Positions 1-64,000 of a DNA stretch of 64,000 nucleotides are shown piece after piece. The translations under genes were made by a program, and so were the position numbers. Under the pieces are notes generated by a model. The model worked only from the letters and a program-made list of their open reading frames with translations, did no database searches and was not told the origin of the DNA. Source of the stretch: Rhodoglobus sp. (GTDB lineage Bacteria; Actinomycetota; Actinomycetes; Actinomycetales; Microbacteriaceae); NCBI GenBank assembly GCA_025463605.1, contig JAODAV010000001.1, positions 1 to 64,000 of the forward strand, given 5' to 3'. The first letter of the stretch is position 1. Every line of letters starts with the position of its first letter.

Positions 1-709
1 CACCGGCCTCGATCGACATGTTGCAGATCGTCATCCGGGCCTCCATCGACAGCGCCTCGATGGCGGTGCCGCGGTACTCGATGACGTGGCCCTGCCCGCC
101 GCCGGTGCCGATCTGGGCGATGACGGCGAGGATGATGTCCTTGGCTGTCACTCCGGGCCGCAATTCACCCTCGACCGTGACGGCCATGGTCTTGAACGGC
201 TTGAGCGGAAGCGTCTGGGTCGCCAGAACGTGCTCGACCTCGCTCGTGCCGATGCCGATGGCCATGGCGCCGAACGCGCCGTGCGTGCTCGTGTGAGAGT
301 CGCCGCACACGACCGTGATACCGGGCATCGTGAGGCCCAGCTGCGGTCCGACGACGTGCACGATCCCCTGCTCGATGTCACCGAGGGAGTGCAGCCGGAT
401 GCCGAACTCCACGGCATTGTCGCGCAGCGCCTGGATCTGGGTGCGACTGGTGAGGTCGGCGATCGGCCGGTCGATGGCCAGCGTAGGCGTGTTGTGGTCT
501 TCGGTGGCGATCGTCAGATCGGGCCGACGGACCGGGCGGCCCGCGAGGCGCAAGCCGTCGAACGCCTGGGGCGACGTGACCTCGTGGACGAGGTGCAGGT
601 CGATGTAGATGAGGTCGGGATTGCCGTCTTCGCCTTTGACGACCAGATGGTCATCCCACACCTTCTCGGCGAGGGTGCGGGGGCGGGTCACGGGGGTCTG
701 CGTGGTCAT
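1..709 (-). CDS. leuC: 3-isopropylmalate dehydratase large subunit, partial
   Basis: This is the large subunit of isopropylmalate isomerase, which with LeuD interconverts 2- and 3-isopropylmalate in leucine synthesis in the cytoplasm. About 236 N-terminal residues are in the window and the gene runs off the left edge. The translation starts [18 protein letters not shown] and shows the family stretches [29 protein letters not shown] and [13 protein letters not shown]. The iron-sulfur cysteines lie beyond the edge and cannot be checked. ATG at 709-707 is preceded by AAGGA at normal distance, which fixes the start. A leucine-rich leader peptide and an inverted repeat lie upstream on the same strand (771-837). 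leuB and ilvE are encoded about 28 kb away. Confidence 0.95.
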
Positions 710-770
710 GCTGAGATCCTTCTTCGATCGAGTTGCCCAGCCGTCACGATGCTTTTCAGCGTCGGAAACT

Positions 771-808
771 CCGCGACGAGGGAGGCCGGAGACTAGGCCT
801 CGTCGCGG
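771..808 (-). promoter_or_regulatory. Inverted repeat, probable attenuator stem upstream of leuC
   Basis: A perfect 11-base inverted repeat (arms 771-781 and 798-808, CCGCGACGAGG against its complement) sits between the leader peptide and leuC. The upstream arm overlaps the last codons of the leader peptide, so a ribosome stalled on the leucine codons would alter whether this stem forms. I do not see a strong T tract after it, so whether it works as terminator, antiterminator or translational switch is open. Confidence 0.5.
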
Positions 809-837
809 CGACGAAGAAGAAGTCGATCGAGATGCAT
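793..837 (-). CDS. Leucine-rich leader peptide of the leuC transcript
   Basis: A 14-codon frame, [14 protein letters not shown], lies 83 bases upstream of leuC on the same strand. It contains four leucine codons, three of them consecutive CTT. Codon CTT is uncommon in this GC-rich sequence, which fits a ribosome-stalling sensor. A GATACC hexamer (851-846) ends eight bases before the ATG and no Shine-Dalgarno sequence is seen, so the transcript may be leaderless and start at the ATG. Transcription attenuation by leader peptides is established for leu operons of actinobacteria. Function here is inferred from position, codon content and the adjoining inverted repeat. Confidence 0.6.
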
Positions 838-975
838 GTTTCGAGGGTATCACCCGACCCAGATGGGAAAGGCCTGCCCCGGCGGCATGCACGAGGTCTA
901 TGATTCGTCGAGACCGCACCCACAATCGTGTGGTCGAAGACAAGCCCACAAGGCCGCCAGCGAGGAGTTCTGCCA

Positions 976-2034
976 ATGACGACACCCGACCCGCTTTCTA
1001 CGCTGACGTTCGACCATGAACGCGTACTGGTCTTGACGGGGGCCCGGTCCGGCCTCGTCATTTCTGTCGCCGTGCATTCGACGAAACTCGGCCAGGCTCT
1101 CGGCGGTGCACGGCTCTGGCAGTACGACACCTGGGCCGACGCGGTGGCGGACTCCCTGCGGCTCGCAGCCGCGATGACGCTCAAGAATGCCGCGGCGGGC
1201 CTGCAGCGCGGGGGCGGTAAGTCGGTCATCCGCATTCCGCCAGGGGTCGTGCTCAGCCCGGAGGAGAAGCGTGACGCGATGCTCGACCTCGGCGATGCGA
1301 TCGAGAGTCTCGGCGGCGCGTACATGACCGCCGAAGATGTGGGCACGAGCGCCGAGCTCATGTCGATCGTTGCCGAGCGAACCGAGCACGTCTGCGGGCT
1401 CCCCCCGGAGCAGGGCGGTGTCGGCGAACCGGCGGATGCGACCGCCGCCGGCGTCTACGCGAGCATCCTGTCGACGCTCGACGCCATGTTCGGGTCGCGG
1501 GTCCTCGCCCGGCGCCACATCGTGATCTCCGGCCTCGGACAAGTGGGCGGAAGACTGGCGAGGATGCTCGCGCACGACGGTGCGCAATTGACGGTGACCG
1601 ACGTGGTTGCCGCGAGGATGGAGCTCGCGTCCGAGCTCGGCGCCGCCTGGGTCGAGGTCGACGAGGCCCACCGGGTGGACGCGGACCTGTTCGTGCCGTG
1701 CGGCCTCGGGGGCGTGCTGACATCGGAGGTGATCTCCGAGCTGGCGGCCCGCGGTGTTGTCGGCGCCGCCAACAACCAGCTCGCGCAGCCCGAGGGGGCC
1801 GCGGAACTGGCGGCACGCGGCATCCTCTGGGCGCCCGACTTCGTCGTGAATGCGGGAGGCGTGATCTACCTCTCGATGGCGTCCGAGCCGAATGCCGACC
1901 AGCGCGCGATCGAGGAGCGTGTGGCGGCGATCGGCGACACCCTGTCGAGGATCTTCCGCGACGCCCGGGACCGCGGCATCACGACCCTCGAGGCCGCCCA
2001 ATGGCTTGCGGCCGCGAGGCTGGGCGAGGTTTAG
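976..2034 (+). CDS. Leucine/valine (branched-chain amino acid) dehydrogenase
   Basis: A 352-residue NAD-dependent Glu/Leu/Phe/Val dehydrogenase family protein, expected to deaminate branched-chain amino acids to 2-oxo acids. The catalytic region shows [20 protein letters not shown], with the conserved lysines near residues 70 and 82. The C-terminal Rossmann fold starts at [12 protein letters not shown]. Length matches leucine and valine dehydrogenases (about 350-365). ATG at 976 is preceded by GAGGAG at 962-967. The stop overlaps the stop of the convergent terC gene. Substrate preference between leucine, valine and phenylalanine cannot be read from the sequence. Confidence 0.88.
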
Positions 2035-3023
2035 CTCTCGACGCTCTTGCGGCTGTCGATCCGAAGCTTCACGAGACTCGCGATCACCGCGACCGCCATC
2101 GACCCGACGATGACCGCGAGCGAGACGAAGGTGCTGATCTCCGGCGCCCACTCGACGTGCTGCCCGCCGTTGATGAAGGGCAGCTCGTTCTCGTGGAGGG
2201 CGTGGAAGAACAGCTTCACGCCGATGAACCCGAGGATGAACGCGATGCCGTACTTGAGGTAGACGAGCTTCTCGACGAGATCGCCGAGCAGGAAGTACAG
2301 CTGCCTGAGTCCCATGAGCGCGAACACGTTGGCGGTGAACACGATGAACGGGTCGGTGGTGATGCCGAAGATTGCAGGGATCGAGTCGAGCGCGAACACG
2401 AGGTCGGTCGTGCCGAGCGCGATGAAGACGATGAGCACCGGCGTGAACATCCGCTTGCCGTCGATCGTCGTCTTGAGCTTGGCTCCGTCGAACCTGTCGG
2501 TGATGGGAATGCGCTTGCGCATGAACCCGATGAGCCGGTTCTCCATCTCCTCCTCCTCCGAGTGGCTCGTGAGAGCCTGCTGCGCCGCGGTGTAGATGAG
2601 GAACAGGCCGAAGAGGTAGAACACCCAGCTGAAGTTCTCGATGAGCGCGGCGCCGAGCAGGATGAAGATGCCGCGGAAGATGAGGGCGAGGATGATCCCC
2701 ACCATGAGGATCTCCTGCTGGTACTTCCTCGGAACGGAGAACCTCGCCATGATGATGAGGAACACGAAGAGGTTGTCGATCGACAGGCTGTACTCGGTCA
2801 GCCAGCCGGCGACGAACTGTCCCGCGGGCTCCACACCACCCAGCCAGAGCATCAGCACCGCGAAGACGATGGCGAGCGCGACATAGAACGTGATCCACAG
2901 CGACGACTCGCGCGTGGACGGTACGTGCGGCCGACGGTACGCGATGAAGATGTCGGCTCCCAGAATGAGGGCAAGGGCGGCATAGGTGCCGATCTCGAAC
3001 CAGAGCGGGAGGGCGAGTTCCAT
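2031..3023 (-). CDS. TerC family integral membrane protein
   Basis: A 330-residue multi-spanning membrane protein of the TerC/Alx family, linked to manganese export and to metallation of exported proteins. The sequence has about eight hydrophobic segments, the early motif ILGADIFIAYRRPHVPS, the conserved SIDNLFVFLIIMARFSVP in the middle and DLVFALDSIPAIFGIT in the second half, where acidic residues in membrane segments mark the family. An ATG at 3023 is chosen because it starts directly before the first membrane segment; a frame extending further upstream would run into the riboswitch. The leader carries a yybP-ykoY type RNA (3060-3164), consistent with control by Mn2+. Its stop overlaps that of the convergent amino acid dehydrogenase. 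Confidence 0.9.
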   Translation of the reverse strand: MELALPLWFEIGTYAALALILGADIFIAYRRPHVPSTRESSLWITFYVALAIVFAVLMLWLGGVEPAGQFVAGWLTEYSLSIDNLFVFLIIMARFSVPRKYQQEILMVGIILALIFRGIFILLGAALIENFSWVFYLFGLFLIYTAAQQALTSHSEEEEMENRLIGFMRKRIPITDRFDGAKLKTTIDGKRMFTPVLIVFIALGTTDLVFALDSIPAIFGITTDPFIVFTANVFALMGLRQLYFLLGDLVEKLVYLKYGIAFILGFIGVKLFFHALHENELPFINGGQHVEWAPEISTFVSLAVIVGSMAVAVIASLVKLRIDSRKSVES

Positions 3024-3059
3024 GGAATTCCATTCGACGAGGGAGGACAGGGCTGACGC

Positions 3060-3164
3060 CGAAAGTCTCTCCCGCATCCGTATCGAAACCGGATGCCGCC
3101 GACCCGGAGTCACCACACGGTGGCTCGTATTGACGGGCTGGACGAGGTGGGATACTCCCCTTCG
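3060..3164 (-). promoter_or_regulatory. yybP-ykoY type (Mn2+) riboswitch
   Basis: The leader of the TerC gene contains, in order on the minus strand, CGAAGGGGAGTA (3164-3153), a middle hairpin region with TCAATACG, and GGGAGAGACTTTCG ending at 3060. CGAAGG at the start can pair with CTTTCG at the end, forming the closing P1 stem. Conserved GGGGAGTA near P1 and the AGACTTT end are hallmarks of the yybP-ykoY class, which binds Mn2+ and often controls TerC/Alx and MntP genes. The start codon is about 37 bases downstream, so either transcriptional or translational control is possible. Confidence 0.8.
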
Positions 3165-3175
3165 CGTAGCCAAGC

Positions 3176-3421
3176 CTACCGGAGTGTGAGAAGCGCCCTA
3201 CAACTACCTGAAACCGCCGAGGAACCGGCCGGGTCCGTGGATTTCCAGGTGCATCGTCTCGGCATCCCCTCCGTCCCGCCAGCCTGCCGGAGCGCTGGCA
3301 CCGGGCGTCGCCTGCGGCCCCCGTCGGCGACGAGAACCCTGCCGGCCGTGACGATGAGAAACACGGTCTGGTAGCCCGCACGCAGGGGGTCCGCGGAGAT
3401 GACCGTGCCGTCCGAGGTCAT
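3176..3421 (-). CDS. Small unknown protein, last gene of the stress operon
   Basis: An 81-codon frame starting with ATG that overlaps the thioredoxin stop as ATGA, so it should be translationally coupled. The first 35 residues look natural (SADPLRAGYQTVFLIVTAGR, a short hydrophobic strand-like stretch), while the remainder is arginine-rich and unlike a folded protein. A neighbouring frame on the same strand, ending at 3204, gives a more natural end (TMHLEIHGPGRFLGGFR). A frameshift near 3310 would join the two halves. I recognise no family. It may be a decayed or miscalled gene. Confidence 0.45.
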   Translation of the reverse strand: MTSDGTVISADPLRAGYQTVFLIVTAGRVLVADGGRRRRPVPALRQAGGTEGMPRRCTWKSTDPAGSSAVSGSCRALLTLR

Positions 3422-3897
3422 GAGGACGCCCGATCCGCATCGGCGGGCTCGTCCGGGGCCGCGACGGTGGTGCGTTCGATCGCCGAATCGAACCAGCGGC
3501 GGAGCACACTGATCGGGACAGCGCCTGCCTGCCGCGCGATGGTCTCGCCGCGGTCGAGGATGAGGAGCGTCGGAACGGCTCGGATGTCGAAACGCTCGGA
3601 GAGTTTCGGCGCCCGGTCGACGTCGACCTTCACCAGCTTGACGGCGCCCGCGCGTTCCGTCGCGAGTTCCTCCAGCGCCGGGCTCACCATGCGGCATGGC
3701 GCGCACCACGTGGCCCACATGTCGACGAGAACCGGCGGCTTCGCCGACTCCGCGACCTCCCGGAAGTCGTCGTCGGCGGCATCGACGATCCACGGCAGAA
3801 ACGAATGACAGGCACCGCAGCGCGGCCGGCCGGGGCCCGCCGCGGGAACGCGATTCCGGTTCCCGCACGTCGCGCACCGGACGATCGTGGTCCTCAT
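3418..3897 (-). CDS. Thioredoxin with N-terminal zinc ribbon (thioredoxin 2 type)
   Basis: A 159-residue cytoplasmic thioredoxin. The N-terminus carries two CxxC pairs (C8/C11 and C27/C30), as in the zinc-binding thioredoxin 2 (TrxC) type. The thioredoxin fold follows, with active site WCAPC at C65/C68 rather than the common WCGPC, and the cis-proline region AVPTLLI. Start ATG overlaps the clpB stop as ATGA. Thioredoxins of this kind recur next to ClpB/ClpK and small heat-shock genes in mobile stress loci of other bacteria, which fits a role in protecting protein thiols during heat or oxidative stress. Confidence 0.88.
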
Positions 3898-6530
3898 GCG
3901 GCATCCTGGCTGGTCTCCGGCGGGCGGTCGACCCCCACCGTCAGCTCGCCGTCCACAGCGTCGATGCGCAGCTTCGAGCCGTCGGTGACATCACCGGAGA
4001 GCAGCGCCCGGCCCAGTCGCGTCTCGATGTCGTGGGAGATGTAGCGCCGAAGCGGCCGGGCTCCGTACATCGGATCATAGCCGCGCTCCGCGATGAGACG
4101 CCGAGCCGTGGCCGTTACCTCCAGGGTGATCTGCCGCTCCCGCAGCCGCGCACGGAGCTCTTCGAATTGGAGCTCCACGATGTCCTCGATCTGCTCCAGC
4201 CCGAGCGGGGCGAAGACCACGATGTCGTCCACGCGGTTGAGAAACTCTGGGCGGAACCGCGAGCGCAGCTCAGCCAGCACGCCGGACCGGACATCGTCCG
4301 GGATCGCTCCCCCCGTTGCGGCAGCCCCGATCAACAACTCCGCGCCGATATTGGAGGTCATGATGATGATCGTGTTCCGGAAGTCGACGGTGCGTCCCTG
4401 GCTGTCGGTGATCCGCCCGTCGTCGAGCACCTGCAGGAGGGTGTTGAAGACATCGGGGTGTGCCTTCTCGACCTCGTCGAAGAGCACCACGCAGTATGGT
4501 CTTCTGCGCACCGCCTCCGTGAGCTGGCCGCCCTCGTCATAGCCGATGTATCCGGGAGGCGCCCCGACCAGTCGGCTGACCGTGTGGCGCTCCTGGTACT
4601 CGCTCATGTCGAGCCGGATCATGGCCGAGTCGCTGTCGAACAGTGCGCCCGCGAGGGCCTTCGCCAGCTCCGTTTTGCCGACGCCAGTGGGCCCCAGGAA
4701 GATGAACGATCCGATCGGACGCCGCGGGTCGCGGACTCCGGAGCGCGCACGGATGATGGCGTCGGTCACAAGGGTGATTGCCTGGTCCTGCCCGATGACC
4801 CGCTCTCGCAGAATCTCGTCGAGCCGGAGCACCTTCTCACGCTCACCCTGTTGCAGACGCGCAACGGGGATGCCCGTCCAGGCGGCGACGATCTCCGCGA
4901 TCTCCTCGTCGGTGACCATCTCTCGCAGCAGCCGTTGGCCACCTTGCTTGGAGGCGAGGATCTCCTCCTCCGCGGCGAGCCGGCGCTCCACCTCCTGGAG
5001 CTGCCCGTAGCGCAACTCCGCCGCGCGGTTGAGGTCGTACGCCCGCTCGGCCTCCTCGGCTTCACGGCGCAGCCGCTCCAGCTCGCCACGGAGCTCCTGA
5101 ACTTTGCGAATCGCCTGCCGTTCGGCTTCCCACTGTGCCCGCTTGGCGTCGGCCTCACCTCGGAGATCCGCAAGCTCCCGTCGCAATTCCTCCAGGCGCG
5201 TCTTGCTGGCGCGGTCGGTCTCCTTCGTGAGCGCCGCCTCCTCGATCTCCAGTCGGGTGACGCGGCGGGTCAACTCGTCCAGCTCGGCGGGCATAGAGTC
5301 GATCTCCGTACGCAGCCGCGCACAGGCCTCGTCGACGAGGTCGATGGCCTTGTCCGGCAGGAAGCGGTCGGTGATGTAGCGGTGCGAGAGGGTAGCGGCA
5401 GCGACGAGAGCGTTGTCCTGGATGCGGACGCCGTGGAACACCTCCAGCCGCTCCCGCAGCCCGCGCAGGATCGAGATCGTGTCGTCGACATCGGGCTCTT
5501 CGACCATTACCGTCTGGAAGCGGCGCTCCAGCGCGGCGTCCTTCTCGATGTGCTTGCGGTATTCGTCGAGCGTCGTGGCACCGATCAGGTGGAGCTCCCC
5601 GCGTGCCAGCATCGGCTTCAGCATGTTCCCGGCGTCCATCGCACCTTCGGTGGCTCCGGCCCCGACGAGCGTATGGAGCTCGTCGATGAAAAGCAGGATG
5701 CGTCCCTCGGATGCCGTCACCTCCGCGAGCACCGCCTTCATGCGCTCCTCGAACTCCCCGCGGTACTTGGCGCCGGCGATGAGCGCGGCTAGGTCGAGTA
5801 GCACGATCGTCTTGTCGCGGAGGCCCTCGGGAACGTCCGTGCGCACGATCCGCTGCGCGAGGCCCTCGACGATCGCCGTCTTGCCCACCCCCGGCTCTCC
5901 GATCAGCACAGGATTGTTCTTCGTCTTGCGGGACAGGATCTGGATCACCCGCCGGATCTCCGCGTCGCGCCCAATCACGGGATCCAGGCGCCCCGTCCGC
6001 GCGTCCGCGACGAGATCGCGACCGTATTTCTCCAGCGCCTCGTAGGCCTGCTCGGGCGTGGCCGAGTTGACGTGCTGGTTGCCGCGCACGGAGGTCAGCG
6101 CGCTGAGGAACGATTCGCGGGTGACGCCGTGCGCAAGCAGCAGCCGGCTTGCGGGCCGCGCTCCACCGTCGTCCGCGATCGCGATCACGAGATGCTCGAC
6201 GGAGACGTAGGAGTCTTTCAGCCGTCCAGCTTCTCGCCGAGCGCGATCGAGGGTCCCCGTGAGACCGCGGCTGAGAAACACCTGGCCGGGAGCGGCGCCC
6301 GGTCCGGTGACACTCGGCTTCCGCGCGATCTCCGCCTCGAGGTCCCTGCGGAGCGCCGGGACGTCGACCCCGATCCGCTCGAGAAGCCTCGGGATGAGCC
6401 CGTCCTCCTGCTCAACGAGGGCGAGCAGGAGATGCTCTTCGTCGACCTCCGTCTGCCCCCCGCCGATCGCGATGCGCTGCGCCTCGGCGAGCGCCTCCTG
6501 AGACCTCTGGGTCAGGGTGTTCATGTCCAT
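3894..6530 (-). CDS. clpB: ATP-dependent disaggregase ClpB
   Basis: An 878-residue Hsp100 protein that with DnaK, DnaJ and GrpE extracts polypeptides from aggregates. Visible domains are Clp N-domain (residues 3-150), first AAA+ module with Walker A GEPGVGKT near residue 210 and Walker B LLFIDELH, a long coiled-coil middle domain (about 410-530, rich in Arg/Glu), and a second AAA+ module with GPTGVGKTE near 610 and [11 protein letters not shown], then the C-terminal D2-small domain. Length is close to the usual 855-875. The middle domain makes it ClpB rather than ClpA or ClpC. The ATG is five bases after the stop of the CbpM-like gene. A second, housekeeping clpB probably exists elsewhere, but that is inference. 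Confidence 0.95.
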
Positions 6531-6535
6531 GGCAG

Positions 6536-6838
6536 TCAGGTGCCTTCCGTGTCAAGGATCCTGCGTTCGCCCTCGAGCGCGTCGATCCGGTCGAGCAAAT
6601 CCAGTACGAGGGCGATGGCGGCATAGTTCAGCGCAAGGTCGGCGTGCAGCCGGACGATCCTGCGTATCTGCGCCGGCGCGGCCGGTGTGAACCACATGCG
6701 GCCGGCGGCGTCCGTCGTCCATGGCACGAGGCCGAGGTCGGCGAACCGCGCGACGAGTTCGGGATGCAGCCCAGACTGTGAGGCCACGGCACCGAGGTCG
6801 AGCCGGGCAGGACGCACTGGCAGGAGTGAAACAGTCAT
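6536..6838 (-). CDS. CbpM/MerR-like chaperone modulator
   Basis: A 100-residue protein with a MerR-like helix-turn-helix ([20 protein letters not shown], residues 13-32) and a helical tail, the layout of CbpM, which binds the J-domain of CbpA-type co-chaperones and modulates them. HspR repressors have a related fold. It sits between dnaJ and clpB, with its ATG overlapping the dnaJ stop as ATGA and its own stop five bases before clpB. Position directly after a CbpA-like DnaJ favours the CbpM role. A DNA-binding regulator of this operon cannot be excluded. Confidence 0.75.
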
Positions 6839-7761
6839 GCTGGTCTCCTCGGGTCGAAGGACGACGCTCGGCTGAGCTGCTCGAAGAGTTCGCGTTCCGG
6901 GTCGCTGAGCCTGTTCGGGACGAGGATCCTGACCCGGGCGAACAGGTCGCCGTCACGCCCTCCCGGGCGCGGCATCCCCTGCCCGCGCAGCCGCAGCCGG
7001 CGCCCACTGGACGAACCGGGCGGAACACGCACCGTCACCGGGCCGCCCGGGGCACTGACCCGGACCTCACCGCCGAGCGCCGCCTCCCATGGCGAGACCG
7101 GCAGGTCCATTTCGATGTTCGCCCCGTCGAGGCGGTACCGCCGATCCGGAGACACCCGGAGCGTGACGACCAGGTCACCCGGCCGGGCATCTCCCCTTCC
7201 CTCACCGCCGGCGCCCGAGACGAGGACACGCTGTCCGTCGACAGCTCCTGCCGGGATCTCGATGTCGTAGCTTTGCACGGTGCCGTTGGCGTCCTGGAGG
7301 CGGATGGTTCGCCGCGTACCTCGGTACGCCTCTTCGACGCTGAGCTCGAGCTCAGCCGAACGATCGGCGCCTCGCTCCGATCCGCCGAAGACCTCACCGA
7401 ACAGGTCGTCCCAGTCGAACCCGGCCTCGGCACCCCCGGTCGACGCGGTCGACCAGGTCGTGTACCGCGGCGAGCCACTGTGCCGGCGGCCGCGCCCGCG
7501 CGCCTCCGCGGCCCCTCCGGTGTCCCGAGCCGCTCCCGCATACTGACGGAAGTCCGGTCCGAACCGGTCGTACTGCGCCCGTAGCTCCGGGTCGGTGAGC
7601 ACGTGGTGCGCCTCGCTGATCCGCTTGAATCGCTCGTCAGCGCCCGGATCCTTGTTGACGTCCGGGTGGTATTTGCGGGCGAGGTCCCGGTACGCGCGCT
7701 TGATCTGCTTCGCGTCGGCCGTGCGCGGCACTCCCAGCATCGCGTAGAAGTCCTCGGCCAC
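6835..7761 (-). CDS. DnaJ/CbpA-type co-chaperone without zinc finger
   Basis: A 308-residue type II J-protein. The J-domain (residues 4-68) has the HPD triad in KYHPDVNKD, needed to stimulate DnaK ATPase. A Gly/Arg/Thr-rich linker (about 70-125) is followed by two beta-sandwich substrate domains (LELSVEEAYRGTRRTIRL onward) and a C-terminal DnaJ_C stretch. The CxxCxGxG zinc centre of classical DnaJ is missing, which makes it CbpA-like. It starts with GTG at 7761, four bases after the grpE stop, and overlaps the following CbpM-like gene, matching the classical cbpA-cbpM pair. Confidence 0.92.
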   Translation of the reverse strand: MAEDFYAMLGVPRTADAKQIKRAYRDLARKYHPDVNKDPGADERFKRISEAHHVLTDPELRAQYDRFGPDFRQYAGAARDTGGAAEARGRGRRHSGSPRYTTWSTASTGGAEAGFDWDDLFGEVFGGSERGADRSAELELSVEEAYRGTRRTIRLQDANGTVQSYDIEIPAGAVDGQRVLVSGAGGEGRGDARPGDLVVTLRVSPDRRYRLDGANIEMDLPVSPWEAALGGEVRVSAPGGPVTVRVPPGSSSGRRLRLRGQGMPRPGGRDGDLFARVRILVPNRLSDPERELFEQLSRASSFDPRRPA

Positions 7762-7765
7762 GTCG

Positions 7766-8332
7766 TCACGCCCCGGCGGCCGTCACGACGACGCCGGCGG
7801 GGCGCAGCATGCTGGACGCCGTGCCGTACCCGGGCCGGACCACCGCAACGACGGTCTGCGGCGGCAGGTCGGCCTTCCCGACAACACTGACGACCTCGTG
7901 CAGACGAGGATCGAACGGGACCCCCACCTCATCGATGCGAGGGTATCCGAGGCGGCTCAGGCCCTCGATGGCCGACGTGCGCACGACATCGATGCCGGAC
8001 CGCAGTGCCTCGTCATCCGCGGGCGCGAACGCGATCGCCTGCTCGAGACCATCGACGACAGGCAGGAACACCACGGCGACGCTCGCTCGCTCTCTCGCGC
8101 GCGCGCTCTCGATCTCGCGCACCGTCCGCTTGCGGAGGTTGTCGAGATCCGCGACCGCGCGACGCCAACGGTCCTCGGCCGCCGCGATCCGGCTCTCAAG
8201 ATCGTCCCCTGCGTCGGCGGGCACTGTCCCCGTGCCCGGCGCCGTGGGCGCGGACACCGCGGCGTCACGCTCCTCGCTCGACACTCTTGCGGTCTCGCCT
8301 TCATCGGGAGCATCCGGGGGGACCGTCGGCAT
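7766..8332 (-). CDS. grpE: Nucleotide exchange factor GrpE
   Basis: A 188-residue GrpE, the ADP-release factor for DnaK. An acidic, disordered N-terminus (residues 1-42) is followed by the long coiled coil (RWRRAVADLDNLRKRT) and the beta domain with FLPVVDGLEQAI and the C-terminal VVAVVRPGY signature. Length matches actinobacterial GrpE proteins. ATG at 8332 is 11 bases after the dnaK stop. It completes a self-contained DnaK cycle in this operon. Confidence 0.93.
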   Translation of the reverse strand: MPTVPPDAPDEGETARVSSEERDAAVSAPTAPGTGTVPADAGDDLESRIAAAEDRWRRAVADLDNLRKRTVREIESARARERASVAVVFLPVVDGLEQAIAFAPADDEALRSGIDVVRTSAIEGLSRLGYPRIDEVGVPFDPRLHEVVSVVGKADLPPQTVVAVVRPGYGTASSMLRPAGVVVTAAGA

Positions 8333-8343
8333 GGGCGGCGATC

Positions 8344-10224
8344 TCAGCCTCGGTCGAACTCGGCGTCGACGACATCGCCGTCATCGTCGGGGCCGCTCGA
8401 CCCGGGCGCAGTCGGCGGCACGGTCTGCGTGGCCCTCGCCGACGCCAGCGCCGCGGCAACCTGCTGCAGCTCGCCGGTGAGGTTCCGCGCCTCCTGTGCC
8501 GGCACCCCGTTCTCGACGGCTTCGCGGGCCTGCCCGATGAGGAGCTCCGCCCGCGCGCGTTCGTGCTCGGGCAGCACACCGTCGAACTCCGCGAGGGTGC
8601 GCTCCACCTGGTAGGCGACGGCGTCGAGCTCGTTCCTGGCGTCGATGTCCTCCCGAATCCGCTGGTCCTCGCTGCGGTGCTCCTCGGCCTCTTTCACCAT
8701 GCGCTCGATCTCGCCCTGGTCGAGGTTGGAGGTATCGCTGATCGTGATGCCTTGCTCGGTGGCGGTGTCGCGGTCGCGCGCGGTGACGTGCAGGATGCCG
8801 TTGGCGTCGATGTCGAACGTGACCTCGATCTGCGGATCGCCCCGCGGCGCCGGCCGGATGCCGGTGAGCTGGAACCGTCCCAGTACCCGGTTGTCGGCGG
8901 CGCGCTCCCGCTCGCCCTGCAGCACGACGATCTCGACAGAGTCCTGGTTGTCCTGAGCAGTGGAGAAGACCTCACTGCGTCGCGCCGGGATCGTCGTGTT
9001 CCGCTCGATGATCTTGGTCATCACACCACCGCGCGTCTCGACTCCCAGCGACAGGGGGGTGACATCCAGCAGCAGGACGTCGGAGACCTCCCCTTTCAGA
9101 ACGCCGGCCTGGATCGCCGCGCCGACGGCGACGACCTCGTCGGGGTTCACCGTCATGTTCGGCTCTTTGCCACCGGTCAGCCGTTTGACGAGGTTCTGCA
9201 CAGCCGGGATACGGGTGGAGCCGCCGACGAGGATCACCTCGTCGATGTCGTTCTCGGTGATCTTTGCATCCGCCATCGCCTGGCGGACCGGTCCGAGGCA
9301 GCGTTCCACGAGATCCACGGTGATGTTGTCGAAGACTGCGCGCTTGACCGTCGCGGTGAGGTGCTTCGGACCCGACGCGTCTGCGGTGACGAACGGCAGG
9401 CTCACCTGCGTCTGGCTGACCGAACTGAGTTCCACCTTCGCCTTCTCAGCTGCCTCGAAGAGGCGCTGCAGAGCCTGGGCATCGTTCCGCAGATCGATCC
9501 CGGTGTCGTTCTTGAACTCGTCCGCGAGGTGGTCCACGAGGCGACGGTCAAAGTCGTCGCCTCCCAGATGCGTGTCACCGGCGGTGGAGCGCACCTCGAC
9601 GACGCCATCCCCCACGTCGAGCAGGCTGACGTCGAAGGTGCCGCCGCCGAGGTCGAAGACGAGCACCGTCTCGTGCTCCTTCTTGTCCATCCCGTACGCG
9701 AGCGCAGCGGCGGTCGGCTCGTTGATGATGCGGAGCACCTCGAGACCGGCGATCCTCCCGGCGTCCTTCGTCGCCGTTCGCTGGGCGTCGTTGAAGTAGG
9801 CGGGCACCGTGATCACTGCCTCTGTGATCTTCTCGCCCAAAAACTTGGCAGCATCATCCACGAGCTTGCGCAGGACGAGCGCGCTGATCTCCTCCGGCGC
9901 GTAGAGCTTTCCCCGGATGTCGAATCGTGCCTCCCCGCCGGGCCCCGGCACGATGTCGAATCCGACGGCTTTCGCCTCCTCGGAGACCTCGTCGAACGTC
10001 CTGCCGATGAAGCGCTTGGCGGACGTGATCGTGCCCTTGGGGTTGAGGATCGACTGACGTCTGGCGAGCTGACCGACGAGTCGGTCACCGCTGTCGGTAA
10101 ACGCCACCACCGATGGTGTGGTCCGTGCGCCCTCGGCGTTGGGGATCACCTTCGCCTCGCCCGCCTCCCAGACCGCGATCACCGAGTTGGTCGTGCCCAG
10201 GTCGATTCCGACCGCCTTCGCCAT
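8344..10224 (-). CDS. dnaK: Molecular chaperone DnaK (Hsp70)
   Basis: A 626-residue Hsp70. The N-terminal ATPase has phosphate-1 motif [16 protein letters not shown] at the start, [16 protein letters not shown] near residue 190 and [13 protein letters not shown] near 330, and the substrate domain begins after the linker [15 protein letters not shown]. The tail ends in an acidic [11 protein letters not shown] stretch. The ATG shares one base with the stop of the upstream YflT-like gene (TGATG). The order hsp20, membrane protein, dnaK, grpE, dnaJ, cbpM, clpB differs from the usual dnaK-grpE-dnaJ-hspR housekeeping operon, suggesting a second, accessory copy. Confidence 0.96.
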
Positions 10225-10760
10225 CAGAGACCCCCGTCCCGAGTCGCCGTGTCGTCTGTCGAACCCGACGAGTCAGACCGTTCGCCGTGCAGAATGCGCC
10301 GCGCGTCGGGCACCCACGCGGTGTCCACCAGAACCTCGTAGTTGCTCGGGCGCAGGGTCGCCGCCGAGACGAAGTTCCGCCGGCTTCCGATCAACGCGTA
10401 GCCGATCGCGCCGATGATCCCGCCGATGATCGCGCCGGCGATCAACCCGTAGAGGGCCAGGAGGAGTCCTGCGACGATGGGAGTCAGCCAGCTGAAGAGC
10501 GCGAACAGCCAGCAGATCAGCAAGCCGGTGAACGCCCCGCCCAGCGCAGCGCGACCGACCGCAGACCACAGCGTGAGACGCCCGGTGACGTGCTCAACCC
10601 ACTGCAGGTCGTCCCCGACGATTCGAGTGTGCTCCACGGGGAACTCGCGGTCCGCCAGCTTCTTGACGATGGCCTCCGCTTCGCGGTACTCATCCACGAC
10701 CGCCAGCACCTGACTGTCGTGCCCCAGCTCGGGTGCAGACGACGTTCCTGAGATCGTCAT
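10224..10760 (-). CDS. General stress (YflT-like) membrane protein
   Basis: A 178-residue protein with a soluble N-terminal domain (residues 17-60, [20 protein letters not shown]) resembling the YflT/general stress 17M domain, followed by a glycine-rich double membrane segment (about 70-130, [11 protein letters not shown] and [19 protein letters not shown]) and a soluble tail. Such proteins are annotated as heat- or stress-induced but have no established biochemical role. ATG at 10760 is chosen because it lies seven bases after the hsp20 stop; an in-frame start at 10787 would overlap hsp20 by 20 bases. Confidence 0.75.
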
Positions 10761-10767
10761 GGCCAGA

Positions 10768-11214
10768 TCACCGGCTCGCCGGAACATCGGACGACGGGGC
10801 GGTCGCGTCGGCGGAGGACGAGGCGATCGTCACGTTGCGCGGCTTGCTCGACGCGTCCACCGGGATCTTCAGAACGAGCACGCCGTTGGTGAGGGCAGCC
10901 GACAGCCGCTGACTGTCGAGACTCTCGCCGAGGTAGAGCTGCCGGACGAATTCGCCTCGCGGGCGCTCGTCGATGAGCACCTCGTCATCCGGCCCGCGCA
11001 GCGGATTCCGGCGTGCGCGCACAGAGACGACGTTGCGCTCGACCCGAACGTCGACGTCGTCCATGGCGACGCCGGGCACGTCTAGGGCGACCGTGTACTC
11101 GTCGCCGTGCCGGAATGCTTCGATCGGGAGCGCCCACGTGCGTCGGTTGTGGGGCAGGCTCTGCTCGAGCGCGCGATCCACGTCCCGGAACGTGTCGAAA
11201 CCCATCAACGTCAT
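10768..11214 (-). CDS. Small heat-shock protein Hsp20 (alpha-crystallin domain)
   Basis: A 148-residue ATP-independent holdase, first gene of the stress operon. The alpha-crystallin domain spans about residues 30-125, with AFRHGDEYTVALDVPGV at the start and the conserved A-x-x-x-N-G-V-L motif as SAALTNGVLVLKIPV near its end. The start is ATG at 11214, preceded by a strong AGGAGG at ideal distance. A 17-base sequence is repeated twice in the leader just upstream of the ribosome binding site. It probably feeds bound clients to the DnaK and ClpB encoded downstream. Confidence 0.93.
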   Translation of the reverse strand: MTLMGFDTFRDVDRALEQSLPHNRRTWALPIEAFRHGDEYTVALDVPGVAMDDVDVRVERNVVSVRARRNPLRGPDDEVLIDERPRGEFVRQLYLGESLDSQRLSAALTNGVLVLKIPVDASSKPRNVTIASSSADATAPSSDVPASR

Positions 11215-11224
11215 GATTCCTCCT

Positions 11225-11260
11225 GATTGCCGATCATCCGGACGATTGCCGATCATCCGG
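11225..11260 (-). repeat. Tandem 17-base repeat in the hsp20 leader
   Basis: Two identical copies of GATTGCCGATCATCCGG (plus-strand reading) occur at 11225-11241 and 11244-11260, period 19. They lie 11 bases upstream of the hsp20 start, immediately before its ribosome binding site. They could be a repeated operator for a regulator of the operon or an RNA element in the leader. No HAIR (HspR) or CIRCE element was found nearby. Confidence 0.7.
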
Positions 11261-11716
11261 GCGTCCGCCGTCCGGCTGCTCCCGCGCGACGCCCGTCACG
11301 CCCTCGTCGGCTGAGCTGGGTCGCCGGCTGGACGCGTGATGAGGGCAAACCCGCGAACTCATGCACAGTCTTGTCGCGCGTTCCAGGCGAGTCATCGGCC
11401 TGGGCGAACAGAATCTCGCCTGACGAATTGCCCCGTCCTGCCAAGCCCGCCGAGCGTCGTTCGAAGCCGTCGCCGGTCTCGCCCAGGTCTGCCGACGTGC
11501 TCCGAGGAACTGGCCGGCGGACAGATGACAGGTGCGGACCCAGCCGTTCACTGGGAGGGCGACGGTGGCGTTGCGCTGCGATGGTGCATTCCAGGCTGAG
11601 GTTCTGCCATCCCAGGCCAATGTCGCGCGCAGAGCCTGGGCGTAGCGTGAACTCTCGCGGGCCACGGCGGTCGCCGCGACTCGATCCCTCGAGAACAGGT
11701 AAGCGAGGAGCAGTTC
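11261..11716. other. Intergenic stretch without a recognised gene
   Basis: This 456-base region separates the divergent hsp20 and 11717 genes. Reading frames exist on both strands, but none shows a family motif, a ribosome binding site and natural composition together. It should hold the promoter of the stress operon and that of the 11717 gene. I could not pick convincing -35/-10 pairs by eye. Confidence 0.5.
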
Positions 11717-12103
11717 ATGGCCAGCGAAACGAAGCGGACACCGACCGAAGCGGAATTCATCACGGCCATCGAGTCAGGTCCGTTGACCCAGATCGAGGTC
11801 ATCGAAGCGACCGATGGGACAGGGCTAATCGTCACCGCGCGCGCGGCGGACCCAGACACCGGTGATGACATCCCGCTCGGCATCACCCTCGATCCCAGTG
11901 GCGGCGCATACATCGTGACGATCGAGACGGAGGAGCTCATCATTTCGCGGGACCAGTTGCCCGACCAGGATGCCTCGTCCGTGAACGCCCGGCAGGTGGG
12001 ACCCCTCCGGAAGCTTCACGAACTCGCCACCAGGCTGGAGCAGGAGGCGAAGGGAAAGGCGCGAGACATCGCCGAGAGGCTGCGACTGAAGCGCAACGAC
12101 TGA
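11717..12103 (+). CDS. Unknown protein, 128 residues
   Basis: A small acidic protein with beta-rich first half (IEVIEATDGTGLIVTARA, AYIVTIETEELII) and a charged helical C-terminus (LHELATRLEQEAKGKARDIA). ATG at 11717 has GAGGAG eight bases upstream. I recognise no family. It lies between the stress operon and the PucR-type regulator inside the presumed integrated island, so a stress-related role is possible but unsupported. Confidence 0.75.
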   Translation: MASETKRTPTEAEFITAIESGPLTQIEVIEATDGTGLIVTARAADPDTGDDIPLGITLDPSGGAYIVTIETEELIISRDQLPDQDASSVNARQVGPLRKLHELATRLEQEAKGKARDIAERLRLKRND

Positions 12104-12230
12104 TCGGGCAAGGGATCCGGCATACGGGACTGCCACTCCCTTCGCTGTTGCAGCGAATCACGGGGCTGACCACAGGAGTTTCGTGACGATGATGCACGTC
12201 TGGCGGCGGGCGTCACGTGACCAGGGACCC

Positions 12231-12260
12231 GCGCGTAGCCTTGATACGCGCGTAGCCTTG
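12231..12260 (+). repeat. Direct repeat in the promoter region of the PucR-type gene
   Basis: GCGCGTAGCCTTG occurs at 12231-12243 and again at 12248-12260, spacing 17 bases. Each copy contains TAGCCT, an acceptable -10 hexamer for actinobacterial promoters. The copies end 19 bases before the start codon. Either a duplicated promoter or an operator pair is possible. Confidence 0.55.
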
Positions 12261-12279
12261 GGGTCAAGAGGTGGTCACG

Positions 12280-13953
12280 ATGAACAGCTCAGACCCCGGC
12301 GGCGAAGGGCAGTCGGCCAGGCTCGGCGAATCGCGCTCCCGGTTGTACCGGATCTTCCTCGCGGGGTCGGAGATGTTCGAGCGCCCGACCGTCAGCGACA
12401 CGTTCCGAATCGCGAGCAGCACCGTTCGCGCCATCTCCTCCTGTACGGTGATCGCCACCTATACAGTCAAACTGGGTGAGTTGCGCAGGTTCTCCGGTGA
12501 GCCGGACGCGGGGCTGGACCTCCTGGTCGCGGCCGCAGCCTATGCCGACGGCGTTCTCCCGAGCACTGATGGTGCTTGGCGGTACGTCCTCTTCCTCGCC
12601 GCGAATTCTGCTCAGCACGGATGTCTCATCATCCGGTCGAAGGAGCCGGCTTCCGTGGAAGATCTGTTCCTCCTGAGCGCCCTGACCAGACCCACGGGTG
12701 CCGCGCTGGCGACCTCAGAGCTGCTCGATCGCGAGCGGCGGCGAACAGCCGAGCTCCGAAAGCACAGTGAAGCTCAGGCGGACATGAATGAGGCCATGTC
12801 GAACACGATCCGCCAGCTGGGCACCCGGCAGCGCGTACGGGATGCGTTCGCCACGGCGGTCGCCTCCGGCGGAGGCGAGACCGCCATCCTCGAGGCGCTG
12901 CGCGAGCTGACCAGTCGACCAGCGCTGCTTCAGGACTCCTTCGGCGACGAGCGTGCACGAGCCGCTCCCGAGGATCAGCCCGTGCCGCGAGCCGTGCTCA
13001 GGCCGGATGCCGGTGTTCCGGCAGCCGAGCGGCCCGTTCAGGAGTGGTGCGCCTCTGACGTGCGCTCCCAAGGCCAGCTCCTCGGCTTCGTCGGCATACT
13101 CGATGAGGACCACACCGTCACGGACGACGATCGGTTCGCCCTGGAATATGCGAGCACCTCGCTGGCGATCGAATTGAGCCACCGCCGGAATCTCGCCGAG
13201 ATCGAGTTGCGCCTCGGACGAGACCTTGCGGCCGATCTGGTGTCGGGGGCCGACCCAGAAGGCTCGCGAGTCCGCGCCGAGGCGCTGCACTATGATCTCA
13301 GCCAGCCTCAGCGGGTCGTGCTCGCTAGATGGGTGCTGCCTTCCCCCAAAGGTATCCAGACCGATGCAGCGCTCCGGCACGCCCTCGCAGCGTTGCAGGT
13401 CCCAGCACTGCTCTCGGGCAACGGAGACTCAGCCATGGCAATCGTCGCGGACGATCGAGGCTGGTCCAGGTTGCACGAGCAGCTCACCATCGCCTTCGGC
13501 AGCCCAAAGGGGTCGATCGGAGTCGGAGGATGCTGCACCGTTGATGACTTGCCCACATCGTTTGCGCAGGCGCGGAGGGCCCTGCGGATCCGGGCTGAGT
13601 CACGAGACCCGTACGGGCTCAGCAATCACGATGATCTCGGCCTGCTCCGGATACTGGACACCAGAGATGGCGGCGCGGAAGTGGAGAGCTACGTCCAGGA
13701 GTGGCTCGGGGTCTTGCTCAATCACGACCGGGCACACCACTCCGACCTAGTGCACACGCTGAGGGTGCACCTGGACACCGGCGGCAACTACGACCGTACG
13801 GCCTCGGCCCTCGTCGTGCACCGGAGTACCGTCCGGTATCGGCTGGGCCGTATCGGCGAGCTGACCGGTCACGATCTGTCCGATCCGGACATCCGATTCC
13901 ACCTGCATGTCGCGACGCGTGCCTCCGCGGCCATTCGCGGCGGCTCGGGTTGA
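12280..13953 (+). CDS. PucR-family transcriptional regulator with GAF-like sensor region
   Basis: A 557-residue regulator. The first 400 residues resemble GAF/signal sensor segments, with a coiled stretch near residue 150-200 (AELRKHSEAQADMNEAM). The C-terminus has the PucR/CdaR helix-turn-helix signature LDTGGNYDRTASALVVHRST followed by VRYRLGRIGELTGHDL. Such proteins usually activate genes in response to a metabolite or stress signal. ATG at 12280 is preferred because AGAGG lies a suitable distance upstream; GTG at 12271 is an alternative in frame. Position at the end of the stress island makes it a candidate regulator of that island. Confidence 0.85.
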   Translation: MNSSDPGGEGQSARLGESRSRLYRIFLAGSEMFERPTVSDTFRIASSTVRAISSCTVIATYTVKLGELRRFSGEPDAGLDLLVAAAAYADGVLPSTDGAWRYVLFLAANSAQHGCLIIRSKEPASVEDLFLLSALTRPTGAALATSELLDRERRRTAELRKHSEAQADMNEAMSNTIRQLGTRQRVRDAFATAVASGGGETAILEALRELTSRPALLQDSFGDERARAAPEDQPVPRAVLRPDAGVPAAERPVQEWCASDVRSQGQLLGFVGILDEDHTVTDDDRFALEYASTSLAIELSHRRNLAEIELRLGRDLAADLVSGADPEGSRVRAEALHYDLSQPQRVVLARWVLPSPKGIQTDAALRHALAALQVPALLSGNGDSAMAIVADDRGWSRLHEQLTIAFGSPKGSIGVGGCCTVDDLPTSFAQARRALRIRAESRDPYGLSNHDDLGLLRILDTRDGGAEVESYVQEWLGVLLNHDRAHHSDLVHTLRVHLDTGGNYDRTASALVVHRSTVRYRLGRIGELTGHDLSDPDIRFHLHVATRASAAIRGGSG

Positions 13954-14001
13954 GCGCACTCGGACATCGAAATGTGGCGCACTGCGAGGGCGACAACGCG
14001 C

Positions 14002-14025
14002 TACCGGGACTCGAACCAAGAACAA
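14002..14025 (-). other. tRNA-Gln T-arm fragment, possible attachment-site remnant
   Basis: Over 24 bases this stretch matches the 3' half (T-arm and part of the acceptor) of the tRNA-Gln at 21212-21283 with one mismatch, including 19 identical bases in a row (14007-14025). Nothing resembling the rest of a tRNA adjoins it. Fragments of tRNA 3' ends are typical left-overs of integrative elements that use tRNA genes as target. No integrase for tRNA-Gln was found. Confidence 0.5.
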
Positions 14026-14081
14026 CTACGACCGCAGCCGACTGATCGGCAGACCCGACAAGGATCGGCTCACGTCCAAGA

Positions 14082-14279
14082 GTGGCGCCGTGCACGCGAC
14101 GCCGCGGACTGTACGCCGACCTCTTCGATGAAGATCTCGACGACGTCGCCATCTCGTTCGATCGGGTGGCGACGCAGACGAACGTTGCCAATCTGTTGCC
14201 AAAACGGCCTATCAGCGTCGTAGAGGGCGCTCCGGCACCCCCTACGATCCCAGTAAACACGGGAGAAATCAGTTGGTGA
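14082..14279 (+). pseudogene. Tyrosine integrase, C-terminal remnant
   Basis: The frame contains LYADLFDEDLDDVAISFD followed by NVANLLPKRP, which matches the end of actinobacterial tyrosine recombinases, where the catalytic tyrosine stands in a Y-x-D/H-L-F context. Only about 50 C-terminal residues remain. An in-frame stop at 14043 and loss of the catalytic domain show that it is dead. Its stop codon (14277-14279) lies inside the 3' end of tRNA-Glu, the usual arrangement when an element has integrated into that tRNA. Confidence 0.7.
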
Positions 14280-14349
14280 CCCCAGCGGGATTCGAACCCG
14301 CGTTACCGCCGTGAGAGGGCGGCGTACTAGGCCTCTATACGATGGGGCC
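14274..14349 (-). tRNA. tRNA-Glu(CTC)
   Basis: A 76-base cloverleaf on the minus strand with acceptor GGCCCCA pairing to TGGGGTC, discriminator A and encoded CCA. The anticodon loop is CTCTCAC, giving anticodon CTC. The T-arm reads GCGGGTTCGAATCCCGC. Its 3' end is the junction with the integrase remnant and therefore the probable attachment site of the stress island. Confidence 0.95.
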
Positions 14350-14429
14350 GTCACGACAACTAGTCGAGTATGCCATAACCGGCAGAGGCGAACCAACCGA
14401 GCACGATTCAACCACAGCCAAGGGGACCG

Positions 14430-14882
14430 ATGATCAGGCACGCCCGCTCCGCACTAGCCGCGCTCGCTCTTATCGCGAGCGCCGCATCGTTGTCGTCATG
14501 CAGCTTGCTGGGACCTTCGCGCGACGCCGACGGACGTGTCACCGAGACCAGCGAGATCAACTCCACGGCGCTGCTCGTCGGGGACTGTTTCTCGTTCGTC
14601 GAAGGCACCAACCTGGCGCGGGCATCCCTTACGCCGTGTGCCGAGGTCCACACCTACGTCGTGATCGGGATGGGCGAGCTCACCACCCCGGAGATCGACG
14701 AGGCCGGTGGCCTGCAGAACGCGGTGTCGGCATCCTGTTCGGAAGTCTTCACGACCTTCAAGGAGGCGGCGGCCGACGGGTTCAGGCCCGAGCAGGAGTT
14801 CGTCGTCTCGGTCTCCGAGGAAGACGGGGAGCAGATCACCTCGTACCACTGCGTCGCGACCGACGCTGTAGCCACGACCTAG
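14430..14882 (+). CDS. Lipoprotein, septum-formation-like domain
   Basis: A 150-residue secreted lipoprotein. A signal peptide with lipobox LSSC (cysteine near residue 24) is followed by a small domain with LLVGDCFSFVEG and paired cysteines, similar to the septum formation/DUF4190-type domains common in actinobacteria. It would be anchored on the outer face of the membrane. Function is unknown. Its stop overlaps the stop of the convergent diacylglycerol kinase gene. Confidence 0.8.
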   Translation: MIRHARSALAALALIASAASLSSCSLLGPSRDADGRVTETSEINSTALLVGDCFSFVEGTNLARASLTPCAEVHTYVVIGMGELTTPEIDEAGGLQNAVSASCSEVFTTFKEAAADGFRPEQEFVVSVSEEDGEQITSYHCVATDAVATT

Positions 14883-15817
14883 GCGACCGGTACGGGCGCC
14901 AGCACCCGGAGCGCTCCCGGCACGACCTCGATGTCGATGGGCAGCGGTCCGATGCGCTCGCCGTCGGCGTACGCGACAACCCCGGCAGATTCGATGCGGA
15001 TGCTCTTCGCCCGGTAAATCGACACCCGCGGATCTTTCACGTGGTCGCCCGTGAACACCGTCGGGAAGATGCGCAGGAACGAGATGCGTGAGAGCGCCTG
15101 CACGACGAGCACATCGAGCAGCCCGTCGTCGAGCTTCGCGTCGGGCGTGACCTTCATGCCGCCGCCGAGGGAGACGCTGTTGCCGACGCTGATGAGCGCG
15201 CCGGTGGTCACGAGTTCCACGCCGTCGAGCACGAGCCGGTAGGGGATCGGCTTGAGCTTCATGAGCTCGAGCCCCAGCGCGATGGTGTATCGGCTCGGCC
15301 CCTTCGGGTGCCGCATGTGGTTGGCCCGCTCGTTGACGATCGCGTCGAAGCCCGCCGACAGCACGCACGCGAACCAGCGTTTCGCCGGCATCCCGGTTTC
15401 GTCGTCGACGTAGCTCACGAGCGCGGCGTCGATGACACACGGCGGCTTGGCGAGCGCGTGCATGAGCGACTCGATCGCCGCCTCGGTGTTGTCGTGCGGG
15501 ATGCCGAGCCCGCGCGCCATGTCATTGCCCGTGCCCGACGGCACCAGCCCGAGCGGCACTGGGGTCTTCGCCACGAGATTGGTGCCGAGATTGACCATGC
15601 CGTCACCGCCCACGACGATGAGCGCGTGGGGCTTGGATGCGACTGCCCTGTGCCCTGCAGCCATGAGCTGCTCGAAGTCGGGCTCCTGCAGACTCGTGAC
15701 GTCGTGGCCGACCGCACGAAGCGTCTGAACGACGGCGGGCCCGACATCGCGGCCTTTGCCGAAGGATGCGGTCGGATTGATCGCCACAACCAGGCGCAGC
15801 GGCTTCGTCGTCGTCAC
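14879..15817 (-). CDS. Diacylglycerol/lipid kinase (DAGK catalytic domain)
   Basis: A 312-residue lipid kinase. It has the nucleotide-binding VVAINPTASFGKGRDVG near the start, the catalytic VVGGDGMVNLGTNLV with GLVPSGTGNDMARGLGIP, and the C-terminal beta domain typical of DgkB/YegS proteins. These phosphorylate diacylglycerol or related lipids at the membrane. The start GTG at 15817 is chosen because homology begins directly after it; no clear ribosome binding site is present. It lies 20 bases downstream of copB on the same strand. Confidence 0.9.
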   Translation of the reverse strand: MTTTKPLRLVVAINPTASFGKGRDVGPAVVQTLRAVGHDVTSLQEPDFEQLMAAGHRAVASKPHALIVVGGDGMVNLGTNLVAKTPVPLGLVPSGTGNDMARGLGIPHDNTEAAIESLMHALAKPPCVIDAALVSYVDDETGMPAKRWFACVLSAGFDAIVNERANHMRHPKGPSRYTIALGLELMKLKPIPYRLVLDGVELVTTGALISVGNSVSLGGGMKVTPDAKLDDGLLDVLVVQALSRISFLRIFPTVFTGDHVKDPRVSIYRAKSIRIESAGVVAYADGERIGPLPIDIEVVPGALRVLAPVPVA

Positions 15818-15837
15818 GTCGTAAGTATGGCGGTTTC

Positions 15838-18009
15838 CTACCTGAACTTGAGCAACCTCAGCAACTGGGCGTTGAGGGCGACGACGATCGTCGACACAGA
15901 CATGAACACGGCCGCGAGCGCCGGGGGCAACAGGATGCCCGCCCCGAACAGCACGCCGGCCGCCAGCGGGATCCCGATCGCGTTGTACCCCGTAGCCCAG
16001 AACAGGTTCTGCAGCTCCTTGCGCCAGGTGGCGCGGCTGAGGGTGAGGGTCGCGGCCACTCCCCGCGGATCGCTCGAGGCGAGCACGATGCCCGCGGACT
16101 CGATCGCGACATCGGTCCCCGCGCCGATGGCGATGCCCACGTCCGCCCTTGCGAGCGCCGGCGCATCGTTCACGCCGTCGCCCACCATTGCCACCCTGGA
16201 CCCGCTCCGCCGGGTGCCGCCACGCGTCCACGGGCGGCGCTCGGTGCGGCGAAGAGACTCGACGCGCTGCAGCTTCTCGACGACCTCCGACTTCTGGCCC
16301 GGCAGCACTTCGGCGAAGACCTCGTCGATTCCGAGCTGGCCGGCCACCCAATCCGCGACCTCGCGGGAGTCTCCGGTGAGCATCGCGACTCGCACGCCCC
16401 GGCGCTTCAGTTCGGCGACTGCCTCGGATGACTCGGGCCTGATCGTGTCGGCGAGCGCGAGCATCCCAAGCACTGTGTCGCCGTCGATGAGGTACACGAT
16501 CGTCGCACCTTCGGACGCGTGGTCGCGCGTCGCGTTCACGAGCGCCGTCGGCAGCTCGAGCCCGTGCTCGGTGACGACCCGCTGGCTCGCAACCGTGAGT
16601 TCGCGGTCCGCGACAGTCGCCGTGGCACCGCGGCCCGCGAGGGACGTGAAGGCCTTCGAGCGTGGCACCCGTACCTTGCGTGCCTTCGCCTCGGCGACGA
16701 TGGCCCGCGCGATCGCGTGCTCCGATCGGCCCTCGACGGCGGCGGCGAGCGAGAGCACTTCCGCCTCGTCGATTCCCTCGGCGGGAACGATCGCCACGAC
16801 ACCCTGTGTGCCGGTGGTGAGGGTTCCCGTCTTGTCGAAGAGCACGACATCGATCGTGCGGGCCTCTTCGAGCGCAAGCCGGTTCTTCACGAGGATGCCG
16901 TTGCGCGCGCCGATCGCGGTCGAGATCTGGGAGACGAGCGGGATGGCGAGGCCCAGCGCGTGCGGGCACGCGATCACGAGCACGCTCACGACACGCTCGA
17001 GGACGAAGGCGGGCTCATCCGGGGCGATCAGCATCCAGGCGATGAGCGTGACGATCGCGGCACCGAGCGCCACATAGAACAGGAGGGCGGCGGCGCGATC
17101 CGCGAGCAGCTGCGCCGTCGACTTGCTCGACTGCGCGTCGGCGACGAGCTTCATGATGCCGGCGAGAGCTGTCTCTCCCCCGGTCTTCGTGACCCGGATG
17201 GTCAGTGCGCCCGAGCCGTTGACGGCGCCCGCGATCACGATCGCGCCCGGCTTCTTCGGAACCGGAGCCGACTCGCCCGTGAGCAGCGCCTCGTTGACAT
17301 CGGATTCGCCCTCTACGACGTCGCCATCCACGGGAACCGCCGCCCCCGGACGCACGAGCACCAGATCACCGACGACGAGCTGCGCAACCGGTACGGCCAT
17401 GGTGTGGTCCCCGTGAACGAGATCGGCTTCGTCGGGCAGAAGCTTCGCGAGCTCGCCGAGCGCATCTTGCGCCCCCATGACCGCGGACATCTCGATCCAG
17501 TGGCCGAGAAGCATGATCGTGATGAGTGTCGCGAGCTCCCACCAGAAGTCCATGCCCGGCAGGCCTAGGGTCACGGCAGCGCTGTACCCGAATGCCACAA
17601 CTATGGCGAGCGAAATGAGGGTCATCATGCCGGGCTGCTTCGCGCGCAGCTCGGTTACGGCGCCCTTCAGGAACACGAGCCCGCCGTAGACGAAGATCGC
17701 AAGCCCGAAGAGGGCGGGGATGAACTGGCTGCCGGGGAATCGCGGGCCGCTGAGCCCGAGGATGTCCTGCAGCCCCTCCGAGAAGACGAGCGTCGGGATG
17801 GTGAGCACCAGGCTCAGCCAGAACTTGCGGCGGAAGATGGCGGGGTCGTGAGCGGAGTGGTCGCCGTGAGCGGAGTGGTCGCCGTGAGCGGAGTGGTCGT
17901 CGTGAGCGGAGTGGTCGCCGTGGTCGTGCGCGGAGTGGTCGTGGTGCGCGGAGTGATCTGCGTGCTCGTGGGTCGTGTGGTCGTGGGTCGTGTTCTGGTC
18001 GTGCTGCAT
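15838..18009 (-). CDS. Copper-translocating P1B-type ATPase, CopB class (CPH motif)
   Basis: A 723-residue heavy-metal pump. The N-terminus (about residues 1-60) is a histidine-rich tail made of repeated D-H-S-A-H-x units that should bind metal. Membrane segments follow, then the actuator TGESAPVPKK, the ion-channel motif CPH (VIACPHALGLAIP), the phosphorylation site FDKTGTLTTG and the hinge MVGDGVNDAPALA. CPH together with a His-rich N-terminus marks the CopB subclass exporting copper or silver from the cytoplasm. ATG at 18009 has GGGGAGAG upstream and lies one base after the csoR stop, so the two form an operon. Confidence 0.93.
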   Translation of the reverse strand: MQHDQNTTHDHTTHEHADHSAHHDHSAHDHGDHSAHDDHSAHGDHSAHGDHSAHDPAIFRRKFWLSLVLTIPTLVFSEGLQDILGLSGPRFPGSQFIPALFGLAIFVYGGLVFLKGAVTELRAKQPGMMTLISLAIVVAFGYSAAVTLGLPGMDFWWELATLITIMLLGHWIEMSAVMGAQDALGELAKLLPDEADLVHGDHTMAVPVAQLVVGDLVLVRPGAAVPVDGDVVEGESDVNEALLTGESAPVPKKPGAIVIAGAVNGSGALTIRVTKTGGETALAGIMKLVADAQSSKSTAQLLADRAAALLFYVALGAAIVTLIAWMLIAPDEPAFVLERVVSVLVIACPHALGLAIPLVSQISTAIGARNGILVKNRLALEEARTIDVVLFDKTGTLTTGTQGVVAIVPAEGIDEAEVLSLAAAVEGRSEHAIARAIVAEAKARKVRVPRSKAFTSLAGRGATATVADRELTVASQRVVTEHGLELPTALVNATRDHASEGATIVYLIDGDTVLGMLALADTIRPESSEAVAELKRRGVRVAMLTGDSREVADWVAGQLGIDEVFAEVLPGQKSEVVEKLQRVESLRRTERRPWTRGGTRRSGSRVAMVGDGVNDAPALARADVGIAIGAGTDVAIESAGIVLASSDPRGVAATLTLSRATWRKELQNLFWATGYNAIGIPLAAGVLFGAGILLPPALAAVFMSVSTIVVALNAQLLRLLKFR

Positions 18010-18010
18010 G

Positions 18011-18301
18011 TCACTCTCCCCGGTTGTTGTTGAGTTCGTAGACCTTGAGCAGCTCATCGACCGCCATGGCCTGCTGGTCGCCGCCAGTGGCGAACATGTC
18101 GGTCACATGTGTGCGTAAGTGGTTCTCAACGAGGAGCTTGTTGAGGCTGCGCAGCGACTTCTGGATGGCGAGCGACTGCGTGATGATGTCCATGCAGTAC
18201 TCCTCGTTCTCGATCATCTTCTCGAGGCCGCGCATCTGGCCCTCGAGGATGCGGCTGCGGTGCAGCGCGCGTTTCTTGAGGTCGTCGATCATGAAACCCA
18301 T
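18011..18301 (-). CDS. CsoR/RcnR-family metal-responsive repressor
   Basis: A 96-residue all-helical repressor of the CsoR/RcnR/FrmR family (DUF156), with KKRALHRSRILEGQMRGLEK at the DNA-binding face. Metal ligands in CsoR are Cys-His-Cys; here the aligned positions are C36, H61 and H65 (EYCMDI and ENHLRTHV), closer to the RcnR set. ATG at 18301 is preceded by AGGGG, which is itself part of the operator. The adjacent CPH-type ATPase argues for copper or silver as inducer. Confidence 0.88.
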   Translation of the reverse strand: MGFMIDDLKKRALHRSRILEGQMRGLEKMIENEEYCMDIITQSLAIQKSLRSLNKLLVENHLRTHVTDMFATGGDQQAMAVDELLKVYELNNNRGE

Positions 18302-18302
18302 A

Positions 18303-18319
18303 ATACCCCTAGGGGGTAT
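18303..18319 (-). promoter_or_regulatory. CsoR-type operator
   Basis: A near-perfect palindrome, ATACCCCTAGGGGGTAT, lies directly upstream of csoR and resembles the known CsoR box (GC tract centred on TA with flanking AT). Its right half overlaps the csoR ribosome binding site, so binding would block both transcription and translation start. The divergent metallo-hydrolase gene begins 49 bases to the right and may share the region. Confidence 0.8.
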
Positions 18320-18367
18320 GTCGTCGCGCAATTTCGACGCGAGATACCCGCGCAATACAGTGGGACC

Positions 18368-19003
18368 ATGAAGCTGACGAAGTACGAGCACTCCTGCATG
18401 GTCATCGAGAAGGGCGGCTCATCGGTCGTCATCGACCCCGGGTCATTCACGACGCCGCTTTCCGACCTCGACGGTGTCGTCGCGATCGTGATCACTCACG
18501 AGCACGCCGACCATTGGACCCCGGAACAGCTCACGCGCCTGCTCGACCGCAATCCGGATGCCCGCATCCTCGGACCGGCTGGCGTCGCCGCCGCGGCGGC
18601 CGACTTCACAGTGGAAACCGTCGCTCACGGCGACAAGGTAGAGATCGACCCGTTCTCCTTCGAGTTCTTCGGCGAGAAGCACGCGGTAATCCACGAATCC
18701 ATCCCGCTCGTCGACAACGTTGGCGTGCTCGTGGACGACAACCTCTACTACGCGGGCGACTCGTACACGCTGCCTGGTGTGGCAGTCGAGACTCTAGCGG
18801 CGCCCATCGGCGCCCCGTGGCTGAAGATCGGCGAGGCGATGGATTACGTGCTCGCGGTCAAGCCCCGCCGCTCGTTCCCGGTGCACGAGATGGTGCTCTC
18901 CCAAGTCGGCAAGACCATGACCCAAGGGCGCATCGAGGCCGTGACGACACAGGGGGGCGGCGAGTTCTTCGTGCTCGAGCCGGGCGAATCGCTCGACCTG
19001 TAA
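18368..19003 (+). CDS. Metallo-beta-lactamase fold hydrolase (UlaG-like)
   Basis: A 211-residue MBL-fold protein. The metal motif is ITHEHADHWTPEQ (HxHxDH), followed by YYAGDSYTLPG with the bridging aspartate and a C-terminal FPVHEM histidine. The layout resembles UlaG-like and YcbL-like hydrolases of unknown substrate. ATG at 18368 starts directly before the first beta strand. The GNAT gene follows without a gap, so they are probably co-transcribed. Confidence 0.88.
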   Translation: MKLTKYEHSCMVIEKGGSSVVIDPGSFTTPLSDLDGVVAIVITHEHADHWTPEQLTRLLDRNPDARILGPAGVAAAAADFTVETVAHGDKVEIDPFSFEFFGEKHAVIHESIPLVDNVGVLVDDNLYYAGDSYTLPGVAVETLAAPIGAPWLKIGEAMDYVLAVKPRRSFPVHEMVLSQVGKTMTQGRIEAVTTQGGGEFFVLEPGESLDL

Positions 19004-19585
19004 GTGTCAGGCCTGCGGGTCGTGCCCGTTTCCGATGTTCCGTGGCACGACGTGCGCACGGTCTTCGGCACGCGGGGTGATCCTGCCCGCTGCTGGTGCC
19101 AGTACTTCATCCTCAGCAATCGCGAGTGGAACGAGACGTCGGCAGCGGACAAGGAGAGGATGCTCTGCGGGCGCATCGAGGAGAACCGCTCGGCACCGGG
19201 GGTGCTGGCCTACCTCGACGGCGAACCGGTCGGCTGGTGCGCGATCGAACCGCGGACGGACTACCGGCGCATCCTCACGTCGCGGGTGGTGACCGGCAGT
19301 GTCGAGCCCCCCGACGATGCACGGGTATGGGCGGTGACCTGCTTCGTCGTGCGGGTGGGGTTCCGCCGTCAGGGGGTCGCGGGAGCGCTGCTCGAGGCCG
19401 CCGTCGCCCATGCCCGCAAGCACGGAGCCCGCGACATCGAGGGCTACCCGGTCGACACCGCCGAGAAGAAGGCGTCGTCAGCGGAGCTCTACCACGGCGC
19501 CCTCTCGCTCTTCCTCGGCGCGGGTTTCCACGTGGTGTCGCGTCCCGCGGCGGGGCGCGCGGTCGTCTCGCTGTCGGTGGAGTGA
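19004..19585 (+). CDS. GNAT family N-acetyltransferase
   Basis: A 193-residue acetyltransferase. The acetyl-CoA binding motif is VVRVGFRRQGVAGALLEAAV, followed by the typical helix and strand pair. The N-terminal region with RCWCQYFILS is seen in a GNAT subgroup of unknown substrate. It begins with GTG at the base after the stop of the upstream MBL gene. Its last 108 bases overlap the end of the convergent membrane protein gene. Confidence 0.85.
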   Translation: MSGLRVVPVSDVPWHDVRTVFGTRGDPARCWCQYFILSNREWNETSAADKERMLCGRIEENRSAPGVLAYLDGEPVGWCAIEPRTDYRRILTSRVVTGSVEPPDDARVWAVTCFVVRVGFRRQGVAGALLEAAVAHARKHGARDIEGYPVDTAEKKASSAELYHGALSLFLGAGFHVVSRPAAGRAVVSLSVE

Positions 19586-20479
19586 CACGGCTCCCGCGGC
19601 GATGGCGAGCGCGGCGATCGCGCCCGTGACCATGAGGGTCGAGGCATCCGGCCGCACTATCGACTGGCCGCGTAGGGCCTGCCAGGTCAGCAGGCCGAGC
19701 ACCGCCACGTAGGTCGCGCTCATGACGGCCACCAGGCGCCACCGCACGCCCGGGTCGCGCAAGCGGGCGACCCGCCTGGACAGCAGCTCGATGACGATGA
19801 GTGCGAGCGGGATGAGCTGGAGGGCGTGCATGCCCACGAAGTGCGGGATGCGCAGGTCGCCGGCGACGGTGCTCCAGCCGAGGAGCGGCAGGCCGGGTCC
19901 GCCGTCGGCAACCCCGACGGCGTGCGCCCCGACGATGCCCTGATAATCGTCAAGCTGGCCGGTCGTGGGTGCGGTCATGAGAAACGCCAGGCCCATGCCG
20001 ACGAGCGCGATGAGGGCGCCCCAGCGGATGGCGAGCGTTCGCGCCGGGTCGCCCAGCGGGTTGCGGAACAACAGCACGCTCGCGACGAAGGTGGCGATCC
20101 ACAGGGCGCTGATCGAGAACGCCATGATCGCCCACAGCGCCGTGCTCAAGGCGGTCGACACGTTGAAGTGGCTCGTGACGCCGAAGGCGGCGGCCCCCAC
20201 GATGATCGCGAGTTCGATGGCGAGGAGGACGGCGCTTGCTGTGCCGGCCCACCAGGCGATCCGGCGGAACCTGCCGAGCTGCCCGATCAGCCACGCCCAG
20301 GTAATCGCATACACGGCGGTGGAGATCGCGAACTTGAGCGGCTTCTCCCAGATATTGACGCCCAGCAATTGCCTGGGGTCGGCGAAGACGCCTACGAGGC
20401 ACGCGATCGCGAGCACCCCCATGACCGCCGCTAGCCCCAACAAGGGACGGTGCCACGAGGTTGTCTGCACTGCGGTCAT
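19478..20479 (-). CDS. Integral membrane protein, unknown function
   Basis: A 333-residue protein with about eight hydrophobic segments (for example LLGLAAVMGVLAIACLVGVF, IELAIIVGAAAFGV, LIPLALIVIELL) and a soluble arginine-rich C-terminal tail that is encoded in the overlap with the GNAT gene. The stretch NIWEKPLKFAIS occurs in an actinobacterial membrane family with no assigned function. ATG overlaps the stop of the upstream MerR gene as ATGA, so the regulator and membrane protein form a pair. Confidence 0.8.
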   Translation of the reverse strand: MTAVQTTSWHRPLLGLAAVMGVLAIACLVGVFADPRQLLGVNIWEKPLKFAISTAVYAITWAWLIGQLGRFRRIAWWAGTASAVLLAIELAIIVGAAAFGVTSHFNVSTALSTALWAIMAFSISALWIATFVASVLLFRNPLGDPARTLAIRWGALIALVGMGLAFLMTAPTTGQLDDYQGIVGAHAVGVADGGPGLPLLGWSTVAGDLRIPHFVGMHALQLIPLALIVIELLSRRVARLRDPGVRWRLVAVMSATYVAVLGLLTWQALRGQSIVRPDASTLMVTGAIAALAIAAGAVSLHRQRDDRAPRRGTRHHVETRAEEEREGAVVELR

Positions 20480-21117
20480 GATTCACTCCTGGGGTTTGCG
20501 AACATCTCGTTGGACACGTGCTCTTGTGCGATTCGGCGAAGGGATGCCACGAGCCCGTCGCCCAGCACCGTGCCGACGACAACGATCTCGGCCATGTCGC
20601 GCACGTCACTCGTTGTTGCCACTGCCGCGAGGTCGGCTCGCGCGATGAGCTCGGCGCCCTTCGCGTAGCCCTCGGGGATGGCGGCGAGCTCGTCGCGACC
20701 GAGTCGGGCATACGTGTCGAGGATGCGAGCCGCGCCGCGCCTGCCGGGGTTCTCGTCGGTGACCTTCCAGCCCATCCGTTCGATCGTCTCGTCGACGATT
20801 GCGGTGCCGTCGCTCGGGCCTTCGAGCTCGTCGTAGAGGTCGGCGTCGGAGATCGCGTATTGCGCGACCCCGAAGATGTAGCTCAGCGGCAGGTCGGGTG
20901 AGTCGACCGCCGCGAGCACGCGTCCGGCCGTTGCGACGGGCAGGCCGCCGACGTCGATGAGTGCCCGGATGAGGTGCAGGCGCTCGACGTGGGCGTCACT
21001 GTAGTCGACCTGATTCGCGCTCGTGCGCTCGCCCGAGGGCAGGAGTCCTTCGCGGAGGTAGTACTTGATCGAGGGAACCGGCACACCGCTTGCCTCGCAC
21101 AGTTGCGACATTCTCAT
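20476..21117 (-). CDS. MerR-family transcriptional regulator
   Basis: A 213-residue regulator with an N-terminal MerR helix-turn-helix (MRMSQLCEASGVPVPSIKYY) and dimerisation helix. The remaining 140 residues are a larger effector region, without the short cysteine metal-binding loop of MerR or CueR. It is coupled to the downstream membrane protein gene. A pair of palindromic sequences lies immediately upstream. Confidence 0.9.
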   Translation of the reverse strand: MRMSQLCEASGVPVPSIKYYLREGLLPSGERTSANQVDYSDAHVERLHLIRALIDVGGLPVATAGRVLAAVDSPDLPLSYIFGVAQYAISDADLYDELEGPSDGTAIVDETIERMGWKVTDENPGRRGAARILDTYARLGRDELAAIPEGYAKGAELIARADLAAVATTSDVRDMAEIVVVGTVLGDGLVASLRRIAQEHVSNEMFANPRSES

Positions 21118-21121
21118 GCTC

Positions 21122-21156
21122 GATAGTGTAACTATCGATAGTTCAACTGTCTATAG
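21122..21156 (-). promoter_or_regulatory. Double palindrome upstream of the MerR gene
   Basis: Two AT-rich inverted repeats follow each other: GATAGTGTAACTATC at 21122-21136 and an ATAGTTcAACTgTCTAT-like element within 21137-21156. They lie 4-39 bases upstream of the start codon. MerR proteins typically bind such elongated palindromes in their own promoter, so autoregulation is likely. Confidence 0.65.
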
Positions 21157-21182
21157 CTAATGCTCTCCCGGAAATGCGAAAA

Positions 21183-21205
21183 GCCCCGGATGAACCGGGG
21201 CCTTC
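21183..21205 (-). terminator. Terminator of tRNA-Gln
   Basis: On the minus strand GCCCCGG, a five-base loop and CCGGGGC are followed by TTTT, directly downstream of the tRNA 3' end. This is a standard intrinsic terminator. Confidence 0.8.
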
Positions 21206-21211
21206 TCACAG

Positions 21212-21283
21212 CTGGGGTACCTGGACTCGAACCAAGAACAAAAGAATCAGAATCTTCCGTGTTGCCAATTACACCATACCCCA
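21212..21283 (-). tRNA. tRNA-Gln(CTG)
   Basis: A 72-base cloverleaf on the minus strand: acceptor TGGGGTA pairs with TACCCCA, discriminator G, no encoded CCA. The anticodon loop reads TTCTGAT, giving anticodon CTG. The T-arm contains CTTGGTTCGAGTCC. A 24-base piece of its 3' half recurs at 14002-14025. Confidence 0.95.
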
Positions 21284-21317
21284 ATGGGCTCGACAGCAGC
21301 CGGGCCGACTGTCTACT

Positions 21318-22004
21318 TTAGCCTATCGGCGGAGTCACGACATATCCGAGCACGCAGAAGCCGTTGGGCTGGCAACTGGAGATCGCCGTCACCACCATGC
21401 CCAGGCGAGTTCCCGGCCCGAACGTCACCTCATAGGGCACTCCATCGCGCGTCGCCTGTTCGACTTCGGCGAAAATGGCCTCGCGATCGGGAGCTGGCCA
21501 GCCGAATTTCTCGACCTCGGCGAGCATGATGTTGTACGCCTCGCGGAAAGGCACGGCATCGAGCGACTGGGTTCGGATCTCGGAGATCGCGCCGTCGGCG
21601 GTGGTGATGCCGAGCTGCCCGACCGTGAACTTCGCGCCGCCCGGCCCCTCTCCTCCGCCGTTGACGATGAGGTAGTACTCGTTGTCGGTGTCGAAGTTCT
21701 CGCTCGGCCCGATCTGGAGGGTTCCGTCGGATTCGAGACCCAGGTCATCCGCGAGAGCCGGCCCGCGCGAGAGGTCGATGCGCACGTCTCGCGACCGCTC
21801 GATGTACGCGAGGCCTTCCTCGGTGAACGACGACCAGTTGAGGTCGGTGACCTGACCGACGGTCGGCTTCGGGAGCGGATCGGCGAGACCGTTGTTCATG
21901 AGCACGATGGTTGTGGCGACGATGCCACCGATGATCACGAGCAGGGCGGCGGCGGGTATCCAGCCGAACCACCACGGCCTCTTGCGCTTGATCTCCAGTG
22001 ACAC
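21318..22004 (-). CDS. Unknown membrane-anchored protein
   Basis: A 228-residue protein with a short basic cytoplasmic start, one transmembrane helix (WIPAALLVIIGG region, about residues 15-38) and a large extracellular part with acidic and beta-rich composition. No catalytic motif is seen. Start is GTG at 22004. It lies between tRNA-Gln and the oxidoreductase gene on the same strand. Confidence 0.75.
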   Translation of the reverse strand: MSLEIKRKRPWWFGWIPAAALLVIIGGIVATTIVLMNNGLADPLPKPTVGQVTDLNWSSFTEEGLAYIERSRDVRIDLSRGPALADDLGLESDGTLQIGPSENFDTDNEYYLIVNGGGEGPGGAKFTVGQLGITTADGAISEIRTQSLDAVPFREAYNIMLAEVEKFGWPAPDREAIFAEVEQATRDGVPYEVTFGPGTRLGMVVTAISSCQPNGFCVLGYVVTPPIG

Positions 22005-22076
22005 GCATCAACCGTAGGTCAGGCGCCACGGCCTGTCGACTCGGGGCGTCGGCCGGGCGATTCGAGCGAGCGCGCC

Positions 22077-22991
22077 TCAGCCGATGAGGTCGCGATTCAC
22101 GGATGCGGCGACCCGAGCGCCCGCGCCCGCCGCCACGATCAGCTGCTGCGGTCCGGGCGGAGTGACGTCGCCCGCCGCATACACGCCGGCAACACTCGTG
22201 CGCCCGCCGTCGTCGACCAGGACGAAGCCCTCGTCGTCGCGCTCGAGACCCAGGGACGCGGCATAATCCAGCGCCGGCTCGTAGCGGGGGCGCACGAACG
22301 CCCCAACTACCGGCACCGTCTCCCCGTCGGCGAGCACGACGCCGGTGAGGCTGTCACGGTCGCCCGCGACATCCGCCACCTCTCGCCTCTCGACTCGGAT
22401 ACGGAGTCCCGCCAGGCGCGACTCCTCCGCCTCGGTCACCACTGGGGCGCCGCTCGTGAACACGACGAGGTCACGGCTCCACTGCGACAGCAGCAAGGCC
22501 CGTTCCGCCAGATCCGGGGTCTGGCCGATGAGCGCGATCGCACGGTCGGCGTACCCGTATGCGTCGCATTCGAAACACGAATGGATGCTCGTTCCGTAGT
22601 ACGCGCGCAAGGTGGGCAGCGCGGGTAGTTGCTCGCGCAAGCCGGTCGCGATGATGATCGTGGATGCGGTCGCCACGCCCCCGGCGTGCGTCACGACGAA
22701 GCGCGGTTCGGCAGCGACTCGTTCGATGCTGCTCACGTGAGTCTTCTCGTACGAGGCTTCTGGATAGGCCTCGAGTTCCTCCCGACCGAGGCGGCGTAAC
22801 TCGAGCGGCGAGATGCCGTCTCTGCCGAGATACCCGTGGGCGTGGAAGGTCGCCGAGTTGCGAGGGCGGTTTCCGTCGAGCACAAGCACGCGCCGCCGGG
22901 CCCGGGCCAGGTTGAGTGCGGCGCTGAGCCCTGCGGGGCCCGCTCCGATGATGACGGCGTCCCAGGCGACGGGCGTCACAGGCGGGCGCAT
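22077..22991 (-). CDS. FAD-dependent pyridine nucleotide-disulfide oxidoreductase (thioredoxin reductase-like)
   Basis: A 304-residue flavoprotein. The FAD motif is IIGAGPAGLSAALNLARA near residue 14, and the second FAD motif is VAGVYAAGDVTPPGPQQL near the C-terminus. A CxxC pair is present in HSCFECDAYG, in the position of the redox-active CATC of thioredoxin reductase, although its context differs. The NADPH loop is less canonical (ALIGQTPDLAERALLL). It belongs to the TrxR-like branch, with substrate unknown. It lies 18 bases after the gltX stop. Confidence 0.85.
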   Translation of the reverse strand: MRPPVTPVAWDAVIIGAGPAGLSAALNLARARRRVLVLDGNRPRNSATFHAHGYLGRDGISPLELRRLGREELEAYPEASYEKTHVSSIERVAAEPRFVVTHAGGVATASTIIIATGLREQLPALPTLRAYYGTSIHSCFECDAYGYADRAIALIGQTPDLAERALLLSQWSRDLVVFTSGAPVVTEAEESRLAGLRIRVERREVADVAGDRDSLTGVVLADGETVPVVGAFVRPRYEPALDYAASLGLERDDEGFVLVDDGGRTSVAGVYAAGDVTPPGPQQLIVAAGAGARVAASVNRDLIG

Positions 22992-23009
22992 CTCACAGAC
23001 CGGCCCATC

Positions 23010-24485
23010 TCACAGGCGGGCCCTCAGGCGCTCGATCCTCGCGATCGTCGACTCGCGGCCGAGCAACTCCATCGATTCGAAGAGCGGCGGACTGATGCGT
23101 CGCCCCGACAGCGCGGTGCGCAGGGGGCCGAAGGCCACGCGGGGCTTGAGACCTCTCACGTCGATGAGTTCGGTGCGCAACGCTGCCTCGATGGCTTCCG
23201 TGTTCCACGGCGCCACGGCGGGGAGCACCGCGAGGGCGGCGTCGAGCACTTCGGCGCCCTCGGCACCGGGAAGGGCGTCCGGGTCGACGACGATCGCCTC
23301 GTCGCGCGTGAACAGGAACTCGAGCAGGCCGCGTGCCTCGCCCAGCAGCTGCATGCGCTCCTGTACGAGCGGCGCGGCCGCAAGCAGCATCGAGCGGTCG
23401 GCATCGTCTTTCACGAGGTCGCCGAGGTAGGGCAGCAGACGGTCTGCGAAGTCGTCGACGGCGAGCATCCGGATGTGGTCGCCGTTGATCGACTCGGCCT
23501 TCTTCACATCGAACCGGGCGGGGTTCGGGTTGACGTCGACGACATCGAACGCGGTGACCATCTCGTCGATCGAGAACACGTCGCGATCGTGCGTGAGCGA
23601 CCAGCCGAGCAGGGCGAGGTAGTTGACCAGGCCCTCCGGGATGAAGCCGCGATCCCTGTGGTGGAACAGGTTCGACTCGGGCTCGCGCTTGGACAGCTTC
23701 TTGTTGCCCTCGCCCATCACGTACGGAAGGTGACCGAACCGCGGGACGAAGTCGGTGAGCCCGATCTCGATGAGCGCCGAGTAGAGGGCGATCTGTCGCG
23801 GCGTCGAGGAGAGGAGGTCCTCGCCGCGCAACACGTGCGTGATGCCCATGAGTGCGTCATCCACCGGGTTGACGAACGTGTAGAGCGGTGCCCCGTTCGG
23901 CCGCACGACCACGAAGTCCGTGAACGAGCCAGCGGGGAACGTGATCTCACCGCGCACGAGGTCGTCGAAGCCGAGGTCGGTGTCGGGCACGCGAAGCCGC
24001 AGGGCCGGCGCGCGGCCTTCGGCGCGATACGACTCCCGCTCGGCCTCGGTCAGGTCGCGCTCGAAGTTGTCGTAGCCCTGCTTGGGGTCGCGGCCATTCG
24101 CGACGTTGCGCGCCTCGATCTCCTCGGCCGTCGCGTATGACTCGTACAGGTGACCACTCGCCTTGAGCTTCTCGATCACGTCGGCGTAGATCGCGGCGCG
24201 CTGCGACTGCCTGTACGGCTCGTGCGGTCCCCCGGTATCGATGCCTTCGTCCCAGTCGATGTGCAGCCAGCGCAGCCCGTCGAGCAGCTGCAGGTAGCTC
24301 TCCTCGCTGTCACGCGCGGCATCCGTGTCTTCGATGCGGAAGACGAGCTTGCCGCCGGTGTGACGCGCGTACGCCCAATTGAACAGGGCGGTGCGGATGA
24401 GCCCGACATGCGGGGTACCGGTCGGCGAGGGACAGAACCGTACGCGAACGTCCGATCCGGTGGCTGTGGAGAATGGCGCTGACAT
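23010..24485 (-). CDS. gltX: Glutamyl-tRNA synthetase
   Basis: A 491-residue class I aminoacyl-tRNA synthetase that charges tRNA-Glu. The HIGH motif appears as [17 protein letters not shown] near residue 17 and the KMSKS motif as KKLSKREPE near 250. The C-terminal anticodon-binding helical domain is complete. Length matches the family. It begins with ATG at 24485, 11 bases after the stop of the FAH-family gene, suggesting co-transcription. Confidence 0.97.
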
Positions 24486-24496
24486 CGCCGTTCAGT

Positions 24497-25258
24497 CTAG
24501 GCGCGCACCGGGTTCCTGAGAGTCCCGAGGCCGGGCACTCGCACCTCGACGGAGTCGCCGTCGATGATCGGGCCGATACCCGACGGAGTTCCCGTGAGGA
24601 TGACGTCCCCGGGCAGGAGTGTGAACACGCTCGAGATGTATTCGATGATCTCGTCGACCGGGAACACCATGTCGTCGAATCGTCCCGACTGCTTCACTTC
24701 GCCGTTGACGAGCGTCTCGACCGTGCCACCGGCGACGGTGAACTCGGTCTCGATGATCGGCCCGAGTGGGCAGAACGTGTCGAAGCCTTTCGCCCGCGTC
24801 CATTGCCCGTCGGTCTTCTGGAGATCGCGAGCGGTGACGTCGTTGGCGATCGTGTATCCGAAGATCACGCTGTCGGCATCCGCTCGACTGACGTTCTTCG
24901 CGATGCTGCCGATGATCACGGCGAGTTCGCCTTCGTACTCGACCCGCTCGCTCTGCTTGGGGAGCACGATCGCGTCGCCCGGCCCGATCACCGAGGTGTT
25001 GGGCTTGAGGAAGATCAGCGGCTCGGCCGGCACCTCGTTGCCGAGTTCGGCGGCGTGCTCGCGGTAGTTCCTCCCCACTGCAACGACCTTCGAGCGCGGG
25101 ATGACCGGGGCAAGCAATCGCACACCTGTGACGGGAATGCGCTCCCCGGTCGTATCGAAACCGCTGAACATCGGATCACCCGACAGAACGACAAGTTCGT
25201 CGTCGTCGAGAATGCCGTACCGGGGGTCTTCACCTGTCGAGAATCGCGCGATCTTCAC
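24497..25258 (-). CDS. Fumarylacetoacetate hydrolase family protein
   Basis: A 253-residue FAH-fold enzyme. The core shows VEYEGELAVIIG with the metal-binding acidic residues, GYTIANDVTARDLQ and the C-terminal LLPGDVILTGTPSGIG. Family members hydrolyse or decarboxylate acylpyruvates and 2-oxo-acids, and substrate cannot be deduced here. It starts with GTG at 25258 and lies directly upstream of gltX. Confidence 0.9.
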   Translation of the reverse strand: MKIARFSTGEDPRYGILDDDELVVLSGDPMFSGFDTTGERIPVTGVRLLAPVIPRSKVVAVGRNYREHAAELGNEVPAEPLIFLKPNTSVIGPGDAIVLPKQSERVEYEGELAVIIGSIAKNVSRADADSVIFGYTIANDVTARDLQKTDGQWTRAKGFDTFCPLGPIIETEFTVAGGTVETLVNGEVKQSGRFDDMVFPVDEIIEYISSVFTLLPGDVILTGTPSGIGPIIDGDSVEVRVPGLGTLRNPVRA

Positions 25259-25267
25259 CCGTTGAGC

Positions 25268-27376
25268 CTAGTCGGACTCGGGAACCGATCCCGTGCGTGA
25301 GGCAGAGCGGTGCGCGCCCCGTCCGCGGAACCTCGCGAAGAACACAGCGCCCGCGCCCAGAAGCAGCAGGATGCCCCCGCCGATCGGTACCCACAGGTTG
25401 ACGCTCTGGCCGGTGGCCGGCAGCAGCCGCGGTGACTCGACGGCACCGACATCAGCCCGCCCACCTAGCACGCGCGGGAAGCCGACGCCCCGCTGATCGT
25501 CGGTCGGGAGCCCGATCGCGGAGGGACTTCCCGCATCCCACACCGGGCTGCCCACGAGCGGCAGGCGGGTCGGAGTGGGGCCGCCATTGGCCGCGAGCGG
25601 CCCCAGCCGCATGTCGGGGACGGAATAGACGACTCCAACGCCGGTGTTGTGCGCAGGGGTTTCTGCACTCGTGAGGAGGCTGTAGTCGATCGCGATCGTG
25701 TCGTTGGGCACGCCCGAAGTCACGATCGCTGGCTGACCGGCCACCGACTCGAGCACCGAGTTCGTGACCGCCACGAGACCGTCGGTGACGTTGTAGACGG
25801 CCAGCGCGCCCGGGCCTGCGATGGTGCTCGAAGAGATCTCGACGAGCACGTCGGCCGGAGCAACGGCGTCGAGCTGCGCGAATGCGAGCGCTCCGAGGTT
25901 GCCGGCGAGGTCTGCCCGCTCGTCGAACGTCGAGTTGACGATCGAGACCGGGGCGAGCACCTGCTCGACGAGGATGCTCGATCCCGCGCTGCCGCCCTTG
26001 TTGCTGATGTTGCCGCTGAAAGTCGAGGAATCGACGCTGATCGCCGGCAGCGCACCCGAGTCCACCGTGCCGACCCAGAGACCGCCACCGCCGAAGAACT
26101 CGTCGTTGTCGAGGAACAGCGAGGTCGCGATGCCCACAGACCCGCTCCCCGTGATCGTGTCGACGGCGAGTCCGCCGCCGCTGCCCTCCGGCGCGGAGTT
26201 CCCCACGAAGCGTGTGCCCGAAACGGCCACGGACCCCGTGACAGTGCCGAGGTAGGCGCCCGCGCCGTATCCGTCGATGAGCACCGGTGGGAGGCGCACA
26301 CCCGCCTGGTTCTGCTCGAAGTCCGAATCGGTGATGTCAGCCGTGGTAACGGAGATCGCGTAGATCCCGCCGCCGTCGGCGCTGGAGACATTCCGCAAAA
26401 ACGACGTCGACGACACCGAGACGTGACCTGTGACGTCGACGAGGAACATTCCGCCGCCCTGGTCTGCCGCGGTGTTGTCGCTGAAAATCGTCTCGGTGAC
26501 GGTCAGGTCGCCGATTGCGTAGAAGTAGGCCCCGCCGCCGTCGATCTCCGACTTGTTGCCTGTGAACGTCGTCGCGTCGGAGATGACGACCCCGGGCGCA
26601 CCCGAGATGTACAAGCCGCCCGCGTCGAGCGCGGTGCTCGAGTTGCCATCGAACGCGACGGTCTGCACGGTGACATTCGCCGGGTCGCCATGGTGACGGA
26701 TGAATACGGCACCGCCCTCGTCGGTCGCCGTATTCCCCGAGAACGACGAGTCCCGGATGTCGACGTTACCCACCGACTGGTCGATGGACAGGGCGCCGCC
26801 GACGCCCCCGGTCGCGCCGTTGTCATCGAAACGCGAATCGTCGACCAGGAGGTCGCCCTGCAACTGGTAAGTGTTGACCGCCGGTCCGTAGTTGTTGTGC
26901 TGGTCGGTGACCACGATGCCGGTGAGGGTCAGGTCTCGCGCAGGGAAGGTACCGATGCTCGCGAGGATCGCGATACCCGTCTGCACGGCATTGCCGACGA
27001 AGGTCATTCCGCTCAGGGTGAAGTCCTGATCCGCATTGACCGGCAGGATCGTCACCTGATGGAAGTTGCCCGACGCAGCGTTACGAGAGATCGTCAGGAC
27101 GCCCGCCCCCGGGCCCCGGATGTCGAGCGAGTGCGGAAGCACGAGCGGGCTCTGGAGGGCGATCGACGTGACAGTGGCCGGGATGACGATGATGTCACCC
27201 TCAAGCGAGTTGTCGATCGCGAACCGGAGACTTCCGATCCCCGAGTCGTTGCCGTTGAAGACGGGTGGGGCGGCCGCCGCCGCGTGGGGCGCGGCCAGAA
27301 CGCCTGCGAATGCGAGTCCCACGGCCAGCAGCGCGGAGAGCGCGACCCTGAGGCGGGGTGGTCGGAGGGCGTCCAT
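25268..27376 (-). CDS. LPxTG-anchored surface protein with parallel beta-helix
   Basis: A 702-residue cell-wall protein. It has a signal peptide (VALSALLAVGLAFAGVLA, cleavage near residue 38), a long body of repeated beta-helix turns (units such as GNTATDEGGAVFI, SDNTAADQGGGMFLV, NVSSADGGGIYAI), then the sortase signal LPATG, a hydrophobic segment and an RFRGRG tail. Similar right-handed helix repeats occur in polymorphic outer proteins and bacterial adhesins. It is likely displayed on the wall by a class E/F type sortase; binding partner is unknown. Its promoter region is shared with the divergent hydrolase gene. Confidence 0.9.
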   Translation of the reverse strand: MDALRPPRLRVALSALLAVGLAFAGVLAAPHAAAAAPPVFNGNDSGIGSLRFAIDNSLEGDIIVIPATVTSIALQSPLVLPHSLDIRGPGAGVLTISRNAASGNFHQVTILPVNADQDFTLSGMTFVGNAVQTGIAILASIGTFPARDLTLTGIVVTDQHNNYGPAVNTYQLQGDLLVDDSRFDDNGATGGVGGALSIDQSVGNVDIRDSSFSGNTATDEGGAVFIRHHGDPANVTVQTVAFDGNSSTALDAGGLYISGAPGVVISDATTFTGNKSEIDGGGAYFYAIGDLTVTETIFSDNTAADQGGGMFLVDVTGHVSVSSTSFLRNVSSADGGGIYAISVTTADITDSDFEQNQAGVRLPPVLIDGYGAGAYLGTVTGSVAVSGTRFVGNSAPEGSGGGLAVDTITGSGSVGIATSLFLDNDEFFGGGGLWVGTVDSGALPAISVDSSTFSGNISNKGGSAGSSILVEQVLAPVSIVNSTFDERADLAGNLGALAFAQLDAVAPADVLVEISSSTIAGPGALAVYNVTDGLVAVTNSVLESVAGQPAIVTSGVPNDTIAIDYSLLTSAETPAHNTGVGVVYSVPDMRLGPLAANGGPTPTRLPLVGSPVWDAGSPSAIGLPTDDQRGVGFPRVLGGRADVGAVESPRLLPATGQSVNLWVPIGGGILLLLGAGAVFFARFRGRGAHRSASRTGSVPESD

Positions 27377-27440
27377 GCTGTGTCCATCTGCTCAGGTGTC
27401 ACGCAAAGTTACCAGTCGGCCGCCCTAATACGATCGAAAC

Positions 27441-28073
27441 GTGCCCGCAAACATTCTCTGGAATTCGCCGCAGCGGCCCCGGGCGACCCTCGTGCTCGCC
27501 CATGGCGCCGGCGCGCCGATGGACAACGGCTGGATGAACGACATGGCCGCGCTGCTGGCGGAACGCGGCATCCGGGTCGCTCGATTCGAATTCGAGTACA
27601 TGGCGGGGCGCCGGCAGGGAGTGCGCAGGCCGCCACCTCGCGCGGACACCCTGCTTGGTGAGTACCGGGCGGTCGTCGAGCAGCTGGGTCGGCAGGATGC
27701 TCCCCTCTTCATCGGGGGCAAGTCGATGGGCGGGCGGGTCGCCAGCATGATCGCCGACGAACTGCATGACGCGGGTGCCATCGCCGGGCTCGTCTGCCTG
27801 GGCTACCCGTTTCATCCACCCGAGAAGCCCGAGCAGGTGCGAACGGCGCACCTTCTCGGCCTGCGCACGCCGACCCTCATCTGCCAGGGAACGCGAGACC
27901 CGTTCGGCACGCGAGAGGATGTCGCGGGCTACTTGCTTTCAGACGCGATAGGGATGCACTGGCTCGAAGACGGCGATCACGACCTGCGGCCGCGCAAGGC
28001 GATCTCCGGCTTCACCTTCCGCGAGCACCTTGCCTCGACGGCCGACGCCGTCGCCGCGTTCGCGACGCGGTAG
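27441..28073 (+). CDS. Alpha/beta hydrolase family (KANL3/Tex30-like) protein
   Basis: A 210-residue hydrolase-fold protein. It shows the oxyanion stretch VLAHGAGAPMDNGWMNDMA, nucleophile elbow GGKSMGGRVAS, the acid near QGTRDPFG and histidine in EDGDHDL. This matches the small alpha/beta hydrolases annotated as KANL3/Tex30 family, with no known substrate. The start is GTG at 27441. The gene runs convergent to ilvE. Confidence 0.87.
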   Translation: MPANILWNSPQRPRATLVLAHGAGAPMDNGWMNDMAALLAERGIRVARFEFEYMAGRRQGVRRPPPRADTLLGEYRAVVEQLGRQDAPLFIGGKSMGGRVASMIADELHDAGAIAGLVCLGYPFHPPEKPEQVRTAHLLGLRTPTLICQGTRDPFGTREDVAGYLLSDAIGMHWLEDGDHDLRPRKAISGFTFREHLASTADAVAAFATR

Positions 28074-28084
28074 TTCCCGGAGTA

Positions 28085-29191
28085 CTACGCGTCGAGGCGC
28101 AGCATCCACCCGTGCTTGTCGGGGATACGGCCGTACTGGATGTCGGTCAGCTCCTGTCGCAGCGACATCGTCAATTCTCCGGCGGGAGCCTCCGGGTCGC
28201 CCACCTCGAAGTCCTTGCCCTTGAGCTGCGCGATAGGAGTCACGACGGCGGCCGTGCCGCACGCGAACACCTCGACGACATCACCGGATGCGACGCCGTC
28301 GCGCCACTCGTCGATGCCGACGCGCCGCCGCTCAACCTTGTGGCCGCGGTCCTCGGCGAGCTGCAGGAGCGAGTCCCTCGTGATGCCCTCGAGGATCGAG
28401 TCGGACTCGGGCGTCACGAGAGTGCCGTCCTTCTTCACGAGAACGACGTTCATGCCACCGAGCTCCTCGATGTACTTGCCCTCGGAGGAGTCCAGGAACA
28501 GCACCTGGGCGCACCCGTGCTCGTACGCCTCCGCTTGCGCGACGAGGGATGACGCGTAGTTGCCGCCCGTCTTCGCCGCGCCCGTACCGCCCTTGCCTGC
28601 GCGCGCGTAGTCGGTCGACAGCCAGATCGAGACGGGAGCGACCCCGCCGTGGAAGTAGGCGCCCGCGGGGCTCGCGATCACGTAGTAGTTGACCTTCTTC
28701 GCGGGTCGCACACCCAGGAACGCCTCCTTCGCGAACATGAAGGGCCGCAGGTAGAGGCTCGTTTCGGGAGCCGAAGGCACCCAGCGGGCGTCGACCGCGA
28801 TGAGTTGCTTGAGCGACTCGATGAAGTACTCCGTCGGCAGCTCGGGAAGCGCGAGGCGCACGGCCGAGCGCTGCATTCGAGCGGCGTTCGCCTCGGGACG
28901 GAACGACCAGATCGACCCGTCGGCGTGACGGTAGGCCTTGAGTCCCTCGAAGATCTCTTGCGCGTAGTGCAGCACCGCGGCGGCCGGGTCGAGCGCGATG
29001 GGACCGTAGGGCTGCACGCGCGGGCGGTGCCAGCCACCCAGCTCCGACCAGCAGATGTCGACCATGTGGTCGGTGAAGTACTTGCCGAAACTGGGTTCGG
29101 CGATGATGTCGGCGTGCTCCGCTGCCGAGCGCGCGGACTCGTTCACCGTCACGGCGAACTCGAGGGTCTTGGGTGCGAGCAGGTTCTTCAT
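28085..29191 (-). CDS. ilvE: Branched-chain amino acid aminotransferase
   Basis: A 368-residue PLP enzyme of fold type IV that interconverts branched-chain amino acids and their 2-oxo acids. It contains GGNYASSLVAQAEAYEHG with the lysine region earlier (GKGGTGAAKTGG), and ELGGMNVVLVKKDGTLVTPE followed by SILEGITRDSLLQLAEDRG near the C-terminal half, which are typical BCAT stretches. Length equals the long actinobacterial form. ATG at 29191 has AAGGA upstream. It lies 22 bases after leuB on the same strand. Confidence 0.96.
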   Translation of the reverse strand: MKNLLAPKTLEFAVTVNESARSAAEHADIIAEPSFGKYFTDHMVDICWSELGGWHRPRVQPYGPIALDPAAAVLHYAQEIFEGLKAYRHADGSIWSFRPEANAARMQRSAVRLALPELPTEYFIESLKQLIAVDARWVPSAPETSLYLRPFMFAKEAFLGVRPAKKVNYYVIASPAGAYFHGGVAPVSIWLSTDYARAGKGGTGAAKTGGNYASSLVAQAEAYEHGCAQVLFLDSSEGKYIEELGGMNVVLVKKDGTLVTPESDSILEGITRDSLLQLAEDRGHKVERRRVGIDEWRDGVASGDVVEVFACGTAAVVTPIAQLKGKDFEVGDPEAPAGELTMSLRQELTDIQYGRIPDKHGWMLRLDA

Positions 29192-29213
29192 TGCTGGTCC
29201 TTAGTCGAGATTT

Positions 29214-30266
29214 CTAATTCTGCGCCACAGCCGCCGCGATGGCATCCCCGACCTGCGAGGTGCTGCGTTTCGCGGTGCCGCGAGCGGCAAGATCGGCCTC
29301 GACCGCCGCGGTGACCCGCGCCGCAGCATCCGGCTCGCCCAAATGGGAGAGCATGAGCGCAACGGAGAGGATCGCGGCAGTCGGGTCGGCGAGCTGCTGT
29401 CCAGCTATGTCCGGGGCCGAGCCGTGCACGGGCTCGAACATGCTGGGGAAGGTGCCATCCGGATTGATGTTGCCCGAGGCTGCCAGTCCGATGCCGCCGC
29501 TGATTGCGGCCGCGAGATCGGTGAGAATATCGCCGAAGAGGTTGTCTGTGGCGATCACGTCGAATCTAGCAGGATTGGTCACGAGGAAGATCGTCGCCGC
29601 ATCGACGTGGAGGTAGTCGACCGCCACGTCGGGGAACTCGATCGCGACGCGATCGACCGTGCGCTGCCAGAGTCCGCCCGCGTGCACCAGAACGTTGGTC
29701 TTGTGCACGAGCGTGAGCTTGCGCCGCCGGGCCTGTGCCTGCGCGAACGCAAAGCGCACGAGCCGTTCGACTCCGAATGCCGTGTTGACGGAGACTTCGT
29801 TCGCGATCTCGTGCGGTGTTCCCGCCCGGATCACTCCCCCGTTGCCGACGTACGGGCCCTCTGTGCCTTCGCGCACGACGATGAAGTCGACCACTCCCGG
29901 CTCGGCGAGCGGCGAGGAGACGCCGGGCACGATGCGAGTCGGACGCAGGTTCGCGTAGTGGTCGAGCGCGAAGCGCAACTTGAGCAGCAGTCCGCGCTCG
30001 ATGATGCCGCCGGCGAGCCTCGGGTCACGCGGGTCGCCGCCGATGGCGCCCAAGAGGATCGCGTCGTGTGCCTTGAGGGCCTCGAGGTCGGCGTCGGTGA
30101 GAATCTCGCCGGTCTCGAGATAGTGGCCCGCCCCAAAAGGGAACTCGGTGGACTCGATCGTGACGCCGTCGGGCACGGCCGCCTCGAGGACCTTGCGGGC
30201 CTCGGTCGTCACCTCGCGTCCGATACCGTCGCCGGGAATGATTGCGAGTTTGATCGTTCGGGGCAT
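29214..30266 (-). CDS. leuB: 3-isopropylmalate dehydrogenase
   Basis: A 350-residue NAD-dependent decarboxylating dehydrogenase forming 2-oxoisocaproate in leucine synthesis. It starts [18 protein letters not shown], has [14 protein letters not shown] in the substrate region, [19 protein letters not shown] and the C-terminal [18 protein letters not shown] at 30266 is chosen because homology begins there; TACTGT lies six bases upstream, consistent with a leaderless transcript. ilvE follows on the same strand. Confidence 0.96.
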
Positions 30267-30395
30267 GCAATTACAGTACCGTCGCGAGCTCCCGGCCCCG
30301 CCCACGCGAAACCGTGGATCCTTCGACCCTACGCTCACGGCTACCTGAAAGAAACCTGTATCGAGAAGCTCGCGGACGGGGCTAGCGTCGAACAC

Positions 30396-30656
30396 ATGAG
30401 TATAGGAACCGGAATAGTTCTGTTCGTCATCGGCGCGATTCTCACCTTCGCGCTCAACTTCGAGACGGGGTTCATCAACCTCGACCTCGTCGGCTACATC
30501 CTCATGGGTGCGGGCGTGATCGTGTTCGTCATCGGTCTCGTGCTGATGATGCGCCGGCGCCAGTCGGTCACCACGGTGCACTCCGGGATCGACCCCGCCA
30601 CGGGGTCCGGCGTCACGGAACGCCGCACGTCAACGACGCCTGACGACGTCGTCTAG
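30396..30656 (+). CDS. Small two-helix membrane protein (DUF6458-like)
   Basis: An 86-residue protein with two transmembrane helices ([18 protein letters not shown] and [20 protein letters not shown]) and a short charged tail. This pattern matches DUF6458 proteins, which are widespread in actinobacteria and have no known role. ATG at 30396 begins the first helix. Transcription probably ends at the stem at 30660-30691. Confidence 0.85.
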
Positions 30657-30659
30657 GCC

Positions 30660-30699
30660 GAATGCGCGTCGCCCTCGGGTGGCGCGCATTCCTTGTTTC
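30660..30699 (+). terminator. Intrinsic terminator between DUF6458-like gene and serA
   Basis: GAATGCGC (30660-30667) pairs with GCGCATTC (30684-30691) and the inner bases extend the stem. CTTGTTT follows on the plus strand. It would end transcription of the small membrane gene and may stop transcripts from serA in the other direction. Confidence 0.65.
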
Positions 30700-30711
30700 T
30701 GGGGAGAAAAC

Positions 30712-32304
30712 CTAGACCTCGACGATGTCGATCTCGCGCAGCAGGTCCGCGTCGATGGCGGTGCGCACCCGGTCGAGCAGGTGGTCGGGCACCGGTGAAT
30801 CGACAGTGAGCACGCTCAGCGCCTGGCCTCCGGCGCTCTGCCGCGCAACCTGCATGCCGGCGATGTTGATGTTCGCTTCCCCGAACTCCTTGCCGTACAC
30901 GGCAACGATCCCGGGGCGATCGGTGTAGATCATCACGATGAGGTGCTCCGCGACTGGAACCTCGACGTCGTATCCGTTGATCTCGACGATCTTCTCGACC
31001 TGCTTCGTGCCCGTCAGAGTGCCCGAGACCGAGATCTGCGAACCGTCGCTCAGCGCGCCGCGAATCGTGAGCAGGTTGCGGTACTCCTCGCTCACCGGGT
31101 CGGTCACGAGCCGCACGACAACGCCGCGCTGTTCCGCGAGGAGCGGTGCGTTGACGTAGCTGACCGACTCGCTCACGATGTTCGAGAAGATGCCCTTGAG
31201 CGCCGCGAGTTTGAGCACGCTCACGTCGAACTCGACGATCTCGCCGCGCACCTCGACATCGACACTCGTGAGCGGGCTGTCCGCGAGACCCGCGAACACG
31301 TGCCCGAGCTTCTCCATGAGCGGGATGCCCGGTCGCACGCTCGTGTCGATGACGCCGCCCGCGACGTTGACGGCGTCGGGCACGAGCTCGCCGTCGAGGG
31401 CGAGACGCACTGAGCGCGCGACGGAGACGCCCGCCTTCTCCTGGGCCTCATCCGTCGACGCTCCGAGGTGGGGTGTGAGCTGGATGTTGTCGAGCGAGAG
31501 CAGCGGCGAGCCGGTGGGCGGCTCGTTGACGAACACGTCGAGACCGGCGCCGGCGATGCGCTTCGACTTGAGGGCCGCGTAGAGGGCGTCCTCATCGATG
31601 ATGCCGCCGCGGCTGGCGTTGACGATGCGCAGTGTCGGTTTGGCTTTCGCGAACTGGTCGGCGCCGATGAGTCCCGTCGTCTCGGGGGTCTTGGGGATGT
31701 GGATGGTGATGAAGTCGGATTGCGCGATGAGCTCATCGAGACTGAGCATCGTGACGCCGAGCTGCTGCGCTCGCGCGGGGGTCACATACGGGTCGTACGC
31801 GACGAGTTCGGCACCGAAACCCGCGAGCCGCTGCGCGACGAGGGTGCCGATGCGGCCGAGGCCGACGATCCCGATGGTCTTCTCGTAGAGCTCGACACCG
31901 GTGAACTTGGAGCGCTTCCACTCCCCCGCCTTTGCCGAGTGGTTGGCGTCGGGGATGAAACGCGCAAGCGACAGCAAGTGGCCGATCGCGAGCTCGGCGG
32001 CCGAGATCACGTTGGACGTGGGCGCGTTGACGACCATGATGCCCGCCTCGGTGGCGGCCTTGATGTCCACGTTGTCGAGGCCGACGCCCGCGCGCGCGAT
32101 CACCTTGAGCTGCTTGCTCGCGGCGATCGCCTCGGCGTCGACGTGCGTCGCCGAACGGATGAGGATCGCGCTCGCATCGGCAAGGGCATCCAGCAGGGCT
32201 GGTCGATCGGTGCCGTCAATGGTTCGGATGTCGAAATCGGGACCCAGCGCCTCGACGGTTGCGGGTGACAGTTCTTCTGCGATCAGCACGATCGGCTTGG
32301 CCAC
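30712..32304 (-). CDS. serA: D-3-phosphoglycerate dehydrogenase
   Basis: A 530-residue enzyme for the first step of serine synthesis. It has the NAD-binding TIGIVGLGRIGTLVAQRLAG, DEDALYAALKSKRIAGAGL with NEPPTGSPLLSLDNI, and catalytic HLGAST near residue 280. The C-terminal third holds the intervening ASB-type domain and an ACT domain for serine feedback (HLIVMIYTDRPGIVAVYG). Length equals the long actinobacterial form. It starts with GTG at 32304, preceded by AAGGA. Confidence 0.96.
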   Translation of the reverse strand: MAKPIVLIAEELSPATVEALGPDFDIRTIDGTDRPALLDALADASAILIRSATHVDAEAIAASKQLKVIARAGVGLDNVDIKAATEAGIMVVNAPTSNVISAAELAIGHLLSLARFIPDANHSAKAGEWKRSKFTGVELYEKTIGIVGLGRIGTLVAQRLAGFGAELVAYDPYVTPARAQQLGVTMLSLDELIAQSDFITIHIPKTPETTGLIGADQFAKAKPTLRIVNASRGGIIDEDALYAALKSKRIAGAGLDVFVNEPPTGSPLLSLDNIQLTPHLGASTDEAQEKAGVSVARSVRLALDGELVPDAVNVAGGVIDTSVRPGIPLMEKLGHVFAGLADSPLTSVDVEVRGEIVEFDVSVLKLAALKGIFSNIVSESVSYVNAPLLAEQRGVVVRLVTDPVSEEYRNLLTIRGALSDGSQISVSGTLTGTKQVEKIVEINGYDVEVPVAEHLIVMIYTDRPGIVAVYGKEFGEANINIAGMQVARQSAGGQALSVLTVDSPVPDHLLDRVRTAIDADLLREIDIVEV

Positions 32305-32435
32305 GAATCGAGTCCTTCAGTCGGCTGGTTGTTCTCCAGCGGGTCAGTCGGTGGAATCAGTGAAGTGGTGGATGTCGGCCAGAGGCACAACCCCAGCAAC
32401 TTTACTGTGCGCGCGGGAGGCCCGTCGCCACATGA

Positions 32436-32837
32436 CTAGTTCGAGACGATGATGACTTCGGGGCGCAGCACGTCTTCGAGGGCGACGACGCCGAGGCTCA
32501 GGGCTGCGACCACGGCGAGGCCCACGAGGAAGACGACGAACTTGCCGAGCACGTTGTGCCGGGTGCCGATGCCGAACGCCACGGCGAAGACGGCGGGCGG
32601 GATGAGCACGCCGATCCACAGGAGCCACCACGGCACGTTCTCCGAGCCGTAGCCGAAAGCGTCGTAGAACGCGGGCAGCGCCACGAACGGCGACACGGCC
32701 TCCCAGAGGTCGTAGGCGTAGAACAGTCCGAACAGGGCAGCGACGACGAGACTGAGCCAGCCGTAGCGGCCGCGCTTGGCTTCCCTGGCGTCGTCGGCCA
32801 AGAGGTCTTCGACGGGGTTATCGGAATCGTCGCTCAC
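32436..32837 (-). CDS. Small membrane protein, unknown
   Basis: A 133-residue protein with an acidic cytoplasmic start (SDDSDNPVEDLLADDAR) and three to four hydrophobic segments (WLSLVVAALFGLFYAYDLW, LWIGVLIPPAVFAVAFGIG, FVVFLVGLAVVAALSLGVVA). It starts with GTG overlapping the stop of the upstream membrane gene as GTGA, so the two are coupled. No family is recognised with confidence. Confidence 0.75.
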   Translation of the reverse strand: MSDDSDNPVEDLLADDAREAKRGRYGWLSLVVAALFGLFYAYDLWEAVSPFVALPAFYDAFGYGSENVPWWLLWIGVLIPPAVFAVAFGIGTRHNVLGKFVVFLVGLAVVAALSLGVVALEDVLRPEVIIVSN

Positions 32838-33253
32838 AACCACGCTCCCAGGACGAAGGGCCACGGCAGCAGTACGAGAATGCCCGCGAGCAGCCACAGC
32901 AGTCGCACGATGAGCTTGCGGCCGCGAGTGAGCAGGAACACCGCGCCGAACCAGAACACCGGGCTCGCGATCGCCAGGAACTCCCCCAACTGGAACATGA
33001 TCTCGCTCAGCGCCTCGCCCGAGGAGACCCGCACCGTGTTGAGTCGCACGACGGAGGCGAACCACCCGGCCGTGTACAGCAGGTACGCGCCGCCGAGCAC
33101 CCCGTAGGCGATGAGCAGCGCGGCCGGCACGGCGGGCCTCGCGTCGTGCGCCACGACGGCCTGCGCGGGGGCCTTCGGCTCGGGCGCCGCGACGTGGCTC
33201 GGGTCGGTGTCACCCGCCCACGAGGTCGCTTCCTCGTCCGGGTCAGCGGTCAT
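32834..33253 (-). CDS. Membrane protein, unknown
   Basis: A 139-residue protein with a proline/alanine-rich N-terminus and three hydrophobic segments from about residue 40. It is translated ahead of, and coupled to, the 32436 gene. ATG at 33253 is chosen over an in-frame GTG two codons earlier. The mtlD stop lies nine bases upstream, so mtlD and these two may share a transcript. Confidence 0.75.
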   Translation of the reverse strand: MTADPDEEATSWAGDTDPSHVAAPEPKAPAQAVVAHDARPAVPAALLIAYGVLGGAYLLYTAGWFASVVRLNTVRVSSGEALSEIMFQLGEFLAIASPVFWFGAVFLLTRGRKLIVRLLWLLAGILVLLPWPFVLGAWL

Positions 33254-33262
33254 GCGCACACC

Positions 33263-34390
33263 CTATCGCGCGAGCCGCAGCTCGATGACCTCGACAACAT
33301 AGGGGAACAGTGGATGCTCGGGCTCGAGTCCCGTGATGGTCTGGGCCTGGCTTTCCGGGGGTCGACCGGTGGAAAGCAGTTCCTGCAATTCAACGCTCTC
33401 GGCGTCTTCCTTCACGTCGAAGCGGAGTGCAGCCCCGACGGCGTTGAGCAGGTTCCACACCTCCATGCCCCGTTCGGCGAGTTCCGCGGCAGGGCCGATG
33501 AAGCGCTCGTGGCGGCTGAGCTTGCGCAGCGGGTTGCGGCCTACTCGCTCGCATGTGTCGGGCAGGTGCGGGTTGGAGATGCGCTTGAGCGTCTTCTCGA
33601 TGTACGCCTGCTGCTCCTGGGGATCGAAACCGTGCTTGGCGACGAGCAATTCTTTCGTCTCGGCGAGTACGGCGCGGATCTCGGCCTGAAGCTCGGGCGT
33701 TGCGAGGGCCTCACGGATCTGCACGAATCCGCGGTCGATGCCGTGGTACGCCGCGGCGGCGTGCGCCGTGTTCACGGTGAAGAGTTTGCGCTCGATGAAC
33801 GGTTCGAGGTCGTCCACCCACGTGACGCCGTAGATGTCGGGCTCGGCGCCATGGAAGGGCGTACGGTCGACGACCCATTCGAAGAACGATTCGATCGTGA
33901 CATCAAGGCCGCCCGACTGCTCCGGCACGATCCGGTCGATGGCGCAATTGGCGAAGACGGCGTTGTCTGCGGGGTGACTCTTGCGGATCTCCGCAGCGAG
34001 GATGTCCGTGCCGCCGATCGCGTTCTCGCACGCGATCACGGTGAGCGGTTCGGGTCTCGTGCGAGCGGCGAGGCCTTTCGCGATGACGGGGGCGATGAAC
34101 TGCAGCACGCGCGCGCCGACGGCCGTCGTGACGATGTCGGCGGTCGCGATCTCTGCGACGACCTCGTCTTCGTGGGTACGCGAGTTGATGGCCCGGTAGC
34201 CATCGACCACCTTCGTGACCGCGCCGTCGCCGACTTCGATCACCTCGTAACTCGGCTGCGTCTGCAGCGCACCGATGAGTTCGTCGCTCACATCGGCGAA
34301 GACGACCTCGTATCCGCTCTCGTGCAGAAATTGCGCGACGAAGCCGCGCCCGATGTTCCCGGCTCCGAAGTGCACCGCGGTCTTCGCCAT
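33263..34390 (-). CDS. mtlD: Mannitol-1-phosphate 5-dehydrogenase
   Basis: A 375-residue NAD-dependent enzyme converting mannitol-1-phosphate to fructose-6-phosphate. The N-terminus KTAVHFGAGNIGRGFVAQFL is the NAD-binding signature of MtlD, and CAIDRIVPEQ, VNTAHAAAAYHG with catalytic lysine in RKLFTVN belong to the catalytic part. ATG at 34390 is preceded by AGGATCGGGA. No mannitol PTS genes are adjacent, so how mannitol-phosphate arises is not shown here. Confidence 0.94.
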   Translation of the reverse strand: MAKTAVHFGAGNIGRGFVAQFLHESGYEVVFADVSDELIGALQTQPSYEVIEVGDGAVTKVVDGYRAINSRTHEDEVVAEIATADIVTTAVGARVLQFIAPVIAKGLAARTRPEPLTVIACENAIGGTDILAAEIRKSHPADNAVFANCAIDRIVPEQSGGLDVTIESFFEWVVDRTPFHGAEPDIYGVTWVDDLEPFIERKLFTVNTAHAAAAYHGIDRGFVQIREALATPELQAEIRAVLAETKELLVAKHGFDPQEQQAYIEKTLKRISNPHLPDTCERVGRNPLRKLSRHERFIGPAAELAERGMEVWNLLNAVGAALRFDVKEDAESVELQELLSTGRPPESQAQTITGLEPEHPLFPYVVEVIELRLAR

Positions 34391-34424
34391 GGTCCCGATC
34401 CTATGCGCGGGACGGTTCCCGGCA

Positions 34425-35132
34425 TCAGTCCTCGCGCCAGGCCGCCACGAGCCGTTCGACGTAGGGCGTGGCGGGGCTCCGCACGAGTTCGCGCACCGTC
34501 GCCCGCTGGGTCTCGCGTCCGTTCTCGAGCACGACCACGTCATGCGCGAGAGAAGCGACATCGTCGAGGCTGTGGGTTACCACGATCGTCAGCCCGCCCC
34601 ACTCGCGCAAGTGACGCGCGAGCTCTTCGCGCACGTCGTCGCGCACCTCCACGTCGAGGGCGGCGAGCGGCTCGTCGAGCAGCAGCAGCTCGGGGCCGCT
34701 CGCGAGCGCGCGGGCAAGGGCCACGCGCTGCGCCTGGCCGCCCGATAGTTGGGTCGGTCGTCGGTCCGCGAGTTCGGGGATGCCCAGCCTCTCGAGCCAT
34801 CCCGCGGCGGTGGCCCTCGCGGCCGGGCGCGCGACGCCCTGCGCGCGTGGGCCGAACGCGATGTTCTCGAGCACAGACAGATGCGGGAACAGCAAGTAGT
34901 CCTGAAAGACGTAGCCGACGCGCCGGCGGGCGGTCTCCTCGTCGCTCACGGCGCGGCCGTTGATGAGGATCGTGCCGTCGGACGGCACCGTTCCGGCGAT
35001 CGCGGCGAGCACGGTCGACTTGCCCGCGCCGTTCGGGCCGAGCAGCACGAGCGTGCGTCCCGGCTCGGCGGTGAGGTGCACATTCAGGTCGAAAGTGCCG
35101 CGCACCGCGTGGATCGACGCGGACAGGCTCAT
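34425..35132 (-). CDS. modC: Molybdate ABC transporter ATP-binding protein
   Basis: A 235-residue ABC ATPase. Walker A is LLGPNGAGKST, signature QLSGGQAQR, Walker B LLLLDEPLAALD and the switch histidine VVTHSLDD. The C-terminal TOBE domain of full-length ModC is absent; a Mop domain is instead found on the separate regulator at 36650. The ATG overlaps the modB stop as ATGA. Role as the molybdate importer is inferred from ModA- and ModB-like neighbours. Confidence 0.9.
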   Translation of the reverse strand: MSLSASIHAVRGTFDLNVHLTAEPGRTLVLLGPNGAGKSTVLAAIAGTVPSDGTILINGRAVSDEETARRRVGYVFQDYLLFPHLSVLENIAFGPRAQGVARPAARATAAGWLERLGIPELADRRPTQLSGGQAQRVALARALASGPELLLLDEPLAALDVEVRDDVREELARHLREWGGLTIVVTHSLDDVASLAHDVVVLENGRETQRATVRELVRSPATPYVERLVAAWRED

Positions 35133-35932
35133 GCGGTGAGCCCCGGCACCCAGCGGTCCCGCAGCGAGACGAGCACTGCCACCGACGCCGCCATGAGCAG
35201 CAGGGAAAGGGCGATTGCGGCATCCGGGTCTCGCTGCAACTCGATGTAGGTGGCGATCGGCAGGGTCTGGGTCACGCCCGGGAAGCTGCCCGCGAAGGTG
35301 ATGGTCGCCCCGAACTCGCCGAGGGCACGCGTGAAGCACAGCAGCGAGCCGGCGGCGATGCCCGGCGCGACGAGCGGCAGGGTGACTCGGCGCAGCACCG
35401 TCCACCTGGATGCGCCGAGGGTCGCCGCCGCCACTTCGAATCGGCGATCGGATGCCCGCACGGCCCCTTCCACGGCGAGCACGAGAAACGGCATCGCGAC
35501 GAACACTTGAGCGATCACGACCGCACTCGTCGAGAACGGGATGGTGAAGGGCAGGAACTGACCGATGAGCCCGCGCCTGCCGAGCAGCAGCAGTAGGGCC
35601 ACGCCACCCACGACGGGCGGCAGCACGAGCGGAACCGTCACGAGAGCGCGAAGCACGCGCCGCGGCACGACGGACCACTCCGCCGATCTCGCGAGCACGA
35701 GAGCGAGTGGGATGCCCAGCACGAGGCTCACGAGTGTTGCGATCGAGGCCGTGCCGAACGAGAGGGCGAGTGCCTGAATCACCTCGCTGCGGGACAGCAG
35801 GTCAGGCAGCGACGCCCACGGCGCCCGCACGACGAGCGCGACGAGAGGCAACCCGAGCAGCGCGAGCGCGAGCGCCGCGGGGATCCACAGCGCCGGCATC
35901 AGGAAGCTACGGCGTGCCGAACCCCGCGTCAC
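35129..35932 (-). CDS. modB: Molybdate ABC transporter permease
   Basis: A 267-residue inner-membrane permease with about five to six helices. The EAA loop RFEVAAATLGASRWTVLRRV interacts with the ATPase. VTVPLVLPPVVGGVALLLLL is typical for ModB. GTG at 35932, which overlaps modA by 26 bases, keeps a basic N-terminus ahead of the first helix; ATG at 35899 is an alternative that would remove the overlap. Confidence 0.92.
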   Translation of the reverse strand: MTRGSARRSFLMPALWIPAALALALLGLPLVALVVRAPWASLPDLLSRSEVIQALALSFGTASIATLVSLVLGIPLALVLARSAEWSVVPRRVLRALVTVPLVLPPVVGGVALLLLLGRRGLIGQFLPFTIPFSTSAVVIAQVFVAMPFLVLAVEGAVRASDRRFEVAAATLGASRWTVLRRVTLPLVAPGIAAGSLLCFTRALGEFGATITFAGSFPGVTQTLPIATYIELQRDPDAAIALSLLLMAASVAVLVSLRDRWVPGLTA

Positions 35933-36653
35933 CGAGGAGCTCCTTCCCGGCCGGGGAGAGCACCCAGTTCATGAAGGCCGCCGCCGCGGCGCGATTGGCG
36001 GTTCCCGTCGCCGCGATCGGGTAGCGGGTCTCGAACTCCTCGGCCCCAGGGATCTCGATCCCCTCGACTCCGTTCCCGGAAGCGAGCACGTCCGTGCAGT
36101 AGACGAGCCCGGCATCCACCTCGCCCAGCTCCACCTTGGTCAGCACGGCTCGCACATCCTGTTCGAAGGTATCGACCGACGGGATGACGCCCGCGTGGTC
36201 GAGCACTCGCTGGGAGGCCTCCCCGCACGGCACTTCGGGCGCGCACAGCGCCACGGCGAGCTCGGGGCGCTCGAGGTCGGAGAGGTCGTCGACCCGGCCG
36301 GGGTTGCTCGGCGGCACGGCGAGTTCGATGGTGTTGGTCGCGAAGACCACGGGGTGGGCTGTGAGCCCGGCATCGGTCACGATATCCATCGCGCTCTCGC
36401 TGGCCGCAGCGAACACATCGGCGGGGGCCCCCTGCACGAGCTGCTGCGCGAGCGCCGTGCTTCCGGCGTAGTTGACCGTCACGTCGAGCCCGGGGTGATC
36501 GGCCTCGAACTCGTGCGCGAGCTGGTCGAACACGTCGGTGAGGGACGCCGCGGCGAACACCGTGAGCGTGCCCTGCAGCTCAGGCGGCGGCTCGGCGCCG
36601 GGTGCGGCGCATCCGGTGAGAGCGAGTACGGCAGCAACCGCGAGGCATTTCAC
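35907..36653 (-). CDS. modA: Molybdate-binding lipoprotein
   Basis: A 248-residue periplasmic-type binding protein anchored as a lipoprotein (LALTGC lipobox near residue 14). It has the ModA start LTVFAAASLTDVFDQLAHEF, VTVNYAGSTALAQQLVQGAP and VDAGLVYCTDVLA. It delivers molybdate or tungstate to ModBC. GTG at 36653 overlaps the stop of the upstream regulator as GTGA. Confidence 0.93.
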   Translation of the reverse strand: MKCLAVAAVLALTGCAAPGAEPPPELQGTLTVFAAASLTDVFDQLAHEFEADHPGLDVTVNYAGSTALAQQLVQGAPADVFAAASESAMDIVTDAGLTAHPVVFATNTIELAVPPSNPGRVDDLSDLERPELAVALCAPEVPCGEASQRVLDHAGVIPSVDTFEQDVRAVLTKVELGEVDAGLVYCTDVLASGNGVEGIEIPGAEEFETRYPIAATGTANRAAAAAFMNWVLSPAGKELLGDAGFGTP

Positions 36654-37051
36654 GGCAGTTCCACGACGACGTTGGTGGCCTTGATGCTCGCGACCGCCAG
36701 CACCCCCGGCTCGAGCCCGAGTTCGTTGGCCGCTTCGGTGCTCATGAGCGACACGATGCGGAACGGACCCGCCTGCAGCTCGACTTGCGCCATAACGAGG
36801 TCTTTCGTGACTTTGGTCACGATTCCGGTGATGCGATTGCGGGCAGAGGCGCGCGCTGCCGGGAAGGCCGCCGCGAGCGCCGATTCGGCGGCGAGCTCCT
36901 GGGCGAGGGAGGCGAGCTGCCTGCCGTCGACCACGGCGCGCCCGTTCGAGCCACTCGTGAGGGTGAGGCGGCCGGCTTCCGCCCACCGGCGCACTGTGTC
37001 ATCGCTGACCCCGAGCAAGGCTGCCGCCTCGCGCACCGTCAGTTCGGGCAT
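36650..37051 (-). CDS. Molybdate-responsive regulator: excisionase-type HTH plus Mop/TOBE domain
   Basis: A 133-residue protein with an N-terminal BldC/excisionase-type helix-turn-helix (TVREAAALLGVSDDTVRRWA) and a C-terminal Mop (TOBE) domain (NRITGIVTKVTKDLVMAQV, ATNVVVEL) that binds molybdate. It is the likely sensor of the operon, filling the role of ModE although built from a different DNA-binding module. ATG at 37051 has GGAGG upstream. It is the first gene of the mod operon and is coupled to modA. Confidence 0.88.
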   Translation of the reverse strand: MPELTVREAAALLGVSDDTVRRWAEAGRLTLTSGSNGRAVVDGRQLASLAQELAAESALAAAFPAARASARNRITGIVTKVTKDLVMAQVELQAGPFRIVSLMSTEAANELGLEPGVLAVASIKATNVVVELP

Positions 37052-37143
37052 CCGATCCTCCGCATCCGCGTCTAATTTGACCGATTGTAGCCGCATCATC
37101 GGAACCCTCGCGGAATTCGAAAGGCGGATTTACGCTGATTGTT

Positions 37144-37171
37144 AAGGAATCGTCCTTATGTGCATAAGGAG
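37144..37171 (+). promoter_or_regulatory. Possible RNA switch at the ribosome binding site of the M23-like gene
   Basis: AAGGA (37144-37148), TCCTTATG (37153-37160) and CATAAGGAG (37163-37171) occur in a row. The middle element can pair with the left one or with the right one, and the right one contains the Shine-Dalgarno AAGGAG. The right-hand pairing CCTTATG/CATAAGG is perfect over seven bases. Mutually exclusive hairpins could expose or hide the ribosome binding site. Confidence 0.5.
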
Positions 37172-37176
37172 CCCCG

Positions 37177-38025
37177 ATGCATAACCCCTACGCAGGCACA
37201 TTTCGGGTGACACAGACGTGGGACGAGCACGTCGCGAACGGCGGCAGGCCCGGCATCGACTACGGCATGGATGAGGGGACACCCCTTGTCGCCCCCTGCG
37301 ACGGGGTGTTCCATTTCTTCCTGAATGGCGACGCTGGATTCGATGCTGTCGTATTCGCGGCGGACGGAACGGCTCAGCGACAGTGCCACAACATCGACAA
37401 CGATGTCGCCCGCAGCCTGCACCTGACCCGAGTCACCGAGGGGCAGCACATCAGCTTCTCCGGCAACACCGGCACCTCAGACGGCCCGCACGTGCACTGC
37501 AACGGCTGGGGCCTGCATGGTGAGCGGCTTCCCCCATTCGGCGGGATCACCACCGCAGCATTGGGAATCATGGCATTCCCCACCCAACATCGAGGAGATG
37601 ATGAAGTGCAGTACTGGCAGCACACCAACGGGCTTGTGGCAGCCCTCGACGACACCCGCGGCGTCTATCGGTTTCTGAGGGGCTTCGAGCTCGAGGGATT
37701 CCGCAACAGCGTCGCGGCAGGGTTCAAGCGGGTCGACCTGCTCGGCTCGCCCCAGTGGGAGGAGACGTTCGCGCCGCTACGCCTGATCCACACGACCGAG
37801 GCGGAGTTGGAAGTCGACGACGACGTCGACCTGGATGCGCTCGCCGACGAAATCGCGACACCCCCGACCACCATGGAGATCGTCGACGCCGTGGTCTCCG
37901 TGGTCGACCAGGCCGATGACCCCGAGCATCACGCGCTGCAGGCAGCGCTTGCGGCGCTCGCAGCGCGCACCGACAAGTTGCCTGACAACGTACGCAATCG
38001 CCTCGCAGAGACGATCGCGGTCTAG
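37177..38025 (+). CDS. M23-like peptidase/endolysin-type protein
   Basis: A 282-residue protein. Residues 20-125 resemble an M23 (LytM) metallopeptidase: PGIDYGMDEGTPLVAPCDG and GTSDGPHVHCNGW, containing the second metal motif HxH. The histidine of the usual HxGxD is replaced by arginine (R24), so catalytic competence is uncertain. The C-terminal 120 residues are acidic and helical, as in tails of actinophage endolysins. No signal peptide is seen. AAGGAG precedes ATG at 37177. It looks phage-derived, yet no other phage gene adjoins it. Confidence 0.75.
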   Translation: MHNPYAGTFRVTQTWDEHVANGGRPGIDYGMDEGTPLVAPCDGVFHFFLNGDAGFDAVVFAADGTAQRQCHNIDNDVARSLHLTRVTEGQHISFSGNTGTSDGPHVHCNGWGLHGERLPPFGGITTAALGIMAFPTQHRGDDEVQYWQHTNGLVAALDDTRGVYRFLRGFELEGFRNSVAAGFKRVDLLGSPQWEETFAPLRLIHTTEAELEVDDDVDLDALADEIATPPTTMEIVDAVVSVVDQADDPEHHALQAALAALAARTDKLPDNVRNRLAETIAV

Positions 38026-38088
38026 TCGCCGGTTCGTACTTGCGCAGAAGGGTACCGCTAGCATTGCGCCCAAACGAAGGGGCGTGCC

Positions 38089-38820
38089 ATGCAGGAACTT
38101 CGAGACCTCGTAGCCGATGTCGAAGCGCACGCCGAACTCGCTCCCGGAGATGAGGAACGGTTCACCGGCTACGCGCTCATGAGCCTGCCATTCAGTTCCG
38201 GCCACGTGCTCGGCCTGCGGCGATTCCCCGTCACCTCGGTCGGTCCCGGCTATACCTCCGTGTGGCTTCGAAATCCGGTCGGCGCATGGACGATCTACAC
38301 GACGGTGCCGGCCGACGTATCCTGCCCCCGGTATTTCGGCAGCGCGCTCGAGTCGACCTCGATCCACGACATCGGCATCACGTGGCTCGACGATCGGTCT
38401 TTCACCGTCATGATCGCCGACGAGGTGGGCCTCGCCTGGACCGTGCGGCTCGCTGCCACACGCATGACGCGGATGATGTCTGGAGTCGCGCACTCCCTGC
38501 CCCAGGCGTTCTGGCGGAACGCACCCTTCCTCACGATGATGGGCGCCGTCGCCGGCCCCGCCCTCCGGGCCGGTCGCATCGGGATGACTGGACGGACCCC
38601 CAACACGCAACTCTTCAAGGCAAGCCCGCGCCGCATGTGGGTGGTCGAAAGCAGCACCGCCACGCTCGGCGGACAGGACCTGGGGGCGGTCGCGGCCCTC
38701 CCCGACCAGGAACGGCTCGGCGACTTCTGGATGCCGCAGCGCGGGATATTCATGATCGGCGGGGCAGCATTCGACGCGCTCGCGCCAGATGCCGCGATTG
38801 TGACTACCGCGGCGGGGTGA
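38089..38820 (+). CDS. Unknown protein, 243 residues
   Basis: A soluble protein with a beta-rich middle (PVGAWTIYTTVPADVSCPRY, SFTVMIADEVGLAWTVRL) and a histidine/methionine-bearing helical part. AAGG precedes ATG at 38089. I recognise no family. The TGA stop at 38818 is followed in the same frame by a further 72 codons that encode membrane segments (see 38821). Confidence 0.75.
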   Translation: MQELRDLVADVEAHAELAPGDEERFTGYALMSLPFSSGHVLGLRRFPVTSVGPGYTSVWLRNPVGAWTIYTTVPADVSCPRYFGSALESTSIHDIGITWLDDRSFTVMIADEVGLAWTVRLAATRMTRMMSGVAHSLPQAFWRNAPFLTMMGAVAGPALRAGRIGMTGRTPNTQLFKASPRRMWVVESSTATLGGQDLGAVAALPDQERLGDFWMPQRGIFMIGGAAFDALAPDAAIVTTAAG

Positions 38821-39039
38821 AGCAGGTCTCGATTCGTCGCCGCCTTCGGGCTCGTCTGCCTCCTGGAGGCTGTCGCGGGTGTTCTGTTGTGGTTCGGCCT
38901 GCAGGCGGGCGCCATCCTCTCGTTCGTGCTGATACCTGCTGGCGCTGTGTTCTGGTGGGGCTTCGCTCTACCGTTCCCGCCCCTCTTCGCGCTGGCACGC
39001 ACGATCCTGATCCTGATCGCGTGGCGAAGTCTGCATTAG
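38821..39039 (+). pseudogene. Open frame without a start codon encoding two to three membrane segments
   Basis: In the frame continuing past the TGA of the 38089 gene, 72 codons run to a TAG at 39037. The translation includes FVAAFGLVCLLEAVAGVLLW, ILSFVLIPAGAVFWWGFALP and TILILIAWRSLH, which are clearly membrane helices, so the reading frame is probably real. There is no ATG, GTG or TTG at its beginning in frame. A GTG at 38817 in the neighbouring frame followed by a one-base shift near 38835 would give a proper start. Options are a frameshifted small membrane gene, or a TGA that interrupts a longer fusion protein. Confidence 0.55.
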
Positions 39040-39142
39040 AGAGGTTGTGAACTCCGCCCTGACATCCCGGCAAACGGCGCGCTTGTCCACTGAAGGCTCG
39101 GCCGCGCGCCGGACAGTAGGGAGCCAGGGTCATCGTGGCGAC

Positions 39143-39616
39143 ATGGGAATCCGCTACTACGCCTATCCAGTCCGAGAGAGCGACCTCGAACTCGCTCGGG
39201 AGAATCCGCGGGACTTTCTCGCCGACGACCCCCTTGCAGACGCGTGGGGTCCGGCTGATCTCAAGCCGCGAATGCTCTACCTCGACAAGTGCTGGCGAGA
39301 GCTGCAGGAACTTTTCGGTCGTGACGGGCTGCCCGCTCTCCTGCTGGTCGGGGGCCAGGTAACTCACACGGCGTACGGATGGATACCGCATATCCAGGTA
39401 CTCAGCCCAGACCAGGTGCGCCTTGTCGCACGGCACCTCTGCACTTTCGGCGAGGCAGATGTGTTCGCCGCCCGACTCCGTTCCCGCGGCGGGGACGGAA
39501 CTGTCAATGACGATCCGGACGAATTGAACTACGTGGTGCACTACCTCGATGCGGCAAGAGACTTCTCGACTTCCCTAGCCAGCGAGGGACTCGGCCTGAT
39601 TTACACGATCGGGTAG
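39143..39616 (+). CDS. DUF1877 (YfbM-like) family protein
   Basis: A 157-residue protein beginning GIRYYAYPVRESDLELAREN, with LYLDKCWRELQELFGR and the C-terminal YLDAARDFSTSLASEGLGLI. This matches DUF1877, a family of unknown function related to YfbM of E. coli. ATG at 39143 is the first codon of the conserved region. It is followed by two 16-base direct repeats and the convergent DUF222 gene. Confidence 0.82.
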   Translation: MGIRYYAYPVRESDLELARENPRDFLADDPLADAWGPADLKPRMLYLDKCWRELQELFGRDGLPALLLVGGQVTHTAYGWIPHIQVLSPDQVRLVARHLCTFGEADVFAARLRSRGGDGTVNDDPDELNYVVHYLDAARDFSTSLASEGLGLIYTIG

Positions 39617-39628
39617 CCCAAAATCTGC

Positions 39629-39669
39629 GCTCGATCGAACCCCCTTGATCTGGGCTCGATCGAACCCCC
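39629..39669. repeat. Direct repeat of 16 bases between convergent genes
   Basis: GCTCGATCGAACCCCC is found at 39629-39644 and 39654-39669, period 25. It lies between the stops of the DUF1877 and DUF222-HNH genes. CGATCG is a palindromic core. Function is unknown; it could act as a mobile-element end or recombination site. Confidence 0.6.
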
Positions 39670-40884
39670 CTAGAACGGCGGCGGATCTGCTTCTCGAATA
39701 TGGCCGGTTGGGCTGGTCCACACCGCCCGTTCTGACCCTGGCGGCCGGTCGACCCGCCACTTGGTCTGGTGCTTCATCGTGTGGTGTTTACGGCACCGAT
39801 GGGCGAGGTTGTCGGCTGTAGTGAGCCCGCCGTCGGCCCACGCGCGGGTGTGGTCGAGGTCGCAGTGGGCGGCGCGACGACCGCAGCCGGGGAAGTCGCA
39901 AGTCACCTGCTCGATGGCGAGCCACCGTTTCAGGGCTGCCGAAGGTCGGTACTGATCACGATCCATATGAAGCACTGCACCGCTGACCGGGTGCGTCAGC
40001 AGCCGGGTGATCGAGGGTGCGGTAGCGCACAACCGGCGAGCACTGTCGATGTCGATCGGTCCGGCACCCTCGAGAATGGCCGGCTCGTCGGAATGCCCGA
40101 GAAGACTCATCACGGGGACCGTGAGCGCGACCGTCACTCCCACGCTCGAGGGCTGTTCGCGGGCGCCGGTGAGGAGCTCGGCGAGCTCGTCGGCCCGCAG
40201 TTGCGCCATCGTGCGTTCCTCCTCGGCTGCGGTGAAAAGCCCGAATGCCGTCGCGTCGAGGTTGGCACCGATCATCGCGAGCTTGTCGTTGGGCAGGTGG
40301 GCGTTCAGCCAGCCCATGCCGTCGGGACCGGGCTCGATCCACACCCCCCGATGCACTTCGGCGGCGTCGCGGCGTTCGGCGAGGGTGCGGGCCTGCAGCT
40401 TCTCCCGCACGGCTCGCGCGCGGGTGCGGAATCGTGCGGGGGCAAGTCTGCGCGCGGCATCCACGATCTGATTCTCGAATGCCGCCCAGAATTCGGCGGG
40501 CAGCTCCATGACGATCGCTGCGGCCTCTCGAGCATTCTGGGTGGAAACCTCTCCCTCGGTGAACCACGCCCAAAGCTGAGGAAGCCGCTCGCGGAGCGTG
40601 CTCGCCACGTGCCCGTGGCCGCGCACAGTGGATTCGGCGAGGTTCAGTCGCACCGCGAGATCGGCAGCGGCTGCTCGCACGGCAAACTCGACCGCATCAC
40701 CCCGCAGCATCGCGGCGTCGATGAACACCTCAGGATGGGCGGCCGCCTCCCGGAGGGTCGCGTCGATGGCTCGGAAGACCTCGGCCGACGCGCGCCACTG
40801 CGCACGCTGGGCGACCTCGGCTTCGGCCATGCCGAACTCGACGCGGGTGTCCGCGTTCGCCGTGTCAAACAGGAGGGCCTCCAT
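39670..40884 (-). CDS. DUF222 domain HNH endonuclease (13E12-repeat family)
   Basis: A 404-residue protein with a long helical DUF222 region and a C-terminal HNH nuclease: CDFPGCGRRAAHCDLDHTRA with DHTRAW, then HRCRKHHTMKH. The family is repeated many times in actinobacterial genomes (13E12 family of M. tuberculosis) and probably spreads as a mobile gene, though biological role is unsettled. ATG at 40884 is preferred; earlier in-frame starts lack ribosome binding sites and conserved sequence. Confidence 0.9.
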   Translation of the reverse strand: MEALLFDTANADTRVEFGMAEAEVAQRAQWRASAEVFRAIDATLREAAAHPEVFIDAAMLRGDAVEFAVRAAAADLAVRLNLAESTVRGHGHVASTLRERLPQLWAWFTEGEVSTQNAREAAAIVMELPAEFWAAFENQIVDAARRLAPARFRTRARAVREKLQARTLAERRDAAEVHRGVWIEPGPDGMGWLNAHLPNDKLAMIGANLDATAFGLFTAAEEERTMAQLRADELAELLTGAREQPSSVGVTVALTVPVMSLLGHSDEPAILEGAGPIDIDSARRLCATAPSITRLLTHPVSGAVLHMDRDQYRPSAALKRWLAIEQVTCDFPGCGRRAAHCDLDHTRAWADGGLTTADNLAHRCRKHHTMKHQTKWRVDRPPGSERAVWTSPTGHIREADPPPF

Positions 40885-40990
40885 GAACACAGTCAAGCAG
40901 CAGCCACCGACATTCAAGCCGACTAGAAAGTGCTGTTCAGAGCTGTATTTCTCCACAGGGTAGAACTATGCGAGGAGGGTGTGGAGGAGT

Positions 40991-41006
40991 GGAACCGGAA
41001 CTCCAC
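40991..41006 (-). repeat. Degenerate copy of the ychF 3' end (R4)
   Basis: On the minus strand the bases read as VEFRFHS in one frame, close to the VVEFRHS end of YchF, and share the core GTGGAGTTC with the copies at 41783, 42935, 43483 and 44677. The similarity is short and this copy is the least certain. It is part of an inverted repeat GTGGAG/CTCCAC (40981-41006). Confidence 0.4.
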
Positions 41007-41050
41007 ACTGATCCGATCGCTCATGAGGCTTGGCCCGCGCCAGCGCCCGA

Positions 41051-41407
41051 TCACAGCATCGGAGGAAACATCATCCCGCCCAGCATCACCGTCAGCAGCA
41101 CTCCGACGGCGCCGATGACGATCATTGCCGCGAACGTGGCCGTCTCAGCACGAGTTCGTATTCCCGAGTCGTTGCGTACACGCACGACCACGGCGAGCAC
41201 GAAAGCGAGCAGGAGAGCGACGCCGAAGACGAAAGCGAGGATAGGCCGTGCGTTCGCCGGCGGGCACAGCTGAACGCCGTTGCAGATCGTGGGTAGGAGA
41301 CTCGCCACTGCAAGCAGTGGGCCGATCACGACGAGTGCGATCACCGGCGCAACGAGATCCCGGATCAGTTCGGACCTCCGGGCGGCGCTAGTCGACACGG
41401 CCTTCAC
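41051..41407 (-). CDS. Small membrane protein, module A
   Basis: A 118-residue protein with three to four hydrophobic segments (DLVAPVIALVVIGPLLAVAS, ILAFVFGVALLLAFVLAVVV, MIVIGAVGVLLTVMLGG). It begins with GTG at 41407 (or 41398) inside the end of the upstream gene, so it is coupled to it. No family recognised. It lies in the first accessory module left of ychF. Confidence 0.65.
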   Translation of the reverse strand: MKAVSTSAARRSELIRDLVAPVIALVVIGPLLAVASLLPTICNGVQLCPPANARPILAFVFGVALLLAFVLAVVVRVRNDSGIRTRAETATFAAMIVIGAVGVLLTVMLGGMMFPPML

Positions 41408-41780
41408 ACGTGATTGCGGGACCGAGCCAACCCTCGGGCTGCGGGCATTCGCCGTCACGGATCGATGTGATCGGTTCGATCGTGACGGGGATAACCCCTC
41501 CAACCTCGCGGGCCGCCTCATTGTCAAAGCTGCCGGGCGGTGAGGCCGTGGGCGCCGCGACTGACTCGGACGTTGGATGCGCAGACGTGGTAGTAGTGGG
41601 CGGCGCGCTCGACGCTGTCTCGACACTCACCGGGGCGAGCACTGCATACCCGGCGACCCCTGCGACAACAAACGCGACCCATACAAGCAGGAGTGCGAGT
41701 CGATCGCCACCGACAACCGACCCGCGCTTGCGGCGGCTCGGCTGCGAGGCCCGCGGTGGCTGGTACACGAAGCTGAGCAT
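41388..41780 (-). CDS. Membrane-anchored protein with Ser/Thr/Pro-rich linker, module A
   Basis: A 130-residue protein with a basic N-terminus, one transmembrane helix (LALLLVWVAFVVAGVAGYAV), a Thr/Ser/Pro-rich linker (SSAPPTTTTSAHPTSES) and a short extracellular end with two cysteines. It starts with ATG two bases after the stop of the R3 ychF-like end. Unknown function. Confidence 0.7.
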   Translation of the reverse strand: MLSFVYQPPRASQPSRRKRGSVVGGDRLALLLVWVAFVVAGVAGYAVLAPVSVETASSAPPTTTTSAHPTSESVAAPTASPPGSFDNEAAREVGGVIPVTIEPITSIRDGECPQPEGWLGPAITCEGRVD

Positions 41781-41782
41781 AG

Positions 41783-41812
41783 CTACACGTTGAACCTGAA
41801 CTCCACCACGTT
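41783..41812 (-). repeat. ychF 3'-end copy R3
   Basis: Minus-strand translation gives NVVEFRFNV and a TAG stop, which is the C-terminus of many actinobacterial YchF proteins. A 26-base core (41787-41812) is identical to copy R2 at 42939-42964. No YchF body is attached. Confidence 0.7.
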
Positions 41813-41882
41813 CCGTCGGCAAGAAACCTGAGAGGCCGGTCAGGACCCTTGACGGGCGCCTGAGCCGGAGTAGCATGACCCC

Positions 41883-42830
41883 ATGTCCGGTCGCATCGGC
41901 GCACGTACACTGTCCACCATCGCATTGGGTGCGCTCTTCCTTGTTTCAGGGATACCCGCAGCCCTCGCCGCACCGCAGTCACCGCCCGGTCATTTCGAGG
42001 ATGTGATCGCGCTACCCGACGGGTTCCAACCCGAGGGAATCGCGATCGGCCCTGGCGGCACTGCATACGTCGGCTCTCTCGCCGACGGCGACGTCTACGT
42101 CTTCGATGTGCGCACCGGCGAGGAGATCACGACCCTCGAGGGTCCTGGTACTCCGTCGGTTGGCCTGAAGATCGACAATCGGGATCGGCTATTCATCGCA
42201 GGCGGGCCCACCGGCGAGGCGCGGGTCGTGGATGCCGCCACGGGCGAACTCCTTCAGAGCTACACCCTCACCGATGCGCCGACGTTCGTGAACGACGTCG
42301 TCGTGACTCGCGACGCCGCATGGTTCACGGACAGCCAGCAGGCGCAGCTCTACAAGCTCCCCATCGGACAGGACGGCGCGCTCCCGGAGCCGGATGCGAT
42401 CGAGGTTGTCCCCCTGTCGGGCGACTGGGTGCAGCAGCCGGGCTTCAACGCCAACGGCATCGCGGAGACCCCCAACCGCCAGGCGCTCCTCGTCATCCAG
42501 TCGTCCACAGGCTTCCTGTTCCGCGTCGATCCCGAGACCGGCGTCGCCACGGTCGTTGACCTGGGCGGAGTCGTGCTCGCCAACGGTGATGGGCTGCTCG
42601 TCGTCGGACGCACCCTGTACGTCGTACAGAACCAGTTGAACACGGTCGCCGTCATCCGCCTCAACGCAGCAGGGACCAGCGGCGAACTCGTCGACCAGCG
42701 CACTGACCCCGACTTCCAGGTGCCGACGACGATCGCGAGGTTCGGCAACGGGCTCTACCTCCCGAACGCGCGCTTCGACACTCCCCCGACGCCCGACACT
42801 GCGTACTCGGTGGTGCGCATCGACCGGTGA
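41883..42830 (+). CDS. Secreted SMP-30/gluconolactonase-like beta-propeller, module B
   Basis: A 315-residue exported protein. The signal peptide (STIALGALFLVSGIPAALAA, cleavage near residue 30) is followed by beta-propeller blades with repeated patterns such as PEGIAIGPGGTAYVGSLADG and NGDGLLVVGRTLYVVQNQ. This matches the SMP-30/gluconolactonase/LRE-like fold; metal ligands are not clear. It reads in the opposite direction to the other modules and is flanked by R3 and R2. Confidence 0.82.
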   Translation: MSGRIGARTLSTIALGALFLVSGIPAALAAPQSPPGHFEDVIALPDGFQPEGIAIGPGGTAYVGSLADGDVYVFDVRTGEEITTLEGPGTPSVGLKIDNRDRLFIAGGPTGEARVVDAATGELLQSYTLTDAPTFVNDVVVTRDAAWFTDSQQAQLYKLPIGQDGALPEPDAIEVVPLSGDWVQQPGFNANGIAETPNRQALLVIQSSTGFLFRVDPETGVATVVDLGGVVLANGDGLLVVGRTLYVVQNQLNTVAVIRLNAAGTSGELVDQRTDPDFQVPTTIARFGNGLYLPNARFDTPPTPDTAYSVVRIDR

Positions 42831-42934
42831 TTCGTCGCCTGCCTCCGGGCGCAGGATGGGTCGCCGCACTCTGCGTCACCCCGCGGGTGCTCCGGGTGGA
42901 CCGGTGAGCACGGTGGGCACGTACTCGAAGCCAG

Positions 42935-42964
42935 TTATACGTTGAACCTGAACTCCACCACGTT
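42935..42964 (-). repeat. ychF 3'-end copy R2
   Basis: The minus strand encodes GNVVEFRFNV followed by TAA. It directly follows the stop codon of the module C gene (42968). The core is identical over 26 bases to R3. Confidence 0.7.
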
Positions 42965-42967
42965 TCC

Positions 42968-43399
42968 CTAGGTCGATGTGCCCCGCCACTTTCGCCCGTA
43001 CCAAAATATCGACCCTGCGGCCAGTGCGGTGAGAATCCAAGGCACCAAGGGTTCAAGCGCCACGCCCGTAAACGTGTGGACGATGTTGTCATCGGCGTCA
43101 TTGTCTACGCCCGACGGTTGGTATCGAGCGTCGACCGTTCCGTCGGAGTCGGGCTTGCCGTCGAGATAGACGTCTTCAAGTCTGATGGTTCCATCATCGC
43201 TCACCCAGGTCCCAACACTTCGACATCCGAAGCGCCCACCCTCAACACAGCTCTCCTCGGTGAACGTTCCCCAATAGGTGGGCTGGTTAGCATCGATGAT
43301 GCCCGCAATACCGATGCCGACGCCGATAAGTGCGACACCACCCATGACGACGAAGAAGAGCATGCGAAGGAATCGCTTCACCCACCGCGGCGGGGTCAT
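42968..43399 (-). CDS. DUF3592-like membrane protein, module C
   Basis: A 143-residue protein with an N-terminal helix (MLFFVVMGGVALIGVGIGIA), an extracellular beta domain with two cysteines (SCVEGGRFGCRSVGTWVSDDG) and a second helix near the end (PLVPWILTALAAGSIFWYG). This two-helix layout resembles DUF3592-type proteins. ATG at 43399 is chosen; GTG at 43417 is possible. Unknown function. Confidence 0.65.
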   Translation of the reverse strand: MTPPRWVKRFLRMLFFVVMGGVALIGVGIGIAGIIDANQPTYWGTFTEESCVEGGRFGCRSVGTWVSDDGTIRLEDVYLDGKPDSDGTVDARYQPSGVDNDADDNIVHTFTGVALEPLVPWILTALAAGSIFWYGRKWRGTST

Positions 43400-43482
43400 G
43401 CGGGGTCGCTGTCTCACCGCTGCACTGGCGCTGCTGGCAATCGCAACTCCTGCTTGAGGTCTAGATCGAACACGGCCTGATA

Positions 43483-43520
43483 CCTAACTGTGGCGGAACT
43501 CCACGACATCCCCGTCCTGC
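43483..43520 (-). repeat. ychF 3'-end copy R1
   Basis: Thirty-eight bases match the end of ychF (44677-44714) with five differences, all of them at third codon positions and all silent, so both encode QDGDVVEFRHS followed by TAG. This copy must derive from a functional ychF of a relative. Confidence 0.85.
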
Positions 43521-43539
43521 CATCCGCGCCACGATCCGG

Positions 43540-44415
43540 TCAGGCCGTTGGGGGTTGCAGGTCGCCCAAGCGCGCGGCGACCAGTTCCACGAACGTCGCC
43601 ACGTCCTGCTCGAGGACGCGACCGTCGGTGAGTACGCGCACCTGCACGATGAGGTTGCCGCGCTGAAGGTCCCACACATACGACCTCCATCGGGGCCCAG
43701 GGGTCCCCTCACGCACCCAGCCCACCGCCGCAACTTCGTTCGGTACGCCGATGGCCGCCTGTGCCGTGATCTGGACGAGTGACGTGTCGAGGCCGCCCGC
43801 CGATGGCACGTCCAAGTCCTGCCAAGGGCAGGCAGCCACGCGCATGTGGAGGTCGTGCATGAACGCACTCGCGTCCTCAGTAGTCGGGAATAGCCGAGTG
43901 GAGATGTCCATCACTTCGTCGTCCGTCTCCCAGACCTGGACCCGGCTGACCGGGTCCGCCGAGGCGCTGTCTGGGCCAACCGGGAAGTATGGCGCGTTGG
44001 TAGGGATGAACGAGCACTCCGCGTCCCCGCCTATCGCGAGCCACTGCTCACCTCCGGCCGGTGCGACCTCGGCCACCGTGCTCGACTCGAGATCACCCAC
44101 GCCGTGGAGCTCATCCTTGATCGACAGGTGAGCAACGTCTTCGGCGGACACTCCTAGAAGACTCGAGGTACCGATGTCGAAACAACGGTCTGGACACAGG
44201 AGTGGCGAGTTCGCGTCCGGCTGTTGAGCCGGTCCCTCGAGAAACGGATGGTCCGGGCTTGTCTCCCCCACGCTGTGGTTGACGTAGGCGACGAAGCCCA
44301 AGACCGTCAGCGCGACGAAGCCGAGAACCGCTGCCACCGCGAGCGCGATCAACGTCCACCCCCACCAGGGCATGCCTCGCTTCTTCGGTGGTCCCGGCAG
44401 GGCGACCTCGCTCAT
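43540..44415 (-). CDS. Membrane-anchored extracellular protein, module D
   Basis: A 291-residue protein with a proline-rich cytoplasmic start, one transmembrane helix (WWGWTLIALAVAAVLGFVAL) and a large extracellular part containing cysteines (LLCPDRCFD, AECSF, AACPW). The layout resembles sensor domains such as PknH-type, but no family is firmly recognised. ATG overlaps the stop of the upstream small gene as ATGA, so the two form an operon. Confidence 0.72.
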   Translation of the reverse strand: MSEVALPGPPKKRGMPWWGWTLIALAVAAVLGFVALTVLGFVAYVNHSVGETSPDHPFLEGPAQQPDANSPLLCPDRCFDIGTSSLLGVSAEDVAHLSIKDELHGVGDLESSTVAEVAPAGGEQWLAIGGDAECSFIPTNAPYFPVGPDSASADPVSRVQVWETDDEVMDISTRLFPTTEDASAFMHDLHMRVAACPWQDLDVPSAGGLDTSLVQITAQAAIGVPNEVAAVGWVREGTPGPRWRSYVWDLQRGNLIVQVRVLTDGRVLEQDVATFVELVAARLGDLQPPTA

Positions 44416-44597
44416 GTCGGCGGGAATCCATACTTCGACGGATTGCTCAGAGTCGTGTCAACAGTCTGAGCAGCACTGGTCTCGTTCATATCAACTTCGC
44501 CCAAGATCTCGATGGCTCGTTGTCGGTCGCGCGCGATGATCGCGGAATCCCATTCGTCGAGCAAGCGGGCCACGAAGAGACGCTCGTTCACGGTCAT
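44412..44597 (-). CDS. Small conserved protein, module D
   Basis: A 61-residue soluble protein, VNERLFVARLLDEWDSAI with C-terminal NPSKYGFPPT. Similar short proteins (NERLFxAxLLDxFD and NPxxYGF) recur in actinobacteria, often near membrane or toxin-type genes, without assigned function. ATG at 44597 is chosen because the conserved start begins there. It is coupled to the 43540 gene. Confidence 0.7.
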   Translation of the reverse strand: MTVNERLFVARLLDEWDSAIIARDRQRAIEILGEVDMNETSAAQTVDTTLSNPSKYGFPPT

Positions 44598-44676
44598 CCC
44601 CGAGTAGCTTGGCCGGCCCAACGTCACGACCACGAGCCTAACGGCTCTGCAGCAAAATGCGTCCGCTCCCAAAATG

Positions 44677-44714
44677 CCTAACTGTGACGGAACTCCACCA
44701 CGTCGCCATCCTGC
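44677..44714 (-). repeat. ychF 3' end R0, presumed integration site
   Basis: The last twelve codons of ychF and its stop. Variants of this segment recur at 43483, 42935, 41783 and, more weakly, 40991, each followed by accessory genes. Confidence 0.7.
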
Positions 44715-45748
44715 ATCACGTACTCCTTGCCCTCGATGCGGGCCTTGCCGCGAGCGCGGGCTTCGGCGATCGACCCGGCGGCGACGAGGTCGTCGAAACC
44801 GATCACCTCCGCTTTGATGAAGCCCTTTTCGAAGTCGGTGTGGATGACGCCCGCCGCTTGCGGAGCCTTCCAGCCTTTGCCGATCGTCCAGGCCCTCGAC
44901 TCCTTCGGACCGGCAGTGAGATAGGTCTGCAGTCCGAGCGTGTCGAAGCCGATGCGCGCGAGTTGGTCGAGACCGCTCTCCTCCTGGCCGGTGGACGCGA
45001 GCAGTTCGGCCGCGTCGGCGGGATCGAGGTCGATCAGTTCCGACTCGAGTTTGGCGTCGAGCAAGACGGCGTGAGCCGGGGAAACGAGGGCTTCGAGGGT
45101 GGCCCTCTTCGAGGCATCCGTGAGTATTGCCTCGTCGACATTGAAGACGTAGATGAACGGCTTGGCGGTCAGCAAGCCGAGTTCGCGAATCGGCGAGATG
45201 TCGATTCCGGATGCCGACAGCGTCGTGCCGGCGTTCAGCGCCTTCTGCGCGGCGAGCGCCGTCTCGAGCACGACGGGCTCGACGCGCTTGGTCTTGAGTT
45301 CCTTCTCGTACCGAGCGATCGCCTTCTCGAGCGTCTGCAGGTCGGCGAGGATGAGCTCGGTGTTGATGGTCTCCATGTCGCTCGCCGGATGCACGGCGCC
45401 GTCGACGTGCACGACATCCGAGTCCTCGAATCCGCGAATGACCTGGGCGATCGCATCGGCCTCGCGAATGTTGGCGAGGAACTTGTTGCCGAGCCCCTCC
45501 CCGACGCTTGCGCCCTTCACGATGCCGGCGATGTCGACGAATGAAACCGGGGCGGGCAGGATGCGCTCGCTCGAGAAAATCTCGGCGAGAGTGTTGAGGC
45601 GCTCATCGGGCAGGTTGACGACCCCGATGTTGGGCTCGATCGTCGCGAACGGATAATTCGCTGCGAGCACCTGGTTCTTCGTGAGCGCATTGAAGAGCGT
45701 CGACTTGCCGACGTTGGGAAGACCGACGATCGCGATAGTGAGAGCCAC
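44678..45748 (-). CDS. ychF: Ribosome-associated ATPase YchF/OLA1
   Basis: A 356-residue Obg-family P-loop ATPase. The N-terminus ALTIAIVGLPNVGKSTLFNA holds the P-loop, FVDIAGIVKGASVGEGLG the G3 region and YVFNVDEA the altered G4 (NxxE) that marks YchF. The C-terminal TGS domain ends in VVEFRHS. It binds ribosomes and influences oxidative stress responses in E. coli. GTG at 45748 is chosen because homology begins there. Its 3' end appears to be an integration site. Confidence 0.95.
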   Translation of the reverse strand: MALTIAIVGLPNVGKSTLFNALTKNQVLAANYPFATIEPNIGVVNLPDERLNTLAEIFSSERILPAPVSFVDIAGIVKGASVGEGLGNKFLANIREADAIAQVIRGFEDSDVVHVDGAVHPASDMETINTELILADLQTLEKAIARYEKELKTKRVEPVVLETALAAQKALNAGTTLSASGIDISPIRELGLLTAKPFIYVFNVDEAILTDASKRATLEALVSPAHAVLLDAKLESELIDLDPADAAELLASTGQEESGLDQLARIGFDTLGLQTYLTAGPKESRAWTIGKGWKAPQAAGVIHTDFEKGFIKAEVIGFDDLVAAGSIAEARARGKARIEGKEYVMQDGDVVEFRHS

Positions 45749-45811
45749 GGAGGTCAAGAGTACCGGCGTGCCAACCGGGCCATCGTCGGACCCCCGTGTG
45801 AACATCGTGTC

Positions 45812-46417
45812 GTGCCCCTGGATTTCACCGCGATCGACTTCGAGACCGCCAACAACTCGGCAGCCAGCGCGTGCTCCGTCGGACTCGTGAAGGTCAGGGA
45901 TGGCCGTGTCGTCGACTCGGCCTACTGGCTGATCAAGCCGCCGCTCGGCTACGACGCCTTCCTCGAGTGGAATGTGCGCATCCACGGAATCATGGCGGCG
46001 GATGTCGCGGACGCGATGCTCTGGAGCGAGCAGCTGCCCGACCTCGTGGCGTTCGCCGAGAACGACTACCTGGTCGCCCACAACGCGGGATTCGACATGG
46101 GAGTCATCGCCACGGCATCCGCGGCGTCGTTCGTGCCGTCGCCCACCTTCGACTACCTGTGCAGCCTGCAGGTGGCGCGCAAGACCTACCACCTCGACTC
46201 GTACCGGCTCCCGGTCGCGGCGATGGCCGCGGGCTTCGAGGACTTCGAGCACCACAACGCACTCGCCGACGCCGAGGCGTGCGCGGCGATCATGGTGCAC
46301 GCTGCGCGCAGGCACGGCGCCGCCGACCTCGCCGAACTGGCCGAGGCAACCGGCTCCACGATCAAGCGGATCGGGACGCCGGTGGCTCAGATCTCGACGA
46401 GCGCGATCACCGTCTAG
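45812..46417 (+). CDS. DEDDh 3'-5' exonuclease (DnaQ-like)
   Basis: A 201-residue exonuclease. Motif I is FTAIDFETANN, motif II VAHNAGFDMGVI, and motif III HHNALADAEACA, giving D-E-D-H-D catalytic residues. The family trims DNA or RNA 3' ends; polymerase III epsilon is the best-known member, but without a polymerase domain the role is probably repair. GTG at 45812 starts directly before motif I. It overlaps the end of the convergent gene by four bases. Confidence 0.9.
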   Translation: MPLDFTAIDFETANNSAASACSVGLVKVRDGRVVDSAYWLIKPPLGYDAFLEWNVRIHGIMAADVADAMLWSEQLPDLVAFAENDYLVAHNAGFDMGVIATASAASFVPSPTFDYLCSLQVARKTYHLDSYRLPVAAMAAGFEDFEHHNALADAEACAAIMVHAARRHGAADLAELAEATGSTIKRIGTPVAQISTSAITV

Positions 46418-46941
46418 GCCGTACCCGGGATCTCGGCCCAGACCTGCACCTCGACGTAGCGCTCAGGACCCTGCGCACCGTCCGGGTTCCACTCCTGCGG
46501 CAACCCGTGACGCGCGATCACCTCACGGATGCCGTCGACGGTGTACACCCGCCTACGGTACTCGCGGCCGTCGTCGACGCGGTCGCTGAAGGTGGGGAAC
46601 AGGTCGCCGTAGGTGAAGGAGAGTGTCGACGGATCGAAAACGTCGAGGGCGATCGCGGCGTGTGCCGGATCGTCGTACCAGCCGGCGAGGAACGGACAGG
46701 CGCCGACCACCATGTAGTGCGGCCGGTCCCGCTCGGGCTTCCCGCCCTGCGCGACGAAGAGATCTCGGGCGAGCTGCTCGAGTTCCCGTCGCCGTTCGAG
46801 ATACCCGACCGGGCGCCGCGCGGCGAACGTGGTGCCGCGCTGGGTGATCGCGGCCTGGACGGCCGCCGCGGCATCCGGTGCCAGGTCTGACAGATTGCGG
46901 AAAGGCCCGATGGAGCGCTCGTAGTAGTGGAAGAGCTCCAT
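46414..46941 (-). CDS. Unknown protein, 175 residues
   Basis: A soluble protein starting MELFHYYERSIGPFRNLSDL, with HYMVVGACPFLAGWYDDPAH and DVFDPSTLSFTYGDLFPTFS. It has no membrane segment or catalytic signature I recognise. Similar proteins occur in other actinobacteria as uncharacterised. The mmsA stop lies 21 bases to the right. Confidence 0.75.
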   Translation of the reverse strand: MELFHYYERSIGPFRNLSDLAPDAAAAVQAAITQRGTTFAARRPVGYLERRRELEQLARDLFVAQGGKPERDRPHYMVVGACPFLAGWYDDPAHAAIALDVFDPSTLSFTYGDLFPTFSDRVDDGREYRRRVYTVDGIREVIARHGLPQEWNPDGAQGPERYVEVQVWAEIPGTA

Positions 46942-46962
46942 CGGGCCATTCTGGCGCAGCCC

Positions 46963-48471
46963 CTAGTTCTGCGGGAAGCCCAGGTTGATGCCGCCGTGGC
47001 TCGGGTCGAGCCAGCGTGACGTCACTGCCTTCTGGCGTGTGAAGAAGTGGATGGCGTCGGGGCCGTAGGCCTTCGTGTCGCCGAAGAGCGAGTCCTTCCA
47101 ACCGCCGAACGAGTAGTAGCCGACCGGCACCGGGATGGGCACGTTGATGCCGATCATGCCGACCTGCACTTCGTGCTGGAAACGCCGCGCCGCACCGCCG
47201 TCGTTCGTGAAGATCGCCGTGCCGTTGCCGTAGGGAGACGAGTTGATGAGCTTCAGGCCCTCGTCGTAGGTCTCGACTCGCACGACCGACAACACCGGTC
47301 CGAAGATCTCGTGCTTGTAGACATCGGATGACGTCTCAACCCGATCGATGAGCGTCGGCCCGAGCCAGAAGCCGTCGGCCGCGCCATCTGCTTGGACTCC
47401 ACGGCCGTCGACGACGACCGTGGCGCCATCGTTGGTCGCGATGTCGATGTAGGTCGCGACCTTGTCGCGGTGCTCTCTCGTGATGAGGGGCCCCATATCG
47501 CAACCCCGTGTGCCGTCCCCTACGGTCAGGCCGGACATGCGCTGCTTGATCTTGGCGATGAGGTCGTCGGCGACGGGCTCGACCGCGACGATCACCGAAA
47601 TCGCCATGCACCGCTCGCCGGCCGAGCCGAAGCCGGCGTTGACGGCGGAGTCTGCGACGAGGTCGAGGTCGGCGTCGGGCAGCACGAGCATGTGGTTCTT
47701 GGCTCCGCCGAGGGCCTGCACCCGCTTGCCGTTGCGAGAGGCGGTCTCGTAGATGTACTTCGCGATGGGGGTCGACCCGACGAACGAGATCGACTGCACG
47801 TCGGGGTGCTCGAGCAGCGCATCCACCGATTCCTTGTCGCCGTGCACGACGTTGAAGACGCCGTCGGGAAGACCGGCCTCCTTGAGGAGCCTGGCCATCC
47901 AGATGGCGGCGGAGGGGTCCTTCTCCGAGGGCTTGAGCACGACCGTATTGCCGGCTGCGATAGCGACTGGGAAGAACCACAGCGGCACCATCGCCGGGAA
48001 GTTGAACGGGCTGATGATTCCGACGACACCGAGCGGCTGGCGCAGCGAGTAGACATCGACGCCCGTCGACACGTTCTCGGAGAACTCGCCCTTCATGAGG
48101 TGCGGGATGCTCGTGGCCCACTCGACGACCTCGAGTCCGCGCGCGATCTCGCCGAGCGCGTCGGAGGTGACTTTGCCGTGCTCGTTGGTGAGGATCGCGG
48201 CGACCTCCTCCTTGCGGGCATTGAGCAGCTCACGGAAGGCGAAGAGCACCTGCTGGCGCTTGGCGAGCGACGTGTCGGCCCACGACGGGAACGCCCCCTT
48301 CGCCGCCTGCACCGCTGCATCGACGTCGGCCGTGCTCGCGAGGCGCACCTCACGGGATACCGTGCCCTCGGCCGGGTTGTATACGGGGGACGTGCGGGTG
48401 GATGCGCCGGCGAACGCCGAGCCCCCGACCCAGTGCTCGAGGATGTCGGTAATGGTGGCGGTGTCAGTCAT
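46963..48471 (-). CDS. mmsA: CoA-acylating methylmalonate-semialdehyde dehydrogenase
   Basis: A 502-residue aldehyde dehydrogenase that converts methylmalonate or malonate semialdehyde to propionyl- or acetyl-CoA, in valine and inositol breakdown. SISFVGSTPIAKYIYE binds NAD, the catalytic cysteine is in GSAGERCMAISV and YKHEIFGPVLSVVR is conserved. GINVPIPVPVGYYSFGGWK near the C-terminus is typical of MmsA. A LysR regulator lies upstream on the same strand and may control it. No iol or other mms genes adjoin. Confidence 0.94.
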   Translation of the reverse strand: MTDTATITDILEHWVGGSAFAGASTRTSPVYNPAEGTVSREVRLASTADVDAAVQAAKGAFPSWADTSLAKRQQVLFAFRELLNARKEEVAAILTNEHGKVTSDALGEIARGLEVVEWATSIPHLMKGEFSENVSTGVDVYSLRQPLGVVGIISPFNFPAMVPLWFFPVAIAAGNTVVLKPSEKDPSAAIWMARLLKEAGLPDGVFNVVHGDKESVDALLEHPDVQSISFVGSTPIAKYIYETASRNGKRVQALGGAKNHMLVLPDADLDLVADSAVNAGFGSAGERCMAISVIVAVEPVADDLIAKIKQRMSGLTVGDGTRGCDMGPLITREHRDKVATYIDIATNDGATVVVDGRGVQADGAADGFWLGPTLIDRVETSSDVYKHEIFGPVLSVVRVETYDEGLKLINSSPYGNGTAIFTNDGGAARRFQHEVQVGMIGINVPIPVPVGYYSFGGWKDSLFGDTKAYGPDAIHFFTRQKAVTSRWLDPSHGGINLGFPQN

Positions 48472-48547
48472 GCTGCCAGTCTCGCCGTCGATCGATCTGC
48501 GATCAAGAGTTATTCACGCACTACCGATCTGCAGAAACGCAGAGCGA

Positions 48548-49465
48548 TCAGCGCGGGACGAGCTCGTGCGCGCGCTGCCGCACCTCGTCACGGATGGCGT
48601 CTCGAACGACCGCGACGGACTCGACCGCGAGACTGTCGCGGCGCACCGACATCGAGAACTGCAGCCTGAAGTCGACGTCGCGCGGCAGCACTGGAACGAG
48701 CCCGGGATCGCGCTCGCCCATGAACGCGTGCAGCAGGCCGACCCCGGCTCCGCGCCTCGTTGCTTCGAGTTGGGCGAACACGTTCGTCGACCCGAAACCC
48801 ACGGTCATGCCGCTGAGCACGGGAGCCAGATCGAGTTCGTGCACCGTGAGGAGGGCATCCACGTAGAAGACCAGGTTGTGGTTCTCGAGGTCCGCGATCG
48901 AGCGGATGGGCGCACGCGCGGCGAGGTACTCGGGCGACGCGTAGAGCCGCAGCGAGTAGGGCGCGAGGGCCTCTGAGGGCAGTCGGGATGCCGCGGCAGA
49001 GCCGACCGTGACCGCGATGTCGTGGCCTGAACCACGCAGGCTGAGCGGGCGAGTCGAGGTCACGAGTTCGACCACGATCCCCGAATGCCTCGCCTGCACT
49101 CGCGCAAGTGCGGGCGCTACGAACACCGTGCCGAAACCGTCGGGAGCGACGACACGCACGGTCCCACGCACCGAATCGCTGCCTCCGGATGCCGCTGCCA
49201 CCACCTGCTCGACCACTTGCTCGAGCGAACCCGCGCGCTCGGCGACATCGCGGCCGATCGTCGTGAGCTCCCACCCGTCCGCGCCCCGGTCGAGCAATCG
49301 GGCACCGAGTACCGCCTCGAGACGGTCGATGCGGCGTTTGACCGTGGTGTGGTCGACCCCGAGGAGGGCTGCAGCCGAGACCATGCGTCCCGCGCGGGCG
49401 ACGGCGAGAAGGTAACGCAAGTCGTCGGCGCTCACGTCGAGCGGTCTGGGGCCGTGTGGCGACAT
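48548..49465 (-). CDS. LysR-family transcriptional regulator
   Basis: A 305-residue regulator with N-terminal winged helix (DDLRYLLAVARAGRMVSAAA, LLGVDHTTVKRRIDRLEAVL) and C-terminal substrate-binding domain. Because it stands directly upstream of mmsA on the same strand, it may sense a metabolite of valine breakdown. Divergent from rmuC; the 72-base gap holds both promoters. Confidence 0.9.
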   Translation of the reverse strand: MSPHGPRPLDVSADDLRYLLAVARAGRMVSAAALLGVDHTTVKRRIDRLEAVLGARLLDRGADGWELTTIGRDVAERAGSLEQVVEQVVAAASGGSDSVRGTVRVVAPDGFGTVFVAPALARVQARHSGIVVELVTSTRPLSLRGSGHDIAVTVGSAAASRLPSEALAPYSLRLYASPEYLAARAPIRSIADLENHNLVFYVDALLTVHELDLAPVLSGMTVGFGSTNVFAQLEATRRGAGVGLLHAFMGERDPGLVPVLPRDVDFRLQFSMSVRRDSLAVESVAVVRDAIRDEVRQRAHELVPR

Positions 49466-49537
49466 GCACCAACCCTAGATCGACGGCGCCGCGATTCGCG
49501 GCCCGGGAATGTCCGGCGTCGCTGTCACACTGGCTGC

Positions 49538-50908
49538 ATGGACCCCATCGTCGCCCTTCTTATCGGCCTCGCGGCCGGCGTTGCCCTCGGCGCGGTCATC
49601 GGCGTGCTCGTCGTGCGCGCCCGGGTCTCCGCCGCGAGCGAAGACGTCAGCCCCGCCCTCCTCGAGGCCCGCCATGCGGCGCTGGTGTCCGAACTCCGCG
49701 CGCAGGAGGCAGCCGCGCGCGGCGAGCTTCAGGCACAGCTCGCGGCCGCACAGGCGGGCATGGCCGGCATCCGCGAACAGCTGGAGGCCACGCAAGACCA
49801 GCACCGCGAGGTGATCGAGCGCCACCGCACGGATGCCCAGGCCCAGGCCGAGCGCGAACAGCGCGAGTCGAAGGTGCTGCAGGCCCTCACCCCCGTGCAG
49901 GAGTCGCTGCGCACGATGCAGCACAAGGTCACCGAACTCGAGACCCAGCGCAGCCAGCAGTACGGTGCGATCGCCGAACAGCTCACGCAGACGCGGCTCT
50001 CTGGCGAGCAGATCCGCGCGACGACCGAGTCCCTCGCGTCCGCCCTGCGCAGCAACAGCACGCGCGGTGTATGGGGAGAGACGCAACTGCGCAACGTCGT
50101 GCAGGCAGCCGGCCTCATCGAGCGTGTGGACTTCGACGTGCAGTCGAGCATCACCTCCGATGCCGGCGCCGGCCGCCCCGACATGGTCATCCACCTGCCC
50201 GGCGGCAAGAACATCGCCGTCGACGCCAAGGTGCCGTTCGCGGCCTACCTGGAGGCCAGCCAGATCTCCGTCACCGCAACGGGCGAAGAGGGCGCGAGGC
50301 GCGAAGCGCTCATCAAGCAGCACGTCAAGGTGCTGCGCGGTCACATCGACACCCTCGCGAGCAAGGCCTACTGGCAAGGGCTAGAGGCGTCCCCCGAGCT
50401 CGTCATCGCGTTCATCCCGAGCGAGTCGCTCGTGTCGTCAGCGCTCGAAGCCGACCCCGCCATCATGGACTACGCCTTCGGCAAGCGAGTCGCGCTCGCC
50501 TCCCCCGTCACCCTTTGGTCGGTGCTCAAGACTGTGGCGTTCTCGTGGCAACAGGACGTGCTGACCGATCAGGCCAAGACCCTCTTCGACCTCAGCAAGG
50601 AGCTGTACCAGCGGCTCGCGACCCTCTCCGAGCACGCCGACAAGCTACGCCGCTCGATCGACTCCACCGTCAACAGCTACAACCATTTCGCGAACTCCCT
50701 CGAGACCCGCGTTCTCGTGACGGCACGCAAGCTGAACGCGCTCGACGAATCGAAGGTCATCGGCACAGCGACCACGATCGAGCAGTCACCCAAGCAGCTC
50801 ACCGCAGTCGAGCTGGAGCTTGCGGCGCTCGACGAGCTCGACGGTGTCGGGCGTGCCGAGCTGGAGATCCCGGAGCTGCCGTCCAAACGCTCCCAGCGAT
50901 CCGCGTAA
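49538..50908 (+). CDS. rmuC: DNA recombination protein RmuC
   Basis: A 456-residue protein with an N-terminal membrane anchor (VALLIGLAAGVALGAVIGVL), a long coiled coil (about 40-200, Ala/Gln/Glu-rich) and the RmuC nuclease-like core (GVWGETQLRNVVQAAGL, RPDMVIHLPGGKNIAVDAK). RmuC limits inversion recombination at short repeats. ATG at 49538 is the first codon of the anchor. Convergent with glpX. Confidence 0.93.
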   Translation: MDPIVALLIGLAAGVALGAVIGVLVVRARVSAASEDVSPALLEARHAALVSELRAQEAAARGELQAQLAAAQAGMAGIREQLEATQDQHREVIERHRTDAQAQAEREQRESKVLQALTPVQESLRTMQHKVTELETQRSQQYGAIAEQLTQTRLSGEQIRATTESLASALRSNSTRGVWGETQLRNVVQAAGLIERVDFDVQSSITSDAGAGRPDMVIHLPGGKNIAVDAKVPFAAYLEASQISVTATGEEGARREALIKQHVKVLRGHIDTLASKAYWQGLEASPELVIAFIPSESLVSSALEADPAIMDYAFGKRVALASPVTLWSVLKTVAFSWQQDVLTDQAKTLFDLSKELYQRLATLSEHADKLRRSIDSTVNSYNHFANSLETRVLVTARKLNALDESKVIGTATTIEQSPKQLTAVELELAALDELDGVGRAELEIPELPSKRSQRSA

Positions 50909-50911
50909 CTT

Positions 50912-51898
50912 CTAGTCCAGCCACTTCTCCGCGAGGTGATCCGCCTCGACCCGGCGGATCGTTCGGGAGTACGACCGCAGCACGATGCTCTCCGTGCGGA
51001 TGATCGGGCCGAGCCGGCGTACGCCGCGCACGAGCCCGCCGTCGGTCACACCCGTCGCGACGAAAAAGGTGTTGTCGCTGCTCACGAGCTCATCCGCTTC
51101 ATAGACGTAATCGAACTTGAGGCCGGCCTCGAGCCCGCGCGCTCGTTCCTCGTCGCTACTGGGTGCCAGCCGGGTCTGGATGAAACCGCCGACGGCCTTG
51201 ATCGCACACGCCGTCGCGACCCCCTCCGGGCTGCCGCCGATGCCCGCGCAGATGTCGATGCGCGTGCCGTAGAGCGCGGCGTTGATACCGCCCGCGACAT
51301 CGCCGTCGAGCATTAGTCGCGTGCCGGCCCCCGTCGCGCGGATGTCTTCGATGAGCTGTTCGTGGCGCGGCCGGTCGAGCACCGCGACGACGATTTCGCC
51401 GATCGGCTTGCCTTTCGCTTTCGCGTACTCGCGGATGTTGTCGCCGATGGGCGCGCGGATGTCGAGCACCCCGACGCCCTCGCCGCCGGCCACCAGCTTG
51501 TCCATGTAGAACACGGATGACGCGTCGAGCATCGTGCCGCGATCGGCCACGGCGATCCTCGAGATCGCGTTCTGGCGGCCCGCGGCCGGGAGGGAGGTGC
51601 CGTCGATCGGGTCGACGGCGATATCGCACGCCGGGCCGTTACCCGTTCCGACGTGCTCGCCGTTGAACAGCATGGGCGCCTTGTCTTTCTCGCCCTCACC
51701 GATCACGACGACCCCGTCGAAGTCGACGGTACCGAGGAACTTGCGCATCGCATCCACCGCGGCACCGTCCGCGCCGTTCTTGTCGCCCTTGCCGATGAAC
51801 GGCACAGCACGAATCGCGGCGGCCTCGGTCGCGCGAACGAGTTCGAGCGCGAGGTTGCGATCGGGGTGGAGCAGAAGCGTTCCGGAGTCGGGGGTCAC
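50912..51898 (-). CDS. glpX: Fructose-1,6-bisphosphatase class II
   Basis: A 328-residue gluconeogenic phosphatase. Conserved stretches are VVIGEGEKDKAPMLFNGE, CDIAVDPIDGTSLPAAGR and KPIGEIVVAVLDRPRHEQLI, with metal-binding aspartates. This is the main FBPase of actinobacteria. Two GTG codons (51901 and 51898) follow AAGGA; 51898 gives the better spacing. fba is divergent, so both fructose-bisphosphate enzymes share a promoter region. Confidence 0.95.
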   Translation of the reverse strand: MTPDSGTLLLHPDRNLALELVRATEAAAIRAVPFIGKGDKNGADGAAVDAMRKFLGTVDFDGVVVIGEGEKDKAPMLFNGEHVGTGNGPACDIAVDPIDGTSLPAAGRQNAISRIAVADRGTMLDASSVFYMDKLVAGGEGVGVLDIRAPIGDNIREYAKAKGKPIGEIVVAVLDRPRHEQLIEDIRATGAGTRLMLDGDVAGGINAALYGTRIDICAGIGGSPEGVATACAIKAVGGFIQTRLAPSSDEERARGLEAGLKFDYVYEADELVSSDNTFFVATGVTDGGLVRGVRRLGPIIRTESIVLRSYSRTIRRVEADHLAEKWLD

Positions 51899-52047
51899 CA
51901 CGGTCCTTACCAGGTCAGAGCACGAGGCGCGGTGGTGGGATCCGCGGTGCGGATCGACGCGATGACAGCTTACCGGGCGGCGGCCTGGCGGCACCGGTGG
52001 CTAGACTTTCAGCGCCACCACACGTGCGCCTGAAGGAGATCAACGCA

Positions 52048-53076
52048 ATGCCTGTCGCAACCCCAGACCAGTACGCCGAGATGCTCGACAAGGCGAAGTC
52101 GCGCGGCTTCGCCTACCCGGCGATCAATGTGTCGTCCTCATCCACGATCAACGCGGTGCTGCAGGGCCTGAGCGAGGCCGGCTCCGACGGGATCATCCAG
52201 GTGACGACGGGCGGCGCGGACTACTTCGCGGGCCAGAGCGTCAAGGCACGGGCATCCGGTGCGCTCGCGTTCGCAGCATTCGCGACCGAAGTCGCCAAGA
52301 ACTACCCGGTCACGATCGCACTCCACACCGACCACTGCCCGAAGGACGCCCTCGACGGTTTCGTGATCCCTCTCATCGCGGCATCCGAGGCCGAGGTCAA
52401 GGCGGGTCGCAACCCGATCTTCCAGTCGCACATGTGGGACGGCTCGGCCGTGCCCCTCGATGAGAACCTCGCGCTGGCGAAGGAGCTGCTGCCGCGCATG
52501 AAGGCGATCAACGCGATTCTCGAGGTCGAGATCGGTGTCGTCGGCGGCGAAGAGGATGGCGTGAGCCACGACATCAACGAACACCTGTACACGACGCTCG
52601 ACGATGCAATCGCGACGGTGGAGGCACTCGGCTTCGGTGAGAACGGCCGCTACATGGCCGCGCTCACCTTCGGCAACGTGCACGGCGTTTACGCCCCCGG
52701 CAACGTCAAGCTCAAGCCCGAGCTGCTCAAGGAGATCCAGGACGGCCTCCAAGCCAAATTCGGCACGGGAGCCAAGCCCCTCGACCTCGTGTTCCACGGC
52801 GGTTCCGGCTCGAGCGACGAGGAGATCGCGACGGCCGTCGCCAACGGTGTCGTGAAGATGAACATCGACACCGACACGCAGTACGCATTCACGCGGTCGA
52901 TCGCCGACACCATGTTCAAGAACTACGACGGCGTGCTCAAAGTCGACGGCGGTGTCGGCAACAAGAAGATCTACGACCCGCGCGCGTGGGGCAAGACCGC
53001 CGAATCCGCGATGGCGAAGCGCGTGGTCGAGGCAACCCAGCAGCTCGGGTCGGCGGGGCACTCTGCCGGTTCATAG
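52048..53076 (+). CDS. fba: Fructose-bisphosphate aldolase class II
   Basis: A 342-residue zinc-dependent aldolase of glycolysis and gluconeogenesis. The zinc ligands appear in LHTDHCPKDALDGF and the HGGSGSSDEEIATAVANGVV and NIDTDTQYAFTRS regions bind substrate phosphates. ATG at 52048 is preceded by AAGGAG. Length matches the class IIA type used by actinobacteria. Confidence 0.96.
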   Translation: MPVATPDQYAEMLDKAKSRGFAYPAINVSSSSTINAVLQGLSEAGSDGIIQVTTGGADYFAGQSVKARASGALAFAAFATEVAKNYPVTIALHTDHCPKDALDGFVIPLIAASEAEVKAGRNPIFQSHMWDGSAVPLDENLALAKELLPRMKAINAILEVEIGVVGGEEDGVSHDINEHLYTTLDDAIATVEALGFGENGRYMAALTFGNVHGVYAPGNVKLKPELLKEIQDGLQAKFGTGAKPLDLVFHGGSGSSDEEIATAVANGVVKMNIDTDTQYAFTRSIADTMFKNYDGVLKVDGGVGNKKIYDPRAWGKTAESAMAKRVVEATQQLGSAGHSAGS

Positions 53077-53094
53077 CCGGCAAGTAGCCCGCGG

Positions 53095-54228
53095 TCACCG
53101 GTCCGGCGTGATACGGAACGACAAGCGGTCCCGGTCGAAGGTGAAGTCGTCGACCGACATCTCGAGGGTCAGGTAGTACGGCGCGAGGTGCATGATCCTC
53201 GTGCCCTCGGGCAGGCTCATGTCGAGGCTCACGGCTACCGCGGTTGCTCCGTCTGACGCGGTTCTCAATTCGACCATGAGCGACCCGGCGTCGGTCTCGG
53301 GCAGGTCGAGGATCGCCCCGAGCAGTCCACGCAGCGCGGTGCGCTGGGCGTTGTTCATGCGCTGGGCGAGCCGGTCGGGGTCGACCACCACGAGGCGCGA
53401 CTGGCTCGCGATCGAGTCGAGCCAGCTCACGTTCGACTGGGTGACGAGCTCGTCTCGCAGCCGCCGGGCGAGCTGGCCGGCGAGCGCGCGGTCCCCCGGC
53501 GTGATGCGGCCCGCCGCGGCGATGTCCTCGAGGAAGGGCGCGGCGCGAGCGGTGAGTCGCGCGAGTGCGACGCGCTCGTTCTCGGCGACGGCTTCGTCGC
53601 GCACCGCCTGTCCGGCGACCACGATGCGCGACGGGCTCTCGAGCATGCGCATCATCGTGCTCACGACCGAGTACGAGAACGTCGTGGTCGCCGCAAGGGA
53701 CAAGAGCGGGGCGTAGGCGAGGATCACGATGGTGCCCACAGGGCCGAGCTGCGGATTCGCCGGATACAGGATCAGGAACGACGTGAGCACGGTGACGACG
53801 GTCGAGGCACCACCGAGAACCAGCACTTTGCGCACGGGGAGGTAGGGAGCGAGGCTGAGGAGGGTGACCGACGGAGCCGCGGTACCCCACCAGATGGTGA
53901 GCTCGAATCCGGTGCCCGCGTAGTCGAGAGCCGACAGCACGAGTCCCGCGATCGAGATCGCCAGGGCGACGGCACCTGTGCCCCATCCGATCGGTCCCCT
54001 GAGGGGCCTGGTGCGCATGTGGATGAGCAGGCCCGCGATCACGCACAACCAGAGTCCCGCGAGCTGCAGTTGCGGATTGGAGCTGATCCCCCAGTTGGCG
54101 ATCGTCATGATCGTGCCGATGAAGAGCACGAGCCCGGCGAACGACAGCGGCAGGTAGGGTCCCGTGAACCAGCTCAGCGGGTCGATCTGTTGCGCCGATG
54201 TCTGGAAGTACCGCCTGCTACCGGGCAT
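53095..54228 (-). CDS. Membrane protein with degenerate kinase-like C-terminus
   Basis: A 377-residue protein with about seven hydrophobic segments in the first 200 residues, a charged helical linker (AENERVALARLTARAAPFLE) resembling a histidine-kinase dimerisation helix, and a C-terminal 100 residues without ATP-binding N, G1 or G2 boxes. ATG at 54228 has AGGAG seven bases upstream; it overlaps the stop of the histidine kinase gene. It looks like an evolved partner of that kinase. Confidence 0.75.
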   Translation of the reverse strand: MPGSRRYFQTSAQQIDPLSWFTGPYLPLSFAGLVLFIGTIMTIANWGISSNPQLQLAGLWLCVIAGLLIHMRTRPLRGPIGWGTGAVALAISIAGLVLSALDYAGTGFELTIWWGTAAPSVTLLSLAPYLPVRKVLVLGGASTVVTVLTSFLILYPANPQLGPVGTIVILAYAPLLSLAATTTFSYSVVSTMMRMLESPSRIVVAGQAVRDEAVAENERVALARLTARAAPFLEDIAAAGRITPGDRALAGQLARRLRDELVTQSNVSWLDSIASQSRLVVVDPDRLAQRMNNAQRTALRGLLGAILDLPETDAGSLMVELRTASDGATAVAVSLDMSLPEGTRIMHLAPYYLTLEMSVDDFTFDRDRLSFRITPDR

Positions 54229-55441
54229 GGGGTGACTCCTCATGCCTGCTCAGAATCTCGGCAAACGGCACGTGGATGACGACCGAGGTGCCCTCGCCGG
54301 GCGCCGACCAGATCTTCGCGGTGCCGCCGACAGACCTGACTCGTTCCACCACCGAGTGGCGCAGCCCGAGCCGATCCGGTGCGACCGCACCCGTATCGAA
54401 GCCCACGCCCTGATCGGTGATCATCACCGTGATTCCGTCCGCCCCGTAGGCGAGATCGACTTCCGCGACGGTCGCTCCCGAGTGCCTGAGCACGTTCTCC
54501 AGGCAGACGCTGATGACGTCGACCACGAGCGCGGCGACCTCGTTGTCGAGCCGGTAGACCCCCGCACCGCTGCCCGTCACGTGAACGGTCAGGCCACGCC
54601 ATTGCAGATCGCTCAGCAGCAGCATGACCTGGTTGCGAAGCGCCGCATCCTGGTCATCGACGACCACTTCGGCCGATTCGGTGAGCCACTCTGCGCTCGT
54701 GAGCGTCTTGACGTCGTCCCGCAGGCGGGTCGTCATGCGCACATCGAGTTCGTCTGGTGCGTTCATGACGAGGGACAGGTCGTTGAGGAGGGTGTCGTGA
54801 ACCGCCGCGGTCACCCGCAGGCGGAGGTTCTCGGCGACGCCCAGGCGGCGGGTCTCCTCCTCGAGGGCTTCGAAGTTGGGAACGCGCCGGCGCAGGCTCG
54901 CCTGGATGGCCGCGAGAGCACCGTAAGCGACGAGGAACAGCACGAGCATGAAGAGAGGGCCGTATCCGGGAGTGAACGGCACGCCTGCGATGTTCGAGAC
55001 CGCGAGGGTCACGATGTTCGAGAGCACGAACCCGCACACGGTCCAGACCAGGCCTGCCCGAACCGTCGTCGCCGTGACGCCGACGAGCACGAGGGCGACC
55101 GCGGGACGGTTGAGGATGTGCAGCCCCTCGTCGAGGAAAGGCGGGTAGATATTGAGCAGCACCACTTGGAATGCGACCGCGCCGATCGACCCCAGTACAA
55201 GGAAGAGCGCAACGACGGCCGGCCGGGGTCGCACGGCTGAGGCGATGGCGAGAATGACGAGCGAGACGAGGATCATGAGCGGCACGGGCGGTCGCTGCAC
55301 GAGCCCGTGGGTGGTCATGAACTCGATGAGCAGCGGGATGGCGAGGGTCAGGCTCACGGCGTTGACGACACCTGCCGCACGCGCGAGAGAGCTCGTGATC
55401 ACACGCGCCGCGACCTCGCGCGGCAGTACCGCGACTCGCAC
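54218..55441 (-). CDS. Sensor histidine kinase-like protein, no adjacent response regulator
   Basis: A 407-residue protein with about six to seven membrane segments, a dimerisation region with phospho-acceptor candidate in AVHDTLLNDLSLVMN, and a GHKL ATPase domain (VCLENVLRHSGATVAEVDL as N-box, ITDQGVGFDTG as G1). The layout is that of NarL-type kinases. GTG at 55441 is preceded by GGGGAGAGG. No receiver-domain gene is adjacent, so its partner is unknown; the following gene may modulate it. Confidence 0.85.
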   Translation of the reverse strand: MRVAVLPREVAARVITSSLARAAGVVNAVSLTLAIPLLIEFMTTHGLVQRPPVPLMILVSLVILAIASAVRPRPAVVALFLVLGSIGAVAFQVVLLNIYPPFLDEGLHILNRPAVALVLVGVTATTVRAGLVWTVCGFVLSNIVTLAVSNIAGVPFTPGYGPLFMLVLFLVAYGALAAIQASLRRRVPNFEALEEETRRLGVAENLRLRVTAAVHDTLLNDLSLVMNAPDELDVRMTTRLRDDVKTLTSAEWLTESAEVVVDDQDAALRNQVMLLLSDLQWRGLTVHVTGSGAGVYRLDNEVAALVVDVISVCLENVLRHSGATVAEVDLAYGADGITVMITDQGVGFDTGAVAPDRLGLRHSVVERVRSVGGTAKIWSAPGEGTSVVIHVPFAEILSRHEESPHAR

Positions 55442-55537
55442 CAGTTGCCTCTCCCCTGCCCCCACACGGGGCGTGAGCCGATTCTGGCATCGGTGGAGCG
55501 CCCGAGCCGGGAGCCCGCGCGGGCTGGCCGGCTCCGG

Positions 55538-56044
55538 TTACTGCATCGACTCCAGGTAGGCCGTGAAGGCGGGGTCGCTCACGACGAGCACACCCGCGGC
55601 GACGAGCGTCGCGAGCACCGCGAGCACGCCGGCGCCGAGGGGCGCCCAGAACGCGATGCGGTTGCGGGATATTCGCAGGAGTGAGACGACGATCGCGGCG
55701 GCGAGCAGTGCAACCCGCAGCACGTTGAGCCAGATCCCGAGCTGGAGGGCGAGCGCATCAGACGTGAAGTCGCCGATGCCCTGCTGCTCGAAAACGGCAC
55801 GGAGCGGAGCGCTGAGATCGGCGTATGTGCCGAATCCGGTGACGACGTCGTACACGCCGAAGAGCAGCAGCAGCGTCGTGAGCACGACATCCCACCTTCG
55901 GCGCGGAGCATCGGCGCGCGCGCCCGCGGGCGGCGGCAGCGGAACGGCGGTCTCGTTCGCGGGCGGGGCGGGAGGTATCTCCGTCGCCGGGGGTGGTACC
56001 GGGGCGTACTGCCCATAGCGCGGCTCTGGCCTGTCGTCGCTCAC
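55538..56044 (-). CDS. Membrane protein with proline-rich N-terminus (DUF6264-like)
   Basis: A 168-residue protein with a proline/alanine-rich cytoplasmic start ([13 protein letters not shown]) and three to four hydrophobic segments ([40 protein letters not shown]). It begins with GTG overlapping the ispH stop as GTGA and so is coupled to ispH. The layout matches DUF6264-type actinobacterial proteins of unknown function. Confidence 0.8.
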
Positions 56045-57189
56045 GCGTCCCCGCTCCTCTGCTGGGTCGCGCCGTCGAATGCGCCATCCCGCTGCCAATC
56101 GAGCCGCTTCACGCGACCGCCGAGCCCCCGCGCATCAGGGTTGCCGGCGGCATCCGTGCGCAGTTCCTTGGGGAGGGAGAACATGAGGTCCTCCTCCGCT
56201 GTCACGACCTGGCTCACGTCGGCGTACCCGGCGTCGGCGAGGTCGTCGAGTACCTCCTGAACGAGTACTTCCGGTACGGATGCCCCGCTCGTCACGCCGA
56301 CGGTCGCCACCCCCTCGAGCCACTCCTGCTTGATCTCGCTCGCGTAGTCGACGCGGTAGGCGGCTTTCGCTCCGTTCTCGAGCGCGACATCCACGAGTCG
56401 CACCGTGTTGGAGCTGTTGGCCGAGCCGACGACGATCACGAGCTCGGCATCCTGCGCCACCTTCTTGATCGCCACCTGGCGGTTCTGCGTGGCGTAGCAG
56501 ATGTCGTCGCTGGGCGGGTCCAGCAGGTTGGGGAATCGCTCGCGCAACAGCCGCACGGTCTCCATCGTCTCGTCGACGCTGAGGGTGGTCTGCGAGAGCC
56601 AGACGAGGTGATCGGGGTTCGTGACCACCACGTTGGGCACGTCCGCCGGGCTGTTGACGAGGGTCGTGCGCTCCGGCGCGTGGCCCATCGTGCCCTCGAC
56701 CTCAGCGTGACCGGCGTGGCCGATGAGGAGGATCTCGTAGTCGTCGCGCGCGAACCGAGTGGCTTCGCGGTGCACCTTCGTGACGAGCGGGCAGGTCGCG
56801 TCGATGGCGAGCAGCTCGCGGTCGGCCGCCTCCTGCACGACGGCGGGCGACACACCGTGCGCGCTGAACACGACGTGGGAACCGATGGGAACCTCGGCGA
56901 CGTCGTCGACGAAGATGGCGCCCTTCTTCTCGAGAGTCGACACGACGTGGATGTTGTGCACGATCTGCTTGCGCACGTAGACGGGCGCTCCGAAGTTCTC
57001 CAGCGCCTTCTCGACGGCGATTACTGCTCGATCCACGCCCGCGCAATACCCTCTCGGCGCGGCCAGCAGCACGCGCTTGTGCGCGGCCGACGGGCGGTTC
57101 TCCAGCCGCGGCCGGCTCACCGCATCTGAACTGCGCAGGATGCGGGGCGTCTCGAGCGCGGTCGCGCGGCCGTTCGAGATGGTGGTCAC
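56041..57189 (-). CDS. ispH: 4-hydroxy-3-methylbut-2-enyl diphosphate reductase
   Basis: A 382-residue 4Fe-4S enzyme for the last step of the MEP isoprenoid pathway. The three cluster cysteines stand in [29 protein letters not shown] and [12 protein letters not shown] preceding region ICYATQNRQ, and the substrate motif SANSSNT is present. An N-terminal extension of about 35 residues is included when starting at GTG 57189. It is divergent from xseA. Confidence 0.95.
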
Positions 57190-57302
57190 GGTGTCGATTC
57201 TACGTGCGCGGCTTGTCCGGCCCCTGAGTGCGCCCGGGCCCCTCCACTCCCACCCCTCCACTCCCGCGCTGCCGTGACAGCGCTATCCCGTACCCTGTCG
57301 TG

Positions 57303-58535
57303 GTGAGCATCGAGATTCCACCGCCTACCGTGGATGCGCCATGGTCGGTCTCCCTCTTCTCGGGCAAGGTGAAGGGCTGGATCGAGCGACTCGGCACAGC
57401 GTGGGTCGAAGGTGAGATCACGCAGTGGGGCCTTTCGGGCGGCAACGTCTACGGCAAGCTCAAAGACCTCGAGCAAGACATCACGATCTCGTTCACGCTC
57501 TGGTCGTCGGTCAAGGCGCGTCTTCCCGACGACCTCAAGCAGGGCGATCGGGTGCTCGCGCTCGTCAAGCCCACCTACTGGCTCAAGGCCGGCACACTGT
57601 CGATGCAGGTCTTCGAGATGCGGCACGTCGGACTCGGCGACCTGCTCGAGCGCCTCGAGCGCTTGCGCCAGAAGTTGCGCGCCGAGGGCCTCTTCGATCA
57701 TAAACGTGCGCTTCCCTTCCTTCCGGCATGCATCGGCCTCATCACGGGCAAACACAGCGATGCCGAGAAGGATGTGCTGCGCAACGCCCAGCTGAGGTGG
57801 CCGGCCGTGCATTTCAGGGTCGTCCACGCGGCGGTGCAGGGCGATCGCGCGGCGAAAGAGGTGGCGGCGGCGATCAAGCGCCTGGATGCCGACCCCGAGG
57901 TCGAGGTCATCATCATCGCGCGCGGCGGCGGGGACTTCCAGAACCTGCTCGTGTTCAGCGACGAGGCGCTCGTGCGGGCAGCGGCCGCGTCGTCGACGCC
58001 GATCGTGAGCGCCATCGGGCACGAGGCCGACCGGCCCCTGCTCGACGAGGTGGCCGACCTGCGGGCATCCACACCCACCGATGCAGCCAAGCGCGTCGTG
58101 CCCGATGTCGCTGAGGAACTCGCGCGCGTGCAGCAGGCGAGAGCCGGAATGCGATTGAGGATCACCCAGCGGCTGTCCGCGGAGATCGACCGACTGGGCA
58201 CACTGCGGTCGCGACCGGTGCTCGCCAATCCGACGTGGCTCGTCGATTCGCGCGCCGACGAGCTCGGCCGTTACGTGACACGCAGCCGTGACCTCATCGA
58301 GCGATGCATCGAGCGAGCACACACGGGAGTCGCGGAACTCACGAGCCAACTGCGGGCGCTATCGCCCCAGCGCACGCTGGAACGCGGCTACGCCATCGCG
58401 CAACTGCCCGACGGAACGGCCTTGCGTGCCGCGACGGATGCATCCCCCGGCACCCGATTACTGCTCACCGTTGCGCGCGGCCGGCTCTCCACGACCGTCG
58501 ATGAGCAGGCGCCGTCCACCGACCCAGCCGAATAG
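57303..58535 (+). CDS. xseA: Exodeoxyribonuclease VII large subunit
   Basis: A 410-residue nuclease subunit that with XseB degrades single-stranded DNA. The N-terminal OB fold (VWVEGEITQWGLSGG-like start, GNVYGKLKDLEQDITISF), GLITGKHSDAEKDVLRNA and IIIARGGGDFQNLLVFSDEAL with the TPIVSAIGHEAD motif are typical. GTG at 57303 is chosen, with a second GTG three bases earlier possible; neither has a Shine-Dalgarno sequence. xseB follows. Confidence 0.94.
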   Translation: MSIEIPPPTVDAPWSVSLFSGKVKGWIERLGTAWVEGEITQWGLSGGNVYGKLKDLEQDITISFTLWSSVKARLPDDLKQGDRVLALVKPTYWLKAGTLSMQVFEMRHVGLGDLLERLERLRQKLRAEGLFDHKRALPFLPACIGLITGKHSDAEKDVLRNAQLRWPAVHFRVVHAAVQGDRAAKEVAAAIKRLDADPEVEVIIIARGGGDFQNLLVFSDEALVRAAAASSTPIVSAIGHEADRPLLDEVADLRASTPTDAAKRVVPDVAEELARVQQARAGMRLRITQRLSAEIDRLGTLRSRPVLANPTWLVDSRADELGRYVTRSRDLIERCIERAHTGVAELTSQLRALSPQRTLERGYAIAQLPDGTALRAATDASPGTRLLLTVARGRLSTTVDEQAPSTDPAE

Positions 58536-58569
58536 GGCGACTGCCCGCGGCGCCAGATAAGATCGACGG

Positions 58570-58785
58570 GTGGCCAGCCCGACGAACGATGTGAGCGAGC
58601 TCACCTACGAGCAGGCCCGCGACGAGCTCATCCGGGTCGTCACGGAGCTCGAGCAGGGAGCCGCGAGTCTCGAGCAATCACTTGCACTGTGGGAGCGCGG
58701 AGAAGCGCTCGCCCAGCGGTGCGAGGAGTGGCTCATCGGGGCTCGTGCGCGACTGGACGCCGCTCGCTCGGCCAGTCCCGAATGA
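58570..58785 (+). CDS. xseB: Exodeoxyribonuclease VII small subunit
   Basis: A 71-residue coiled-coil protein, [20 protein letters not shown] and [20 protein letters not shown], the partner of XseA. It starts with GTG at 58570. TAAGAT at 58558-58563 ends six bases before it and there is no Shine-Dalgarno sequence, suggesting an additional leaderless promoter in the 34-base gap after xseA. Confidence 0.93.
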
Positions 58786-58798
58786 TGCGGAGCACGTG

Positions 58799-59431
58799 AT
58801 GGCGCAGCGCAAGCAGACGCCGATCGTCGCCGAACTCGGTCGCCCCGAGACCCCGGAGGAGACGGCCGCGCGCAGGGCCGCGAACTCCCGCCGCCACCGC
58901 GCCAACCAGACCCTCTTCAACCTCGTGATCGCGCTCCTCGCCTCGCTCGCGATCGTGCTGTTCCTCGTCGTCGTCGTGGTGCGCCCCGACCCGGCGCCGA
59001 CCGACCCCGTCGACTACCGGCAGATCGCGGAGCAAGCGCAGCCCGCGTCCGCCGACCCGCTCATCGCCCCAGCGCTGCCTCCGGGGTGGACGGCCAACGC
59101 GGCCCGATTCGGAACGGTGAAGGAAGTACCCACCTGGTACGTCGGCTTCATCACCCCGTCGACGCAGTTCATCGCACTCAACCAGGGCCTCGGCGCGAAC
59201 GTCACGTGGGTGTCCGCCGTGCTCGAAGATGCCCGTGAGACCGGAACCACGACGATCGACGGAATCGAGTGGGCCCTCTACGACCAGCGCGATGCGGACT
59301 CCCCCGGAAACTTCGCCTACTCGATGTCCGCAGTCGTCGGGGACAGCACCGTGCTGCTTCACGGCACGGCCCCGACCGCCGAATTCGAGCTGCTTGCCGC
59401 TTCCGTCGGCGCCGAACTCGAGGAGGGCTGA
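58799..59431 (+). CDS. DUF4245 family membrane protein
   Basis: A 210-residue protein with a charged cytoplasmic N-terminus, one transmembrane helix (FNLVIALLASLAIVLFLVVV) and an extracellular beta domain (LPPGWTANAARFGTVKEVPT, TWYVGFITPSTQFIAL). It matches DUF4245, a conserved actinobacterial family of unknown role. Its stop shares a base with the start of the carbonic anhydrase gene (TGATG). Confidence 0.88.
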   Translation: MAQRKQTPIVAELGRPETPEETAARRAANSRRHRANQTLFNLVIALLASLAIVLFLVVVVVRPDPAPTDPVDYRQIAEQAQPASADPLIAPALPPGWTANAARFGTVKEVPTWYVGFITPSTQFIALNQGLGANVTWVSAVLEDARETGTTTIDGIEWALYDQRDADSPGNFAYSMSAVVGDSTVLLHGTAPTAEFELLAASVGAELEEG

Positions 59432-60057
59432 TGGCCGCACGCACCCCGGCGAAGGCGTGGCAGGAGATGCTGCGCGGCAACGAGCGATTCGTCGCTGGCG
59501 AGCCGCAGCATCCTCGCCAAGATGTCGAGCGGCGCACCGAGGTCGCACCCAAGCAGACCCCGGATGCCGCCCTGTTCGGCTGCAGCGACTCGCGCCTGGC
59601 CGCCGAGATCATCTTCGACAAGGGAATCGGCGACCTCTTCGTCGTGCGCAACGCCGGCCAGATCATCTCCGATTCGGTCATCGGCTCGCTCGAGTACGCG
59701 GTGGGCGTACTCGAGGTTCCCCTCATCGTCGTTCTCGGTCACGACGAATGCGGCGCCGTGCTTGCTGCGATCGATTCGCAGGGACCGGATGCGCCCACGC
59801 TCCCGCCACACATCGACAACCTGGTCTCGAAGATCATCCCCGCCGTGCGGCGCGTGCGCGATGCGGGTGGACCCGGCGGCACGATCGACTCCCAGCACGT
59901 CGGTCGCGAGCACTTGCGCGACACCATCTCCGAGTTGCTCGAATCATCGGAACTCATTAGCGACGCCATCGCCGCGGGTACGCTGGCAGTGGTGGGCGCG
60001 AACTATCGCCTGCTCGAAGGCCGCGCGGTTCCCGACGTGATCGTCGGCGCGGTCTGA
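59431..60057 (+). CDS. Beta-class carbonic anhydrase
   Basis: A 208-residue zinc enzyme interconverting CO2 and bicarbonate. The ligand motifs are FGCSDSRLAAE (Cys and the Asp/Arg dyad) and LGHDECGAV (His and Cys). VVRNAGQIISDSVIGSLEYA is typical for the class. It starts with ATG at 59431 in overlap with the DUF4245 gene, and fumC follows after 34 bases. Confidence 0.94.
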   Translation: MAARTPAKAWQEMLRGNERFVAGEPQHPRQDVERRTEVAPKQTPDAALFGCSDSRLAAEIIFDKGIGDLFVVRNAGQIISDSVIGSLEYAVGVLEVPLIVVLGHDECGAVLAAIDSQGPDAPTLPPHIDNLVSKIIPAVRRVRDAGGPGGTIDSQHVGREHLRDTISELLESSELISDAIAAGTLAVVGANYRLLEGRAVPDVIVGAV

Positions 60058-60091
60058 CCTCCTCCCCATCGATTAAGGACCACACGACGCC

Positions 60092-61489
60092 GTGAGTACT
60101 GACGCAGACTTCCGCATCGAGCACGACACGATGGGCGAGGTGCGGGTTCCCGCGAACGCCCTCTACGCGGCGCAGACCCAGCGGGCGGTCGAGAACTTCC
60201 CGATCTCGGGTTCCGGCCTGGAGTCGGCGCAGATCGTCGCCCTCGCCCGCATCAAGCGGGCTGCGGCCATCGTTAACGGCGAGCTGGGCATCCTCGACAA
60301 GTCGATCGTCGACGCCGTGGTCGGTGCCGCCGACAAGATCATCGCGGGAGAGCACCACGAGCACTTCCCCGTCGACACCTACCAGACCGGCAGCGGCACG
60401 TCATCGAACATGAACATGAACGAGGTGCTCGCGACCCTCGCCAGCGATTCGCTCGGTTCACCGGTGCATCCCAACGACCACGTCAACATGTCGCAGTCCT
60501 CCAACGACGTGTTCCCGACCTCGGTGCACATCGCGGTAACGGGCGCGCTCATCCACGACCTCATCCCCGCGCTCGACCACCTCGCGACCGCCCTTGAGGG
60601 GAAGGCCGCGCTGTGGAAGGACGCCGTGAAGTCGGGCCGCACCCACCTCATGGACGCGACCCCCGTGACGCTCGGCCAGGAGTTCGCGGGCTACGCGAGG
60701 CAAGTGCGACTCGGGATCGAACGCGTGAAGTCGGCCATTCCGCGCGTCGCGGAAGTGCCTCTCGGCGGCACAGCGGTGGGCACGGGCATCAACAGCCCCG
60801 CGGGATTCTCGCAGCGCGTCATCGAGGTGCTCGCGGATGACTCGGGCCTGCCCATCACGGAGGCCCTCGATCACTTCGAAGCGCAGGGCGCCCGCGACGG
60901 CCTCGTCGAAGCCTCCGGCGCGCTTCGCGTGATCGCTGTCTCGCTCACCAAGATCTGCAACGACCTGCGCTGGATGGGCTCCGGCCCCAATACGGGACTG
61001 GGTGAGCTGAGCATCCCCGACCTGCAGCCCGGCTCCTCGATCATGCCGGGCAAGGTCAACCCCGTGATCCCCGAGGCGGTGCTCATGGTGTGCGCCCGCG
61101 TGATCGGCAACGACGCGACGATCGCATGGGCTGGCGCATCCGGCAACTTCGAACTCAACGTCGCGATTCCCGTCATGGGCACGGCACTGCTCGAGTCGAT
61201 CCGCCTGCTGTCGAACTCCACCATCGCGCTCGCCGACAAGACCATCGACGGCCTCGAGGCCAACATCGAGCGAGCGCGCGCGCTGGCCGAGTCCTCGCCG
61301 TCGATCGTGACACCGCTCAACAAGATCGTCGGCTACGAGGCGGCGGCGAAGATCGCCAAGCACTCGGTCGCCAGGAGCATCACGGTGCGTGAGGCCGTGA
61401 TCGATCTGGGCTTCGTCGAGCGCGGCGAAATCACGCTCGAGCAGCTCGACCGGGCACTCGATGTCATGTCGATGACCCACCCCGGCTGA
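60092..61489 (+). CDS. fumC: Fumarate hydratase class II
   Basis: A 465-residue fumarase of the citric acid cycle. Signatures are [31 protein letters not shown], and the catalytic-loop signature [16 protein letters not shown]. Start GTG at 60092. It may be co-transcribed with the carbonic anhydrase gene. Length and sequence fit the class II (iron-independent) type. Confidence 0.96.
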
Positions 61490-61513
61490 GCCTGACTCGG
61501 TGCATCGCCGGCG

Positions 61514-62314
61514 TCAGTACACCGTCGGCACCGGCACCTCGCGCAGTTCGTCGCCGTCGAGCGTGAGCACCCTGCGGTCGCCCACCGGCGCGGCGAGATC
61601 CACCGGGATGAGCAACGACGCGGTCACGGGATCGTCGGGCGAGCATCCGGCGACATGATCGGGCGCTGGTGCGTCTACCTCATTGCCCTGCTCGTCGGTG
61701 ACGGGCTCAGGGTCGGGCAGGCCGTAGTACACCGCGATCGTCACGGTGTCTTCGGTCTCGACGACGAGTGTTTCGCGCGGGATGCACAGCATGGGTCCGC
61801 GCACCTGCACGACGAGGTCGGCGAACCCGATAGCGGAGAAGCCCTCATCGGGTGGCTGACCGATGTATCCGGGGATGTCGCTCTCGCCGAGCAGCGTGAA
61901 TCGGTCGAGCCGCAGGAAGTAGTCGGGCTTGTCAACGTCCTCCTCGAATGCCTGGTACGCGATGAGGGGCATTTCGGCGAGGCCGGGGGGCGGCGCCCCG
62001 TAGGTGAGGAAGACGCGCTCGACGAACTGCGGCGCGGGAGAGCCCCACATGCGTTCGATGTCGTCCAACGGTGGCGCCGACCGGACGGGAATCATGCCGG
62101 CGGTCGATGTCACGAACATCACCGCTGCGAGCCCGATGAGTCCCATTCCCGAGAGCAAGCGGCGGGCGAAGTACGCCGCTCCCCCTGGCTCGTTGACGTG
62201 CGGGTCGCTCACGCTCCAGCCCGACAGGGCGCGCCACTGACTCCGCGGCGCGAACACGCCCCAGACAAACACGACCCCCATAGTTGCCGCGAGGGTGCCG
62301 AATACCCAGCCCAC
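61514..62314 (-). CDS. Membrane protein, unknown
   Basis: A 266-residue protein with N-terminal helices (VFGTLAATMGVVFVWGVFAP and LLSGMGLIGLAAVMFVTSTA) and a soluble extracellular remainder with two cysteines and beta-rich sequence. Start GTG at 62314. No family recognised. It lies 73 bases downstream of phoH on the same strand, with a seven-base stem (62339-62361) between them. Confidence 0.75.
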   Translation of the reverse strand: MGWVFGTLAATMGVVFVWGVFAPRSQWRALSGWSVSDPHVNEPGGAAYFARRLLSGMGLIGLAAVMFVTSTAGMIPVRSAPPLDDIERMWGSPAPQFVERVFLTYGAPPPGLAEMPLIAYQAFEEDVDKPDYFLRLDRFTLLGESDIPGYIGQPPDEGFSAIGFADLVVQVRGPMLCIPRETLVVETEDTVTIAVYYGLPDPEPVTDEQGNEVDAPAPDHVAGCSPDDPVTASLLIPVDLAAPVGDRRVLTLDGDELREVPVPTVY

Positions 62315-62387
62315 GTCTCGACACTACGTTGTCTACCCCCGAAGGTGGCAATCCCCTTCGGCTCGGTGCGGGATGTTCAGATAACGG

Positions 62388-63752
62388 TCAGGCCAACTCG
62401 TTCGACTCCAGCATTTCGGTGACGAGCGCGGCGATTGCGGAGCGCTCGGAACGCATGAGCGTGATGTGGCCGAACAGGGCATGGCCCTTGAGGGTCTCGA
62501 TCACCGAGGCGACGCCGTCGTGCCTGCCGACCCTGAGGTTGTCGCGCTGGGCGACATCGTGCGTGAGCACGACCCTCGAGTTCTGGCCGATGCGGCTCAG
62601 CACCGTGAGCAGCACGTTGCGTTCGAGCGACTGGGCCTCGTCGACGATCACGAAAGCGTCGTGCAGCGAGCGTCCCCGGATGTGCGTGAGCGGGAGCACT
62701 TCGAGCAGTCCGCGCTCGAGCACCTCGTCGAGCACGTTCTGCGACACGACCGACCCGAGCGTGTCGAAGACCGCCTGGGCCCACGGATTCATCTTCTCCG
62801 CGGCGTCGCCCGGAAGAAAGCCGAGCTCCTGGCCGCCCACCGCGTAGAGCGGGCGGAAGACCATGATCTTGCGGTGCTGCTGCTTCTCGAGCACGGCCTC
62901 CAGACCCGCGCACAGCGCGAGGGCGGACTTGCCCGTACCCGCGCGGCCTCCGAGGGAGACGATGCCGATCTCGGGGTCGAGCAGCAGGTCGATCGCCAGC
63001 CGCTGCTCGGCCGAGCGGCCGTGCAACCCGAAGATGTCGCGGTCGCCGCGCACGAGCCTCATCTCACCGCGCCCGGAAACCCGGCCGAGGGCCGAGCCGC
63101 GGTCCGAGTGGATGACAAGACCCGTGTTGACCGGCAGATCCTCCACGAGACGCGAGTGCAATTGCTCGTTGTCGTAGAGCTGCGCCATCTGCTCGGAGCC
63201 GAGGTCGATGTCCGCCTGCCCGGTCCATCCCGAATCGACCGCGAGTTCCGCGCGGTACTCCTCGGCGGCGAGCCCGATCGACGCGGCCTTGACCCGCAGC
63301 GGCAGGTCCTTCGACACGACGGTCACGTCGAGCCCGTCGTTCGAGAGGTTGAGCGCAACCGCGAGGATTCGCGAGTCGTTGTCGCCCAGCTGGAGCCCAG
63401 AAGGAAGCACCGACATGCTGGAGTGGTTCAGCTCGACGCGCAGCGAACCGCCGTCGCCCACGGCAATCGGGAAGTCGAGGCGCTCGTGCTGCACGCGCAG
63501 CTCGTCGAGGTTGCGAAGAGCCTGGCGGGCGAAATAGCCGATCTCCGGATCGTTGCGCTTGGCCTCCAACTCCGTGATCACCACGACCGGAAGCACGACA
63601 TGGTGCTCGGCGAAGCGGAAGACCGCCTTGGGATCAGACAGGAGAACGGACGTATCGAGAACGTAGGTGCGCTCGGCCTGTCGCTGAGCCGAACCCCCCG
63701 CCTGCGACTCGTTCCGCTTCTGCTTCGGGTTGGCTAGCTCGGCCACGTGCAC
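62388..63752 (-). CDS. PhoH-family ATPase with N-terminal PIN domain
   Basis: A 454-residue protein. The N-terminal PIN nuclease domain starts [19 protein letters not shown] and carries acidic residues. The C-terminal PhoH ATPase has the P-loop [16 protein letters not shown] and Walker [14 protein letters not shown]. Fused PIN-PhoH proteins are RNA-directed helicase/nucleases, often cited as PhoH2/YlaK. GTG at 63752 or 63746 (with GGAG upstream) are both possible starts. Confidence 0.93.
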
Positions 63753-63935
63753 TCCATCCCCGAGTGCTCCGCACTCGGATCCAGTTTGCGAAGACGGCCG
63801 CTTGTTTCACCAAGCTCATTGCGAGACGAACTTTCGTGGCCGTCTCGATCAGGCGCCATACCTGATGGCTTCGACGCTAGGCGCGTTACCTCACGCGGTG
63901 GTCGCGACACGCCCTAAGCAGATGTGTCGTGCAGG

Positions 63936-64000
63936 TTAAACGTTGATCGCCGAGGCGAACGACATGAAGCTCGCCTTCAGCATCGAGAAGGTCTCCTCGT
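63936..64000 (-). CDS. C-terminal end of an unidentified gene
   Basis: The last 21 codons, ending EETFSMLKASFMSFASAINV and TAA, of a gene that extends beyond the right edge. The piece is too short to identify. It would be read towards phoH on the same strand. Confidence 0.5.
   Translation of the reverse strand, partial: EETFSMLKASFMSFASAINV

What the first reader, a model, noticed from the sequence alone, without database searches (positions are those of the whole stretch)
40990..44715. Stacked copies of the ychF 3' end separate a chain of accessory modules
Four clear segments and a weaker fifth (R0 at 44677, R1 at 43483, R2 at 42935, R3 at 41783, R4 at 40991) encode the C-terminus of YchF (VVEFRHS or VVEFRFNV plus stop) but only R0 is attached to a complete ychF. 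Between them lie 0.5-1.1 kb modules of small membrane, secreted and unknown genes. The simplest model is repeated integration of elements into the ychF 3' end, each bringing its own replacement end and pushing the older end leftwards. I know of no described element using ychF in this family. No integrase is visible, so the elements are decayed, or moved by a protein encoded elsewhere.
Basis: partly seen in the sequence, partly recalled or inferred. Interest (0 to 1): 0.82.

Follow-up and report, generated by a model that had tools for sequence, protein, structure and literature searches.

The report
Stacked gene cassettes at ychF end
Small gene cassettes have been inserted one after another at the end of a housekeeping gene (ychF), a spot that phage-type serine integrases use in many actinobacteria; most of the cassettes carry no integrase, yet some are shared almost unchanged between distant bacteria.

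Summary
The stacked ychF ends are real and are scars of serial site-specific insertion. In congener G008 ychF runs straight into DUF222, and its homology with the window begins exactly at R4: R4 is the displaced original end, 3.7 kb was inserted. Like sites lie behind ychF in many actinobacteria: 45 sites at 25 of 78 ychF loci; 26 of 149 genomes of the order by a strict pattern, reversed control 0. Exchange is at a GT in the second Val codon of VVEF. The left arm has the length and 5-bp-shifted motif of a large-serine-recombinase (LSR) attP half-site; the usual ychF tail is attB-like. All 4 ychF loci with a full-length LSR have an attP-type tail, against 4 of 79 others. Only 2 of 207 bounded cassettes (median 1.2 kb) show any LSR similarity, yet five are shared between genera at 94-99.5%, with exact ends and unrelated flanks. 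Best model: LSR elements insert at ychF and carry LSR-free neighbours in and out, SCC-like in mechanism, integron-like in effect. Transfer is inferred; R1 remains unexplained; no intact LSR was found in the window's genome.

The parts
44678..45748 (-). ychF, complete; target gene; ends VVEFRHS with an attP-type (P') tail, so R0 looks like attL (B-P'); centre GT at 44697-44698
   Evidence: Pfam and NCBIfam YchF; tail type; centre
43505..44696 (-). Module A between R0 and R1: genes 43540-44415 (291 aa, membrane-anchored by eye) and a small ORF at 44412-44597
   Evidence: homologues (67-68%) behind ychF in G007, G021, G022; no Pfam, NCBIfam or PADLOC family
43484..43520 (-). R1: 16-nt ychF-like left half plus P'-like tail, VVEFRHS stop; centre 43503-43504; not the usual left arm
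42959..43502 (-). Module B between R1 and R2: gene 42968-43378 or longer (137 aa or more)
   Evidence: weak homologue in G022 (37%)
42935..42983 (-). R2: worn attP-like arm plus attB-like tail VVEFRFNV stop; centre 42957-42958
   Evidence: 30 bits, centre
41807..42956 (+). Module C between R2 and R3: gene 41883-42830 (315 aa, beta-propeller-like, opposite to ychF)
   Evidence: 86% nucleotide identity over 1009 bp in G032, another genus
41783..41831 (-). R3: well-kept attP-like arm plus attB-like tail VVEFRFNV stop; centre 41805-41806
   Evidence: 62 bits
41007..41804 (-). Module D between R3 and R4: genes 41391-41780 (130 aa) and 41051-41404 (118 aa)
   Evidence: no family found
40985..41031 (-). 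R4: displaced original ychF end, tail partly deleted; centre 41005-41006
   Evidence: alignment with empty site in G008
39670..40956 (-). DUF222 gene: chromosomal neighbour beyond the array, same neighbour at the empty site in G008

Best explanation
The interval is an array of insertions at one site, the last codons of ychF. Shown: junctions share the dinucleotide GT of GTG-GAG-TTC; the array separates ychF from its old end R4; elsewhere inserts run exactly from GT to GT. Shown: the usual left arm is attP-like and the usual tail attB-like by length and by a motif shifted 5 bp, as in large serine recombinases (LSRs). Shown: some ychF loci carry an element with a full-length LSR gene and an attP-type tail on ychF (attL, B-P'), with attR (P-B') recognised at the far end in three of four. 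Inferred: LSR elements (phages, genomic elements) integrate by attP x attB. When they leave by attL x attR, the attL can pair with a more distant attR of the array, so neighbouring cassettes leave with the element; in a new host the element integrates, then leaves by its own nearest attR, and the cassettes stay behind ychF with a fresh attB. Cassettes thus spread without a recombinase, by the two canonical reactions alone. In the window, C and D look like old cassettes of this kind; A-B sits behind an attL-type tail and is probably what is left of the last element. I put the LSR-type insertion at 0.9 and the hitch-hiking route at about 0.45.
For: Empty site and shifting DUF222 distance. Sites almost only on the ychF strand: 45 against 2 of 1,326,078 reverse positions; 277 against 0 over 14 bits in 118 stretches. 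Sixteen conserved bases left of the searched pattern, ending 25 positions from GT. Motif correlation only at shift 5, r 0.71, next best 0.38, as described for serine integrases (PMC3783163, passages). Full-length LSR genes beside sites in G060, L179, L180, L234, L239, L272, domains in the three scanned. attP-type tail in 4 of 4 LSR loci, 4 of 79 others. P arm and P' tail mirror each other at 16, 15 and 18 of 25 in G060, G220, G221, null 6.7 +- 2.3. Exact shared cassettes with unrelated flanks. LSR regions of 11 phages and a plasmid, 40% identical or less, have no such site.
Against: No intact LSR in the window's assembly. R1 does not fit. P'-type tails also occur without an LSR in view (window, G065, G014; G044 is cut by its contig end). 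In G225 the far site was not recognised. In G221 other arms of the array mirror the tail nearly as well (13-15 of 25), so the pairing is not exclusive. Three of the four LSR loci were chosen through their LSR. No circle, excision or transfer was observed. A site in G084 lies on another contig than ychF.
Confidence: 0.8

Rival explanations
1. The cassettes are only decayed remnants of former LSR elements that lost the recombinase in place; they are not mobile units now.
For: Three units keep 56-72 codons of an LSR start beside the site (L208, L247, L267); the window's R2 and R4 are worn.
Against: Exact LSR-free cassettes are shared between genera at 94-99.5% with unrelated flanks; even a unit with the truncated LSR is shared by Brachybacterium, Acidipropionibacterium and Brevibacterium at 94-96% over 3 kb; only 2 of 207 bounded cassettes show LSR similarity, though bounding within 8-kb stretches selects against long elements.
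Confidence: 0.25
2. LSR-free cassettes circularise and insert directly: a circle with a P-B' site recombines with the B-B' end of ychF, by an LSR in trans with relaxed pairing.
For: Gives the same anatomy; the cassettes are P-B' units.
Against: Canonical serine integrases need two P-with-B contacts per synapse; attR x attR works only antiparallel (PMC3783163, passages).
Confidence: 0.25
3. Tyrosine-integrase islands using a core in ychF.
For: Direct repeats at a gene's 3' end and the small inverted repeat CGGAAC/GTTCCG suit it; G053 has a 5.9-kb insert with a long perfect repeat of the ychF end.
Against: No PF00589 match within 100 kb of ychF on its contig in 16 array genomes; the arms have serine-integrase architecture.
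Confidence: 0.04
4. A decayed ychF duplication, or plain homologous recombination at ychF, made the repeats.
For: R1's left half is ychF sequence of a congener type, so recombination between ychF alleles may have made R1.
Against: R2 and R3 have attP-like arms, not ychF, left of GT; homology with the empty site starts at GT; shared cassettes end at GT with unrelated flanks.
Confidence: 0.03

Closest known systems
SCC / ECC cassette chromosomes (Ccr serine recombinases at the 3' end of rlmH/orfX); PMC6222049 and PMC6243372, passages
   Same: Serine recombinases, insertion at the 3' end of a conserved gene that stays intact, direct repeats of about 50 bp, multiple attR sites and tandem elements, ccr-free pseudo-SCC
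   Different: Other phylum and gene (ychF); single LSR of about 430-490 aa next to attR; most units near 1 kb and LSR-free (ECC 21-78 kb); arrays found in many genera
Integrons (recalled)
   Same: Arrays of small mobile gene cassettes at a fixed chromosomal site, toxin-antitoxin pairs frequent, cassettes reshuffled and shared between taxa, no recombinase in the cassette
   Different: No integron integrase beside the array; double-stranded serine-integrase-type sites; the site lies in a host gene whose end each insert rewrites
Actinophage serine integrases (phiC31, Bxb1, A118 types)
   Same: Domain make-up, attP next to the gene, attP/attB half-site logic
   Different: ychF as target with arrays of LSR-free neighbours; phage LSRs in the collection at 40% identity or less use other sites
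CIME/ICE accretion (recalled)
   Same: Recombinase-free elements flanked by att sites, moved in tandem with a neighbour
   Different: There tyrosine-integrase elements and islands of many kilobases; here LSR-type sites and units near 1 kb

Membership tests
LSR (serine integrase) integrative element at ychF | Full-length LSR gene with Resolvase and Recombinase domains | tested here: not met
   Not in the window's array or intact in its assembly; met in G060, L179, L180
LSR (serine integrase) integrative element at ychF | attP/attB half-site architecture: about 25-nt P arm, motif 5 bp closer in attB | tested here: met
   118 sites, shift 5 only; in the window R3 and, worn, R2
LSR (serine integrase) integrative element at ychF | Empty site and insertion with exchange at one dinucleotide | tested here: met
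   G008 against window; exact cassette ends
LSR (serine integrase) integrative element at ychF | Recombination by the enzyme | not testable with these tools
   needs experiment
SCC family | ccr genes and insertion in rlmH | tested here: not met
   target is ychF; no recombinase gene in the window array
Integron | intI-type tyrosine integrase beside the array | tested here: not met
   PF00589 matches of the own genome are on other contigs; none near ychF in 16 array genomes
Integron | attC sites folding as single strands | not tested
   only a 6-bp inverted repeat was seen; no folding was run

The most novel reading that the evidence does not exclude
A serine-recombinase counterpart of the integron: a pool of small, recombinase-free gene cassettes, spread over the actinobacteria, that collect in arrays at an attB formed by the last codons of ychF, each bringing a new coding end for the gene, and that travel between families and orders by hitch-hiking on LSR phages and elements.
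Probability: 0.45. Interest if true: 0.9.

Novelty: new variant of a known kind. Interest (0 to 1): 0.78.

Why it matters
It would give actinobacteria, where integrons are rare (recalled), a cassette-capture platform of their own at a site that can be found by sequence in any genome. It explains orphan small genes behind ychF, lets ychF tails be read (attB' or attP' type) as a record of resident elements, points to LSRs with a conserved natural attB in many soil and industrial genera, and offers a testable case of recombinase-free units moved by borrowing.

Tried and rejected
Tyrosine integrase beside the arrays: own genome and 16 array genomes, none near ychF. Serine recombinase in the window's genome: one match with an internal stop. 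ychF-type sites in viral contigs: the strict pattern and the arm pattern gave 0 stretches, the looser pattern 2. Regions around LSRs of 11 named phages and one plasmid: best match to the 20-base core 7 to 11 mismatches. The L180 LSR found only itself in viral contigs; five viral contigs with G060-like LSRs gave best cores of 5 to 8 mismatches, none at the LSR start, but in two of the five the LSR starts at the contig edge. I first read the CGGAAC/GTTCCG repeat as a tyrosine core site; dropped after the LSR genes and arm lengths. attR x attR recombination as the cassette route: dropped after reading that this pairing is antiparallel. A 2410-bp cassette in four species was first taken as one exact unit; its identity runs on to the left to at least 4.2 kb in three of them, so only its right end is exact.

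Literature: searches (terms ychF or engD with integrase or island terms; integron terms) gave no paper on serine integrases at ychF in actinobacteria; only open-access papers are held. PMC10383233 (passages) and PMC8637289 (passages) have pneumococcal prophages inserted upstream of ychF, the latter grouped with tyrosine integrases. PMC10083194 (passages) does not name ychF in its main text; supplements not seen. PMC5814800: searched for attR x attR wording, none found. Searches were on other points.

Two genomes occur twice among the cassettes (L043/L278, L152/L285). Sites that trained the second profile score high by construction. One search leaves out L065 (no readable centre) and G223 (contig ends 0.8 kb behind ychF).
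Full report
WHAT WAS CLAIMED. Copies of the ychF 3' end (R0-R4) separate 0.5-1.2 kb modules at 40990-44715. All five are there, in the orientation of ychF. A profile of relatives' ychF ends scores them 43.7, 38.4, 29.0, 20.5 and 10.7 bits, while on the opposite strand 3 of 1,035,069 positions exceed 15 bits. The window is the start of a 387.8-kb contig of an 87% complete assembly.

EMPTY SITE. In congener G008 ychF ends in FRFNN-stop; similarity to the window's DUF222 protein (80%) begins 47 bp on, followed by a homologue of the next gene (65%). Aligned with the window, similarity begins exactly at the GT of R4 and runs on through DUF222. So R4 is the original end, and the window has 3.7 kb more. 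The same homologue lies 0.8 (G004), 1.2 (G012), 1.6 (G003) and 4.7 kb (G014) behind ychF in other congeners; an R4-like site before it is clear in G014 only. Eleven of 26 same-genus loci, the window included, carry a recognised site.

HOW WIDE. The site CGGAACGTGGTGGAGTTCCGNTT with up to 2 mismatches occurs in 18 of 119 relatives, 23 sites: 20 lie downstream of ychF on the same contig and strand within 9 kb, one is a ychF end (G003), two (G084, G115) are on other contigs; the reversed pattern gives none. A profile finds 45 sites over 12 bits at 25 of 78 ychF loci, against 2 of 1,326,078 positions on the other strand; the one high reverse score equals that of a ychF end and comes from G027, which has more than one ychF match. 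In the order, 26 of 149 genomes match a strict pattern, reversed control 0. A scan of the collection of 84,980 species stopped at its limit with 118 stretches, all titled with names that I recognise as actinobacterial, among them Micrococcales, Pseudonocardiales, Streptosporangiales and Propionibacteriales (orders recalled).

ANATOMY OF THE SITE. In those 118 stretches the bases left of the searched pattern were free to vary, yet 16 of them follow AGA(G/T)GTTNNTCNGTN(A/C), and conservation stops there, 25 positions from the central GT of CGGAACNCG-GT-GGAGTTCCG. Right of GT comes a ychF tail. Bases just left of GT include variants (TC, GC) not seen in ychF ends, so the exchange is at or next to GT; the empty-site alignment starts at GT. 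In serine integrases the zinc-domain motif lies 5 bp further out in attP than in attB half-sites (PMC3783163, passages). Comparing left arm and tail over shifts -3 to 11, the motif columns correlate only at shift 5 (r 0.71; next best 0.38): AGAGGTT at 25-19 on the left, AGACGTT at 20-14 on the right. The left arm is thus attP-like (P) and the FRFNV tail attB-like (B').

THE RECOMBINASE. In G060 a 12.7-kb insert lies between ychF and such a site, and a 433-aa serine recombinase gene starts 15 bp from the site on the opposite strand. The two viral contigs with a matching site both have a serine integrase in the same place, as do loci of Nonomuraea (L234), Frigoribacterium (L239) and Brevibacterium (L272). 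Three proteins were scanned: Resolvase and Recombinase domains over cut-off. No PF00589 match lies within 100 kb of ychF on its contig in 16 array genomes. Five of 22 genomes checked have no PF00239 match although they carry a site (G018, G020, G026, G032, G047).

TWO KINDS OF TAIL. The window's ychF ends FRHS-stop-GCAT, like those of G060 and G065. Read on the other strand such a tail holds the attP motif at 25-19 (AAATGCC, AGATGCC), as expected for attL (B-P') behind a complete LSR element. I then fetched six genomes reached through an LSR or LSR fragment. The three with a full-length gene behind ychF (G220, G221, G225) have P'-type tails; the two with fragments deep in the array (G222, G224) have B'-type tails; the sixth was too short. 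In total 4 of 4 with, 4 of 79 without (Fisher 3.8e-5). The three were chosen for their LSR, before the tails were read; the first set alone gives 1 of 1 against 4 of 77. The P arm at the far end mirrors the P' tail at 16 (G060), 15 (G220) and 18 (G221) of 25 positions; random positions of the G060 locus give 6.7 +- 2.3. In G225 the far site was not recognised. In G221 the other arms mirror the tail at 13-15.

THE CASSETTES. Between successive sites lie 207 bounded cassettes, 162 from the 118 stretches and 45 from ychF loci (two genomes counted twice): median 1,233 bp, quartiles 815 and 2,020; 178 have 1-3 predicted genes. Two of 207 show similarity to any of five LSRs. Five cassettes of about 1313, 1875, 654, 1191 and 1176 bp are shared between genera at 94-99.5% from GT to GT, with no similarity on either side beyond the site itself; one pair is Thermocrispum and Brachybacterium. 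Microbacterium barkeri has the 1176- and 1313-bp cassettes in a row, Brachybacterium massiliense the 1313- and 1875-bp ones: neighbours are reshuffled. Longer shared runs exist. Seventeen cassettes begin with the same 630-bp front, tail plus a HigB/HigA-like pair, followed by 13 groups of different cargo. Other cargo scanned: GNAT, glyoxalase, OsmC, MsrA, PIN-domain protein, an AbiL-like pair in G032.

THE WINDOW'S OWN MODULES. R3 has a well-kept P arm (62 bits), R2 a worn one (30), R1 and R4 none. Module C is 86% identical over 1009 bp in G032, another genus, 8.6-9.6 kb behind ychF; similarity ends inside the R3 arm. Homologues of the module A protein lie behind ychF in three congeners. R1 joins a 16-nt piece of congener-type ychF to a P'-like tail. 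It could be a mirror-image cassette end (B arm instead of P arm) or the trace of recombination between ychF alleles; I cannot decide.

MODEL. Canonical rules: attP x attB integrates; attL x attR in parallel excises with a directionality factor; attR x attR works only antiparallel (PMC3783163, passages). In an array with a resident element, B-P' [E] P-B' [c1] P-B' [c2], the attL can excise with the first attR (E alone) or a later one (E plus c1). The larger circle enters a new host's attB; E then leaves by its nearest attR and c1 stays, its own tail on ychF, ending in P joined to the host's old tail. This gives the seen anatomy, regenerates attB each time and needs no recombinase in the cassette. 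G221 shows the starting configuration: LSR element at ychF, then further P-B' sites. Excision and transfer are inferred; direct insertion of cassette circles and remnants left in place are the rivals.

KNOWN OR NEW. SCC elements do the like at rlmH with Ccr serine recombinases, including ccr-free pseudo-SCC and composites (PMC6243372 and PMC6222049, passages); integrons have the like cassette pools (recalled). ychF as a serine-integrase site in actinobacteria, with kilobase-size LSR-free cassette arrays, was not found in the searches named under Tried and rejected.

Noticed in passing
R1 at 43484-43520; G007 (L073) about 0.8 kb behind ychF: Sites with a short ychF-like left half instead of the attP-like arm; in G007 one lies beside a homologue of the module A protein. 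Possibly a second, mirror-image kind of cassette end.
   Followed up: partly
L180 (viral contig): Beside the ychF-type site a serine integrase on one side and, by eye, a tyrosine-integrase-like ORF (405 aa) on the other; tandem prophages or a captured neighbour.
   Followed up: no
L067 (G053), 0-6 kb behind ychF: A 5.9-kb insert flanked by a long perfect repeat of the ychF end, with pieces of broken genes and no LSR found; may use another recombinase.
   Followed up: partly
L155, L182, L265 (Occultella); G084: A well-formed site on a contig without ychF in view; in G084 ychF is on another contig.
   Followed up: partly
L205.3, L211.2, L212.1, L225.2 and others: A common 630-bp front (ychF tail plus HigB/HigA-like pair) in 17 cassettes of different species, each with different cargo behind it. 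How cargo is swapped behind it is open.
   Followed up: partly
L079 (G032), 2.1-4.0 kb behind ychF: Pair of proteins matching AbiLi and AbiLii models: phage-defence cargo at the site.
   Followed up: yes
L149 (G046), 1.7-8.0 kb behind ychF: Three genes that look by eye like a type I restriction-modification set, in the first insert behind ychF.
   Followed up: no
L033 (G014), 0-4.6 kb behind ychF: Behind a P'-type ychF tail, phage-like genes by eye, ending at a site equal to R4 before DUF222; no LSR found.
   Followed up: partly
L208, L247, L267: A unit with a truncated LSR start shared by Brachybacterium, Brevibacterium and Acidipropionibacterium at 94-96% over about 3 kb.
   Followed up: partly
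L300, L301, L302, L305, L309 (Microbacterium and Arthrobacter phages): Other imperfect palindromes (14-18 of 25) 19-22 bp before the serine integrase gene, perhaps their own attP.
   Followed up: no
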